Positions 1-47,323 of a stretch of DNA of 47,323 nucleotides are shown piece by piece. A program made the position numbers and the translations under genes. The DNA comes from a virus. The stretch covers positions 1 through 47,323 of the IMG/VR virus record IMGVR_UViG_3300032116_000351. One strand, 5' to 3'. The notes below the pieces were generated by a model. It saw nothing but the letters and a program-made list of their open reading frames with translations. It had not been told where the DNA came from and made no database searches. Every line of letters begins with the position of its first letter. Position 1 is the stretch's first letter.

Positions 1-50
1 AGCAAGCAGATGCTTGGGTCGTTGTTAAGAACGTTAAGGTAGCTTCCTAA
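1..50 (+). CDS. C-terminal end of probable major capsid protein (partial)
   Basis: An open frame (codons from position 3) runs in from the left edge and stops with TAA at 48-50. The readable tail is QADAWVVVKNVKVAS. It is followed by a strong terminator, and the next genes are the connector and neck genes, which is where a major capsid gene normally ends. The short Ala-Val-Val-Lys ending is compatible with an HK97-fold capsid tail but is too short to prove it. The identity is therefore inferred mostly from gene order. Confidence 0.5.
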   Translation, partial: QADAWVVVKNVKVAS

Positions 51-70
51 TTAGGAATTAACCCGTAAGA

Positions 71-101
71 AAGGCCCCCGAATTAATTTTTGGGGGCTTT
101 T
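71..101 (+). terminator. Intrinsic terminator after the capsid gene
   Basis: AAGGCCCCC (71-79) pairs with GGGGGCTTT (92-100) around a 12-base AT-rich loop, and more T follows. The G:C core is six pairs, extended by G:T and A:T pairs. It lies 20 bases after the upstream stop codon. The same stem sequence recurs at 4123-4148 after the tail tube gene. Confidence 0.85.
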
Positions 102-117
102 CATTTTAATTTAGTAA

Positions 118-126
118 TGCTATAAT
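118..126 (+). promoter_or_regulatory. Extended -10 promoter
   Basis: TGCTATAAT (118-126) is a perfect TATAAT with an extended TGn. A weak -35-like TTTTCA lies 17 bases upstream, inside the T tract of the terminator. Transcription would start near 133 and read into the gene at 154, whose Shine-Dalgarno TAGGAG is at 142-147. Confidence 0.65.
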
Positions 127-153
127 TGATTTGAGTAGAATTAGGAGATATAT

Positions 154-555
154 ATGTCATTTGAGACATTGAAGGTATCTGAATTAAAAAAGATTGCAGA
201 AGACTTTGCAGTCGAAACTGAAGGCCTAAAAAATAAAGCCGACATAATTGCAGCACTCGCAGAAGAGGGCGTAACTTGGTCTGTATATAACAAGACCATT
301 GAGAAGATGGAAGAAGACGAAGACGATATGGCAGTAGAAGTATTACCTAAGTTTGATCCAAAGGCGGAACAGCCAGCAGACACAGTATTAGTAAGAATGA
401 CCAGAGCAAACTTTAGATATGATATTATGGGTCATACATTTACAAAAGATCACCCGTTTGTAGCAATGAATAAAGACAAGGCTCAAGAAATTTTTGATAA
501 GGAGGAGGGCTTTAGATTAGCAACTCCAAAGGAAGTCCAGGAGTATTACAACTAA
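154..555 (+). CDS. Small head-associated protein with Rho-N/SAP-like N-terminus
   Basis: This 133-aa protein begins with a helix-extended-loop-helix pattern (LKVSELKKIAEDFAVETEG, then KADIIAALAE, residues about 6-36) that resembles Rho N-terminal or SAP/LEM-type nucleic-acid-binding motifs. An acidic linker (EKMEEDEDD) follows. The C-terminal half (residues 65-133) carries RANFRYDIMGHTFTKDHPF, a pattern I associate with short phage proteins next to capsid genes. TAGGAG precedes the ATG at good spacing. It sits between the capsid terminator and the connector gene, so a head-accessory role is likely, but the function is not established. Confidence 0.6.
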   Translation: MSFETLKVSELKKIAEDFAVETEGLKNKADIIAALAEEGVTWSVYNKTIEKMEEDEDDMAVEVLPKFDPKAEQPADTVLVRMTRANFRYDIMGHTFTKDHPFVAMNKDKAQEIFDKEEGFRLATPKEVQEYYN

Positions 556-569
556 TCTAAGCCTATAAA

Positions 570-1553
570 ATGGCAGAGGTATTAATCAGGACGCAGTCCC
601 CAATAACACATCAGGTTTTTTGGAATGGTGATATTACTACACCAGACACTACTCCTGTTGTAAAACTTTATGATGTAACTAATGATCCTGCAATTAATCC
701 AGCTATTAACCCTACTCACCTTTTAACAATATTAACATCGGTGGCGGATGAAAATAATCCTGGAACATATACAGTGTATATACCATATCAATATACAGAT
801 AGAAATAGAACTCTTAGACTTCAGTGGGAATACGCAATAGGCGCAACAAATGTAATTAGGGTAGATGAAGTATATGTTGTAACTCCATATGTAGATTTTA
901 ACCACGTACAGGATCTTGGATTTAGCACAGATCCTTCAGATCCAAATTATCGTTCTTACAAAGAACTTATTAAGGCTGAAAGGTATGCTAGAAAACAAAT
1001 AGAACAGTATACTGGGCAAAGTTTTTATCTATATGACGACGTTGTAGTTGTTTACGGATACGACTCAGACATATTGCCATTGCCATCAAAAATTGACACA
1101 TTGCATGAGCTTTATGCTAGAGACGTACTTTTACTAGACACAATTAATGAAATTGATAATTGGAACTATCCAATAGAAATAACTCCAACTGGATATGGAA
1201 TCAAAATTAATCGTGCAAACATGTTAGACAATACAGTTTATACAGCAAACGGTATGGTCCCTCCAAGCATTAATGATTATGGTAATGGAGTTTTTAAATC
1301 TGGAATTCCATATAAGGTTCAGGGTAGATTTGGATGGGAAAAGGTTCCAGACGAAGTTGAATTGGCTGGGATAGAATTAATGAAAGACTACTTTGCTAAA
1401 GATACAGTCTGGAGAAATAAGTATGTCAAAACTATCTCGACATTTGACTGGGACTTTGAGTTTACTAGTGACGCTAATGCTGGTACTGGAAATGCATATG
1501 CAGATAAGCTTCTATCAGAGTACGTACTTGTTACAAAGGTAGAAATTATATAA
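570..1553 (+). CDS. Head-tail connector (adaptor) protein, gp6-like, with extra N-terminal beta domain
   Basis: The protein is 327 aa. The C-terminal 220 residues have the helical pattern of head-tail adaptor proteins of the HK97 gp6 / SPP1 gp15 type (YKELIKAERYARKQIEQYTG near residues 129-148, later ELAGIELMKDYFAKDTVWR). The first 110 residues are predicted beta-rich and look like a separate domain. No good Shine-Dalgarno is visible directly upstream, so translation may be coupled to the preceding gene, which ends 15 bases earlier. Its stop overlaps the next start (TAATG). Position and helix pattern support the assignment. Sequence similarity alone is modest. Confidence 0.65.
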   Translation: MAEVLIRTQSPITHQVFWNGDITTPDTTPVVKLYDVTNDPAINPAINPTHLLTILTSVADENNPGTYTVYIPYQYTDRNRTLRLQWEYAIGATNVIRVDEVYVVTPYVDFNHVQDLGFSTDPSDPNYRSYKELIKAERYARKQIEQYTGQSFYLYDDVVVVYGYDSDILPLPSKIDTLHELYARDVLLLDTINEIDNWNYPIEITPTGYGIKINRANMLDNTVYTANGMVPPSINDYGNGVFKSGIPYKVQGRFGWEKVPDEVELAGIELMKDYFAKDTVWRNKYVKTISTFDWDFEFTSDANAGTGNAYADKLLSEYVLVTKVEII

Positions 1554-1981
1554 TGAACGATTTAATAGACTCAGTATTATCTATGAGTCTGGACGTTTAT
1601 AGACAGTTTGAGACACAAGATCCAGACACTGGAGCAATTGTGCGTGAGTGGACATATTATAAAACTATACCGTGTCATGCTAAAGGAGTTATAAGCAATT
1701 CTGCAACAACTAGATCTAGTGACAAGCAGATATTCTCAAACAAATATACTAATGATCAAATTATTCAAGTTAGAACTTCAGAAAAATTAACTGCTAGAGA
1801 AAAGGTCACAAACATCTGTGATAACGAAGGTAATGTAATCTGGAATGAAATTAATTTCCCAACAGAAACTCCAACAGTGTTTGAAGTTATGGGTACAACT
1901 CCAGTCACAGACCCATTTGGTCGTGTGATAGCATACAACTCATCTATGAAGAGATCGGAGAATCAGCAAATTGGACAATAG
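1553..1981 (+). CDS. Head closure (stopper) protein
   Basis: This 142-aa, mostly beta protein directly follows the connector, with its ATG overlapping the connector stop. The order adaptor, stopper, neck, tail terminator is the standard siphovirus arrangement. The sequence has the expected pattern of a small beta-barrel: N-terminal LDVYRQFETQDPDTGAIVREW, where the native residue change is described by an applied strain on one direction, then several strands ending in a FEVMGTTPVTDPFGR region. I do not see a diagnostic motif, so the assignment rests on length, secondary-structure pattern and position. Confidence 0.55.
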   Translation: MNDLIDSVLSMSLDVYRQFETQDPDTGAIVREWTYYKTIPCHAKGVISNSATTRSSDKQIFSNKYTNDQIIQVRTSEKLTAREKVTNICDNEGNVIWNEINFPTETPTVFEVMGTTPVTDPFGRVIAYNSSMKRSENQQIGQ

Positions 1982-2753
1982 CGCAATGTTGATTCAGGCA
2001 TCCAGCGGACTAGAGGGAATGATGTATGCTAATCAAAACGGACCATTAAAAGATAGCACAGTAGCTCAGGTGTCAGCATTTGTATATTATGAAGCAGCAG
2101 TGATTGCTAAGCTTACAACAAATAAGGCATTTCAGGGAGCATTTACAAAAATTATATTTGATCAGATAGATGCAGATTTTGGAGCCTACATAGATGCCCT
2201 TGCTAGAACTAGACCCAAATCTTTACATCACGTATATGAGTGGAAAAGAACAGGAAATAAATCTGCAAGACTTTTTAAATTAAATAAAATATCTGAGCAG
2301 GGATTATCGTTTAGAATGAATTATGAATTTCTTCCTTCTAGATCTATGGTTCCAGCGCCTAAAGGTAAGAGACGCCATATGTTTATGAATAAAGCAGAAG
2401 TAATGGAGCAAGGTAAGCCTTTAGTTATCCGTCCAAAAAATTCAGATAGATTAGTGTTTGAATATAATGGAGAAACTGTATTCATGCCCAAAGGCGCTTC
2501 GGTTACAGTAAAAAGACCTGGCGGATCAGGAGCACGTAATCAATTCTCATTAGCTTATTCAAGATTTTTTAGCGGAAGACTAGTAAACGAATCAATCAAG
2601 AGATCTGGATTTCAAAAAATATTTAATTCTAGTATGACAAAAGCACTCGCTGTCCCATCTAATATTAAAAAAGTTCAATATTCTTTTTCACCAAACACTA
2701 TTAGGTCTCAGGCTGATGCAGCCCTCACCCTATCATTTGGAGGTGCAATGTGA
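1971..2753 (+). CDS. Neck / head-tail joining protein (HK97 gp10-like position)
   Basis: This 260-aa protein occupies the slot of HK97 gp10-type neck proteins. A TTG start at 1971 is preferred because CGGAG (1956-1960) lies 10 bases upstream. The next ATG (1986) would be 25 bases from it. The gene overlaps the stopper gene by 11 bases. The sequence is basic, with KGKRRHMF and other Lys/Arg-rich segments in the middle and helices near the N-terminus. An Arg/Lys-rich surface suits contact with DNA or capsid, but that is inference. Confidence 0.5.
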   Translation: MDNSAMLIQASSGLEGMMYANQNGPLKDSTVAQVSAFVYYEAAVIAKLTTNKAFQGAFTKIIFDQIDADFGAYIDALARTRPKSLHHVYEWKRTGNKSARLFKLNKISEQGLSFRMNYEFLPSRSMVPAPKGKRRHMFMNKAEVMEQGKPLVIRPKNSDRLVFEYNGETVFMPKGASVTVKRPGGSGARNQFSLAYSRFFSGRLVNESIKRSGFQKIFNSSMTKALAVPSNIKKVQYSFSPNTIRSQADAALTLSFGGAM

Positions 2754-3262
2754 CAGCTAATTATAAATTAGATGCAATGCTAGAACTAAGGAAGTACCTT
2801 TGGGACCAGCTTGCCTCAAGAAACATATTTGATGAGAATGACTACTGGAGTGATAATTTAAATGAAAATATAGTTCCAATCATTCCAGTTCAACAGGCGG
2901 CAGAAATGAATCAATTCTTGAGCGGCAAGAAGCATATAGTCTATGACAAGATAGGAATGTCTTATGAGGATAACTGGCTAATATGTTGTGAGCAAATTAT
3001 GCTTACTCTATATTCAACTTCAGTTTCTGATATTAATGAGATTAGAAACTACCTAACTGATGAATTTAGACGTATGGATGAATCGGCTAAAGATATCAAT
3101 AAGTGGTCTGGCCTATCTGACAAGTTTAAGTTTCATACTATATGGGTGGCAGATATCTCTCCAACTGCTCCATCAGAAGAGCTTCAAGGTTTCTTTGCCG
3201 CCGAGGTCATTTTAGAAATTAAATATTCTCGAATTACAGACGGTCAAGGTAGATTCCTCTAG
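2750..3262 (+). CDS. Probable tail terminator (tail completion) protein
   Basis: A 170-aa alpha/beta protein starts with GTG at 2750, five bases after a strong GGAGGT (2739-2744), and overlaps the previous stop. It is the last gene before the tail tube gene, the usual place of the tail terminator, which caps the tube and docks on the neck. The pattern of helix (LRKYLWDQLASR), strand (ENIVPIIPV), strand (CEQIMLTLYS) and helix (DINEIRNYLTDEFRRMD) fits the gpU/gp17-type fold. Support is from position and predicted fold only. Confidence 0.5.
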   Translation: MTANYKLDAMLELRKYLWDQLASRNIFDENDYWSDNLNENIVPIIPVQQAAEMNQFLSGKKHIVYDKIGMSYEDNWLICCEQIMLTLYSTSVSDINEIRNYLTDEFRRMDESAKDINKWSGLSDKFKFHTIWVADISPTAPSEELQGFFAAEVILEIKYSRITDGQGRFL

Positions 3263-3266
3263 GGGT

Positions 3267-3295
3267 TTGCCTTTTTACTCTTAATGGACTAAAAT
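3267..3295 (+). promoter_or_regulatory. Sigma70-like promoter for the tail tube gene
   Basis: TTGCCT (3267-3272), a 17-base spacer, then TAAAAT (3290-3295). Predicted start is near 3302, which leaves an 80-base leader before the tail tube ATG. It lies in the only sizeable gap of the head-tail block. A strong AGGAGGTGG follows at 3365-3373. Confidence 0.6.
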
Positions 3296-3382
3296 TGTAC
3301 CAAGAGGGAAGAGGCCTAGCCAGCCAAGATTTTTAGATTTACAATTTAATAACCAAAGAATTCCAGGAGGTGGAAACACAAT

Positions 3383-4105
3383 ATGGCACAAAACGCAGGT
3401 AATGCTAAAAACATTCTCGTAGGTGCATCCCCATTGTTTATTTCGAATATCGATTCAACATCAGCAGGATACGCAACATACGAGAACTCAGAGCCAGGTA
3501 CAACAAACGCAGGTGCATTTGCTACAGGAACATCCTATACAACTACACTTAACGCAGTTGACTCTGGTACTTTCTATTACAGAAACGTAGGTTTTACCAA
3601 TAACGGTTTGCAGATTACATACAATCCAACATATGATTCAGTAACTGTCGACCAGCTTCTTGATACAGCAAAGCTGTTCAAGTCAGCGATGGAGGTTATG
3701 ATCGCAACTGAAATGTCAGAAGGTACACTAGAGAACGTTCTAGTTGTATTCGGACAACCAGACGATCCAGCTAACACTTCAACAATTTCACAAAACAATA
3801 CAATCATTTCATCAGGTACAGGAAATACAAAGAAGGACACTCTAGGTCTAGCAGCTGGAGCTCTTGGTATCGCACCAACAGAGCGTCAGCTTATTGCAGT
3901 TGGTCAAGCACCAACAGCAGCAGGATCACAGACAGAGCGTGTATATTATGCACGTCGTGTTTTGTCAGTGCAGCAATCAGCTTTCACATTGGCAAGATCA
4001 GCCCCAACTACATTCCCAGTAACATTCCGTCTCCTTCCAACCGCTATGAGCGGCTACGAAGGACAAGAATACGGTAAGATTATTGACCGTGTATTGGTAG
4101 TATAA
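3383..4105 (+). CDS. Major tail tube protein
   Basis: This 240-aa protein is rich in Thr, Ala, Gly and beta-strand patterns. Its codon choice is more C-rich at third positions than its neighbours, as expected for a very highly expressed structural gene. It has its own promoter, a near-perfect Shine-Dalgarno (AGGAGGTGG) and its own terminator, and it lies between the tail terminator gene and the frameshifted chaperones. That arrangement is typical of siphovirus tail tube genes. The sequence FYYRNVGFTNNGLQITYNPT near residues 64-83 suits a tube-forming beta sandwich. I recognise the role by position, composition and expression signals. Confidence 0.75.
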   Translation: MAQNAGNAKNILVGASPLFISNIDSTSAGYATYENSEPGTTNAGAFATGTSYTTTLNAVDSGTFYYRNVGFTNNGLQITYNPTYDSVTVDQLLDTAKLFKSAMEVMIATEMSEGTLENVLVVFGQPDDPANTSTISQNNTIISSGTGNTKKDTLGLAAGALGIAPTERQLIAVGQAPTAAGSQTERVYYARRVLSVQQSAFTLARSAPTTFPVTFRLLPTAMSGYEGQEYGKIIDRVLVV

Positions 4106-4122
4106 TTAAGTAATTAATTACC

Positions 4123-4150
4123 AAGGCCCCCAAGAAATTGGGGGCTTTCT
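4123..4150 (+). terminator. Intrinsic terminator after the tail tube gene
   Basis: AAGGCCCCCAA (4123-4133) pairs with TTGGGGGCTTT (4138-4148) around a GAAA tetraloop, followed by CT. The paired core copies the terminator at 71-101. It should limit read-through from the tail tube gene to the chaperones and tape measure. Confidence 0.85.
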
Positions 4151-4152
4151 GG

Positions 4153-4181
4153 TTGTATTAGTATATTATTTTTAGTATAAT
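4153..4181 (+). promoter_or_regulatory. Promoter for the chaperone-tape measure block
   Basis: TTGTAT (4153-4158), 17-base spacer, TATAAT (4176-4181). It begins two or three bases after the terminator. The start would be near 4188, just before the TAGGAGG (4199-4205) of the chaperone gene. Confidence 0.65.
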
Positions 4182-4210
4182 GATTGAGAGTAGATCCTAG
4201 GAGGATTAAA

Positions 4211-4543
4211 TTGGCAACAACAGTATATAACGTAGAAGAAATTACTCTACAAAATGGGGCAGTAGTAAAGTTAAAGCCTCTATCAATTAAAGAACTTCGT
4301 AAGTTCATGATAGCAATTAAGAAGACAGCAGAGTCTCAGACAGAGGATGAAACTTTAAACATCCTAATTGATGCATGTGCAATCGCACTAGAAAAGCAGC
4401 TACCAGAATTAGTAGCAGACAGAGAAGCATTTGAAGATGCTATCGACGTACCAACTATGAACCGCATCCTTGAAGTTTGCGGAGGAATTAAACTTGACGA
4501 CCCAAACCTACTAGCGGCAGCGGTTCTGGCTGGTCAGAACTAG
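4211..4543 (+). CDS. Tail assembly chaperone, short form (gpG-like)
   Basis: This 110-aa protein is the zero-frame product of a chaperone pair upstream of the tape measure. A TTG start at 4211 is chosen because TAGGAGG ends six bases upstream. A longer frame from 4184 would begin before that site. The sequence is beta-rich at the start (YNVEEITLQNGAVVKLKPLS), then helical (IKELRKFMIAIKK, ILIDACAIALEKQL). Such proteins bind the tape measure during tail assembly and are absent from the virion. Near its end is the slippery heptamer CCCAAAC, where part of the ribosomes shift -1 to make the longer form. Confidence 0.8.
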   Translation: MATTVYNVEEITLQNGAVVKLKPLSIKELRKFMIAIKKTAESQTEDETLNILIDACAIALEKQLPELVADREAFEDAIDVPTMNRILEVCGGIKLDDPNLLAAAVLAGQN

Positions 4544-4554
4544 ATTTAGCCGCT
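4501..4554 (+). promoter_or_regulatory. Programmed -1 ribosomal frameshift signal
   Basis: CCCAAAC (4501-4507) is read C CCA AAC in the zero frame, the exact X XXY YYZ arrangement for -1 slippage. Downstream, AGCGGC (4513-4518) pairs with GCCGCT (4549-4554), and within that loop GTTCTG (4523-4528) pairs with CAGAAC (4535-4540). The outer stem starts six bases after the heptamer, which is suitable stimulator spacing. The -1 frame stays open through the zero-frame stop at 4541-4543. Confidence 0.85.
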
Positions 4555-4875
4555 TTAGAAGGAGAAGTTTTCTTACTTGGACATTGGAAAAATTATGATG
4601 AACTGGAAGAAAATTTATCAATGCCAGAGCTTATAAATACTTTACAGGCTTTAAAGAAAAAAGATCATGAAGACAAAAAGTTCTTTGCATCTTTAAAGGG
4701 AGTAGATATAGGTGAGTACAAAGAAAATAAAAAGGAGGGTTCTAGTTTCGAAGACATACAGTTGAGAGCAGCAGGAATAAATGCTACTAGCAACGACGTT
4801 GTTTCGCTACAAGGAAGATTCGCAGCACAAGCTGGTTTTGGAATTGGTGAAGGACTAGGATACTCAAGGGAGTAG
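4507..4875 (+). CDS. Tail assembly chaperone, frameshift extension (gpT-like)
   Basis: This is the -1 frame continuation of the chaperone gene. Translation from 4211 that slips at 4501-4507 continues through PTSGSGSGWSELDLAALEG to the stop at 4873-4875, which gives a fusion of about 221 aa. The extension itself is about 122 residues and is helical and charged (LQALKKKDHEDKKFFASLKG), ending in a Gln/Ala/Gly-rich segment. The internal ATG at 4621 is unlikely to be a real start, since no Shine-Dalgarno precedes it and the frame is open well upstream. This matches lambda gpG/gpGT logic, in which the long form recruits tail tube subunits. Confidence 0.8.
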   Translation, partial: PTSGSGSGWSELDLAALEGEVFLLGHWKNYDELEENLSMPELINTLQALKKKDHEDKKFFASLKGVDIGEYKENKKEGSSFEDIQLRAAGINATSNDVVSLQGRFAAQAGFGIGEGLGYSRE

Positions 4876-4886
4876 TTTGAATATAA

Positions 4887-7800
4887 ATGGCTGACGAAAC
4901 AATCAGTACCCGAATAGTCGCTAATGCCGACTTCTCAGCTCTTATTGCCGATGTGCATAAGGTTACTGCCAGCCTATCTAAATTACAGGAACAATTAGCT
5001 AACTCCAATAAGATGATGGCAAATCAAATTGCCGTCATGAATAGATCATTTGCGGATACATTAAGAAGCACTGGTCAATTCTCAACACACTTTGTAAGTC
5101 TCCAATCAGATGTAGAAAAATTTGGTAAAAATCTTGATGGCGGAAAGCTAAAATTAAGTCAATATTTTAATACATTTAGAGACCATGCTAGAACATCTGG
5201 CGGTCTTATAAGAGACTTAGCAAAACAGCAAGTAGCTTTACAGAACTCGATATTACAACCACTAGGCAGAAACGCACAGGGACTAATGCAATTCAATGTG
5301 CATGTTCCACGAGGTCTGGATGAAATAAAAAACAAGACAGCAATAGCAAGACAAGAGCTACAAATCATGAACAAGGTTATCCAGGATGGCGCTGGACAAC
5401 TTATTAACTGGGGTAAGAATACTCAGTGGGCTGGTCGCCAGTTAACTGTTGGCTTAACAGTTCCGCTTGTAGCATTTGGAGCACAAGCAGCTAAAGCATT
5501 TAGAGAAGCTGATCAAGAGTTAGTTCGTTTAACTAAGGTTTATGGAGATGTTGCAGGAACATCAGCAGCAGAATTGGGCAGAGTCAGAGATGAAGTATCT
5601 GCTACTGCAAAAGAAATTTCTTCAGCAATGGGTGTTTCATTTAAAGAAACAATTGGTTTAGCCGCTGATATTGCAGCAACTGGTAAAACTGGTGACGAGC
5701 TTTTAGGATCTATTAAGGAAACAACAAGATTAGCAGTACTTGGTGAAGTAGATCGTCAAGAGGCTATGAAGGCAACTTTAGCTATTCAGTCAGCGTTTAA
5801 ACAAAACACAGATCAATTATCTGAATCTATTAACTTCCTTAACGCAGTTGAAAACCAAACTTCTACAACTCTTAATGATTTAGTGGAAGCTATTCCAAAA
5901 GCTGGTCCAGTAATTCAAGGATTGGGCGGAAGCGTACAAGACTTAGCACTTTATTTAACTGCTATGCGTGAAGGCGGTATTAATGCATCAGAGGGTGCAA
6001 ACGCTCTAAAGTCAGCACTTGCCTCTTTAATTAACCCAACAGACGTTGCAGTAGGTAAATTTCAAGCTCTAGGTATAGATCTTTTAGGAATTGTAAATAA
6101 TAACGCTGGTAATTTAACTGGCACATTAATGGCATTACAAGGGGCACTAGATAATTTAGATCCTCTACAAAAACAACAGGCTATTGAGCAGTTGTTTGGT
6201 AAGTTTCAATTCTCAAGACTGAATGCTTTGTTTGAAAACTTAGGTCGTCAAGGATCTCAGACCTTGCAAGTTTTAGATTTAATGAAAGCATCCTCTTCGG
6301 ATTTAGCTTCAGTAGCTGATCGAGAATTAGCAGCCGTAACAGAATCTGCTTCTGGTAAATATCGTAGAGCAATAGAAAGCCTAAGAGCTTCTCTAGCAGA
6401 AGTAGGCGAACAGTTTTTAACTATTAATACAGTGCTTATTCAAGTAATTGACAAAGTAGTTCAATTTGCAAATAATTTGCCAGGTCCAGTAAAACAAATA
6501 TTAGCTTTAGCAGGTGGAATCACAGCAATCATCGGTCCAGTAATTATGTTAACTGGTGTACTTGCAAACTTCTTTGGATATTTATTAAAGGGAGCTTTCC
6601 ACATGAAGGCATTCCTAAAGGGTGGAGAAGGCTGGAAATATCTAACACCAGAAATGTTGGCGGCAGAAAAAGCTGGTAGATTAGTTGAACAATCATTTTA
6701 TAGTGATGCTAAAGCAGCAGCAGTATTACAACAAGCATTAAGAAATTTATTGGATGAGTTTGCACTATTAGAACAAAAGGCCAAGGCTGGGTCAATGTCT
6801 GTAAATCCAGCAGTAACAACAATGGCTGGTAATTTAGTTGTTGGAGCAGGCGGACAAAGAGTAGTTAATCCACAACACCCACTAGCGGGTCCTATGGGAA
6901 GTAGGGCAAGTTCTCATATGGTTCCAAGATCTGGAATGACAGAGCAGGAAAGACTTGCACAAACTATGTTTGGAATGGTTCCAGGATCTGGTCCAGTTAA
7001 TCAGAAGATTGGTCAAAATCCACAGATTTACATGAATGATCAATTGCCAAATGTTCCTGGCTTAACAACAGTTGGCGGAGTTTCAACTGGTATAGTTTCT
7101 GGAGAAGCTGCAAGATGGCATGCAATGATGGCAACACTTGCAATGCAGTCAAAGGCAGAAATAGAGGCGTTAAAGAAACAAATTGTTGCTACGGGTGTTG
7201 TAAGTAAAGATTTCATGATGCAGTTCGATGATATTTTGCCAGTTGTATCTAAGCTGACAGATAATGCTGCAAGAGAATCTGCAATGATTGTTGCCGAATT
7301 ACGTGCAGGCAAAATGACTGTAGAAGCAGCAAAGGCAAAAATAATTGCCCTTAACTTAGAAACAGAAAGAATGATTGCTTCAGCAGTTGGAACTCAGGCG
7401 GCGGCAATGGGTAGAACAATTAATCCAACTATGGTTCCTACATTAAATCAACCAGTAGTAGATGCTAGCGGTAAATCTAATATGAGAGAGCTTTTCAAAA
7501 AGGGTAAGACTAGAGATTTTATAAATAAAGTAGCAGGAGCACTTGGGGTTAGAACATCTGGTGCTGGATATAATATTGAAACAACAGTTCCTAAAAAACT
7601 TTCAAACGGTGTGGTTGGAGTTCAAAAATATGCTAGAGGAATCGTTGGAGCTGGATTAGTTTTAGGAAAAGCCGTAGCTCAAAAGATAGGCTTGCTATCA
7701 TCTAGAGCAAAACAAGGTGCATATAAGTTTAAGAGTGTGTCTGGAGTATATGGTAAAGAAATTCCAGGATATACAAGAGAGAGCGCTAATGCTCTTTTAA

Positions 7801-10800
7801 CAGCAGGCACAATGCCTACAGGCCCCTACCTACAATCAATATTGGCAGCAGGTAACGGTGTCGTTAGAGGTGGCACAGATGCCTTCATAAAAGCACTTGT
7901 TAGAAGTGGCAAGATAAGCCCAAGACAAGCTGACGAACTACTGGGACAAATTTCTACAAATTATGTTAATAAAGTTTCAGCTAAAGAATTTATAGGTGAC
8001 GCTACAAATCCTTATTGGACAGAATCCAATAAAGTAATTGGAATGGCGTTTAAGGGCGATAAAGAGATACTTTCACTTTGGAAACAGTTTAGCTCAAAGA
8101 GTCCAATAAATACAAATTTATCAAGAAGAAGTACCTCTTATAAAGTAATTAGATTAACAGATGCAAGCGGAAATAAAATAGTTATTCCTAATACTGAATT
8201 TAGAGGGACACAAGACGAGATGTTCTTGCATGCCAGCGATCCAACTAACTTTGCAAAGAATGTTGGAAGGCATCAGAAGGGTGTAACAAATCTTCCAGGA
8301 TATGGTGGCGGAGACACAATACCAGCCCTACTTGAACCAGGAGAGTCTGTTGTAACAAAGACAGCAACTCGTGGAAATGCTGGAGCTCTTGCCCTAATGA
8401 ATGCTGGATATAATTTAGATCAAACATTAGGTTTACAAGAAGGAGCAGTTGATGTTCGCCGTGGCGGATTTGTAAGACCAATGCTTGGCGGTCTTGCAGT
8501 TGGTTTAGGCGGTCAGATGATAGGAAACCAAATAGGTGGTGGATTGGGATCAGCAATATCTATGGGTTCATCTATAGTTGGATCTATGATGGGCTTTGGC
8601 GGAATGGGTGGTCGTGGCGGAGGAATGGTTTCAAGAGGATTAGATAAAACATTTGGTCCTGAAACTGCGGCTAAGCTAAAGACACCAATTGGTCCATTAA
8701 ATAATTTAGCTACAGCATCATCTAGGGTTGCTGGTAATTTGGGTGGAATCGCTAGAGTCTTCGGTCCCGTACTAAAAGGATTTGCAACATTACTAAGATT
8801 TACTAGCCCTCTAGGAATAGCAATTACCACATTAACAGCTGGTATAGGCTTATTCGTAAAGATGCAAAGAGAGAAAGCAAAGGCCTTAGAGACAGGCAGA
8901 CTGGCTTTTGGTTTAGATGCAGCAGCAGCTGAAAAGGCAGGATTTAAATACACAGATTATAATGCTAAGATAAAAGATGCTATTGAAGATGCTAAAGCAT
9001 TAAAAGAACGAAACATGATGATTTATGAAAGCATGACAAAGGCTAACGTTCCAATGAATATGACAATTGAGCAATACAAGAAGCTCAAAGAGCAAGTCAA
9101 GTCAACTATGGGTAGCTATATAGAATTGTTTAGTCAGACAGACAGAAAAGATGTTGGAAATGTTGCTATTCAATTAAAGGCACAATTTATGGCTGCAGGA
9201 GATTCTGCAGAAGTTGCTACTGCTAAGATATTTACAATGATTAAGCAGTCTGAAAATGCTAACATGGCTGCACAAGCAATTAGTTCTAATGCATTCCAGA
9301 GCATTCAAAATATGGAACAGGCATCAGCTCAAACAGTAAAAACATTTGAAGCTGCAATGAAAACAGGAGATGCTGAATCTCAAGCTAGAGCACTACATAG
9401 TACATTTATGGCAATGGACGCTACTTTAGAAGAGACCATATCAAAACAAAAAGAATTAGGTGCAGCAGGAAAAGCTAGTGCTGATGATGTTGGAAATGCA
9501 ATACAGCAGAAGCTAGAAAAAATAAATGAATCATTTGGCAAGCAAGCAAATCTATCCAAAGATGTTATTAATGAGCTAGGCAAAACAGATCCGCTACTTG
9601 CTCAAATGTTAAACAATACAGATACATTATCTAGCGCATGGGCTAAATATAGATTGATTATTCAGGGCGTAGCTCTAGACTTTGAGACAATGTCTGGAGA
9701 AGCAGCAATTGCTGCATTATCTTTAAATGAAATAGTAAAGGCTCAGGTTCAACTTAATCCTGCTGTTGCAAGTGCAAATGCAGAGTATAAGAAGATGACA
9801 AACAGAATTAAAGACCTTGAAAAAGCTCAAAGGGGTCAATCTGTAAAAGCTCAATATAATGCTAAAGAAGAAGCAGCTAGGTTACAAAAACAAATTGCAG
9901 ATATTAAAAAAGCCGCTCAGGAAAAAATTGAAGGAATTCGTAAAGCAACTGAGGCAGAAAATACTCAGCTAGAAATTCAGAAAGCTCAACTAAGAGCTCA
10001 GCAGGCATTGATTCAAGGCAACATGTCTTCATATGCTGAAGAGCAAATGACAATTGAGCAGTTAATGAATGATGCTAATCGTAAGGCTGCAGAAGAAGCA
10101 ATTATTGCTAAAGCAGAAATTGATGTTAAGCCTCTTCAGGATGCACTTGATGCTATTACTGCTAAGAATGAAGCTGCTGCAAAGAAAGCGGCACTTGCTG
10201 GAGATAGCCTTTCTGATCTTAGAAATAAAGCTAATGACTATAATACTAAACTACAAGAATATACTCAAAATCTAAATACAACAATGTTTAAGTATTTAAC
10301 AGATGTTAACTTTAAAAATACTAAAGAATATCAGGCAGCGCTAAGTGGTCTAGATGAGCTCGGTAAAAAACTAGGAATTAAAACACCAGCAAAGGATGTT
10401 GTATCAGAACTTACCACTGCTCTTAAAAATGGAATTAATGCCGAAGAAGTAACTATTTTAACAGATAAAATTAATGATGGTAAGTTAAGAGATTATAAGG
10501 GTAATGATGCAGCAATGTCTGCGGCTCTTGTAAAAGGCGGAGCAAGTGGGGATGTAAAGAAAGCCTATTCTGGTGGAATGCTAACAGATGATGCAAAGAA
10601 AGCTATTATGAAGGCAGAGGGTCTAGAGCCTGGAGATGAATTTATAGATACTTACGGAAGAAAATATAAAGTAAAAGAAAAAATTGGATTTGGCCATCAA
10701 GCTGTTGCTCAAAAGTTTGAAGGTGTTATTCCTTCAGAAATGTCAGCACGTAAATACAAGGGCGGGGCTATTAGAAAATATGGTAGCGGATCTCAGGGCG

Positions 10801-11120
10801 GAGTCTGGGGTGCAGGAACGGCTACATCTGATTCAATTCCAGCAATGCTTTCAAATGGCGAGTATGTTCTTAATGCGGCGGCAACTCAAAAGTTTGGAAT
10901 ACCTTTGCTAGACCAAATGAATGATTCTTATAATATCCCTACTGGAACTAGAACCATAGGTGCTAATATAATTAATAGCCCAAGTAGCAATAACATATAT
11001 AATATAGATATAGATTTGAACGGAACTACTGTAACCGCAGATGATGTTCTAAATAGCTTCAAGAGAGAGCTTGCGTTGATTAATGCTAAAGAAGGAATAA
11101 GTAGAAGGGTTGGTGCCTAA
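4887..11120 (+). CDS. Tape measure protein
   Basis: A 2077-aa protein directly follows the chaperones. Residues about 200-390 match the TP901-type tape measure core (KAFREADQELVRLTKVYGD, then GGSVQDLALYLTAMREGG). Hydrophobic stretches follow at about 534-570 (LALAGGITAIIGPVIMLTGV) and 1290-1330, with Gly-rich runs between and a long charged coiled coil at about 1630-1785. Two copies of a motif usually found once near tape-measure ends are present: GGGDTIPALLEPGESVV at about 1140 and SDSIPAMLSNGEYVL at about 1980. By the usual 0.15 nm per residue, the tail would be roughly 300 nm (inference). It sets tail length and probably helps DNA pass the host envelope. Confidence 0.95.
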   Translation: MADETISTRIVANADFSALIADVHKVTASLSKLQEQLANSNKMMANQIAVMNRSFADTLRSTGQFSTHFVSLQSDVEKFGKNLDGGKLKLSQYFNTFRDHARTSGGLIRDLAKQQVALQNSILQPLGRNAQGLMQFNVHVPRGLDEIKNKTAIARQELQIMNKVIQDGAGQLINWGKNTQWAGRQLTVGLTVPLVAFGAQAAKAFREADQELVRLTKVYGDVAGTSAAELGRVRDEVSATAKEISSAMGVSFKETIGLAADIAATGKTGDELLGSIKETTRLAVLGEVDRQEAMKATLAIQSAFKQNTDQLSESINFLNAVENQTSTTLNDLVEAIPKAGPVIQGLGGSVQDLALYLTAMREGGINASEGANALKSALASLINPTDVAVGKFQALGIDLLGIVNNNAGNLTGTLMALQGALDNLDPLQKQQAIEQLFGKFQFSRLNALFENLGRQGSQTLQVLDLMKASSSDLASVADRELAAVTESASGKYRRAIESLRASLAEVGEQFLTINTVLIQVIDKVVQFANNLPGPVKQILALAGGITAIIGPVIMLTGVLANFFGYLLKGAFHMKAFLKGGEGWKYLTPEMLAAEKAGRLVEQSFYSDAKAAAVLQQALRNLLDEFALLEQKAKAGSMSVNPAVTTMAGNLVVGAGGQRVVNPQHPLAGPMGSRASSHMVPRSGMTEQERLAQTMFGMVPGSGPVNQKIGQNPQIYMNDQLPNVPGLTTVGGVSTGIVSGEAARWHAMMATLAMQSKAEIEALKKQIVATGVVSKDFMMQFDDILPVVSKLTDNAARESAMIVAELRAGKMTVEAAKAKIIALNLETERMIASAVGTQAAAMGRTINPTMVPTLNQPVVDASGKSNMRELFKKGKTRDFINKVAGALGVRTSGAGYNIETTVPKKLSNGVVGVQKYARGIVGAGLVLGKAVAQKIGLLSSRAKQGAYKFKSVSGVYGKEIPGYTRESANALLTAGTMPTGPYLQSILAAGNGVVRGGTDAFIKALVRSGKISPRQADELLGQISTNYVNKVSAKEFIGDATNPYWTESNKVIGMAFKGDKEILSLWKQFSSKSPINTNLSRRSTSYKVIRLTDASGNKIVIPNTEFRGTQDEMFLHASDPTNFAKNVGRHQKGVTNLPGYGGGDTIPALLEPGESVVTKTATRGNAGALALMNAGYNLDQTLGLQEGAVDVRRGGFVRPMLGGLAVGLGGQMIGNQIGGGLGSAISMGSSIVGSMMGFGGMGGRGGGMVSRGLDKTFGPETAAKLKTPIGPLNNLATASSRVAGNLGGIARVFGPVLKGFATLLRFTSPLGIAITTLTAGIGLFVKMQREKAKALETGRLAFGLDAAAAEKAGFKYTDYNAKIKDAIEDAKALKERNMMIYESMTKANVPMNMTIEQYKKLKEQVKSTMGSYIELFSQTDRKDVGNVAIQLKAQFMAAGDSAEVATAKIFTMIKQSENANMAAQAISSNAFQSIQNMEQASAQTVKTFEAAMKTGDAESQARALHSTFMAMDATLEETISKQKELGAAGKASADDVGNAIQQKLEKINESFGKQANLSKDVINELGKTDPLLAQMLNNTDTLSSAWAKYRLIIQGVALDFETMSGEAAIAALSLNEIVKAQVQLNPAVASANAEYKKMTNRIKDLEKAQRGQSVKAQYNAKEEAARLQKQIADIKKAAQEKIEGIRKATEAENTQLEIQKAQLRAQQALIQGNMSSYAEEQMTIEQLMNDANRKAAEEAIIAKAEIDVKPLQDALDAITAKNEAAAKKAALAGDSLSDLRNKANDYNTKLQEYTQNLNTTMFKYLTDVNFKNTKEYQAALSGLDELGKKLGIKTPAKDVVSELTTALKNGINAEEVTILTDKINDGKLRDYKGNDAAMSAALVKGGASGDVKKAYSGGMLTDDAKKAIMKAEGLEPGDEFIDTYGRKYKVKEKIGFGHQAVAQKFEGVIPSEMSARKYKGGAIRKYGSGSQGGVWGAGTATSDSIPAMLSNGEYVLNAAATQKFGIPLLDQMNDSYNIPTGTRTIGANIINSPSSNNIYNIDIDLNGTTVTADDVLNSFKRELALINAKEGISRRVGA

Positions 11121-11122
11121 TA

Positions 11123-11626
11123 ATGGCTATGTATTTACCTAGAGGCTCCGTTTTAAATATAGAGGCAAAGGATTTACTTGCAACCCCTGAAGGAACTACT
11201 AAAATTTGGAACAAGGTTACTGAGCATAATAGATCAGATATTAGTATATCAGTAGATAGAATTGAAAAGGTTACAAGAACATCTAATGGAACTTTAAGAA
11301 AAAATCATATTGCTGATAAGCGTAGATTTTCAATGTCTTGGACTATGCTTCCATCTTATAGATCATTAACAGTTGACGGAGGCTGGGGAGCTGAAGACTT
11401 AAGATCTTTCTATCTAAGCGATGATGGTAAAAAAGAATTTAATATTAGAATTAACTTAGCAAAAGGCGGAACAGATACTTCTTCATCTGGCACTGCATAT
11501 ACGCCAAACATGGCTACAACATCGTCAGAACTATATACGGTGGTATTTGGAGGCTGTAATTTTTCAGTTGTAAAACGTGGTCTACAGCCACACTGGAATG
11601 TTTCTATTGAACTGGAAGAGGTATAA
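11123..11626 (+). CDS. Distal tail-type minor tail protein
   Basis: This 167-aa protein sits between the tape measure and the hub gene, where distal tail proteins lie. It is mostly beta (SVLNIEAKDLLATPEGTTKIW, then RRFSMSWTMLPSYRSLTVDGG, then ELYTVVFGGCNFSVVKRG). The ATG is three bases after the tape measure stop, so translation is probably coupled. The size is shorter than classic Dit proteins (about 250 aa), so it may represent only the ring-forming N-terminal domain. Function is inferred from position. Confidence 0.55.
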   Translation: MAMYLPRGSVLNIEAKDLLATPEGTTKIWNKVTEHNRSDISISVDRIEKVTRTSNGTLRKNHIADKRRFSMSWTMLPSYRSLTVDGGWGAEDLRSFYLSDDGKKEFNIRINLAKGGTDTSSSGTAYTPNMATTSSELYTVVFGGCNFSVVKRGLQPHWNVSIELEEV

Positions 11627-14600
11627 TGATTTCGTCTCCAGTAGTTAAAACATTAATAGAGCAAAATACTACAATTCAAACTAATGTAGGTTGTACTATT
11701 GAATATAATATGAACTCAATGGTAGATAATATTACTGTAGTTGGTTCAGATTATGTTAGATCAGATGGTGCTAAGCCTTATCAGAAATTATTTCCAGCTT
11801 CCTCTGTTATCAAACCATTTAGACCTCTAGGGGCGGGAGTAAAATATGGAATATTCGGAGACGTAGCCCTCAATACTTGGAAAGACCCTAAGAAAATTGA
11901 ATATCCTTTAAATTTTAGGACGTACTATCCTGGCATTGATACATATTATAAATATTGGGTTTCACAAAAGGGTACTGGGGCTAATATAACTATAACGTAT
12001 CCACAAGCTGTTTTAACAAATAAAGTTATTGTTAGATTTGAAATATCACATTCTATTCCAGGAACGTGGCAAGTATATAAAGAAGGCGACGCACTTCTTG
12101 CAGAAGGCACAAGTGCTGCCATAAAGCCTTTTACAACTAACGGAACAAAGAATTACGATGCTGGAACATTAACTCTTTATTATAATGGAACGGCATGGAC
12201 AACTACAGAACCTTCTACATTAGCTGCTCCTGTATCTATAACAGCTTTAAAGCTAGTAACGTCTGGCGTTACTAGCGCCCACGTTGGAGTCATTGAAGTG
12301 TCTCCTAGATGGGTAGCAGATTTAACAGATCATATTGTTGGTCTTTCTATATCTCAAGAGTCGTCTACAAGCGCAGATGACATTTTACCAGTAGGTAAGG
12401 TTTCGGCTAACTCAGCTTCTATGGACTTGGTGTCGTATGAATCTTCTAGAAAAATTATTACATATGAAAAAGGCACAGCATTTAATGCTTCTAATTTATA
12501 TATGTATAAGTCAGCAGAGTTAAAACCATACATAAAAGTATATTATTCTGGAGCTCCATACACAGACTCAAAAGGACAATATGAAAAGGTTAAACAGGGT
12601 ACATTTTATATTGATAACTGGAGTACTTCAGAGTTTGGTGAAATATCCTTAGATGCCTTAGATGGTGCAAAGTTTTTACAAGACGTATCTTGTCCTGGCA
12701 TGGTTTCTAAAGACTCTACTTCGGTAGGAATTATTAGAAGAATGTTAGATAATATTGGATTTACAAACTATGATATAAAATATAAAACTGATATTACTGG
12801 TAAAATAACAGATACTTCTATTCTTAGTCCGTTTTATTGGTGGACAGATGATGGCGAAAGTGTATGGAACGCTATTCAAGAATTATGCAGAGACTCTCAA
12901 ATGGTTGCAACATTTGACGAAAATAATATTTTGCAGTTCTATACAAGAGACTACTTATTTTCTCAATCAGATGCTCATTGGAATTTTAAATATTCAAAAG
13001 ACGGAAGCATTTTGCCAAATATTATTTCTTTACAAAAACGTGATCTTCCAGCAGTCAATCAAGTAAAGGTTTTATGGAGTCCAGTAACATCAAGTCAACT
13101 TATTGGAGATGGACAACCTTTATGGAAATCTGGGTCAGCCTATCTAGGAGCCTACTCTTTATCAACAGATATCCCTGCTAGCACAAGTGGCGGCGGTGCG
13201 GGGACAGAAATGAGCTTAATTCCTATAACAGTTAATCAAGACCTTAAGCAAATTATATATAACTATGCTGGATATTTAGTTATAGATTCTGAAATTATAG
13301 AATATGATGCAATTGAATATCAGTATGCAAATCAACAACTAGTAAACACAAAAGTTTGGATTACACAAATTTCAGATTTACAAAAAATAGCTAATGATAT
13401 CACTACTACATTGCCAGCCAATGAAGCAATTAGTCAAACAGGCAAAGTTAGAATAAAGTCCAGAGGAGCATTTGGAACAGCCGCTGTGGCTCATGCAAAA
13501 ACTGGATCAGTAACTGGCTGGAATGGTTTTGATAATACATTTAGATCTAGTTCTGATAACTTAAATGGTACAAGCAGCCCTTCAAATGTTTCTCAACAAA
13601 CCGCAACTATAGCAGATGACGGAAGCCCAGTTAAATCAATTCAAAAATCTTTATTTCAAATCACATCTAGTGGAAGCTCTAACACTAAGAATCAATATTC
13701 TGTCTGTGTAAAAGATATGGGAATTGTATCGACTGGAGATTATTATAATGTTGGCACAGGCTTATTCTTTAAAGGCACAAAAGATAACACAAGAGCTTCT
13801 GGCGGAATGGGATTTTTTACTAGTGCAAATGGTTTAGACGGATATTATATTAAATTAGAAACAACAAGCAATCAGGCAGAAAGCGGATCTGATAGACCAC
13901 TATCAATCTTTAAAGTAAAAAATGGTGTGATAACTCCACTAAAAGATAGCCAAGAAGGTAATACAAAGTCCTTAGCTTATTTGGCACAAGGGGTTTCTTA
14001 TAAGGTTGATGTTCGTGTAAAAATACAAAGTTCAGTTGTTGCGATAGATGTTTTTATTAATAATTTTAAGGTAACAGCAGTAGATGCTTCTGACACACTT
14101 TCTCCAACAAGCAATGTAGCATTATTTTCAAATGTTAATTCGACATTTTTTGATTATGTATATTCTATTCCGCTTAGCCAACAGCAGTATACGGATGGAA
14201 TAATTGGAAATCAATACGCTGGAAGATTTGGCTCAACGACGCTAGACTTTTTATATGGCGATAAGCTTTCTAGCGGATTTAATAATACTGGAATAGCTGG
14301 CGGAGCCATAGATGAATTTGGAACGGTGGCAAGAGAGCTTCTAAAAGTAAATATTAAATTTGATTCTAGACCAGCTTTTCCAATTATACCTAGCTTAGGA
14401 CTAAATCAGTTTGTAGAGTTTTTGGGTTATAGATTAAATTCATTCGGAGCAGAAGTATATGTTTTAAATAATGCTGGAACTTTCGTACCCCTGGACGATT
14501 CCAGATTTGCGTCATTCAGCGTTATTGGAAATACATTAGTTCAGTCTGGTCAAAATGAATATTTAGATAAGACAATAAATGAATTTACCGTACCAGAACA

Positions 14601-14868
14601 GGTAACTTTTGAATCAGTATGGATTCAAAAAGAATCAGATGCTAAAAGTCTGTCTGATTGGATTAAGGGTCAGTGGTCAAAAAAGCAATCCGTATGTGAA
14701 CTAGAAGTATTTTCAAACCCCTTGATTTCTGTAGGAGATATTGTTACAATTAACTATCCATCTAATGGGCTAGACGGAACACAAAAATTTATAGTATCAA
14801 ACATTAATAATTCATTTGATGGGGGGCTAAGTACCAAGATAACGACTAGATCTATTTATAGTTCATAA
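11626..14868 (+). CDS. Tail hub / tip protein with lectin-like insertion
   Basis: The protein is 1080 aa. The N-terminal 230 residues are beta-rich and end in a SPRWVADLTDHIVGLSISQE segment. Residues about 240-480 have hub-like features (LKPYIKVYYSGAPY, QGTFYIDNWSTSEFGEISLD, GIIRRMLDNIGF, GESVWNAIQELCRDSQMVAT), a pattern of minor tail proteins that form the tip. Residues about 624-845 resemble a concanavalin/LamG-type jelly roll (TGLFFKGTKDN, GMGFFTSANGLDGYYIKLE, YKVDVRVKIQ), which could bind glycans. The C-terminal part returns to hub-like sequence. No peptidase or lysozyme motif is seen. The ATG overlaps the preceding stop and follows GAGG. Confidence 0.65.
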   Translation: MISSPVVKTLIEQNTTIQTNVGCTIEYNMNSMVDNITVVGSDYVRSDGAKPYQKLFPASSVIKPFRPLGAGVKYGIFGDVALNTWKDPKKIEYPLNFRTYYPGIDTYYKYWVSQKGTGANITITYPQAVLTNKVIVRFEISHSIPGTWQVYKEGDALLAEGTSAAIKPFTTNGTKNYDAGTLTLYYNGTAWTTTEPSTLAAPVSITALKLVTSGVTSAHVGVIEVSPRWVADLTDHIVGLSISQESSTSADDILPVGKVSANSASMDLVSYESSRKIITYEKGTAFNASNLYMYKSAELKPYIKVYYSGAPYTDSKGQYEKVKQGTFYIDNWSTSEFGEISLDALDGAKFLQDVSCPGMVSKDSTSVGIIRRMLDNIGFTNYDIKYKTDITGKITDTSILSPFYWWTDDGESVWNAIQELCRDSQMVATFDENNILQFYTRDYLFSQSDAHWNFKYSKDGSILPNIISLQKRDLPAVNQVKVLWSPVTSSQLIGDGQPLWKSGSAYLGAYSLSTDIPASTSGGGAGTEMSLIPITVNQDLKQIIYNYAGYLVIDSEIIEYDAIEYQYANQQLVNTKVWITQISDLQKIANDITTTLPANEAISQTGKVRIKSRGAFGTAAVAHAKTGSVTGWNGFDNTFRSSSDNLNGTSSPSNVSQQTATIADDGSPVKSIQKSLFQITSSGSSNTKNQYSVCVKDMGIVSTGDYYNVGTGLFFKGTKDNTRASGGMGFFTSANGLDGYYIKLETTSNQAESGSDRPLSIFKVKNGVITPLKDSQEGNTKSLAYLAQGVSYKVDVRVKIQSSVVAIDVFINNFKVTAVDASDTLSPTSNVALFSNVNSTFFDYVYSIPLSQQQYTDGIIGNQYAGRFGSTTLDFLYGDKLSSGFNNTGIAGGAIDEFGTVARELLKVNIKFDSRPAFPIIPSLGLNQFVEFLGYRLNSFGAEVYVLNNAGTFVPLDDSRFASFSVIGNTLVQSGQNEYLDKTINEFTVPEQVTFESVWIQKESDAKSLSDWIKGQWSKKQSVCELEVFSNPLISVGDIVTINYPSNGLDGTQKFIVSNINNSFDGGLSTKITTRSIYSS

Positions 14869-14869
14869 A

Positions 14870-14878
14870 TGGTATAAT
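14870..14878 (+). promoter_or_regulatory. Extended -10 promoter, leaderless type
   Basis: TGGTATAAT (14870-14878) is followed by exactly six A residues and then the ATG at 14885. Transcription would begin at or next to the start codon. No Shine-Dalgarno is present, and no clear -35 is visible. Confidence 0.6.
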
Positions 14879-14884
14879 AAAAAA

Positions 14885-15307
14885 ATGGTATCCTCAAACA
14901 AAAAGAAGCCCTCAGTAAGCAGCCAGCCAAACACCGCAGCTCTTGTTACGGTGGCTGGGTCAGAACTTGACTTCTATACAAACTCTAACTATTTGGCATA
15001 TGAGCTGCCTCAATATGCGGCTGCATTAAGTCAGGGTAAATTAGCTAGTGATAATTTAGGCGATGATCCAGAAGATGATGAGGAAGATGATGGGTCTGAA
15101 AATGAAGAAGAGTCTGGTGAAGGAGAATCTGGGGACGGCGAAGAGACAGACAGTAAGCTAAGACCGAGTCTTGTAGATATTGAAATAGTATCAAATGAAG
15201 TGGTTCTTGATGCAGCAAATATCCCAAGTGCAAAAGTAGTATTTAAAGTTAAGAATAGCAGTGGAGTAGAGCTAAAAGCAATAAATGTAAGAGTGGAGAA
15301 AAAATGA
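14885..15307 (+). CDS. Acidic-linker tail protein of unknown function
   Basis: This 140-aa protein has three parts. The N-terminus is basic and Ser-rich. A central run of Asp, Glu, Gly and Ser at about residues 59-90 (DDPEDDEEDDGSENEEESGE) must be disordered. A short beta domain follows (VDIEIVSNEVVLDAANIPS, then FKVKNSSGVELKAINVRV). The end overlaps the next start by four bases (ATGA). It probably connects or chaperones the hub and fibres, but I do not recognise the family. It is one of three genes here with a -10 box at leaderless distance. Confidence 0.6.
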   Translation: MVSSNKKKPSVSSQPNTAALVTVAGSELDFYTNSNYLAYELPQYAAALSQGKLASDNLGDDPEDDEEDDGSENEEESGEGESGDGEETDSKLRPSLVDIEIVSNEVVLDAANIPSAKVVFKVKNSSGVELKAINVRVEKK

Positions 15308-16230
15308 TAACTAAATTTGGTAAAAGATTTTTAATAAGTTACCTATCAGGAAACAATTCCTTTTTGTCAAAAGAACTGGCTCTTGGGATTGGATCAACTG
15401 CGCCAAATGCAAAGGGTAATGACACTAAATTAGAGTTTGAGTTTTATCGTTTACCAGTAGAGTTATCTAGTTTTAATATTTTACAAACAGGCGTAGATAT
15501 CGACGGAGACCCAGTGTTTGATTATTTTATTACATATAAATCAACAATTCCACAAGATATATCTGGAGTGATTTCTGAAATAGGGTTATATCCTGGAGAC
15601 AGAACGTCATTTAATAATTTTGATAGTAAGTTTATTACATCTTTTACAAACGAATTTAATTGGTTTAGTGGATCGACTAATCCAAGCTCACAAGGCAATA
15701 CAATAGATTCTAATGGTAACTATACATTCTTATCAAAGGTTAGTGATAGTATGATAAGGGTTGACGTTACATCTGGTCAAACAAAAGAGTATATTAACTC
15801 TCTTATTTCTGATGACATATCTGGTTACAGTATAAATGACACAATTGCTATTGCGTATAAAAAAGCAGACAATAATGTATCTAAGATTAGATTAAAGTTT
15901 TACAGTTCTGATTTAGCATATTATTATGTAGACTTTACGCCAGAATCTGGAACTGGAGATAAGATACAGACTGTATCGCTTAATAATCTTTTTTCAAATT
16001 ACACAGCTGCCCCCAACTTGCCAGATCCATCTTCTATCATAAAGATTGGCGTAGAAACAACTGCATCTGGTGGTAATACAACAGTCTACTTTGACGCTAT
16101 AAGAATAAACGATGAAGACACATTTGATCCAACATATGGTTTAATTAGCAGATCTGTTTTATCAACACCATTAATTAAGAAACCTGGTAGACCAGTAGAT
16201 ATCGAATATAAGTTACAGCTGGAGTTCTAA
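15304..16230 (+). CDS. Minor tail protein with carbohydrate-binding-like domain
   Basis: The protein is 308 aa. The N-terminus (ITKFGKRFLISYLSGNNSFLS, read to residue 21, then ELALGIGSTAP) is of a type I associate with baseplate-proximal minor tail proteins. Residues about 105-270 are a beta sandwich with the look of a galactose-binding module (YYYVDFTPESGTGDKIQTVS, NTTVYFDAIRINDED). The C-terminus (GRPVDIEYKLQLEF) probably docks on a neighbouring subunit. It overlaps the previous gene and is followed with no gap by the next fibre gene. A role in attaching fibres or binding host glycans is inferred. Confidence 0.55.
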   Translation: MITKFGKRFLISYLSGNNSFLSKELALGIGSTAPNAKGNDTKLEFEFYRLPVELSSFNILQTGVDIDGDPVFDYFITYKSTIPQDISGVISEIGLYPGDRTSFNNFDSKFITSFTNEFNWFSGSTNPSSQGNTIDSNGNYTFLSKVSDSMIRVDVTSGQTKEYINSLISDDISGYSINDTIAIAYKKADNNVSKIRLKFYSSDLAYYYVDFTPESGTGDKIQTVSLNNLFSNYTAAPNLPDPSSIIKIGVETTASGGNTTVYFDAIRINDEDTFDPTYGLISRSVLSTPLIKKPGRPVDIEYKLQLEF

Positions 16231-19167
16231 ATGGTTAAATATTATGGAGATGGTGCTTCAAAAGATTACCCAGATGATTTAAATAAAGACAAAAAGGTAA
16301 AGACTGGTCAAGACTACTTTACAATACCTGTTGTAGATTTAAAAATTGGACAACAGTATTCTTTTAATTTTCAATGGGTGTATCCAAATGGTAAAGTAAG
16401 TCCGTGGTCAGATGGATTAACTTTAACTACCGCCTCCTATGTTTCAAAATTAACTAAGCCTACTATTACAGTCACACCAGCCTCTCTTGGCTATACGGTT
16501 TCATATACTAAGCAAACAGATAAGAATTTTGATAATGCTATTATTGAAGAGGCAGTTTCTACGTCAAGCACCGCACCTACAACTGGCTATCAAGAAGTTG
16601 GTGTAACGTCATCTAACCCAATTACAATAACAGTTGGAGATGTTCTTCAAAGATGGGTTCGCTTAAAACTTACAGATAAAATTGCAGGCAATACCGCATA
16701 TTCAGATCCAGTAGCAGTTACTCCAGTAGACCCAGTAGCAGCAGCACTTGATGTAACTCCACCTACTGCAGCAAGTTCTGTAACTGCAGTCTGGTCAGGA
16801 AATAACATATTAATTACAGCAACAGTTTCAGCAGATGCTAAGAAGTTTATTATTAAGCTTACTAACGGATCTAATGACGGATACTTTACTAAATTTCCCT
16901 CCACCGCTGGAACATCACAATCAATTTTAATTACACAAACAGAACTATACAACACATTTGGTCAGTACTACACATCATTCACAGGCCTATTTGTTTCTGC
17001 AGATTCATTAGATAATCGTGACTCTGGAACAGCATTTACGGTAGGAACAAAAACAAATCCGTTAACTGGAGTGACGCCATCGTTTACATTAACTGCAATT
17101 ACAAATGGGTACACCGCAACTTGGACGTTGCCAACTGGAGCTTCTTATGCAAAGGTTTATGAATCTGGAACAACTTGGGGTGCAGGTGATCCATCAGAAT
17201 CTGATTTAGTATTTAGCGGATCAAGTCCAGCAATTATAAAGAAAACTGTATACACACAAAGATTTGTTAAAATAAAATTTTTAACTGATGATGGGTTTAC
17301 TTCATCGTGGTCTGCTGAACAAACAGTTACACCAATTGACGCAATTGCTGCAGATGTTAATGCTCCAAATGCTCCAGCAACAATCACTGGAACGGCGGGG
17401 ATCGATAGTACTGGATCAATCGGATTCAATGGATTCCTTAGCTTATCATGGTCAGCTGTGTCAGATTCAACTCTTCGAGGATATAGAATTAGATTTAGGC
17501 CATACAAAGCCGCCGCACCTTTTGAAAATTATTCTTATGTCGATTCTCCAGGAACTGGAACAACGTATAGACTCGGCGGGCTAGCAGTAGGCACTACATA
17601 CGAAATAGGAATAGCTTCATATGATGAGTTTAATAATACTTCTTCTGCATATACTACAATTGCTCCAAACCTAACAGTTTCTGGAACACCATTTATTGGT
17701 ACAAACGTAACCACTACGGGATATTTCGGAGCTAGTTCTAGTGGTGACACAGGAATGTTTAAGTTTGGATATGGAGTAGAAACTGGCAAACGTGGACTTG
17801 TATTTAACGCAAATAACTACTGGTATATAGATTCTGCAGAATCGGCTTTATTTAAAATTGGCGGGGCCTCATCAAACTACGTTTCTTGGAACGGTACTAA
17901 ATTATCAATAGACGGAGATTTAGGAGTTGCTGGCGGAACAACAATTGGCGGAAACATTGCAATGGGTGTATCTGGTGCATCTATATATCAGGGTACATTG
18001 TCTTCTGGAAATTTAGCATCTGACGGATTCCTTTTAAATAGTAGCGGCCTTGTAATTAAAAAGGGTTCAGTTCAACTAAGACTTGATACTTCTGATGGCG
18101 GAATATACGCACAATATGGACAAATTGCTGGATGGACAATTGATTCGTCTAAATTTGAAAGAGGATCTACTGGAACATACACTGGAATTAGTTCATCTGG
18201 AACATATGCAATTTGGGCAGGATCCCCAACTTCTGCTGGATCATCAACTGCAAAGTTTTCTGTTACTCCAGCTGGAGCTGTAACGGCTTCAGATATAACA
18301 ATTACAGGTGGATCTTTAAACGTGGGAGCAACATCAATTGCGGCATCTACTGGAAAACTTATAGCCACAGATGCAGAAATTACTGGAAAAATTCTTGCAA
18401 ATTCTGGAACTATTACTGGTAACCTAGACATTACTGGAACATTCTATATCGGTGCTAGCGCAACGAGTGGTGATAGAATATTAATTAACTCAGGCGGAAT
18501 TGCCGCATATGCAAATGGCGTAACTGCACCAAGATTTGAATTAGCAAAAGATGGTACTGGAAAAATTGGTGGATGGACAGTTAATGCCACATCATTATCT
18601 TCCGCAGGAATAACATTAAATGCTGCTTCACAGCATATTAGTTTTACAAACGGATTCTTGATAGACAATGATAACTTTACATATACTATAGCAGGAAGCG
18701 CTATAAGCTCATCTTCATATTATGGATCTGACACAAATACTGACGGAGAAGTTCAAGACTCATTTGTTGCTTCATCACCAGGTACTGCTACAGCAAGCTC
18801 AATTAGTATTAAGCCATCTAGTGGATATAACGCAACTACATCTCCTGCATTATTTATGTCAACATCTGGATATTCCACATTGCAGGGAGGCGGATCATAT
18901 ATTAGTTTAAGCGGTACTGGAGTTGTTATAAATACAAATGCTACTGGTGGTGTTGTTCTTAAAGGATTTACAACTGCTACTCATAGCATGTACAATAGTA
19001 GCAAAGAAGCGGGTGCTGTTTTACAAATTTTTAGTGATGGAAGAGTTACTGCTGGACGAGCATTTTATAGATCTGGAGCATCAGAAACAAGCATTACAAA
19101 CATAAACCATGTTCGTTGGCCCTATGTTGGGCTAATTGGTGACGTTATATTTAGTACGGCGGATTAA
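16231..19167 (+). CDS. Tail fibre with fibronectin type III repeats
   Basis: A 978-aa protein. The first half is a string of about four or five FN3-like beta sandwiches of 90-100 residues (starts near residues 1, 78, 178, 275 and 385), with repeated patterns such as YSFNFQWVYPNGKVSPWSDG, WVRLKLTDKIAGNTAYSDPV and GTTYEIGIASYDEFNNTSSA. The second half (about 490-978) is Gly/Ser/Thr-rich with GWTI and GGWTV motifs near 632 and 780, as in lambda gpJ-like central fibres, and probably forms trimeric beta structure. The C-terminus ends in NINHVRWPYVGLIGDVIF. It is a probable receptor-binding or fibre-shaft protein. Confidence 0.7.
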   Translation: MVKYYGDGASKDYPDDLNKDKKVKTGQDYFTIPVVDLKIGQQYSFNFQWVYPNGKVSPWSDGLTLTTASYVSKLTKPTITVTPASLGYTVSYTKQTDKNFDNAIIEEAVSTSSTAPTTGYQEVGVTSSNPITITVGDVLQRWVRLKLTDKIAGNTAYSDPVAVTPVDPVAAALDVTPPTAASSVTAVWSGNNILITATVSADAKKFIIKLTNGSNDGYFTKFPSTAGTSQSILITQTELYNTFGQYYTSFTGLFVSADSLDNRDSGTAFTVGTKTNPLTGVTPSFTLTAITNGYTATWTLPTGASYAKVYESGTTWGAGDPSESDLVFSGSSPAIIKKTVYTQRFVKIKFLTDDGFTSSWSAEQTVTPIDAIAADVNAPNAPATITGTAGIDSTGSIGFNGFLSLSWSAVSDSTLRGYRIRFRPYKAAAPFENYSYVDSPGTGTTYRLGGLAVGTTYEIGIASYDEFNNTSSAYTTIAPNLTVSGTPFIGTNVTTTGYFGASSSGDTGMFKFGYGVETGKRGLVFNANNYWYIDSAESALFKIGGASSNYVSWNGTKLSIDGDLGVAGGTTIGGNIAMGVSGASIYQGTLSSGNLASDGFLLNSSGLVIKKGSVQLRLDTSDGGIYAQYGQIAGWTIDSSKFERGSTGTYTGISSSGTYAIWAGSPTSAGSSTAKFSVTPAGAVTASDITITGGSLNVGATSIAASTGKLIATDAEITGKILANSGTITGNLDITGTFYIGASATSGDRILINSGGIAAYANGVTAPRFELAKDGTGKIGGWTVNATSLSSAGITLNAASQHISFTNGFLIDNDNFTYTIAGSAISSSSYYGSDTNTDGEVQDSFVASSPGTATASSISIKPSSGYNATTSPALFMSTSGYSTLQGGGSYISLSGTGVVINTNATGGVVLKGFTTATHSMYNSSKEAGAVLQIFSDGRVTAGRAFYRSGASETSITNINHVRWPYVGLIGDVIFSTAD

Positions 19168-19169
19168 TA

Positions 19170-22100
19170 ATGGCAGGTAAGTCATATATAAAAGTTGGTG
19201 CCTACGACTGGGACCGAATAAAAAAAATGTATGTAAAGACTGGTGGTCAGACATGGACGGCTATCAGAAAAGCATATGTAAAAACATCTAGCGGATGGCG
19301 TAAAGTATTTGATACTACTAGCAATAGACCATTTATTAGCGGTAACGATATACCTAAAATAAGACTTAATACCTTTAGAACAGATAGTACATATAATCCT
19401 ACTGGAACAATAGATGACCCAGTTAACCCAGTAGTTGAAGCTCCTCCAGTTCAACAAATGGGTCCAAACTATACATCCCCAGTTTTGGGTTGGCCATACG
19501 AAAGCCTTGGAAGACATTTATGGGGATATGATGGAACTTGGGTTTCTGGAAACGGAAGCTCAATGACATTTACTTACACATGGCTATATAATCTTTCTGG
19601 AAATCAAAATGATAATACTGCTGAGCTGAATGTAACATCTACTACTGGAAGAACAGATATGCTCACAAACCTATCTTCACACCTTGGTCAAAGTGATGGA
19701 GATTACTTTGATAGAAATTTTTTAACATTTAGAGTAAGTGCTACAAATTCTGCTGGAACAGCATCAGCCGAAAGTACTCAAGTATACATAGTAAGAGAAA
19801 GACCAACTGGCACTATTACAATGCTTGAAAAAGACATTGCTCTTACAGCTACAACCATGTCTGCTAATTTTACATTCAGTAGCAGATGGTATGATAAAAC
19901 AGACTTATCAGAATCTTATGTCGAATGGTTTGCTGTAGACAATTTAACAGATGCTTTAACAACATCTAATAGGGTGCAGATAGAATATCTAAGCACATTT
20001 CCTACAACTGGAACTACAGTAAAAAGTGCTACTACATATCACAATCCAACAATTATAAACAAATATTATATAGCAAGGCTTACCCTAAATAACTCTGGCA
20101 CTCTTCCAGCAAAATATTTAGGTTCTGTTATTAATATAAATGGATTTACTCCAAAGTCTGCCTTTACTGTACAGGATAATAAAAATATTAAAACTAATCA
20201 GGCTCAAGATCCTGAACCATTTAATACAATATCTTTTATAAAAGGTTTCCCGAGTTCAAGCTCCCAAGGAGTTATAAGAAGCACATCTCTTTCATGGAAT
20301 GCATCAACTAATGCAACTAGATATCAAATTTTGTATGAAGGAAGCAATGACAACGTTTCCTGGACCACAGAGCAAACATATTTGGCCTCTCCTTATTCTA
20401 CTACAACAAGCAATTCTGCATCTTGGGGAAGTCCAAAACCTTCTGGTGGGTACAACTACTATTCTTTCATGAGAGCTAGCATAAGAGCAAGTAATCCAAA
20501 TTCAAGTGTGTTTGCTTTTTCAGACGGAGGATCTTCAAGTTCTCCTGTTTATATATATGCAACTGGAACAGCACCAACCGCTCCGTCATTTGGAACAATA
20601 ACAGCAGGATCTACTACTGCAACAATTCCAGTTTCAATTTCATCATCTACTGGAAGCAATTATTTATATTCAACATTAGAGTATATGGTAAGAAGAAGTA
20701 CCGAGTCTTATGGTTCTACATGGTCTACAACTACAATATCTGGTAGCTCTGCAACAATTTCTTTAACAAATTTAATTCCTAGTAGCACATATTATGTCAA
20801 AGTAAGAGTTAGAAATTATGATGATTTGTATGGACAAAATGAAACTAACTTTCCTACAGGAGTTGCGTTAACTCCAGCTACAAGTACATCTATTGTGTCT
20901 ATGTCACGGCTTAACGATACTACTGTTAGGGCATATATTGGTTCATCTGGTGCTAGTGGACCTTATTATCAACTATGGTGGGTTTCTTCTTCCACCGCTC
21001 CAGTTGGAGAAAATAGATATGACGCCGCAAGCACTACAAGTACAATAATGGAAGATTATGGTTTTTCAAGTGGTACTACGTATTATTTTTATGTAAGATC
21101 GTCTAGTGAAAATCTAGGAAACACAATAAATAATGGAGTTGGAACTGCTGGAACGTATAGCGAATATGGTCCATCAACTGGAGCAGCCTCTTACACATTT
21201 GCTTCTCCCACTGGAAGCGTTAGCGTGTCTCCTTCATCTGGAACAGGCGGAACTACAACATATACAGCATCTCCTTCTATTAGTGCAGCACCAGCAGCCG
21301 ATATTTCGTATCAATGGCAATATTTCGAAGGCGGATCTTTTGGATGGGTCGCATTAAGTGGAGCAACATCTTCTACATATTCTCCGCCATCAAACTATGC
21401 GTCTATATACGGAACTGGATTAAGGTGTCAAATTGTTGCAAATAACGGTGTTGGAACATTAACTACACAGTCATCTAGTGTTACCGTAAATGCATCTGGA
21501 GTTGCTCCCAGTGGAGGCTCTGTAACATTAAGTCCAAGCGGAACTCAGCAGGCTGGAACTACAATTACCGCAAATGTATCTGCAATGTCTGGCACCGCAA
21601 CAATATCATATCAAACATATATTGTTAAGAAAACAGGATCGTCTCCTACATCAGACACAGATGGAACAAGGGTTGCTAGTGGAACTGGAACTGGAAACGT
21701 AGCTTCTCATACCATTACTGATTCAGAAGCATCTGGTACTCCAGATCAATTCAGAGCATTTACTACAGGAACAAATGGTTTTGGTAGCAATACTGTGGCA
21801 TCTAATACAGTTATATCTACACCTGCTGTAGTTACACAATATACAATTTCATGGAATGCAAATGGTGGTTCTGTATCTCCAGCTTCAAATACTGTGAATA
21901 GCGGTACTTCAGTTACAGCACCAACACCGACTAGAGCAGGGTACACATTTTTATATTGGAGAGATTCTCCAAACGTATTTAGTTATGTATATCAAATTAA
22001 TCCTGGAGGGTCTTGGACTGTTACTTCTAATATAACATTTTATGCCTATTGGCAAGCTTCAGCAACCGCTCCATCAACTCCAACTGGCGTGACAGTGTCT

Positions 22101-22370
22101 GGTAGCGGACTTGTAAGTTGGGATGCAGTATCTGGAGCAGATACCTATGAAGTGCTAAATTATACAGATAGAACATCAGCACCAACAAATACTACCAACC
22201 GACTTGGACCTTATACCACTACAGGAATAACTGGAACATCTTTACAGCTTAGTTCTACGCAAGGGTATGCGGGTTCAAATAATTATGCAAGAGCTCAGGT
22301 AAGGGCTAGAAATACTGCTGGAGTTTCAACGTATTCAGCATGGTATCCATCGAGCACAACTTATGTATAG
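19170..22370 (+). CDS. Large adhesin-like tail fibre with FN3, Ig-like and InlB-type repeats
   Basis: A 1066-aa protein. The N-terminal 46 residues (YDWDRIKKMYVKTGGQTWTA, then WRKVF) form a short beta repeat common at the start of phage fibre proteins. Several FN3-like domains follow. An Ig-like module near residue 712 has the YQWQ...LRCQIVANN pattern. A segment at about 890-964 fits an InlB B-repeat (Listeria-Bacteroides repeat): ISWNANGGSVSPASNTVNSG, then TPTRAGYTFLYW and FYAYW. A last FN3-like domain ends the protein. The repeats suggest a flexible receptor-binding fibre. The sugar or protein it binds cannot be told. Confidence 0.7.
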   Translation: MAGKSYIKVGAYDWDRIKKMYVKTGGQTWTAIRKAYVKTSSGWRKVFDTTSNRPFISGNDIPKIRLNTFRTDSTYNPTGTIDDPVNPVVEAPPVQQMGPNYTSPVLGWPYESLGRHLWGYDGTWVSGNGSSMTFTYTWLYNLSGNQNDNTAELNVTSTTGRTDMLTNLSSHLGQSDGDYFDRNFLTFRVSATNSAGTASAESTQVYIVRERPTGTITMLEKDIALTATTMSANFTFSSRWYDKTDLSESYVEWFAVDNLTDALTTSNRVQIEYLSTFPTTGTTVKSATTYHNPTIINKYYIARLTLNNSGTLPAKYLGSVININGFTPKSAFTVQDNKNIKTNQAQDPEPFNTISFIKGFPSSSSQGVIRSTSLSWNASTNATRYQILYEGSNDNVSWTTEQTYLASPYSTTTSNSASWGSPKPSGGYNYYSFMRASIRASNPNSSVFAFSDGGSSSSPVYIYATGTAPTAPSFGTITAGSTTATIPVSISSSTGSNYLYSTLEYMVRRSTESYGSTWSTTTISGSSATISLTNLIPSSTYYVKVRVRNYDDLYGQNETNFPTGVALTPATSTSIVSMSRLNDTTVRAYIGSSGASGPYYQLWWVSSSTAPVGENRYDAASTTSTIMEDYGFSSGTTYYFYVRSSSENLGNTINNGVGTAGTYSEYGPSTGAASYTFASPTGSVSVSPSSGTGGTTTYTASPSISAAPAADISYQWQYFEGGSFGWVALSGATSSTYSPPSNYASIYGTGLRCQIVANNGVGTLTTQSSSVTVNASGVAPSGGSVTLSPSGTQQAGTTITANVSAMSGTATISYQTYIVKKTGSSPTSDTDGTRVASGTGTGNVASHTITDSEASGTPDQFRAFTTGTNGFGSNTVASNTVISTPAVVTQYTISWNANGGSVSPASNTVNSGTSVTAPTPTRAGYTFLYWRDSPNVFSYVYQINPGGSWTVTSNITFYAYWQASATAPSTPTGVTVSGSGLVSWDAVSGADTYEVLNYTDRTSAPTNTTNRLGPYTTTGITGTSLQLSSTQGYAGSNNYARAQVRARNTAGVSTYSAWYPSSTTYV

Positions 22371-22378
22371 GAGAATTA

Positions 22379-22585
22379 ATGATAAATAACAAAGATAAAA
22401 TAAAGATAATCATTGCTAGGCTAGACAATGTTGAAAGCTCTATTATTTCATACATAGAGCATGCAGACGTATTTCAAGAAAAATATTCCCTTGATGATGT
22501 TTTGTTAGAATGTAATATTGTAAAATCAGCTTTAATTCAAGAGTTAGAGTTGCTGGGCGGCACATGGCCAGCACCCCTTGACTAA
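22379..22585 (+). CDS. Small helical protein, unknown function
   Basis: A 68-aa, mostly helical protein. The ATG at 22379 is chosen because AGGAGA lies at 22369-22374. An upstream in-frame ATG (22340) lies inside the fibre gene without such a site. The sequence (KIKIIIARLDNVESSIISYI, then VKSALIQELELLGGTWP) suggests a helical hairpin. It follows the large fibre at once and may be a fibre chaperone. I do not recognise a family. The end of this gene contains the -35 of the next promoter. Confidence 0.6.
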   Translation: MINNKDKIKIIIARLDNVESSIISYIEHADVFQEKYSLDDVLLECNIVKSALIQELELLGGTWPAPLD

Positions 22586-22605
22586 TCAGGTTTAAATGAT
22601 ATAAT
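22578..22605 (+). promoter_or_regulatory. Strong extended -10 promoter
   Basis: TTGACT (22578-22583), 16-base spacer, TATAAT (22600-22605) with TGA before it as an extended -10. The start would be near 22612, and AAGGAGGG follows at 22610-22617, so the leader is very short. It drives the small coiled-coil genes and fibre-tip genes. Confidence 0.75.
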
Positions 22606-22622
22606 ATGAAAGGAGGGTTAAA

Positions 22623-22856
22623 ATGTCACTATTAACAAACGCAGATAAACTAAGTGTAGTAAATCAGCATATCAAGAGTCTAGACTTTCAGATCTATAAT
22701 ACAGAGTTAGATTTGATTGTAGCAAATGCTGAATCCCCTGTTAATTCAGAAACCGTTTCTGGACTTAATACAAGACTAACTGCTTTAAATTCAAAGAGAG
22801 CACTTCTGGAAGCAGAAGCAGCACCACTTGAAGCAGCCGTCGTCACAGAAGAGTAG
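22623..22856 (+). CDS. Small coiled-coil protein, unknown function
   Basis: A 77-aa helical protein with two heptad-like segments (DKLSVVNQHIKSLDFQIYNT and LNTRLTALNSKRALLEAEA) joined by an Asn/Ser/Pro turn, so a helical hairpin is likely. Perfect AGGAGGG precedes the ATG. It is the first gene after a strong promoter and lies between fibre genes. A role as fibre chaperone or trimerisation factor is plausible but not shown. Confidence 0.6.
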   Translation: MSLLTNADKLSVVNQHIKSLDFQIYNTELDLIVANAESPVNSETVSGLNTRLTALNSKRALLEAEAAPLEAAVVTEE

Positions 22857-22864
22857 GAATATAA

Positions 22865-23050
22865 ATGGCAGAAAAAGCGGAACTAATTATTACCGCTCTA
22901 CAGCAACGCATTGGAGAAATCGTATCTAACTATGAAACTCAAATTGCAATACTTAGGGCAGAAATTACTAAGCTTATGGAAGAAAAGGATGCTAAGGTTG
23001 AGGCTGTTAAAGAATACGAAAGCCACCTTAACGATCTCACAGCCAACTAA
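22865..23050 (+). CDS. Short coiled-coil protein
   Basis: A 61-aa protein that is almost a single heptad-patterned helix (LIITALQQRIGEIVSNYETQ, then IAILRAEITKLMEEKDAKVE). It follows the previous gene by eight bases. Its last 62 bases overlap, in another frame, the gene that carries a repeat-type binding domain. It may therefore be a stand-alone coiled coil or the N-terminal part of a frameshifted fusion. Confidence 0.6.
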   Translation: MAEKAELIITALQQRIGEIVSNYETQIAILRAEITKLMEEKDAKVEAVKEYESHLNDLTAN

Positions 23051-23396
23051 TTTTCCTTCAGGTATCGCTGTTAAAACAGATAAAGATACATATTGGATTA
23101 AAGATGGCAAGAGGTATAGGTTAATTTCTGATAGGGCTGCCAAGTCTTGGTCATTTACAACTGTAAATGCAACTGAAGCGGCTTTAGCAGGATTTAAAGT
23201 TGCAGGCAAGTTAGGTTTCAGAGACGGAGCCTTGATCAAGAACATAGCAGATGGTAAAATATACTTAGTATCACAGAATAAACTAAGACATATTGTAGAC
23301 CCAGATTCGTTTACTAAATATGGATTAGATAGATCTAAGATGATTGAAGTGTCTGAGGCAGAAGTTTCAGCACATGATTTAGGAGAAAATATATAA
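22989..23396 (+). CDS. Protein with repeated K-R-I type surface-binding motifs
   Basis: The conserved part runs from TNFPSGIAVKTDKDTYWIKD to the end. It holds two similar units: YWIKDGKRYRLISDRAAKSW and IYLVSQNKLRHIVDPDSF, the latter followed by IEVSEAE. These units resemble short aromatic-Gly-Lys-Arg repeats seen in phage and cell-surface proteins. The start is uncertain. The ATG at 22989 has GGAAG at 22978-22982 with six bases spacing and gives 135 aa, but its first 20 residues lie in the shadow of the previous gene. No start exists after the upstream stop. The gene ends by overlapping the next one (TAATG). Confidence 0.6.
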   Translation: MLRLRLLKNTKATLTISQPTNFPSGIAVKTDKDTYWIKDGKRYRLISDRAAKSWSFTTVNATEAALAGFKVAGKLGFRDGALIKNIADGKIYLVSQNKLRHIVDPDSFTKYGLDRSKMIEVSEAEVSAHDLGENI

Positions 23397-23824
23397 TGAG
23401 CGATACCTTTAATGATGGTGATCCAATTGATGCTACCCTGTTGCAAAAATTAAAAACAGATGTAGCTAAAGCCACCGCATTAGCAGGATCAAAGGTTAGT
23501 GCTGGATCAAGTATTAATGTAGGAGATTTAGAAAATAAAACTCCAGCAGAAATTACTCCTCCTTCATTTTTTGGCGGTAAAACTGGTGCAGAAAAAGTTA
23601 CTAAGGGTAAGGTGACTACATATACTATTGATTATTCAGGTGCTAAATTTTCTGGAAAGCCTTCAGCGATATTACTAACAGCCGTCTGTAAGTCTGGTTT
23701 TGCAGATATACAAGAGCCATCTATAGTAAGTGGGTCAGTTTCTCAAGAAACTGCTAAAGTACAAATTCATGGTTCGGGTAGCGATAAATATATTTCAATA
23801 TATTTTCTAGCAGTTAAAAACTAG
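23396..23824 (+). CDS. Probable fibre-tip protein
   Basis: A 142-aa protein with a helical N-terminus (DATLLQKLKTDVAKATALAG) and a beta-rich C-terminal domain (TTYTIDYSGAKFSGKPSAIL, then KVQIHGSGSDKYISIYFLAV). The C-terminal pattern recalls H-type lectin or fibre-tip domains with parallel strands in a trimer. It is the last gene of the structural block, before a promoter and a terminator. Its role in host binding is inferred. Confidence 0.5.
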   Translation: MSDTFNDGDPIDATLLQKLKTDVAKATALAGSKVSAGSSINVGDLENKTPAEITPPSFFGGKTGAEKVTKGKVTTYTIDYSGAKFSGKPSAILLTAVCKSGFADIQEPSIVSGSVSQETAKVQIHGSGSDKYISIYFLAVKN

Positions 23825-23828
23825 CCTA

Positions 23829-23856
23829 TTGACAGGCTAGCAATATATGCTACAAT
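23829..23856 (+). promoter_or_regulatory. Strong early promoter
   Basis: TTGACA (23829-23834), 16-base spacer, TACAAT (23851-23856) preceded by TGC as an extended -10. It is among the best promoters in the window. The -35 lies across the loop and 3' arm of a hairpin (CTAGCCT 23821-23827 with AGGCTAG 23834-23840). Start would be near 23863, so the terminator at 23870-23894 is inside the first 32 bases of the transcript. Confidence 0.8.
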
Positions 23857-23869
23857 TTCTATAACATCT

Positions 23870-23894
23870 AAGTCACGACTCCGTGACTTTTTTT
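23870..23894 (+). terminator. Intrinsic terminator / attenuator right after the early promoter
   Basis: AAGTCACG (23870-23877) pairs with CGTGACTT (23882-23889) around ACTC, followed by five T to 23894. All eight pairs are Watson-Crick. It may end structural-block transcription, but it must also be passed by transcripts from the promoter seven bases upstream, so it could act as an attenuator. Confidence 0.8.
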
Positions 23895-23909
23895 ACGCAA
23901 GGAAAATTA

Positions 23910-24710
23910 ATGTCAAACGATTTGAAATGGATGCTATCGTCCGATCAGCAGTTCCCATATCAGGATGATAAGGCCATTGAGCTATGGTTTAAAGTCATGA
24001 AGTGGTTTAAGCCAGATGTTGTGGATTACCTTGGCGATACAGATGATCAAGCTTGCTATAGCAAGTATACAGAGGGTCGCTCAGCAGAGTTTTTGAACCT
24101 TCATAAAACAGACAGCAAAGATTTAATTGTGCCTATGATGCGACACGAGGCAAAAGGTGCAAGAGATTTTTATACTAAGACTCGTGACATGCTTCCAGAT
24201 GCTCAACTATTCTCAGCACTTGGTAATCATGATGTTCGTATATTTAATTATATCGACGCAAAGCTTCCAGACTATATTAATGAAGTGACGCCAGAGGCGT
24301 TGTGGTCATTAGATTCTCTGGGGTATGAATACATATATTACAACGAGTTGCCTAAGCGGAGATTTGGTGACATTCACGTACATCATGGACTATCAATTGC
24401 CGCTACTGGATCTGCAAGAAAAGATATGGAAGATATGCAGGTATCATTAATTCGTGGCCACTCTCACAGAATTGCTTCACATATGGTAACATATGAACTT
24501 AGAAATAATGGTGAGGGAGAAACTCTTCGTGGATATGAAATTGGACACATGTGCGATGAAAAGAGTGACGGCATGAAGTATACCCAGCACCATGATTGGC
24601 AAAAGGGTTTTGCAGTTGCCCATATTGTAAATGATTATCCTCATATTCAAATGATTCATATTTCTCCAGACTATACCTGTGTTGTTGATGGGAAGCTGTT
24701 TTCCGTATGA
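23910..24710 (+). CDS. Calcineurin-like metallophosphoesterase
   Basis: A 266-aa enzyme. The motifs are SDQQFPYQDD (residues about 10-19, usually D-x-H but here D-x-Q), VVDYLGDTDDQ (GD-x-x-D), LGNHD (about 110) and a terminal GHSH (about 183). These are the metal ligands of the calcineurin-like family, which splits phosphate esters or nucleic acids with two metals. The ATG at 23910 follows AAGGAAAA. A longer start inside the terminator is rejected. It is the first gene of the replication half. The substrate cannot be told. Confidence 0.8.
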   Translation: MSNDLKWMLSSDQQFPYQDDKAIELWFKVMKWFKPDVVDYLGDTDDQACYSKYTEGRSAEFLNLHKTDSKDLIVPMMRHEAKGARDFYTKTRDMLPDAQLFSALGNHDVRIFNYIDAKLPDYINEVTPEALWSLDSLGYEYIYYNELPKRRFGDIHVHHGLSIAATGSARKDMEDMQVSLIRGHSHRIASHMVTYELRNNGEGETLRGYEIGHMCDEKSDGMKYTQHHDWQKGFAVAHIVNDYPHIQMIHISPDYTCVVDGKLFSV

Positions 24711-24895
24711 TGAAATGTCAGAGATGCAATGGTAGAGTTTTTATTGATAGAGTATTCTCTCAAAAACTACACACAGAATTGTTTTGCATCCTATGCGGAA
24801 AGCGTTGGATGATCAATAAGGAAACGAATGCGTTCGGTAAATGGTTAGAAAAAACAGACAGGGATTACGCAAAAAGCTCTTCTATTTCTTCTTAA
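24707..24895 (+). CDS. Small zinc-ribbon protein
   Basis: A 62-aa protein with CQRC (residues about 4-7) and CILC (about 27-30), a typical zinc ribbon. The start overlaps the phosphoesterase stop by four bases. The last third is charged and lacks structure cues. The next gene starts within its end. It may bind DNA, RNA or a protein partner, and no specific role is visible. Confidence 0.65.
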   Translation: MMKCQRCNGRVFIDRVFSQKLHTELFCILCGKRWMINKETNAFGKWLEKTDRDYAKSSSISS

Positions 24896-25323
24896 ACGGA
24901 AAGATCCATAAGGTTCTTAAAGCGTCTAGGGCGAAAGATGAAATTATTGCTTGGTCATACCCAGATAAAAAACGTGTAATGTATTCTTATTCTCAGGTTG
25001 AAAAAAATATGGAAAAGGCTTACAGCATAATTGAAGCTGGTAAAATATTAAATAGACATAGGGTAACAATAGAAGAATATATTTTGCAGGGTAAAATAAA
25101 AAGACCGCAAAAAGTTTATCCTATTAGTAATCCAGATAGTACATGGTCTCGATATATGTTGAGCGAATCGGACATTTTGGACATTCATCAATTTATTATT
25201 GATGCTGGACATATTCGAGATCTTCCATCACGCTCAGAATTACAGGCTCTTCTCAAACACAACTTAATATTGTATACTAAGACCGTTGACGGTTCGTTTG
25301 TACCTGTTTGGAAGGCGGAGTAG
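24841..25323 (+). CDS. Helix-turn-helix DNA-binding protein
   Basis: A 160-aa protein. Residues about 57-85 (EKAYSIIEAGKILNRHRVTI, then EEYILQGKI) fit a winged helix-turn-helix of the MerR/excisionase type. The C-terminal part (MLSESDILDIHQFIIDAGHI, then LPSRSELQALLKHNLILYTK) is a second helical segment, and VPVWKAE closes it. The ATG at 24841 overlaps the preceding gene by 55 bases. The N-terminal 40 residues (FYFFLNGKIHKVLKASRAKD) look like real protein, so the long start is kept. It may control this operon. Confidence 0.65.
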   Translation: MVRKNRQGLRKKLFYFFLNGKIHKVLKASRAKDEIIAWSYPDKKRVMYSYSQVEKNMEKAYSIIEAGKILNRHRVTIEEYILQGKIKRPQKVYPISNPDSTWSRYMLSESDILDIHQFIIDAGHIRDLPSRSELQALLKHNLILYTKTVDGSFVPVWKAE

Positions 25324-25427
25324 TGAGCAGAGTTATTAAATGTGATGTTTGCGGTAAAGAGTGGGAACTACGGTGGGGCATATTCGCTCACGATAGTTTA
25401 TCTAGACATATGAAGGAGCACAAATGA
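25323..25427 (+). CDS. Mini zinc-finger protein
   Basis: A 34-aa reading frame with a GTG start sharing one base with the previous stop, AAGGCGGAG just upstream, and an ATGA overlap with the next gene. The sequence has CDVC (residues 7-10) and HDSLSRHMKEH (residues 23-33), a compact C2-H2-like zinc site. Tight coupling on both sides supports that it is translated. Function unknown. Confidence 0.6.
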   Translation: MSRVIKCDVCGKEWELRWGIFAHDSLSRHMKEHK

Positions 25428-25627
25428 CAACAAGGGTTAAAGTTGATTTGTCCTTTACACGTAATCTAGGAAACTATGAAAGCATCAAGATAGGTGTTGG
25501 AGTAGAAGACGATCTTCGTGCAGGCGAGACAGTAAATGTGGCTACAGAAAGAGTTTATAAGTTTGTAGAAGAAAAGCTTATTGAAAAGACTCGTGAAGTA
25601 GAAGAGGAATTAAAACGTGGCAAATGA
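25424..25627 (+). CDS. Small conserved-looking phage protein
   Basis: A 67-aa protein that starts with a beta hairpin (VKVDLSFTRNLGNYESIKIG, followed by VGVEDDLRAGE) and ends in a long charged helix (VYKFVEEKLIEKTREVEEEL). I associate this layout with short proteins in phage replication operons. The function is not known to me. GAAGGAG lies upstream. Its end overlaps the next GTG start. Confidence 0.6.
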   Translation: MTTRVKVDLSFTRNLGNYESIKIGVGVEDDLRAGETVNVATERVYKFVEEKLIEKTREVEEELKRGK

Positions 25628-25934
25628 TAAGGGTCCTTATATTTTAATTAGTTTATATGAGTCTTTATATAAACAGAAATATAATAGAAGCCCACGAATT
25701 AATAAGTTTCGTGAAAAGTGGGGTATGCAAGACGTTATAGATAGTGTAGGATATGAACGTGCAAAAGAATTGATTGAATATTATTTCAGAATAAATAAGT
25801 TTAATCATCCACTGCAATTTTTTTTCTATAACTTCGATAGAATTGATAGAATGCAAAAAGATATACAGAACGATAGAATCCATAGGGACCACCTACGGGA
25901 AGAGACAAGGAAGCTTGTGGAAGGAATAGAATGA
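25617..25934 (+). CDS. Helical protein before the helicase, possible helicase loader
   Basis: A 105-aa, very charged helical protein with a GTG start after GAGGAA. Features are ISLYESLYKQKYNRSPRINK, VGYERAKELIEYYFRINKF and many Arg/Lys/Asp near the end. It overlaps the helicase gene by four bases. Small proteins directly before a DnaB-like helicase are often helicase loaders or modulators, but no ATPase motif is present, so this is inference from position. Confidence 0.5.
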   Translation: MANDKGPYILISLYESLYKQKYNRSPRINKFREKWGMQDVIDSVGYERAKELIEYYFRINKFNHPLQFFFYNFDRIDRMQKDIQNDRIHRDHLREETRKLVEGIE

Positions 25935-27181
25935 ATACAGAGGCGGAACTAATCTCTGCGGTATGCAAGAACAAAGACATAAGCACACTACTTGCAGATA
26001 ATGTTGATGAGATCTTTACTTCTCATAAAGATATATGGGATAGCCTAAAGTCATATTATTATAAGTTTAAGGCTGTTCCAGAAGTTGGAATCCTTGTAGA
26101 AAGATTTAAAGATTTTGAACCAGTAGCAACCAAAGGAGAAACTGGATACTATTTAGATAAGCTTAAGAATGAATATCTTTCAAGTAAGCTTAAGAGTATT
26201 TTAATTCATTCAGGCTCAGCTCTCAAAGAAGATGCAGCGTCCAGAGTTCTTGCAGACATGCAGAGTAGATTAGCAAGTCTTAGCAAGTTTACAAATAATG
26301 TACGTGATATCGATGTTACCGATTTAGAGGCAGCAGAGAATCACTTCCTTTCGGTCAAAGAACGATCAGCGGCTATGGGCGGTAGTCCAGGAATCCTAAC
26401 GGGTTTTGAAGCTATCGATAAGGCATATCCGACTGGTATGGCTCCAGGCCATCTCATAGTTGCTATCGGCTGGCCAGGGCGTGGTAAGACATGGTTTACA
26501 TCCTACCTTGCATGCAAGGCATGGGAACAGGGATTTAAGCCAATGATTGTATCTCTTGAAATGTCTCCAGAGAATATGCGTGACCGCATTTATACAATGC
26601 TAGGTTCTGGTTTATTCCGTGCAAGCGATTTCTCTAAGGGAGATATCGATGTTGATACATTTAAGTCATGGGGCCAAAAGAAATTTACTGGCAAGAACTC
26701 ATTCATACTTGTGTCAAATGAAGGAGCAGGAGATGTAACTCCAGCAACAATTCAAGGTAAGATTGACCAGCATAAGCCAGACTTAGTTATTCTTGATTAC
26801 CATCAATTGTTTAATGATAATAAGCGAAGCAACTCTGAAGTAGAACGTAACAGAAATATTTCTCGTGAATTTAAATTGCTTGCAGTATCAAACAATATTC
26901 CAGTAATTGATATTACTGCAGCAACTGCAGACGATATCTCAGATCAAGATAATCCACCAATGATGAGTCAGGTAGCTTGGTCAAAGGCAATTGAATATGA
27001 TGCTGATATGGCTATGGCTATTCATCGTTACCCAGGAACCAATATGATTGAAGTTGTATCTAGAAAGAATCGTCATGGTCATGAGTTTGACTTCTATCTA
27101 GACTGGGATATTAATCGTGGTGTTATTACTCCGATTTATGAAAACCTTCCAGAGCTAAACAGTGACTCATCGAAAAATTAA
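25931..27181 (+). CDS. dnaB: Replicative DNA helicase, DnaB-like
   Basis: A 416-aa helicase. Residues 1-125 form a helical N-terminal domain. Residues about 150-400 form the RecA-like motor: GWPGRGKTW (Walker A, about 179-187), VSLEMSPENMRDR (about 210, a DnaB signature), DLVILDYHQL (Walker B, about 283-292) and the late SRKNRHG motif (about 377-383). It unwinds DNA at the fork, working with the primase encoded two genes later. It starts in an ATGA overlap. Length matches phage DnaB proteins (about 400-450 aa). Confidence 0.9.
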   Translation: MNTEAELISAVCKNKDISTLLADNVDEIFTSHKDIWDSLKSYYYKFKAVPEVGILVERFKDFEPVATKGETGYYLDKLKNEYLSSKLKSILIHSGSALKEDAASRVLADMQSRLASLSKFTNNVRDIDVTDLEAAENHFLSVKERSAAMGGSPGILTGFEAIDKAYPTGMAPGHLIVAIGWPGRGKTWFTSYLACKAWEQGFKPMIVSLEMSPENMRDRIYTMLGSGLFRASDFSKGDIDVDTFKSWGQKKFTGKNSFILVSNEGAGDVTPATIQGKIDQHKPDLVILDYHQLFNDNKRSNSEVERNRNISREFKLLAVSNNIPVIDITAATADDISDQDNPPMMSQVAWSKAIEYDADMAMAIHRYPGTNMIEVVSRKNRHGHEFDFYLDWDINRGVITPIYENLPELNSDSSKN

Positions 27182-27464
27182 AAGATTTCAAATTGAGGTA
27201 CAGTTTGATGATAACTCACGCCTAATAAGCTTGAGGCCACAGTATGAAAATTTATTAACGCAGGACATGAGAGGGAAAGGATATGTCAGGGTACTTGACA
27301 TAGACCCAGCCTTTTCGGTAGAATTCACAGGCGAGACTTGGAAGTTCTTAATGAGCATCCATGGTGTATATGTGGGAAAGAAGAAAGCATGGCAATTAGA
27401 GGGTATAACACAAGGGAAGTTGATACCACGCAATACACGCCAGCGCATATCAAGTCAGTCTTAA
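27162..27464 (+). CDS. Small protein between helicase and primase
   Basis: A 100-aa basic protein with GTG start at 27162, overlapping the helicase by 20 bases and the primase by 76. It has beta-strand patterns (KRFQIEVQFDDNSRLISLRP, then YVRVLDIDPAFSVEFTGETW) and a basic tail (GKLIPRNTRQRISSQS). The function is not recognised. Its place between helicase and primase suggests a replisome accessory protein. Confidence 0.5.
   Translation: MTHRKIKRFQIEVQFDDNSRLISLRPQYENLLTQDMRGKGYVRVLDIDPAFSVEFTGETWKFLMSIHGVYVGKKKAWQLEGITQGKLIPRNTRQRISSQS
27295..27324 (+). promoter_or_regulatory. Possible internal promoter before the primase
   Basis: TTGACA (27295-27300), 18-base spacer, TAGAAT (27319-27324), within the coding sequence of the small upstream gene. 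The start would be near 27331, about 58 bases before the primase ATG. A chance match within AT-rich coding DNA is possible. Confidence 0.35.
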
Positions 27465-28381
27465 AATCTATAGGACTGAATATTGTTGGCGAAACTGGTA
27501 ATGACTTTCTATGCTACTGCCCATTTCATTCCAACAGACACACATCTTCATTTAGCGTAAGCCGTGAAAAAGGAGCATTTATTTGCTTTAACCCTTCATG
27601 CGGAGAGGCTGGAACGCTACAAGAATTAGTTAAGCGTGTGATGAATAAGAATGAATATGAGGCTATGCGTTTTATATCTTCTAAAGAAGCAGAAGCTTTA
27701 GAGAATTTCGATGCATTACTTTCAGAGGCTATGGAAGAGAAGCCAGTGTTTGAAGAGTTTTCTCAGGAGACATTAGATAGATTGCATGCAGGCATGTCTA
27801 AAGAAGCAGTGGAGTATCTTGCTTCAAGAGGAATCAATAAAGAGTCTATCGATCATTTTAGTCTAGGATATTCAGCATCTATGAATATGGTTATTACACC
27901 AGTGCATAGTCCAGATGGAACACCAATAGGATTAGTTGGCAGATCAATCGAAGGTAAGGAATTTAAAAACAGCACCAATCTACCAAAGAGCAAAACTTTA
28001 TTTAATATACATCGTGCTAAGAAAATTGGCGACCATGTTATCGTAGTTGAATCTAATTTCGATGCAATACGTGTTCATCAAGCAGGTTTCCCAAATGTGG
28101 TTGCTACGCTTGGCGGATTCTTATCAAAAGAACAACATAATTTATTAAATAGACATTTTAATAAAATAACAGTAATGACAGACGCAGATTTGGCTGGCAG
28201 AGAATTAGGTCAAAGCATAGTCAATAAATTAAAATTCAAGGACCTCTTGTGGGCTTCGTACGAATATGGTAAGATATATCCACATGATGCAAAAGATGCA
28301 GGCGATATGACTGATGAAGAAATAAAAACTTGTATTAAAAATGCTGTATCCGATATAGAATACAGATCCTGGAATTCATGA
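27389..28381 (+). CDS. dnaG: DNA primase, DnaG-like
   Basis: About 330 aa. A CHC2-type zinc domain is at residues about 41-75: CYCPFH, then CFNPSC. The catalytic TOPRIM part is at about 215-275: VIVVESNFDAIRVHQAGF (the Glu), then VMTDADLAGRELG (the DxD). It makes the RNA primers for the helicase and polymerase. The start is uncertain. The ATG at 27389 is chosen over 27338 because the extra 17 residues look out of frame with the family and lie inside the upstream gene. It lacks the long helicase-binding domain of cellular DnaG. Confidence 0.9.
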   Translation: MAIRGYNTREVDTTQYTPAHIKSVLKSIGLNIVGETGNDFLCYCPFHSNRHTSSFSVSREKGAFICFNPSCGEAGTLQELVKRVMNKNEYEAMRFISSKEAEALENFDALLSEAMEEKPVFEEFSQETLDRLHAGMSKEAVEYLASRGINKESIDHFSLGYSASMNMVITPVHSPDGTPIGLVGRSIEGKEFKNSTNLPKSKTLFNIHRAKKIGDHVIVVESNFDAIRVHQAGFPNVVATLGGFLSKEQHNLLNRHFNKITVMTDADLAGRELGQSIVNKLKFKDLLWASYEYGKIYPHDAKDAGDMTDEEIKTCIKNAVSDIEYRSWNS

Positions 28382-28387
28382 TATAAT
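28379..28387 (+). promoter_or_regulatory. Extended -10 promoter for the single-stranded DNA-binding gene
   Basis: TGATATAAT (28379-28387) starts inside the primase stop codon. No -35 is evident. The start would be near 28394, and AAGGAG follows at 28421-28426, before the ATG at 28433. Confidence 0.6.
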
Positions 28388-28432
28388 GACAAATACAGAT
28401 GGATATATACCATCAACTATAAAGGAGAATAA

Positions 28433-29104
28433 ATGAGTATAGTAAAGGGTCTAAAAGACCTAAACAAAGCGCTAGACAAGCCTACCTACAGTGGTGGGGA
28501 CGATAGCAAGGCTCGCTGGCTTAAGATTGAAGACGGCGAAAGCGTAAAGATTAGATTCCTCCAGGAACTAGATCCAGATTCACCAAATTATAACGACAAG
28601 CTTGGATGCGGTTTTATTGCATTGGAGCACACAAACCCAAAGGATTACCGTCGCAAGGCTCTAGATACAATGGAGTCTGAGGGTCGTGACTGGGCTAATG
28701 AACAGCACCGCAAGGATCCAAAGGCTGGCTGGAAGGCCAGAACACGCCTATACATTAATGTATTGGTAGATGACGGTAAAGAAGAGCCATATGTTGCAAT
28801 TCTATCTCAGGGAACCAGTGGTAAAACAATCACACCTACCTTGATTGAATACGCTGGCGAAATGGGAAGCATCACTAACCTGATGTGGCGCATTAAGCGT
28901 AACGGAACCAAAACAGACACAAGCTATACAATCATCCCACTTGCTAAAGACGAAACGCCATTCGACTTTACAAGTCTTGAATTGTTTGATCTTGAAAAGA
29001 CAGCAGTTCGTCATGTTCCATATGCAGAGCAAGAAGCTTTCTATATGGGAGAAAATGGTGGTAACGAAGAGTCTTCTGCTACATCAAGCAGCGTAGACTG
29101 GTAA
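28433..29104 (+). CDS. Putative single-stranded DNA-binding protein
   Basis: A 223-aa protein with its own promoter. An N-terminal Lys-rich segment is followed by an OB-like region (ARWLKIEDGESVKIRFLQEL, then RTRLYINVLVDDGKEEPYVA, then TNLMWRIKRNGTKTDTSYTI). The end is acidic and Ser-rich and finishes SSSVDW, like the C-terminal tails by which single-strand binders recruit partners. Context between primase and polymerase supports the role. I place it with gp32-like phage proteins on pattern rather than on strict motifs. Confidence 0.65.
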   Translation: MSIVKGLKDLNKALDKPTYSGGDDSKARWLKIEDGESVKIRFLQELDPDSPNYNDKLGCGFIALEHTNPKDYRRKALDTMESEGRDWANEQHRKDPKAGWKARTRLYINVLVDDGKEEPYVAILSQGTSGKTITPTLIEYAGEMGSITNLMWRIKRNGTKTDTSYTIIPLAKDETPFDFTSLELFDLEKTAVRHVPYAEQEAFYMGENGGNEESSATSSSVDW

Positions 29105-29128
29105 TACAAAGTTAAAGGCGGAGAGTTA

Positions 29129-32100
29129 ATGTCATTTACACATTTACATGTGCATTCATATTATTCATTGATGGATGGCCTTAACTCTCCTGCCGAACTT
29201 GTAAAAGCGGCAAAGGATGCTGGTCAAACAGCATTAGCAATAACAGATCACGGAACATTATCTTCTCATCGTGAAATGCAAATAGCGTGTCAGGAACAAG
29301 GCATCAAGCCAATCCTGGGAGTAGAAGCGTACATATCTCCAACAGATAGATTTGATCGCTCCTCTAAAACAGATAAGTCTATTCAGGCTTATAATCATAT
29401 TATTCTTCTAGCTAAAAATAAAAAAGGGTTAGAGAACATAAACACATTGCAAGAACTTGCTTGGAACGAAGGCTTTTATCATAAGCCAAGAATTGATAGA
29501 GAGGTGCTAAAAGAATATGCGGAAGGTATTATCGTTCTTTCTGGATGCCTCAATGGTCTTATTAGTAAATCGATTGAACGCCAGGAATTCTCAGAAGCCA
29601 AACTTATACTCAAAGATTTTAAACAAACTTTTGGTAAAGACTTTTACATTGAGGTTCAATCTCATAACCCAAAAGAAATCAACGAAAAACTCTTAGAGCT
29701 CGCAGACGAACTTAAAATAAAGGCGGTGGCAACAGGAGACGCCCACTTTGCTAAAGAAGAAGATCGTATTCTAGAAGAGGCAATGCTTATATTATCTACA
29801 TCTCCTAAATCAGACAAAGACGCAGATTTTGAAATGTCTCGTCAAATGAAAGATATGTTAGATAGATTTAACTATCTTTATCCAGATAGAAAAATATCAT
29901 TCGTAGACTATAACCTATTTATTCAGACTAGGGATGAAATCGAGGCAGACTTCAAGAAATCAGGGATTAATCGAATAGACATATTTGATAATACCATGGA
30001 GATTGCTGAGAAAATTGAAGAATACGATTTTAACAGGGGATTAGACCTGCTCCCTGTCCCTAAGACCAATGCTGACCAGAAACTGGCTCAGATGGCCTTA
30101 GAAGGCCTTAAGAGGCTAGATCTGGACAAGGATAAGGTCTACTTAGACCGACTTGAGGAGGAGCTGTCTGTAATCAAGGATAAGTCATTTGCATCCTATT
30201 TCTTGGTTGTAGCGGATATGGTTAACTGGGCAAAAGACAATAATATTATGGTTGGTCCTGGTCGTGGTTCTGCCGCTGGATCTTTAGTTTGTTATTCATT
30301 AGGTATTACAGATGTTGACCCAATTGAATATGACTTACTGTTCTTCCGTTTTATTAATCCAGAACGTAATGACTTCCCAGATATTGATACAGACTTCGAG
30401 GACCGTCGTCGCAAAGAAGTTAAAGATTATCTAAAGAAAAAGTTTAAGCATGTTGCATCTATTTCCACATACACTTATTTTAAAGACAAAGGGGTTGTTC
30501 GTGATGCTGCTCGTGTATTTATGGTTCCCCTTTCAGATGTTAATCGTGCAATGAAATCTATCGATACCTTTGAAGACTTTATTGAGTCTCCAAATACTAA
30601 AGAGTTTAGAATTAAATACCCAGAAGTTGTTTGGCTTGCAGAAAGACTACGTGGAAAGATCCGAAGCGTAGGAGTTCACGCAGCAGGAGTTGTTGTTGCT
30701 AAAGATGATATTCGCAAGTATGCGCCAGTTGAGTCTCGTGAAGATGCACAGGATAAAGTTTCTGGTCGTATCCCAGTAGTTGCTTATGACATGGACACCG
30801 TTGCAGACATTGGTCTAATTAAGCTCGACGCCCTTGGGCTTAAAACATTGTCTGTTATTTCCGACACTCTTAAGTCTATTAAAGATAGAACTGGTAAAGA
30901 TATTAATCTGTCAGAAATTTCTTTAGACGATAAGGCAGTATACAAAACTTTGAGCGAAGGATATACCAAGGGTGTGTTCCAAGCTGAAGCGACTCCATAT
31001 ACTAACCTTCTTATTAAGATGGGCGTAGATAAATTTGAAGACCTTGCAGCATCTAACGCTTTGGTTCGTCCAGGTGCAATGAATACTGTAGGAGCATCGT
31101 ATATTAAAAGAAAGCATGGCGAGGAAGCAGTTGAGTATGTGCATCCAATTATGAAGCCTTTTACAGAAAACACTTACGGTGTGATTATTTATCAAGAGCA
31201 GGTTATGCAGGCATGTGTACACCTGGGTGGAATGACTTGGTCAGAGGCTGATAAAGTTAGAAAGATTATCGGTAAGAAGAAGGATGCAACCGAGTTTGAT
31301 CAGTTTAAGGATAAATTTATTGAGGGTGCAGAAAAGCATATTAGCAAGAAGCAGGCCCAGCACCTATGGCACGACTTTGAAGCACATGCTGGATATTCTT
31401 TCAATCGATCTCACGCTGTTGCTTACTCTATGCTTTCATATCAGACTGCATGGTTAAAGACTTATTACCCGCTAGAGTTTATGTTTTCAATTCTTAAGAA
31501 TGAAAACGATAAGGATGCTAGAACAGAATATCTAATTGAAGCCAAGCGTCTGGGTCTTAAAGTATTGCTTCCACATATTAACGAGTCTGATGTTTACTTC
31601 TCATTACAAAAGGAAGCTATTAGATTTGGTTTGGCAGAAGTTAAATTTATTTCAGATAGTATCGCAAATAAAATCATAGAAAAGAGACCATATGCCAATT
31701 ATAAAGACTTTATCGAAAAGTCGTCTAAAAAAGGTAGCGGTATTAACAGCAGGGCTGTTAGTGCTCTCAACGCCATTGGTGGTGCTGCTTTTGACGATAA
31801 TGCACGGCAGGGAACTGAAAAAGAAAACTACTACGAATTCTTAGGTATCCCTACATTTAGCCTAGATCTTCCACCAAGAATTAAAGCACAGGCAAGGCCA
31901 ATATCAGAGTTTGATGATTTAGGGTCATTCGTAATGTTTGGCATGGTTAAATCAATCAAGCGTGGAAATGGGTGGGCAAGAGTAGAGTTAGTAGATGAGA
32001 CTGGATCTATTGGTCTATTCCATAATGAACAAACACCTATAGAAACAAATCAAATGTATTTTATTCTTGTAGGAGATAATCGTATTGCTAAGTATATTAA

Positions 32101-32395
32101 GGTTAGCGATATCGATCCAAAGTCTACAGATATATTTGTTGATTATTTATATCGTAAAGAATATGACCTTGCCGATAATGAGTACATTGTGGTAAACTTT
32201 ACACCTTATAAGACAAAGGCTGGCAAAACTATGGCTCACATAGTTCTATCAGATAGAGATAAAAATTTAACTAGAGCAATTGTTTTCTCTAGTATGTATA
32301 AAATTGCCTTAGCAAAAATGCGTGAGGGAATGAAATGTCAGGTAATACTATCCAAACTTGATGACGGAACCCTGATGATTAAGGAAATAAAATGA
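29129..32395 (+). CDS. dnaE: DNA polymerase III alpha subunit (DnaE type, family C)
   Basis: A full-length 1088-aa enzyme. The N-terminal PHP domain has HLHVHSYYSLMDGL (residues about 4-17) and ITDHGT (about 39-44). The family C palm has GPGRGSAAGS (about 375-385) and the catalytic DFPDIDTDFEDRRR (about 414-427). A YSFNRSHAVAYSM motif (about 755-768) and an OB-like segment near residue 945 (GNGWARVELVDETGSIGLFH) follow. This is the main replicative polymerase of the phage. Most phages of this size use family A or B, so this is notable. GGCGGAG precedes the ATG. Confidence 0.95.
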   Translation: MSFTHLHVHSYYSLMDGLNSPAELVKAAKDAGQTALAITDHGTLSSHREMQIACQEQGIKPILGVEAYISPTDRFDRSSKTDKSIQAYNHIILLAKNKKGLENINTLQELAWNEGFYHKPRIDREVLKEYAEGIIVLSGCLNGLISKSIERQEFSEAKLILKDFKQTFGKDFYIEVQSHNPKEINEKLLELADELKIKAVATGDAHFAKEEDRILEEAMLILSTSPKSDKDADFEMSRQMKDMLDRFNYLYPDRKISFVDYNLFIQTRDEIEADFKKSGINRIDIFDNTMEIAEKIEEYDFNRGLDLLPVPKTNADQKLAQMALEGLKRLDLDKDKVYLDRLEEELSVIKDKSFASYFLVVADMVNWAKDNNIMVGPGRGSAAGSLVCYSLGITDVDPIEYDLLFFRFINPERNDFPDIDTDFEDRRRKEVKDYLKKKFKHVASISTYTYFKDKGVVRDAARVFMVPLSDVNRAMKSIDTFEDFIESPNTKEFRIKYPEVVWLAERLRGKIRSVGVHAAGVVVAKDDIRKYAPVESREDAQDKVSGRIPVVAYDMDTVADIGLIKLDALGLKTLSVISDTLKSIKDRTGKDINLSEISLDDKAVYKTLSEGYTKGVFQAEATPYTNLLIKMGVDKFEDLAASNALVRPGAMNTVGASYIKRKHGEEAVEYVHPIMKPFTENTYGVIIYQEQVMQACVHLGGMTWSEADKVRKIIGKKKDATEFDQFKDKFIEGAEKHISKKQAQHLWHDFEAHAGYSFNRSHAVAYSMLSYQTAWLKTYYPLEFMFSILKNENDKDARTEYLIEAKRLGLKVLLPHINESDVYFSLQKEAIRFGLAEVKFISDSIANKIIEKRPYANYKDFIEKSSKKGSGINSRAVSALNAIGGAAFDDNARQGTEKENYYEFLGIPTFSLDLPPRIKAQARPISEFDDLGSFVMFGMVKSIKRGNGWARVELVDETGSIGLFHNEQTPIETNQMYFILVGDNRIAKYIKVSDIDPKSTDIFVDYLYRKEYDLADNEYIVVNFTPYKTKAGKTMAHIVLSDRDKNLTRAIVFSSMYKIALAKMREGMKCQVILSKLDDGTLMIKEIK

Positions 32396-32595
32396 CAGAA
32401 GATATCGAAGGCTTGGTTACTTCAATAAGCATTAATCAGGTTTTGGTGGCAGTATTAGAAGAGTATAAAAAGCTTACAGTTCCAACGTTAAGATTTTTGG
32501 ATGCTGCAAATACAGAAAAAGAATTAGTAATTGATTATGATGAGGAAGGCCCATCATTTACATTTAGTTTAAGAGAGAAAAATGACACAGAGTAA
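32392..32595 (+). CDS. Small protein, unknown function
   Basis: A 67-aa acidic protein in an ATGA overlap with the polymerase gene. The first part is helical (GLVTSISINQVLVAVLEEYK), the second a beta hairpin (KELVIDYDEEGPSFTFSLRE). No zinc or enzyme motif is seen. Coupling to the polymerase and MazG genes suggests a replication-related accessory role, but I do not recognise a family. Confidence 0.55.
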   Translation: MTEDIEGLVTSISINQVLVAVLEEYKKLTVPTLRFLDAANTEKELVIDYDEEGPSFTFSLREKNDTE

Positions 32596-32929
32596 TATCT
32601 TAACAGAATACGGATTAGATGCATTGGCGGCAATGCTTCATGAAACAGCAAAAGAAAAGGGGTTCTGGGATGGAGAATATTCTCATGACAAGGTTGGAAA
32701 CAAACTCGCACTTGTACATTCAGAAGTTACTGAAGTACTAGAAGCAATTAGAAAAACAAAGGGCAGTGAACAAATTGTAGAAGAGATGGCTGATGTTATT
32801 ATCAGACTATTAGATGTTTATGCTGCAATGAGAAATGAAGAACAAATTTTGCACAGCCTAGATGAGGTACTGGAAGCAAAGATTAATAAAAATAAAGAGC
32901 GTCCAAGACTTCACGGCAATTTATTTTAA
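32582..32929 (+). CDS. mazG: MazG-like nucleotide pyrophosphohydrolase
   Basis: A 115-aa all-alpha protein. LVHSEVTEVLEAIRK (residues about 35-49) carries the E-x-x-E signature, and EEMADVIIRLLDVYA (about 62-76) the E-x-x-D. These hold the magnesium that lets MazG-type enzymes hydrolyse nucleoside triphosphates to monophosphates. Phage copies are thought to shift host nucleotide pools or alarmone levels. It overlaps the small gene before it and is followed at once by the recA promoter. Confidence 0.85.
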   Translation: MTQSNILTEYGLDALAAMLHETAKEKGFWDGEYSHDKVGNKLALVHSEVTEVLEAIRKTKGSEQIVEEMADVIIRLLDVYAAMRNEEQILHSLDEVLEAKINKNKERPRLHGNLF

Positions 32930-32938
32930 TGCTATAAT
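32910..32938 (+). promoter_or_regulatory. Promoter for recA
   Basis: TTCACG (32910-32915), 17-base spacer, TATAAT (32933-32938) with TGC before it as an extended -10. The start would be near 32945, 18 bases before the recA ATG, with purine-rich GAGAGAAG between. Confidence 0.65.
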
Positions 32939-32962
32939 GAGTAGAGAGAAGAAAGAATAATA

Positions 32963-33967
32963 ATGGAAATTGTATTAGATGATATATTAGCTAAGTTAGA
33001 TCCAAAAACTAGAGCAAGAGTCCAGTCTGCTGTTAGCGTAAATGTTGAAAAGCAAGCAACTCCTAGCATTGGTCTTAATTTAGCATTAAGAGGCGGGCTT
33101 GCCTATGGAAGACAAATTCTTGTATGGGGAAATAAGTCTGCTGGTAAATCTTCCTTTTGTCTACAGATGATAGCATTGGCTCAAAAAGAAGGTAAGACTT
33201 GTGCATGGATTGATGCAGAACATTCATATGATCCAGCATGGGCAGAGCAGTTGGGTGTAGATTCAGAAAAACTTATTTACTCACCAGCCAAAACAGTAAA
33301 TGATATGGTGGATGTTGCAACTAAACTTATGGACGCTGAAGTGGACATGATCGTAGTCGATTCAATTTCAGCATTGTTGCCAGCCATTTATTTTGAAAAA
33401 GATGGAAATGAAATGAAGGATTTGCAAGACACTAAGCAAATCGGCGCAGAAGCAAAGGATATGACTCACGCAGTCAAGATGTTAAATTATGCAAACAAAA
33501 ACACACTACTTGTTCTCATCTCACAACAACGAAACCAGTTTGGATCTATGCATGCTAGTCACATCCCCACAGGTGGGATGGCAGTTAAGTTCTTTTCTTC
33601 CACTGTCATTAAGCTCTGGTCTTCTGAGGCTGAAGCGAATGCTATTAAGGCTGGCGTTAAAGTTGGCGACAAGATTATTGAACAAAGGGTCGGAAGACCA
33701 GTTAATTGGATTATTGATTACAACAAAGTCGGCCCCCCTAATTTATCGGGACAGTACGACTTCTACTACCAAGGGGATGTTCTTGGTATAGATGGAATTG
33801 GAGAAACATTAGATGTTGCAGAAATGTGCGGAGTCGTGGAAAAAGGTGGCGCTTGGTACACCGTCAATGGTGAAAGATTTCAAGGCAGAGCAAAGGCAGT
33901 GCAATACCTTCGTGATAACCCAGACGTAGTTAAAAAACTACAAGAGGATATTCGTGCCAAATCTTAA
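32963..33967 (+). CDS. recA: RecA-like recombinase
   Basis: A 334-aa ATPase. Walker A is GNKSAGKSS (residues about 56-64), Walker B is DMIVVDSIS (about 128-136), and a DNA-binding loop region QQRNQFGSMHASHIPTGG (about 189-206) is followed by AVKFFSSTVIKL. These match RecA, with a shorter C-terminus than the bacterial enzyme (about 350 aa). It promotes strand exchange in repair and recombination-dependent replication, and its neighbours include a RuvC-like resolvase. Its own promoter lies directly upstream. Confidence 0.9.
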   Translation: MEIVLDDILAKLDPKTRARVQSAVSVNVEKQATPSIGLNLALRGGLAYGRQILVWGNKSAGKSSFCLQMIALAQKEGKTCAWIDAEHSYDPAWAEQLGVDSEKLIYSPAKTVNDMVDVATKLMDAEVDMIVVDSISALLPAIYFEKDGNEMKDLQDTKQIGAEAKDMTHAVKMLNYANKNTLLVLISQQRNQFGSMHASHIPTGGMAVKFFSSTVIKLWSSEAEANAIKAGVKVGDKIIEQRVGRPVNWIIDYNKVGPPNLSGQYDFYYQGDVLGIDGIGETLDVAEMCGVVEKGGAWYTVNGERFQGRAKAVQYLRDNPDVVKKLQEDIRAKS

Positions 33968-34142
33968 TGAATTTATATCTAAGCCAGAGAAGGTTATGTC
34001 TCCAGAGTTAGAAAGAATGGGTGGCAAAAAGCCTTGTGGTAAATGTGACAAAGATGCTGAAGAGTATTTTTGGAACGCATCAGATAGAACCATATCTTGG
34101 GAATGTCCAGATGGTCATAAAAATTCTTACGTGGTGGGGTAA
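33954..34142 (+). CDS. Small zinc-binding protein
   Basis: A 62-aa protein with GTG start at 33954, 14 bases into recA, after AGAGGA. CGKC (residues about 28-31) and WECPDGH (about 49-55) form a probable zinc ribbon. Ends by touching the next ATG. Function not known. Confidence 0.6.
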   Translation: MPNLNEFISKPEKVMSPELERMGGKKPCGKCDKDAEEYFWNASDRTISWECPDGHKNSYVVG

Positions 34143-34447
34143 TGTCAGAAAGATCTGAAGTAAAACGTGATGGCGCTAAAGCCCAGAAAAATTCTGGTCG
34201 TGGCGATTATCAAAAGGGGGATGCAAAATGGAAGCAGTTTGTTGTAGATTACAAAGAAGCTTCTGCCTCATTTACATTAAATAAACCTGTATGGTCAAAG
34301 ATTTGTACAGATACGTTTAAGGTTAGCAGGGATATGCATCCAGCATTAAAGATTATTATAGGTACAGATTCCAAGGTTCGTCTTGGAATTATTGAGTGGG
34401 CAGTTCTAGAAGAACTAATTCAGTTCTGGGAGGATAATAATGTCTAG
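34142..34447 (+). CDS. Basic protein of unknown function
   Basis: A 101-aa protein. The N-terminal 30 residues are Lys/Gly/Arg-rich and disordered (KRDGAKAQKNSGRGDYQKGD). The rest is a compact alpha/beta domain (VWSKICTDTFKVSRDMHPAL, then IIIGTDSKVRLGIIEWAVLE). It starts in a TAATG overlap. The basic tail suggests nucleic-acid binding. The family is not recognised. Confidence 0.55.
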   Translation: MSERSEVKRDGAKAQKNSGRGDYQKGDAKWKQFVVDYKEASASFTLNKPVWSKICTDTFKVSRDMHPALKIIIGTDSKVRLGIIEWAVLEELIQFWEDNNV

Positions 34448-34583
34448 CGGTAAAAGAAGTAACAAACATCCTTTTAATCCAACACAGATTAAAAATGGTA
34501 GGATTGTCAGGCTTAGAAAAGATGGCACCGTAAAGGCCGATCTTGGCCCCTACAAAGTAAAGCAAACAAAGGCGAAGCCATGA
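34440..34583 (+). CDS. Very small basic protein
   Basis: A 47-aa frame (KRSNKHPFNPTQIKNGRIVR, then KADLGPYKVKQTKAKP) with an excellent GGGAGG 4 to 10 bases upstream of the ATG, overlapping the previous gene by eight bases. It is strongly basic and Gly-poor, so it could bind nucleic acid. No family is recognised. Confidence 0.55.
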   Translation: MSSGKRSNKHPFNPTQIKNGRIVRLRKDGTVKADLGPYKVKQTKAKP

Positions 34584-34735
34584 AAGAAATATTGTATACA
34601 ACACTAACTGGTATTGCTGTAGGTGGTATCTTTAGTATCTTTAAACTTCCAATTCCAGCACCACCAGTATTTGCAGGGCTAATGGGTATTGTTGGTTTAT
34701 GGATTGGTTATGGAATAGTTCAGAGGTTCGTATAA
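34580..34735 (+). CDS. XapX-like small membrane protein
   Basis: A 51-aa protein that is almost entirely two hydrophobic segments: LYTTLTGIAVGGIFSIFKL and VFAGLMGIVGLWIGYGIVQ, joined by PIPAPP. The loop PIPAPP followed by FAGLMGIVGLWIGY is the signature of XapX domain proteins, small inner-membrane proteins of unknown role found mostly in bacteria. A phage copy is unusual. ATGA overlap joins it to the gene before. Confidence 0.7.
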   Translation: MKEILYTTLTGIAVGGIFSIFKLPIPAPPVFAGLMGIVGLWIGYGIVQRFV

Positions 34736-34839
34736 TGACTGCATTTTTATTTGGAATAATGATAGGATTTATAATTGGATATCCACTAGGATTATTCATT
34801 GATAAGTTAGATAAGAGGATTAAAAATGGCGGACGATAA
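34735..34839 (+). CDS. Single-span membrane mini-protein
   Basis: A 34-aa frame with one transmembrane helix (AFLFGIMIGFIIGYPLGLFI) and a basic tail (DKLDKRIKNGGR). It overlaps the XapX-like gene by one base and the following gene by 14. Tight coupling supports translation. It may partner the XapX-like protein. Confidence 0.55.
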   Translation: MTAFLFGIMIGFIIGYPLGLFIDKLDKRIKNGGR

Positions 34840-35164
34840 GAATACCCTTGAACTTATTAGTTCAATAACAGAGTTTAATGATCTTCATGAGTATATGAAG
34901 GACGAACAGTTAGATAGAGCATTAGCAATTGTTGTAAAATTGCTTATGAACCCAGACGTACCTTCGGCAAAGGCTCCATATTTAATTATTGAGCTTCAGG
35001 CTATGTCCACAAAGTTTTCTATGATGGCTTCTTATTATTCTACTATAGCTAAAGATAAAGCTGGCACAACAAATAATAATAAAAAGAATATCTATTATTC
35101 AGCAAAGGAGTCAATCGATAAACTTGTGGATGCCCTCAAGTATGTCGTTCGTTATAATGGCTAG
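34826..35164 (+). CDS. Helical protein before the Cas4-like nuclease
   Basis: A 112-aa helical protein (EFNDLHEYMKDEQLDRALAI, then YLIIELQAMSTKFSMMASYY, then KESIDKLVDALKYVVRYNG). Its end overlaps the start of the nuclease gene. It is probably a partner or regulator of that nuclease. No known family is recognised. Confidence 0.6.
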   Translation: MADDKNTLELISSITEFNDLHEYMKDEQLDRALAIVVKLLMNPDVPSAKAPYLIIELQAMSTKFSMMASYYSTIAKDKAGTTNNNKKNIYYSAKESIDKLVDALKYVVRYNG

Positions 35165-35942
35165 AGATATAGTTAAGAACCTTAAATTTAAAAAGCATAC
35201 TGGTAAGCATTTCGATCCAGAAAAGTTTGCACAGTTGCTTGATGAGTCCTATCGTAATACAAAACGTGCAGACGGAGAGATGACTAAGAAGTCATTTAGT
35301 CCAAGCTCCCTTGGATACGGTCATGGCACATGCCCTAGATATTGGTATATGGCATTTAGCGGAGCAATGTTTATTGATGATAATGATGCTGTTGCTGTTG
35401 CTAATATGGCGCAAGGAACACAGGCTCATGAAAGACTTCAAAAACTAATCTCTAGCATGCCAGAGTTTAGAGCAGAAGAAGAAGAAATTATTAACGAGTA
35501 CCCGCCTATTCGTGGCTTTATTGACCTTATTATGGAGTACGATAATGAAATGGTTATTGGAGAAATTAAGACGGCTAAGCAGGAAGTGTGGGATGCAAGA
35601 CAAGCAGAGATGAAGCCTACGCCAAACCATATGCTTCAGTTACTTACCTACATGAAGCTGAAGAACGCTAAAGAAGGATTCTTCCTTTATGAGAATAAGA
35701 ATACTCAAGAACTTATTGTTATTCCAATCTCAATGAATGAAAAGAATACAGAGATTATTGAGGATCTTTTTGTTTGGATGTGCGAAGTATGGGATAACTT
35801 TAAAGATGGAGATCTTCCTATGCGTCCAGAAGGAGCTTCAAAGTCTAAGATGCCTTGCACATACTGTCCAATTAAGAAGGAATGTTATGCTGGATTAATT
35901 GGAACAGTTCAAATAGAATCATATAAGGTGCCAAAGTTATGA
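35157..35942 (+). CDS. PD-(D/E)XK nuclease of the Cas4/AddB-like kind with four-Cys site
   Basis: About 261 aa. IRGFIDLIM (Asp near residue 121) and VIGEIKTAK (Glu-x-Lys near 136-138) are the PD-(D/E)XK catalytic residues. TCPRYW (Cys near 58) and CTYCPIKKEC (three Cys at about 234-243) make a four-Cys cluster typical of Cas4 and AddB-like nucleases, which hold iron-sulphur. The enzyme would trim DNA ends in recombination. The start is uncertain: ATG at 35157 or 35142. The order RecA, nuclease, RuvC suggests a recombination unit. Confidence 0.85.
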   Translation: MARDIVKNLKFKKHTGKHFDPEKFAQLLDESYRNTKRADGEMTKKSFSPSSLGYGHGTCPRYWYMAFSGAMFIDDNDAVAVANMAQGTQAHERLQKLISSMPEFRAEEEEIINEYPPIRGFIDLIMEYDNEMVIGEIKTAKQEVWDARQAEMKPTPNHMLQLLTYMKLKNAKEGFFLYENKNTQELIVIPISMNEKNTEIIEDLFVWMCEVWDNFKDGDLPMRPEGASKSKMPCTYCPIKKECYAGLIGTVQIESYKVPKL

Positions 35943-36217
35943 TATGCGCCAACAAGGAATGTGCTAAAGACTTTGAGCCAAAGACACATAATCAAAAATA
36001 TTGTACCGACGAATGTTGCAGAGTTGCAACAAACCGCAGGATCATGGAAAAATATTATGAAAAGAAAGCTATTCGAAATGGTGCTGCTCGTGGCTGCAAG
36101 AAATGTAATGCTCAATTAAGTAGGTATAATGAAACAAATCTTTGTGCATCCTGTCAAAAAAAGATAGATATAACTAAAAGATCTAAGATAATGGGTATGC
36201 TTGATGAGATTAGCTGA
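35939..36217 (+). CDS. Double zinc-finger protein
   Basis: A 92-aa protein with two Cys-rich halves: CANKECAKDF and YCTDECC at residues about 3-26, then CKKC and CASC at about 53-72. Between them lies a basic helix (RRIMEKYYEKKAIRNGAARG). It is coupled to the nuclease (overlap) and to the RuvC gene. Nucleic-acid binding near a recombination cassette is likely. No enzyme motif is seen. Confidence 0.6.
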   Translation: MICANKECAKDFEPKTHNQKYCTDECCRVATNRRIMEKYYEKKAIRNGAARGCKKCNAQLSRYNETNLCASCQKKIDITKRSKIMGMLDEIS

Positions 36218-36770
36218 GCTTGTTAAAACTAAAGCAAACCGTGTACTAGGAATAGACGCTTCTACAAATTCGGTTGCATTCTGCTTGATGGAAAACGATA
36301 AACCGTTAAAGTGGGGCAAAATAGAATTTGTGGGAGCAGACATATATGAAAAAATATATGATGCTAAAAAGAAAATGCACGTAATGCTTGATGAATTAAA
36401 AGCTGATTATATTGCAGTAGAAGGAGCGATCCTTGTCAGATCACCAGATGCTGTGATAAAATTGTCATATGTCTATGGTGTGGTTATTGCTGAACTTATG
36501 TCTACTGGTGCTTCCGTTATTACTATATCCCCTAGTTCTTGGCAGGCATATATCGGCAATAAGAACCCAACAAAAGATGAGAAGCAGGCAGTAAGAGTAA
36601 AAAATCCAGGATATGCCGATTCGTGGTATAAGACTCAATTGCGTAATATGCGTAAACAAAGAACTGTAGATTACTTTAATAAAAAGTATGAGCTTTCATT
36701 AAAAGATTTTGATGTGGCTGATTCATTTGGTATAGCCCACTATGCGAATAAGGTTTTGACAGAACGATGA
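36204..36770 (+). CDS. RuvC-like Holliday junction resolvase
   Basis: A 188-aa RNase H-fold enzyme. VLGIDASTNS carries the first Asp (residue about 18), AVEGA the Glu (about 73), and DVADSFGIAHY the last Asp residues (about 170-173). These are the RuvC metal ligands. It would cut four-way junctions or branched replication intermediates before packaging. A second start (TTG at 36201) is possible. It follows the zinc-finger gene with a 14-base overlap. Confidence 0.85.
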   Translation: MRLAELVKTKANRVLGIDASTNSVAFCLMENDKPLKWGKIEFVGADIYEKIYDAKKKMHVMLDELKADYIAVEGAILVRSPDAVIKLSYVYGVVIAELMSTGASVITISPSSWQAYIGNKNPTKDEKQAVRVKNPGYADSWYKTQLRNMRKQRTVDYFNKKYELSLKDFDVADSFGIAHYANKVLTER

Positions 36771-36913
36771 AACTATATCAAAGTAAGGATTGGCTATATA
36801 GAAGATATATAGTTCAAAAGAAAACGGTTACAGAAATAGCTAAAGAGTGTAACGTATCTGCTATGACAATACAAAGATACTTAGATCAGTTTGGGTTAAT
36901 TAAAAAAAGATGA
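36767..36913 (+). CDS. Small helix-turn-helix protein
   Basis: A 48-aa protein in ATGA overlaps on both sides. WLYRRYIVQKKTVTEIAKEC, then NVSAMTIQRYLDQFGL, is a recombinase-type helix-turn-helix (residues about 9-44). It could bind DNA as a dimer or serve as an adaptor for the resolvase. It is too short to carry an effector domain. Confidence 0.65.
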   Translation: MKLYQSKDWLYRRYIVQKKTVTEIAKECNVSAMTIQRYLDQFGLIKKR

Positions 36914-37659
36914 AGACAGAAAGAATAACACCAGAATCAATTACCTTTAGCAAAGTTTTGAATTCTTTTTATGTATATACTGGTGATGTAACTGATAGAT
37001 ACGTTCAGGCTACCTGTAGAGATCAGGGTTACTGGGATAAAGAGCTCACCGAATGGATGATTGGTAATATACAGCCTGGGTGGACATGCCTAGATATTGG
37101 AGCAAACATATTTTATTTTACAGAAGTTATGGCACGAAGGGTTGGCGCATCTGGTCGTGTGCTGGCATTTGAGCCGATAGAAAGGTTATGTAAATCCTAT
37201 ACAGTTGCTACAATTTTAAATGATTACTCAAATGTAGGACAGATAGATGTATTTAATATAGCCTTGTCAAATAAAAAAGATAAGATGGTTTTAAATATTT
37301 GGGAAGAAAACATTGGCGGATCTGGAATAGTTCATGAACATCAATCTGGTAATCATGGTCAGCATGGTAATTTTTATACAGAAGAAATAAATGCAGATAC
37401 ATTAGATTCAACATACACTGGCAAAATTGATTTTATGAAAATAGATGTGGAGGGACACGAAAGATTTGTATTCGAGGGATTTTCTGAAGAAGCTCGTAAG
37501 TGTCCATTGCTAGTTGTTGAGTTAGGGTCTGGACAGCCAGATGAATTTTTGGTAGAATTAAATGATAAATATACAATGGAATTTTTGAATGGGGAAGCGG
37601 CCACATTCGAAAGAATTAAAGAGCATGATGTAGTTAATGTTCTACTTAGGAGAAGATAA
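36910..37659 (+). CDS. FkbM-type SAM-dependent methyltransferase
   Basis: A 249-aa protein. CLDIGANIFYFTEVM (residues about 59-73) is the SAM-binding motif I, but the second Gly of the usual D-I-G-A-N-x-G pattern is Phe. GRVLAFEPIERLC (about 81-93) is motif II, and FMKIDVEGHE (about 173-182) is the FkbM signature. These enzymes methylate sugars or small molecules. Phage copies may modify glycans or DNA-linked sugars, but the substrate here is unknown. It sits in an ATGA chain between recombination and packaging genes. Confidence 0.8.
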   Translation: MKTERITPESITFSKVLNSFYVYTGDVTDRYVQATCRDQGYWDKELTEWMIGNIQPGWTCLDIGANIFYFTEVMARRVGASGRVLAFEPIERLCKSYTVATILNDYSNVGQIDVFNIALSNKKDKMVLNIWEENIGGSGIVHEHQSGNHGQHGNFYTEEINADTLDSTYTGKIDFMKIDVEGHERFVFEGFSEEARKCPLLVVELGSGQPDEFLVELNDKYTMEFLNGEAATFERIKEHDVVNVLLRRR

Positions 37660-38000
37660 TGTTAAAGCCAGTATTTGAGGATGTAACAACATTTAATTGT
37701 AGTGATCTATATTTAAGATCTGTAGGGGCTCCAGCAGGTGCAAAAATCTGGGGAACTTGTCATGAAATTGCTCACATGCTTATTGAAAAGAATATATCAT
37801 ACGGTAACTCAGCTTTGGAGCCAGCCAGAATATTTTCGACGGCGGACAATGTAGAGCAACTCAAGGTTAGAATCGATGATAAATTAAACAGAGTTAAAAA
37901 TAATCAAGGCTTCGCAGGAGATAATGATATTGATGATCTGATTGGCTATTTAGTTCTATATAAAATAGCTAAATCTCAGGTTGCTATTTCAGTCGACTAG
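37659..38000 (+). CDS. DUF1599-like (nucleotide modification associated) protein
   Basis: A 113-aa helical protein. IEKNISYGNSALEPARIFS (residues about 43-61), then LKVRIDDKLNRVKNN, then DIDDLIGYLVLYKIA, is the pattern of DUF1599, related to all-alpha nucleotide pyrophosphatases and linked to base-modification clusters. Such clusters supply or protect modified nucleotides. No other base-modification enzyme is visible next to it, so its exact role is open. Start overlaps the methyltransferase stop. Confidence 0.65.
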   Translation: MLKPVFEDVTTFNCSDLYLRSVGAPAGAKIWGTCHEIAHMLIEKNISYGNSALEPARIFSTADNVEQLKVRIDDKLNRVKNNQGFAGDNDIDDLIGYLVLYKIAKSQVAISVD

Positions 38001-38009
38001 AAGTATAAT
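37981..38009 (+). promoter_or_regulatory. Promoter for the terminase genes, leaderless type
   Basis: TTGCTA (37981-37986), 17-base spacer, TATAAT (38004-38009). The ATG at 38018 is nine bases after the last -10 base, so transcription would begin at or within a base or two of it. No Shine-Dalgarno is visible. Confidence 0.6.
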
Positions 38010-38017
38010 AATACTCT

Positions 38018-38554
38018 ATGGATATGGAATTAGCTGATCATTTTGATCGCATGAATAAAGTAGTTGAAGAACTGCTTAAAGGAAATAACCCCACCCAAAT
38101 TGCCACTCTAACGGGCTTTAAACGTGCCGAAGTGGTTGAGTTGATAGGTGAGTGGAAGACAGTCGTACACAACGACACAGCGGCCAGAGAGAGGGCTAAA
38201 GAAGCTATCGTTGGTGCTGACCAACACTATGCAATGCTTATTAAAGAAGCCTGGAAGACAGTTGAAGATGCTGATCAGGCTGGACAGCTTAGCGTTAAAT
38301 CAGGTGCATTAAAATTAATTGCAGATATTGAAGGTAAGCGTATTGGCATGCTTCAAGAAGTTGGACTTCTAGATAACGCTGAACTTGCAACACAGTTGGC
38401 GGAAACTGAGCGTAAACAGGATATCCTTGTAAAGATTTTGAAAGAAGTAACAGCCTCTTGTTCAAAATGTAAGATGGAAGTTGCAAAACGTTTATCCCAA
38501 ATAACTGGGATAGTTGAACCAGTTGAAATAATTGAGGAAGTTAGTGGATCTTAA
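38018..38554 (+). CDS. Terminase small subunit
   Basis: A 178-aa helical protein directly before the large subunit. An N-terminal helix-turn-helix-like part (VVEELLKGNNPTQIATLTGF, then KRAEVVELIGEW) would bind the packaging site. Middle helices (YAMLIKEAWKTVEDADQAGQ) suit ring formation. The C-terminus has CSKC near residue 147, an unusual possible zinc pair. The assignment rests on position, HTH and length (about 150-200 aa is normal). Confidence 0.75.
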   Translation: MDMELADHFDRMNKVVEELLKGNNPTQIATLTGFKRAEVVELIGEWKTVVHNDTAARERAKEAIVGADQHYAMLIKEAWKTVEDADQAGQLSVKSGALKLIADIEGKRIGMLQEVGLLDNAELATQLAETERKQDILVKILKEVTASCSKCKMEVAKRLSQITGIVEPVEIIEEVSGS

Positions 38555-40334
38555 TTTTGATGATCTTATTGACATACTCGACGGCGAAGAATTTGATGAG
38601 AGGCCAGTCGATTTAAGGACATTTGTTACAAGCCCAGATTATCTTGGATTGCCACCGCTTTCAGAATATCAGTATACATTAATTGAAAAATCTTCACAGG
38701 TTTATAAAGAGTCCACACTAATCAAATTGTTTGGTGAAGAAGAAGGCAAGAGAACATATAAGCAGACTGCTAACGAAGTAGTTGCTCAATTAGGCAAGGG
38801 TTCTGGAAAAGATTATTGCTCTACAATATCAGTGGCCTATATAGTATATTTATTATTGTGTTTAAAAGATCCAGCTCATTACTACGGTAAACCACCTGGA
38901 GACTCCATTGACATTATTAATATTGCTATCAACGCACAACAAGCAAGCAACGTGTTCTTTAAAGGATTTAGAACACGTATAGATAAGTCACCTTGGTTTG
39001 TAGGAAAGTACTCAGAAAAAGCTTCTGAGATCAAATTTAATAAAAATATAACAGTTCACTCAGGCCACTCAGAGCGTGAGGCATGGGAAGGATACAACGT
39101 GATTGTTGTAATCCTTGACGAAATTTCTGGCTTTAGCATTGAAAATACAACTGGCCATGAGCAGGCAAAGACTGGTAGCGCTATCTATGAGATGTATAGG
39201 GCATCAGTTGATTCTCGTTTCCCAGACTACGGTAAAGTAATTCTTCTCTCATTCCCTAGATACAAGAACGATTATATCCAGCAAAGATACGACGACGTTA
39301 TTGCAGAAAAAGAAACTGTCATTAGGTCACATCATTTTAAGATAGATACAGATTTGCCAGATGGAACGGAAGGCAATGAGTTTGATATTGAATGGGAAGA
39401 AGATCATATTGTTTCTTACAAGTATCCAAGAATGTATGCTCTTAAAAGACCTACCTGGGAGATTAATCCTACAAGAAGTATAGATGATTTTAAAGTAGCG
39501 TTTTATAAGAATGCTCCAGACGCTCTAGGAAGATTTGCATGTATGCCAGCGGAAGCAATAGATGCATTCTTTAAGTCTAGAGAAAAAATTGAAAAAGCTT
39601 TTAGTAATATGGCGTTAGCAGTAGATGACTTTGGAAGATTTCAGGAATGGTTTGCGCCAGATCCAGATAAAGAATATTTTTTGCATGTTGACTTAGCACA
39701 AAAGCATGACCATTGTGCAGTTGCTATGTCTCATGTGCAAAAATGGGTAAATGTAAAAGTAACCGATACTTATTCTCAGCCAGCGCCAATTGTTGAAGTT
39801 GATGCGGTAAGATATTGGACACCGACTGCAGACAAATCTGTAGATTTTACAGAAGTTAAAGACTATATCTTGTCTCTTAGAACTAAGGGATTTAAGATTC
39901 GTGTCTGTACATTTGACCGCTGGAACTCACACGACATGATGCAACAATTAAAGCAGTATGGAATTAATACTGAAACATTATCTGTCGCAAAGAAACATTA
40001 TGATGACATGGCAATGGTTGTTACAGAAGATAGATTAACTGGGCCAGCAATAAAACTTCTTATCGATGAATTGCTGCAGTTAAAAATTATGAGAGATAGA
40101 GTTGACCACCCTAGAAAGGGATCGAAAGACTTGGCGGACGCAGTTTGTGGATCTATCTACAATGCTATTAGCAGAAGTAGGCCACAAAACAATGAAGAAA
40201 TAGACATACATACTTATAGTTCTCTAAAATGGGATAGAGAAAATGAGGATGACACAATAGTAACAAACATGATCAGGGCACCAAGAATGCCAAAAGACTT
40301 ATCTGATGCATTAGACGGAATGGAAATAGTATGA
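38544..40334 (+). CDS. terL: Terminase large subunit
   Basis: About 596 aa. GKGSGKDY (Walker A, residues about 88-95), VVILDEISGF (Walker B, about 187-196) and LLSFPRYKND (coupling motif, about 236-245) form the packaging ATPase. The nuclease half has FLHVDLAQKHDHCAV (first Asp near 380), then CTFDRWNSHDMMQQL, then a final KDLADAVCG Asp (near 530). It pumps DNA into the prohead and cuts it. GTG at 38544 is preferred over TTG at 38532 because GAGGAAG lies just before it. Confidence 0.93.
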   Translation: MDLNFDDLIDILDGEEFDERPVDLRTFVTSPDYLGLPPLSEYQYTLIEKSSQVYKESTLIKLFGEEEGKRTYKQTANEVVAQLGKGSGKDYCSTISVAYIVYLLLCLKDPAHYYGKPPGDSIDIINIAINAQQASNVFFKGFRTRIDKSPWFVGKYSEKASEIKFNKNITVHSGHSEREAWEGYNVIVVILDEISGFSIENTTGHEQAKTGSAIYEMYRASVDSRFPDYGKVILLSFPRYKNDYIQQRYDDVIAEKETVIRSHHFKIDTDLPDGTEGNEFDIEWEEDHIVSYKYPRMYALKRPTWEINPTRSIDDFKVAFYKNAPDALGRFACMPAEAIDAFFKSREKIEKAFSNMALAVDDFGRFQEWFAPDPDKEYFLHVDLAQKHDHCAVAMSHVQKWVNVKVTDTYSQPAPIVEVDAVRYWTPTADKSVDFTEVKDYILSLRTKGFKIRVCTFDRWNSHDMMQQLKQYGINTETLSVAKKHYDDMAMVVTEDRLTGPAIKLLIDELLQLKIMRDRVDHPRKGSKDLADAVCGSIYNAISRSRPQNNEEIDIHTYSSLKWDRENEDDTIVTNMIRAPRMPKDLSDALDGMEIV

Positions 40335-40582
40335 GTATATATCAAGAAAAAGCTAAAGAGTGTAAGTGTTGTGGAAAACATGTGCCCCTACCAACAGTTC
40401 TAAAAGAGTATAATGGTATACAGGTATGCCCTACAACATTTGCAAATATTGTAGAGTATAAAAGAATATGGAAGTCTTTGGGAAATAGACCTATGGGCAA
40501 TATCAGAAAACATTTTTCTGAATATGTACAGCAAATAGTTGAAGAGACCATTGACAAAAATGAAGACGGCACGTTACAATAG
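40331..40582 (+). CDS. Small Cys-containing protein after the terminase
   Basis: An 83-aa protein in an ATGA overlap with the terminase. CKCCGK (residues about 11-16) and a later Cys (near 33) may bind zinc. The rest is helical and charged (IVEYKRIWKSLGNRPMGN, then FSEYVQQIVEETIDKN). The tRNA promoter lies within its last 30 bases. It may help packaging, but no family is recognised. Confidence 0.6.
   Translation: MSIYQEKAKECKCCGKHVPLPTVLKEYNGIQVCPTTFANIVEYKRIWKSLGNRPMGNIRKHFSEYVQQIVEETIDKNEDGTLQ
40551..40580 (+). promoter_or_regulatory. Promoter for the tRNA
   Basis: Perfect TTGACA (40551-40556), 18-base spacer, TACAAT (40575-40580), within the end of the upstream gene. The start would fall near 40587, only a few bases before the tRNA 5' end at 40590. 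Little or no 5' trimming would then be needed. Confidence 0.7.
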
Positions 40583-40589
40583 ACACTTG

Positions 40590-40663
40590 GCAACAGTAGC
40601 CAAGTTGGTTAAGGCCCCGAACTCATAATTCGGCTATCGTAGGTTCAAGTCCTACCTGTTGCA
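40590..40663 (+). tRNA. tRNA with CAU anticodon (elongator Met or lysidine-type Ile)
   Basis: All four arms are visible. The acceptor GCAACAG (40590-40596) pairs perfectly with CTGTTGC (40656-40662). The D stem is GCC/GGC. The anticodon stem CCGAA/TTCGG (40617-40621 and 40629-40633) holds loop CTCATAA with CAT at 40624-40626. The T arm is GTAGG-TTCAAGT-CCTAC (40639-40655). The discriminator A is at 40663. The 3' CCA is not encoded (CAA follows). The initiator's three G:C pairs in the anticodon stem are absent, so it is elongator Met or Ile2. Confidence 0.95.
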
Positions 40664-40675
40664 CAAAGGAGATTT

Positions 40676-40996
40676 ATGTACGAAGAGGAAGAAGAGGACG
40701 ATATGAAAATGTCACACTATTTAGAAATAGGCGCTATTTCTTTAGAAGGCGTTGATGAAAATGGTGAAATGATATTCTCAATTAGTGAGAATGCAAAAGA
40801 GATAGCCCCAGAATTATGGCAGGCCCATATTGAATATGTTGATTCTGCTATGGTAAAATTATATGAAGAAGGTTTGATGGAGGTCGAATACGATGAAAAT
40901 CTTGAAGCGACACTTCATCTTAGTCCAGAAGGACATAAAATAGCAAAAGAAATGGGACTGATAGAAATGGATATCAGAGAAATCCCAAACGATTAG
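40676..40996 (+). CDS. Small acidic protein with winged-helix-like end
   Basis: A 106-aa, strongly acidic protein. An N-terminal run of Glu and Asp (residues 3-9) is followed by a helical part (EIAPELWQAHIEYVDSAMVK) and a wing-like strand pair (GLMEVEYDENLEATLHLSPE). AAAGGAG (40666-40672) lies just before the ATG. The acidic nature recalls DNA mimics, but this is only a pattern. It is transcribed after the tRNA. Confidence 0.6.
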   Translation: MYEEEEEDDMKMSHYLEIGAISLEGVDENGEMIFSISENAKEIAPELWQAHIEYVDSAMVKLYEEGLMEVEYDENLEATLHLSPEGHKIAKEMGLIEMDIREIPND

Positions 40997-41004
40997 GAGA
41001 AAAA

Positions 41005-41184
41005 ATGCCTTGGGAAATTAAAAGAAATGCGGCTGGCTGCAAAGGATACGCAGTTGTAAAGCAGGGTAGTGGTGATCTAGTAGGATGCCATGCTGGAGAA
41101 AGCGCAGCACAGGCTCAGCTTAGAGCCCTATATGCATCTGAAGCAGATTCAGAAAAGATGAAGGACAAGAAAAAAATTCTTTAG
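41005..41184 (+). CDS. Short phage protein of the kind found next to head proteases
   Basis: A 59-aa frame (PWEIKRNAAGCKGYAVVKQG, then LVGCHAGESAAQAQLRALYA) after AGGAG. Such Trp-Gly-Cys-Tyr-Ala-Val-containing short domains, ending in AQLRALYASE, occur as small proteins or as the start of phage head-protease fusions. Here it stands alone and the function is unknown. The Cys near residues 12 and 28 could bind a metal. Confidence 0.65.
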   Translation: MPWEIKRNAAGCKGYAVVKQGSGDLVGCHAGESAAQAQLRALYASEADSEKMKDKKKIL

Positions 41185-41199
41185 TCTTTTTAAAGATTA

Positions 41200-41236
41200 T
41201 GATATAATTATATTAGGATGCCCATTAGGGGTCCTA
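41200..41236 (+). promoter_or_regulatory. Extended -10 promoter and 5'-end hairpin of the Hsp20 gene
   Basis: TGATATAAT is at 41200-41208, so transcription begins near 41215. There TAGGA (41214-41218) pairs with TCCTA (41232-41236), and CCC (41221-41223) pairs with GGG (41228-41230) inside it. The hairpin sits at the very 5' end of the transcript. The Shine-Dalgarno AAGGAGG (41257-41263) is left free. Confidence 0.6.
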
Positions 41237-41269
41237 TAAATTAACTTATTCGCTTGAAGGAGGAATAAT

Positions 41270-41689
41270 ATGGTAACAACATATACATGGGATCTTTTCA
41301 AGGATCCCTTTTTTATTGGCTTTAATCGTGAAATTGAAAGAATGGCTAACGTGCACAATGCTGCATCACGCCAATCATATCCACCATACGATGTATTAAA
41401 GCTAGACGAAGATACATATCAGGTATCTCTTGCGGTTGCAGGATTCACAAAAGAAGACATTAGTCTATCTGTAGATAACGGAACATTGGTTATTTCTGGA
41501 GAAATTACCGAAGTTACCGACGCAGAGGTTTTGCATAAAGGAATTGCTGCACGTAAATTCACAAGGTCTTTTGCCCTAGGAGAATACATGGAAGTATCCA
41601 GTGCATCTCTTAAAGACGGAATGCTTAATATTAATATTATTAGGCTAGTTCCTGAAGACAAGAAGCCAAAGACTATCAAGATCAAATAA
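41270..41689 (+). CDS. Small heat shock protein (Hsp20 / alpha-crystallin)
   Basis: A 139-aa chaperone. The alpha-crystallin domain spans about residues 40-138: VSLAVAGFTKEDISLSVDNG, then LVISGEI, then FTRSFALGEYMEVSSASLKD and GMLNINIIRLVPED. The C-terminal IKIK is the I-x-I motif that links subunits. It holds unfolding proteins in solution, and in phages such genes are thought to aid capsid or tail assembly. It has its own promoter and strong Shine-Dalgarno. Confidence 0.9.
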   Translation: MVTTYTWDLFKDPFFIGFNREIERMANVHNAASRQSYPPYDVLKLDEDTYQVSLAVAGFTKEDISLSVDNGTLVISGEITEVTDAEVLHKGIAARKFTRSFALGEYMEVSSASLKDGMLNINIIRLVPEDKKPKTIKIK

Positions 41690-41693
41690 ATAG

Positions 41694-41699
41694 TATAAT
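41694..41699 (+). promoter_or_regulatory. -10 box before the nuclease leader
   Basis: TATAAT (41694-41699) lies five bases after the Hsp20 stop. The start would be near 41706, at the base of the first helix of the structured leader. No good -35 is visible, so strength is uncertain. Confidence 0.5.
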
Positions 41700-41704
41700 A
41701 GAGA

Positions 41705-41785
41705 TCTGCACCCCGTCACTGGGGAGTCGCAGACTATTCGGGTCGCTACCCGAAGGATGGACCTGAGCACGTCCCGAAACTGCTC
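41705..41785 (+). promoter_or_regulatory. Structured leader RNA with pseudoknot, candidate cis-regulator
   Basis: Four helices can be drawn. TCTGC (41705-41709) pairs with GCAGA (41729-41733). CCCC (41711-41714) pairs with GGGG (41721-41724). TTCGGGT (41737-41743) pairs with ACCCGAA (41748-41754) with a CGCT loop. GGAC (41759-41762) pairs with GTCC (41771-41774), while GAGCA (41765-41769) pairs with TGCTC (41781-41785), giving an H-type pseudoknot. CCCGAA recurs at 41773-41778, so TTCGGG has two possible partners. The nuclease Shine-Dalgarno is 12 bases downstream. Confidence 0.6.
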
Positions 41786-41805
41786 ATTAAAATTTAAGGA
41801 GAGTT

Positions 41806-42213
41806 ATGTTTGAATACAGAGTTAAACAGGTAACAAAGATAGTTGACGGAGATACTATTGATGTTGACATTGATCTTGGATTCAGCATTTCATATTCTCA
41901 AAGACTTAGACTAGCAGGCATTGACACACCAGAGTCTAGAACAACAGACAAACTTGAAAAAACATTAGGCTTAGAATCAAAAGAGTATCTTAAATCTAAG
42001 TTTAAAGATGCTAAAGACATTGTTGTAAAAACAGAAAAGCCAGACAGCTCTGAGAAGTATGGTCGTATTCTAGGCTGGATATACCTTGATGGAAACACTA
42101 AGTCTGTTAATGAACAAATGATTGAAGACGGTTATGCGTGGGGATACATGGGAGAGACTAAGGTCAAAGATTTTGTTGCCTTAGCTGAAAAGAGAAAAAA
42201 GAGCGGTAAGTAA
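41806..42213 (+). CDS. Staphylococcal nuclease-like thermonuclease
   Basis: A 135-aa enzyme. VKQVTKIVDGDTIDVDI (residues about 6-22) is the typical start with the metal-binding Asp. RLRLAGIDTPES (about 33-44) has the first catalytic Arg and Asp, and EKYGRILGWIY (about 84-94) the second Arg. Such enzymes cut DNA and RNA to 3'-phosphates with calcium. In phage infection it could degrade host DNA. No signal peptide is seen, so it acts in the cytoplasm. AAGGAGAG precedes the ATG. Confidence 0.9.
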   Translation: MFEYRVKQVTKIVDGDTIDVDIDLGFSISYSQRLRLAGIDTPESRTTDKLEKTLGLESKEYLKSKFKDAKDIVVKTEKPDSSEKYGRILGWIYLDGNTKSVNEQMIEDGYAWGYMGETKVKDFVALAEKRKKSGK

Positions 42214-42398
42214 TGCCTATATATGAATACAAGTGTGAGTGTTCACCAGACAGTATTGTTCCAAAAGAAAGATCAATAAATTCTATAGAGCCTAACTATT
42301 TGTGTAATGAATGCGGTAGAAGATTACAAAGACATTACGGATCATTTGGTGTACAGTTTAAAGGTAACGGGTTTTATAAAACAGACAATCCTAAATAG
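42213..42398 (+). CDS. FmdB-type zinc-ribbon protein
   Basis: A 61-aa protein in a TAATG overlap with the nuclease. MPIYEYKCEC followed by CNEC (residues about 31-34) and the late SFGVQFKGNGFYKTD is the FmdB pattern of small zinc-ribbon proteins, whose exact role is unknown. Being coupled to the nuclease, it might modulate it. Confidence 0.75.
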   Translation: MPIYEYKCECSPDSIVPKERSINSIEPNYLCNECGRRLQRHYGSFGVQFKGNGFYKTDNPK

Positions 42399-42403
42399 TT
42401 CAA

Positions 42404-42440
42404 TGATATAATTAACTAAGCAAACATAGTGTTTGTTTAG
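42404..42440 (+). promoter_or_regulatory. Extended -10 promoter and leader hairpin of the PA14 gene
   Basis: TGATATAAT is at 42404-42412. CTAAGCAAACA (42416-42426) pairs with TGTTTGTTTAG (42430-42440) with one G:T pair and a three-base loop. The start would be near 42419, so the hairpin is at or near the 5' end. The Shine-Dalgarno AGGAG (42439-42443) shares its first two bases with the 3' arm, so folding may reduce translation. Confidence 0.6.
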
Positions 42441-42449
42441 GAGTTATAG

Positions 42450-44390
42450 TTGACTAGGAATAAGTTATGGAGATTAACATTAACAGCCATTTTAGGTTTT
42501 GGATGGTTATTCCTTACACCTGCTTATAGTGATGATCCATTAAGTTTAGCTGCTCAAGAAATACAAGAATTAAACGAAAAAGTTGGCAATCTAACAGAAG
42601 AGGCTGAAACTCAAGCCCTTATAGATATAGCAGAAAATAAATATGACTATGCAGTAGCCGCAAAAGAGGCTAGAGATGATGCATATGATGCATATGATGC
42701 GGCGGTAGAAGCAGAGGCAACAGCCTTACAAGAAAAGAATACAGCTCAATCAGCAGTAGATGGGCAAACGGTAACAGTTGCTACAGCTCTAGAAGATAAG
42801 AACGATGCTCAAGATGTATTAGATATAGCAAACATAAATTTACAAACAACACAATCTACTGTTCAATCCGCTGGCAATCAGGGACTACAATATACCGTCT
42901 ATCATCTTGCAAGAGGGTGGAACGGTGTAGCAATACCAGATTCAGTAATATGTACTGGGGTGTGGAATTCAAATTCAATGCAGCCGCCAGTATGCGGTTA
43001 TTATGAAGACTTTATAGTTAAATTTACTGGAAAGATTACGGTCCCTTCTCATTGGACCACCACCTACTTTGCTGGATATACAGATGATGGATTTAGAATG
43101 TATGTAGACGGACAGCTTGCAATTGATGAGTGGGTAGAAAAAGGATCATCATGGAGTGAATATTCTCCAGTTTATAATGTAAGCCAAGACAAAACTTTAG
43201 ACGTAGAAATATGGTGGTACAACGGAGGAGGCCCAGGCTACTATCATCTTGGATGGGCAATTCCTGGGGGTTGGACAGGAGCAGGATGTGATTATACTGG
43301 AGGCTGGGGTGTAGGATTTAGTTGTAATTTAAATACATTTTCTTATGGCGTAGGTGCAACACAATCACAAATTGATGCATACAATGCAGCAGTAACTGCA
43401 CAGGCAGCGGCACAAACAGATTATAATAATAAGCTTGCTACATATAATAATCAGAATGCAAACCTAACAACATTAAATCAAAACCTAACAACGGCTACAC
43501 AAAACTTAACAACAGCCCAGCAAAACCTCACAAATGCTTTAGTTTCTAAAGATAATACGCAGACAGCTTATGATCAATCTATTATTGATTTAAATAATGC
43601 AATAGATGATGCTTGGGATTTATATAATGAAACTTGGTTGTTTGAAGAGCAACAAAGAATAGCAGCAGCTATTGCTACCGCCCTTGCTAATATGCCACAG
43701 CCAACACCAGAACCAACAGTTGAACCTACTACAGAGCCTACTCCTGAACCTTCCCCAGAGTCTTCTCCAACTCCAGAATCCTCGCCTTCAGAGGACGAAG
43801 CATCAAACGAACCAGAACCCAGTCCAGAGCCAACCCCAGACCCAACCCAAACAGAAACCACAGAGCCTGAACCATTGCCAGAATCAACTCCAATCGTAGA
43901 GCCATCACCAGAGCCAACAATTGATTCTGGTTCAGAAAATAATGTAACTAATAGTATATCACAAGAGACAGCAAATTTAATTGCAGATTTAACAAGTAAA
44001 GACACATTGACTAAATTAACCTCAGAACAAAAAGCGGCGGTAGCTGGAGGTCTTGGAATTAAAACATCAGAAATAGCAAAGGTAGCCTTGCTTGCGGCAT
44101 CAGAACCATCAATAGCAAAAGCCCTTGAAGAATTTGGTGATAGAATAAAAGAGAATGCATCAGCTCCAATGCCATACACTCTCGCAGATGCAACAACAGA
44201 GGTTGCAACAGAGGCATTTTTATCAGATCCAATTGGAGCAATTTCAGATATTGATTTTGAAAAATTACTTAGCCCATCAGAGTGGGGTAAGGATATGACG
44301 GATGATCAAAGAGAAAAAGCTCAAGAGGTAGTAGTGCCTGTAATTATTGCAGGAAATATTGTGGCAGCAGCCATGACAAGGAGGATATAA
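42450..44390 (+). CDS. Secreted PA14-domain surface protein with Pro-rich linker
   Basis: A 646-aa protein. Residues 1-27 are a signal peptide (KLWRLTLTAILGFGWLFLT, then AYS before DD). Two Ala/Gln-rich coiled-coil segments (about 30-140 and 310-415) flank a PA14-like domain (about 147-275) with HWTTTYFAGYTDDGFRMYVD and WYNGGGPGYYHLGW. A linker of Pro, Glu, Thr and Ser (about 417-490) and a helical end follow, and the last 20 residues are hydrophobic and end in TRRI, as a membrane anchor might. TTG at 42450 follows AGGAG by six bases. It is probably displayed on the infected cell. Its target is unknown. Confidence 0.8.
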   Translation: MTRNKLWRLTLTAILGFGWLFLTPAYSDDPLSLAAQEIQELNEKVGNLTEEAETQALIDIAENKYDYAVAAKEARDDAYDAYDAAVEAEATALQEKNTAQSAVDGQTVTVATALEDKNDAQDVLDIANINLQTTQSTVQSAGNQGLQYTVYHLARGWNGVAIPDSVICTGVWNSNSMQPPVCGYYEDFIVKFTGKITVPSHWTTTYFAGYTDDGFRMYVDGQLAIDEWVEKGSSWSEYSPVYNVSQDKTLDVEIWWYNGGGPGYYHLGWAIPGGWTGAGCDYTGGWGVGFSCNLNTFSYGVGATQSQIDAYNAAVTAQAAAQTDYNNKLATYNNQNANLTTLNQNLTTATQNLTTAQQNLTNALVSKDNTQTAYDQSIIDLNNAIDDAWDLYNETWLFEEQQRIAAAIATALANMPQPTPEPTVEPTTEPTPEPSPESSPTPESSPSEDEASNEPEPSPEPTPDPTQTETTEPEPLPESTPIVEPSPEPTIDSGSENNVTNSISQETANLIADLTSKDTLTKLTSEQKAAVAGGLGIKTSEIAKVALLAASEPSIAKALEEFGDRIKENASAPMPYTLADATTEVATEAFLSDPIGAISDIDFEKLLSPSEWGKDMTDDQREKAQEVVVPVIIAGNIVAAAMTRRI

Positions 44391-44587
44391 TGAAAATAAT
44401 TAAAGGTTTTTTTAATTGGATATGGGAAGCAGTAAAGGAAAGCATAGCCCAGCTATGGACCCTCCTTGGGTTCTTTATAGCCTGGCTAACCCTTACAGGG
44501 ACAGCACAGGATGTAGTCGGCATAGCAACAGTAATAGTTACTGTAATTTGGCTAATTACCATACCCCTCAGAAAAGACGAGGAATAA
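44390..44587 (+). CDS. Two-span membrane protein, holin candidate
   Basis: A 65-aa protein in a TAATG overlap with the PA14 gene. After a basic amphipathic start (KIIKGFFNWIWEAVKESI), two hydrophobic segments (LWTLLGFFIAWLTLTG and VVGIATVIVTVIWLITIP) end in charged RKDEE. This is the size and charge layout of a small holin, and the endolysin lies three genes on. Two other membrane proteins share the cassette, so which one opens the membrane is unclear. Confidence 0.55.
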   Translation: MKIIKGFFNWIWEAVKESIAQLWTLLGFFIAWLTLTGTAQDVVGIATVIVTVIWLITIPLRKDEE

Positions 44588-44589
44588 GG

Positions 44590-44595
44590 TATAAT
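44590..44595 (+). promoter_or_regulatory. -10 box at leaderless distance before the lipoprotein gene
   Basis: TATAAT (44590-44595) is followed by six bases (AGAGGT) and the ATG at 44602. GAGG is too close to the ATG to serve as a Shine-Dalgarno. The transcript would begin at or next to the start codon. No good -35 is visible. Confidence 0.5.
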
Positions 44596-44601
44596 AGAGG
44601 T

Positions 44602-44820
44602 ATGAAAAGAATAACTGCTATTGCTTTGTCAGGTCTATTGATGCTATCATTGACTGGTTGCGGCTATCAAGGTTTTTACAGATACCCATGCCAAGACCCT
44701 GCTAATTGGGAGAAAGCTGAATGCAATCCTCCAATTTGTGAAGCGACAGGCACATGCACTAAAGATGTAATTGGTAAAGATCCAATTGCAGAAGACAAGA
44801 CGGGTACACCAAATGGCTAA
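44602..44820 (+). CDS. Small lipoprotein in the lysis cassette
   Basis: A 72-aa protein. Residues 1-20 are a lipoprotein signal (RITAIALSGLLMLSLTGC) with lipobox L-T-G-C and Cys 20 as the lipidated residue. The mature part has several Cys and Pro (YPCQDPANWEKAECNPPICE, then TGTCTKD), so disulphides are likely. It lies among membrane proteins and the endolysin, which would suit a role in lysis or envelope protection. Position near a spanin slot is suggestive, but no partner spanin is seen. Confidence 0.7.
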   Translation: MKRITAIALSGLLMLSLTGCGYQGFYRYPCQDPANWEKAECNPPICEATGTCTKDVIGKDPIAEDKTGTPNG

Positions 44821-45223
44821 AGAAAGACTAAGTCCACAGGATCTAGATGCTAGATTAAAATTTATTTTAGGAATTACATTAGGCACAATTCTTTTGTGCA
44901 CATCATTGGGCATTTTGTATGCTTTAATTTTTGTAACACAACCAATTGGCGGACAGTCAGAGAACGATAAGATGTTCTTCAATGTGCTTGGTTCTGTTGC
45001 AACATTTATTACAGGAACACTTGCAGGCCTATTGATTGGTCAATCTGGTGCTAAGGATATTATGTCAGCACAGTTGGCTAACAAAGAAATGGATGCAAAG
45101 AACACACAGGCAGATAAGAAGCTTGAAGCAGAAATTGATGCAACTGCAGCACGTTTAGCAGCAAAGCCAGATGGCGCAATGCCAGCAGAACAACCAGTTG
45201 ATGCAGATTGGGATAAAGACTAA
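44813..45223 (+). CDS. Two-span membrane protein, holin-like
   Basis: A 136-aa protein starting at ATG 44813, eight bases inside the lipoprotein gene. Two transmembrane segments (FILGITLGTILLCTSLGILY at about 18-37 and VLGSVATFITGTLAGLLIG at about 60-80) are followed by a charged, Ala-rich cytoplasmic tail (ADKKLEAEIDATAARLAAKP). Length and layout fit phage holins with long tails, or an accessory membrane protein. The upstream frame start at 44771 has no Shine-Dalgarno and is rejected. Confidence 0.55.
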   Translation: MAKERLSPQDLDARLKFILGITLGTILLCTSLGILYALIFVTQPIGGQSENDKMFFNVLGSVATFITGTLAGLLIGQSGAKDIMSAQLANKEMDAKNTQADKKLEAEIDATAARLAAKPDGAMPAEQPVDADWDKD

Positions 45224-45447
45224 TGAAGATGAAAGATAAGTTAATGTGGGTTATCACCCTCGGAATACTTGGCTTCATTGGCTTAGTAGTTCTTGGTGAA
45301 TACGCTTCAATGCTTGCACAACAGTTTACTTCAGGTGAAAAATATGGAACCAATGAAGACGCAATTGCCCTAGTGCAGAATGCACTTGTAGGACTTATAG
45401 GAATTATCGGCGGATATTTTGCTGGTAAAAGTAAAGGTGATGAATAA
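45223..45447 (+). CDS. Two-span membrane protein before the endolysin, holin-like
   Basis: A 74-aa protein in a TAATG overlap with its neighbour. Hydrophobic segments are LMWVITLGILGFIGLVVLGE (residues about 7-26) and ALVGLIGIIGGYFAGKS (about 54-70), joined by a polar loop and ending in charged KGDE. It is directly before the endolysin, the classic holin position, which makes it the most likely holin of the three. Confidence 0.6.
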   Translation: MKMKDKLMWVITLGILGFIGLVVLGEYASMLAQQFTSGEKYGTNEDAIALVQNALVGLIGIIGGYFAGKSKGDE

Positions 45448-46046
45448 TGTCGCAAGATTTTCCAGTACCAGCAGAAACAGCAAAGGCACCTAAAGGTAGC
45501 GTTGCTAGATTAATTCAAGTTGCTAAATCTCAAGTAGGATACATTGAAGGTCCTAAAGATAACGAAACCAAGTATGGCGCTTACACAAAGGCTAACTTTC
45601 AGCCATGGTGCGGTTCTTTTGTAAACTGGTGTGCTAATGAAGCAGGAGTTAAAATTCCTAATACAGTTTATACCCCAGGTGGTGCAGCAGCATTTAAGAA
45701 AGCTGGTGCATGGATTGACGGAGACATTGCAGATCCAGAGCCAGGAGATATTGCCTATTTTGATTTTCCTTCAGACGGTGTCGATAGAATTTCTCACGTA
45801 GGAATTGTTATTGAAGATAACGAAGACGGAACAGTTTGGTGTATTGAAGGAAATACTTCTTCAAAAAAGTCGGGAAGCCAAAGAAATGGCGGAGAGGCTT
45901 GCAAACAACTTCGTGCTTTTAAGAAAAATAAAGCAGGAGTTCAAGTTTCAATCGTAGGATTTGGTCGTCCAAAGTTTAAGTCTGGAGCAGCACCTAAACC
46001 AGCTGGATCAACATCTGCTGGAGTATGCCCAACTTGCGGTAAATAA
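45447..46046 (+). CDS. CHAP-domain endolysin
   Basis: A 199-aa peptidoglycan hydrolase. FQPWCGSFVNWCANEAG holds the catalytic Cys (residue 55), ISHVGIVI the His (117) and IEGNTS the Asn (136), a complete CHAP triad. It cleaves cell-wall peptide bonds as an amidase or endopeptidase. The C-terminus ends in CPTCGK, a possible zinc pair, with a Pro/Ala/Gly linker before it and no evident cell-wall-binding domain. ATGA overlap with the holin-like gene supports coupled lysis. Confidence 0.9.
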   Translation: MSQDFPVPAETAKAPKGSVARLIQVAKSQVGYIEGPKDNETKYGAYTKANFQPWCGSFVNWCANEAGVKIPNTVYTPGGAAAFKKAGAWIDGDIADPEPGDIAYFDFPSDGVDRISHVGIVIEDNEDGTVWCIEGNTSSKKSGSQRNGGEACKQLRAFKKNKAGVQVSIVGFGRPKFKSGAAPKPAGSTSAGVCPTCGK

Positions 46047-46189
46047 TGAAAACCTACAGTGTCAAGATTGAAGTAAATGCAGAAGTACAAGCATTTAGCG
46101 AAGAAGATGCTGCAGATTACATCAATGATATATTTGGTGTAGATGAAGAAGTTAAATCAGTTAAAGTAACTAGCGTTAAGGAGAAATAA
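46046..46189 (+). CDS. Very small acidic protein
   Basis: A 47-aa frame that starts in a TAATG overlap with the endolysin. YSVKIEVNAEVQAFSEEDAA, then FGVDEEVKSVKVTSVKEK, suggests a small beta-alpha-beta fold. Such mini-proteins are common in phages. Function not known. Its end is one base from the next start. Confidence 0.55.
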   Translation: MKTYSVKIEVNAEVQAFSEEDAADYINDIFGVDEEVKSVKVTSVKEK

Positions 46190-46190
46190 T

Positions 46191-47084
46191 ATGGCTAAAG
46201 AAGGATACAAACCAACCGCTGGCATGCAGTCTGCAGCCCGTCGTGCAATTAAATTAAAAGAGCAAGGTAAAGCAAAAGGTGCAGGAACAGCAGTAGGCTG
46301 GACTCGTGCAGGACAACTTGCTAGGGGCGAAACTCTTAGCCTATCAACAGTTAAAAGAATGTATTCTTATTTCTCACGTCATGAAGTAGACAAAAAGGGT
46401 AAGGACTGGGATAACGCAGAAAGTCCATCTAACGGAAAAATTATGTGGTTGGCATGGGGCGGAGATGCTGGATTCTCTTGGTCACGCAAAATAGTTGAAC
46501 GAGAGAAGAATATGAAGAAATCATTAACAACAGATGATTTAGTAGAAGAAATTAAAGATATCTTGGATGATGTAGTTAATCCAGTAGATACAGTAGTAGA
46601 AATTCCAGATGATGAAGAAATTACAAAAGCATTAAGAGCAGAAGTTACAAAAGAGCAGCTTGGAATGGTAATAGAGCATCTCATGGAAGCAATTGAAGCA
46701 ATGATTGAAGTGCCAGAAGAAGGCGAAGAAGAGGAATCAGATTCAGCGGAAATGGAAATAGAAGACTCAAATTCTTCAAACCCAGCCCCAGTAGGAGATC
46801 CTATGAAAAATGAAGCAAACTGGCCAATTAGCAAAGCGTATGAAGATTGCGGATGCGAGACATGCAAGGCAAAGAATATAAGCTGCGAAGATTGTGAAGA
46901 GTGCATGAGCAAATCTTATGAGTCAGACAATGAAGATGAAGATAAATGGGATAATATGCAAAAGGCCTGCTGGTCAGGATATACCCAAAGAGGTATGAAA
47001 GAGAAAAATGGAAGAATGGTACCGAATTGTGTACCTATTGATAAAGTACAGAAGTCCGTATGGAACGGAACTTTTATTAAATAG
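46191..47084 (+). CDS. Head-module-associated protein with Cys-rich end
   Basis: A 297-aa protein. Residues about 12-105 (AARRAIKLKEQGKAKGAGTA, then TLSLSTVKRMYSYFSRHEVD, then IMWLAWGGDAGFSWSRKIVE) form a domain I associate with phage head-protease and capsid-region proteins. An acidic helical middle (about 115-205) follows. The C-terminal part has a cluster of Cys (CGCETCKAKNISCEDCEECM) and then CWSGYTQRGMKEKNG with RMVPNCVPID, a short module seen on phage head proteins. It may be a decoration, scaffold or protease accessory. Function is not settled. Confidence 0.65.
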   Translation: MAKEGYKPTAGMQSAARRAIKLKEQGKAKGAGTAVGWTRAGQLARGETLSLSTVKRMYSYFSRHEVDKKGKDWDNAESPSNGKIMWLAWGGDAGFSWSRKIVEREKNMKKSLTTDDLVEEIKDILDDVVNPVDTVVEIPDDEEITKALRAEVTKEQLGMVIEHLMEAIEAMIEVPEEGEEEESDSAEMEIEDSNSSNPAPVGDPMKNEANWPISKAYEDCGCETCKAKNISCEDCEECMSKSYESDNEDEDKWDNMQKACWSGYTQRGMKEKNGRMVPNCVPIDKVQKSVWNGTFIK

Positions 47085-47088
47085 TCTA

Positions 47089-47118
47089 TTGACATAGCCG
47101 CAGTATTTCCTGTATAAT
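47089..47118 (+). promoter_or_regulatory. Strong promoter with flanking inverted repeat
   Basis: Perfect TTGACA (47089-47094), 18-base spacer, TATAAT (47113-47118). CCGCAG (47098-47103) in the spacer and CTGCGG (47135-47140) downstream form an inverted repeat around the -10 and start region, which could be an operator. The start would be near 47125. AGGAA precedes the next ATG. Confidence 0.75.
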
Positions 47119-47154
47119 ATATATCAGTGGGATGCTGCGGTTTATGTTTAGGAA

Positions 47155-47323
47155 ATGATGTTAAATTTAACAGAACTAGGTGTCGAAGTCTTTATAAAAA
47201 AGGCTAAAAATATAACCCCATTTTGGGACAATTACGACCTTATTATTTGGAAAAAAGATCATAACGGATTTACTAACGTAAAGGGCATGTTCAGAGAGAA
47301 CGCTTGGGGAATAGCAGAGAAAA
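47155..47323 (+). CDS. Unknown protein, cut by the window edge
   Basis: The frame opens at ATG 47155 (a second ATG is at 47158) after AGGAA and runs off the right edge. The 56 visible residues (LNLTELGVEVFIKKAKNITP, then FWDNYDLIIWKKDHNGFTNV) are an alpha/beta start with several Trp and Lys. No family is recognised. It is the first gene after a strong promoter. Confidence 0.65.
   Translation, partial: MMLNLTELGVEVFIKKAKNITPFWDNYDLIIWKKDHNGFTNVKGMFRENAWGIAEK

Follow-up and report, generated by a model that had tools for sequence, protein, structure and literature searches.

A 27-nt RNA pseudoknot conserved in phages of many bacterial phyla, with a possible role at the 3' boundaries of RNAs

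We show here a conserved 27-nt H-type RNA pseudoknot with covariation in both stems and a near-fixed geometry. It typically starts 5 to 8 nt past a stop codon, as if clearing a terminating ribosome. Because it recurs with compensating changes in hundreds of viruses of widely differing bacteria, mostly a few letters past a stop codon, it is probably an undescribed mark at the ends of phage mRNAs. As judged from sequence, it may be a host-independent punctuation mark that defines or protects RNA ends behind stop codons and works with hammerhead ribozymes and tRNA processing.

The window, that is, the whole stretch of DNA analysed, is a 47.3-kb virus record, in which one copy lies in a leader between an Hsp20 gene and a gene for a staphylococcal-nuclease-type (SNase) protein (Table 1). 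Four nucleotides separate the Hsp20 stop codon from a -10-like box; the RNA start predicted from this box, at about 41705, is the foot of hairpin D1. The match to a -35 box is poor, and (A/G)GTATAAT is found at the equivalent place in related nuclease leaders. The 3' end of the pseudoknot is 20 nt from the nuclease ATG. The core pattern occurred once in the window versus 0.00 times per shuffled window, and model R1 matched this copy with an E value of 8.6e-7 and found no second copy in the 47.3 kb. As plain secondary structure, a 151-nt stretch was moderately stable (z -2.1), and the folding energy of an 84-nt RNA was not unusual (z -1.5). Such energies (z about -1.5 to -2.2, hairpins included) are unremarkable, and the case therefore rests on conservation and covariation. 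At the gathering threshold, Rfam 15 detected only a tRNA in the whole window, where a single tRNA-Met (CAU) gene is located at 40590-40664, between terminase-side genes and the Hsp20 region. The preliminary description of this DNA had assigned the leader to no known class, and indeed Rfam 15 gave no match for 41640-41860 at E values up to 10.

Table 1 Features of the leader and its flanking genes in the window, and loci of the cellular micro-ORF
Feature	Position	Strand	Basis
Hsp20/alpha-crystallin gene, 139 aa, upstream	41270..41689	+	ORF; Pfam HSP20, E 3.4e-19
-10-like box TATAAT, within TAGTATAATA	41694..41699	+	sequence; putative promoter
Hairpin D1, UCUGCACCCC...GGGGAGUCGCAGA, two bulges	41705..41733	+	fold z -2.0; 17-leader alignment A2
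Hairpin D2, UUCGGG/CCCGAA, then GGAU	41737..41754	+	fold z -2.2
27-nt H-type pseudoknot	41759..41785	+	core pattern, model R1, covariation, complementary-swap scans
Pseudoknot stem 1, GGAC/GUCC (loop 1 CU)	41759-62 with 41771-74	+	
Pseudoknot stem 2, GAGCA/UGCUC (one-base loop C; loop 3 CGAAAC)	41765-69 with 41781-85	+	
Second CCCGAA, proposed competing partner	41773..41778	+	present; not conserved (4/9 distinct leaders)
Shine-Dalgarno AAGGAG	41796..41801	+	sequence
Staphylococcal-nuclease-type gene, 135 aa, downstream	41806..42213	+	ORF; Pfam SNase, E 1.4e-16
Micro-ORF loci	L209, L219, L220, L225, L228, L244, L245, L252, L257, L281, L289, L297, L305, L307, L310, L314, L315, L320, L323		

The consensus of the motif is NNNC-CU-RRnYA-h-GNNN-NNAAAC-URnYY, with four pairs in stem 1, a CU loop, five pairs in stem 2, one base (A, U or C) and a loop 3 of six bases ending in AAAC; 92 percent of the sequences are 27 nt long. 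For stem 1, IMG/VR was searched with a pattern made from the stem-2 strands and the loops only, ignoring stem 1. At least three stem-1 pairs were formed at 163 of 163 distinct sites among the matches listed, in some sixty combinations, whereas shuffled partners were expected to pair in about 22 percent. The strongest test, which is independent of the alignments, was a set of scans of all IMG/VR with swapped stems: the complementary forms AGTC...GACT and GGAC...GTCC each occurred at least 120 times, versus zero occurrences for each of the non-complementary forms AGTC...GTCC and GGAC...GACT. For stem 2, sites were picked by stem 1, CU and AAAC alone and restricted to those in which neither stem-2 strand had the standard sequence; all five pairs were kept in 27 of these 58 sites. 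Stem-2 variants of the motif include GAGUA/UGCUC, GGGUA/UGCCC, AAGCA/UGCUU, GGACA/UGUCC, GGCCA/UGGCC and GAACA/UGUUC. In alignment A1, nine of nine pairs vary on both sides and slid registers are far behind, a count that is illustrative only because A1 was selected on pairing. The pseudoknot that the preliminary description had drawn from GGAC/GTCC and GAGCA/TGCTC is thus real, both of its stems covarying across the IMG/VR copies.

That description had further proposed three perfect hairpins in the leader and two competing partners for the strand TTCGGG. D2 pairs perfectly, but D1 is not a perfect hairpin because its fold has two bulges, and no third perfect hairpin was identified besides the pseudoknot stems. 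The second CCCGAA does exist, but the competing pairing is not conserved: it is missing from five of nine distinct related leaders, in which the TTCGGG hairpin is retained. This sequence appears whenever stem 1 is GGAC/GTCC and the two free bases of the loop are CG; the switch is therefore not conserved, and we rejected it. Related phages without the second CCCGAA had been named in advance as evidence against the leader, and on this point the proposal fails.

Among the matches listed, we counted 346 distinct copies in 271 loci. The carriers are phages of actinobacteria, cyanobacteria, staphylococci, lactobacilli and Rhodobacterales, crAss-like phages, and prophage-like or cellular contigs from many phyla. 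Cyanophage S-EIV1 has seven model matches, all on one strand, and further annotated carriers are S-RIM4, Nostoc phage NMeng1, mycobacteriophage Labelle, Paracoccus ParKuw1 and crAss-like cr7_1. In Lentibacter and Celeribacter cobaviruses the pseudoknot lies between the genes for ribonucleotide reductase and glutaredoxin, and in Staphylococcus, Lactobacillus and Streptococcus phages it precedes the genes for the scaffold and the major capsid protein, sometimes after a terminator-like hairpin. Tandem pairs within about 25-80 nt were seen in four loci (L237, L162, L113 and L331). A phage contig (L154:10620-12666) has an apparent catalase-peroxidase (KatG) gene followed 13 nt on by the stem-2 variant GGGUA/UACCC. 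BLAST matches in Vibrio phages sit within a gene, and stem 1 of an Erwinia copy is weak.

The motif also occurs in bacterial genomes from many phyla, where 105 of 119 sites had three or more stem-1 pairs. Three of the sites fall in repeat arrays resembling CRISPR arrays; in such arrays in L247, L292 and L233, a spacer matches the pseudoknot. A genome scan by class, with seed genomes excluded, found the motif in 3 of 150 Bacilli and in none of 228 Gammaproteobacteria (GTDB; the class of the seed), 147 Clostridia or 141 Alphaproteobacteria. These scans show that the motif is rare in chromosomes, and they single out no host factor. A ten-variant query, of limited sensitivity to other stem-1 sequences, had no match in 5,426 E. 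coli genomes.

The distance from the stop codon to stem 1 was determined for ORFs of at least 80 codons. It was 4 nt in 6 cases, 5 nt in 37, 6 nt in 23, 7 nt in 12, 8 nt in 11 and 9 nt in 12, and no case fell at 0-3 nt. In a second sample, taken from the stem-1 scans, the matches listed included 3 cases at 4 nt, 15 at 5, 9 at 6 and 9 at 7, none at 0-3 nt, and one each at -2 and -8. In frameshifting signals, a pseudoknot 5 nt past the A-site codon just clears the mRNA entrance of the ribosome. On the other side, the next start codon is seldom nearer than about 17-20 nt, a lower bound less sharp than that at the stop codon.

In cellular loci (Table 1), the pseudoknot is associated with a conserved micro-ORF of about 18-21 codons that has a strong Shine-Dalgarno sequence and encodes M(K/T)RFMIPR(V/T/I)(A/S)HCxxGCxxxS, which may be a tiny metal-binding peptide. 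Its stop codon overlaps stem 1. A terminator follows the micro-ORF in several loci, and L220 has an ArsR-like ORF ahead of it.

Hammerhead ribozymes flank genes in prophages, where they are believed to divide long phage transcripts into mRNAs of one gene each (PMC3088659). Among IMG/VR sites with AAACTGCTC ahead of a hammerhead core, 21 of 26 had the full pseudoknot. The cleavage site was 5-8 nt beyond the pseudoknot in 13 of the 19 sites measured, 13 nt in three and 19-21 nt in three. In the reverse order, hammerhead and then pseudoknot within 34 nt, 56 pattern matches contained no pseudoknot. A Polynucleobacter MAG contig carries four pseudoknots in 1.4 kb, two with a hammerhead directly after. 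Two pseudoknots of this contig (L416, reverse strand, 726-752 and 1176-1202) are followed by a short hairpin-like, non-hammerhead stretch, possibly another processing element.

A tRNA gene lies 3-14 nt past the pseudoknot in 21 loci, many of them related tRNA-Asp loci of one phage group. In the first sample, tRNA genes were downstream in 25 cases versus upstream in 1, but the matches listed in the second sample gave 2 versus 3; because the bias is absent there, it was not used as decisive, and a role in tRNA loci only was rejected. In Clostridial phage loci, the DUF2800 RNA (RF02960) starts directly past the pseudoknot (L207:1027-1184, L229:5432-5592 and L240:2824-2981), and the two may form one functional unit. 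In L284, L242, L216 and L319, the next gene is convergent and supported by Pfam; the pseudoknot therefore has no same-strand neighbour to serve. Read from sequence, the hammerhead order, the tRNAs, the convergent neighbours and the DUF2800 RNA make it more likely that the pseudoknot acts at the 3' boundary of the RNA ahead of it.

The nuclease-type leaders consist of exchangeable blocks in the order TATAAT box, optional D1, one of several D2 hairpins, GGAU, pseudoknot and Shine-Dalgarno. D1 is swapped or absent in relatives, D1-less variants being seen, and relatives use other stem sequences for D2. Where D1 is found (window 41705-41733, L005, L010, L034 and L186), its CUGCACCCC..GGGGAGUCGCAG is near-invariant yet exchanged as a block. 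In L051 and L052 the pseudoknot stands alone immediately after the hsp20 stop codon; comparable hairpin-pseudoknot units precede FmdB-like zinc-ribbon frames in L101, L117 and L185, and in L171 and L444 such a unit is followed directly by a TATAAT-like box, with no gene start. Since the blocks exchange and similar units precede other genes or TATAAT-like boxes, the leader looks more like a self-contained short RNA or a boundary element than a riboswitch of the nuclease gene. Related phages without the pseudoknot strands had also been named in advance as evidence against the leader. Relatives of the nuclease were found at 80 loci, in which a pseudoknot was counted under a strict filter if it lay within 80 nt of the start codon; 38 of them have it, including nearly all close relatives, a result that favours the pseudoknot. 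At the remaining nuclease loci, the gene upstream is a different one, the leader is truncated, or a variant escaped the strict filter.

On the best explanation, which we hold tentatively and put slightly short of an even chance, the pseudoknot would serve as a compact roadblock or cap at processing sites and preserve the 3' boundary of an RNA there. The pseudoknot would mark the boundary between two RNA units, at a position that a ribosome halted on the stop codon would just leave uncovered. The polycistronic transcript would be cut just downstream by hammerhead self-cleavage, by RNase P at a tRNA or by some endonuclease, for which the AU-rich stretch ahead of the next ribosome-binding site is a candidate target. 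After the cut, the rigid, short pseudoknot would block 3'-to-5' exonucleases, as a terminator hairpin does. In the window, it would close a short promoter-led RNA that begins at the TATAAT box and contains D1 and D2, before the ribosome-binding site of the nuclease gene; this RNA may be a free small RNA that ends in the pseudoknot, or it may be the leading segment of a nuclease mRNA that is yet to be cut. Several observations count against the 3'-boundary reading. Most copies are followed, some 20 nt on, by nothing but a ribosome-binding site and its gene, with no known cutting device, and the window copy is not behind a stop codon. The stop codon of the micro-gene overlaps stem 1, and a terminating ribosome would therefore open the pseudoknot.

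The sharp lower bound of 4-5 nt past the stop codon, with the weaker one of about 17-20 nt before the next start, would also suit a post-termination barrier or insulator that stops ribosomes from sliding or reinitiating wrongly and frees the next ribosome-binding site, tRNA or ribozyme. Such a barrier would work in any host because ribosomes are universal. We regard it as unlikely, since some copies have no upstream ORF (the nuclease leaders and those after terminator-like hairpins), copies with only a convergent gene as next neighbour need no insulation, and the cellular copies overlap the stop codon. It is similarly improbable that the pseudoknot is a 5' element of the downstream gene, shielding a processed mRNA at its 5' end or aiding ribosome standby or translation, so that the window copy would be part of the nuclease leader. 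Its distance from the nuclease ATG with a -10-like box ahead fits this explanation, as does the pseudoknot that helps standby translation of E. coli tisB (PMC7708055). Its place ahead of scaffold and capsid genes in several phages of Firmicutes, in some cases after a terminator-like hairpin, fits as well and counts against the 3'-boundary reading. On the other hand, the next gene is convergent in the Pfam-supported cases, the hammerhead order is solely pseudoknot and then ribozyme, and the downstream genes are of many kinds.

A small-molecule riboswitch, or a nuclease-specific autoregulated leader with mutually exclusive pairings as the preliminary description had suggested, is very improbable. 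The pseudoknot is compact, H-type and invariant in its loops, as in preQ1-I, and the window has the second CCCGAA; however, this second copy is confined to the four leaders mentioned above, the motif is tied to no gene or pathway, and no Rfam riboswitch matched. Unrelated genes, tRNAs and hammerheads have this pseudoknot ahead of them as well, and it also lies at the ends of genes whose next neighbour is convergent; a nuclease-specific leader was rejected as its general meaning on the ground that the motif precedes many kinds of gene. Least probable is a recoding signal of the retroviral or luteoviral kind, promoting readthrough or frameshifting. Known recoding pseudoknots have a comparable spacer and two-base and one-base loops, which the 5-8 nt spacer and the loops of the phage motif resemble, and a fixed short spacer past the A-site codon (mode 5 nt) is indeed seen. 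However, the reading phases relative to the upstream ORF were 57, 43 and 26, the motif's own TGA was in frame in 26 of 126 cases, and no downstream frame is kept; a recoding role is unlikely because all three phases are used, and readthrough or frameshifting was rejected on this basis. The tRNAs and hammerheads directly after the pseudoknot also argue against it. The reading that we retain is that of a punctuation mark common to phages of many bacterial phyla and adopted by some cellular micro-genes, for which the chances appear not quite even.

If the sequence evidence is read correctly, annotation misses an RNA element in hundreds of phage genomes, including those of well-studied Staphylococcus, Lactobacillus and Streptococcus phages and cyanophages. 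A role at mRNA ends, if true, would be a simple, portable phage device that functions in unrelated hosts. It makes testable the question of how phages that lack intergenic terminators set the end and the level of each individual mRNA, and a possible use is as a very short part for the construction of bacterial mRNAs.

Rfam scans of other copies detected only neighbours (the DUF2800 RNA, hammerheads and tRNAs), and a search of freely accessible papers with motif strings and topics found no description of the motif. Whether it is categorically new or a new family among structured untranslated-region elements is a matter of judgement; we chose the former because no described family has its sequence core, breadth or placement rule. 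PreQ1-I is likewise a very small H-type pseudoknot with an A-rich loop 3, but the phage motif is not tied to queuosine genes and occurs in multiple copies per phage; neither preQ1-I, SAM-II nor another riboswitch was matched in Rfam, and the neighbouring genes are diverse, with no link to a ligand pathway. Luteovirus frameshifting pseudoknots, such as that of beet western yellows virus, have short coaxial stems and small loops and lie about 5-9 nt past the A-site codon. The phage motif shares with them two short stems, the two-base loop 1, the one-base junction loop, the A-rich loop 3 and similar spacing, but it occurs in DNA phages infecting bacteria of many phyla, sits behind stop codons without a fixed frame, and is near-invariant in the sequence of stem 2 and the loops. 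Type III antitoxin RNAs (ToxI) are short RNA pseudoknots that are sometimes phage-borne (PMC3475682). ToxI pseudoknots occur in tandem upstream of a ToxN-family nuclease, whereas the copies found here are mostly single, lie in gene gaps with no adjacent toxin gene recognised and share one core across phyla, and the gene in the window is of the SNase type. Intrinsic terminators and 3'-stabilising hairpins also form a structured 3' boundary close past a stop codon; the motif differs in being a pseudoknot rather than a hairpin, in needing no U-tract and in having a sequence core common across phyla. Prophage hammerheads (PMC3088659) and theta ribozymes by phage tRNAs (PMC10879173) are intergenic RNA devices that set mRNA and tRNA ends. 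Like them, the pseudoknot occupies phage gene gaps, and it stands directly upstream of such hammerheads; it differs from them in that its 27 nt contain neither the hammerhead core CUGAUGA...GAAA nor a known cleavage activity, with hammerheads adjoining some copies and others being found free of ribozymes.
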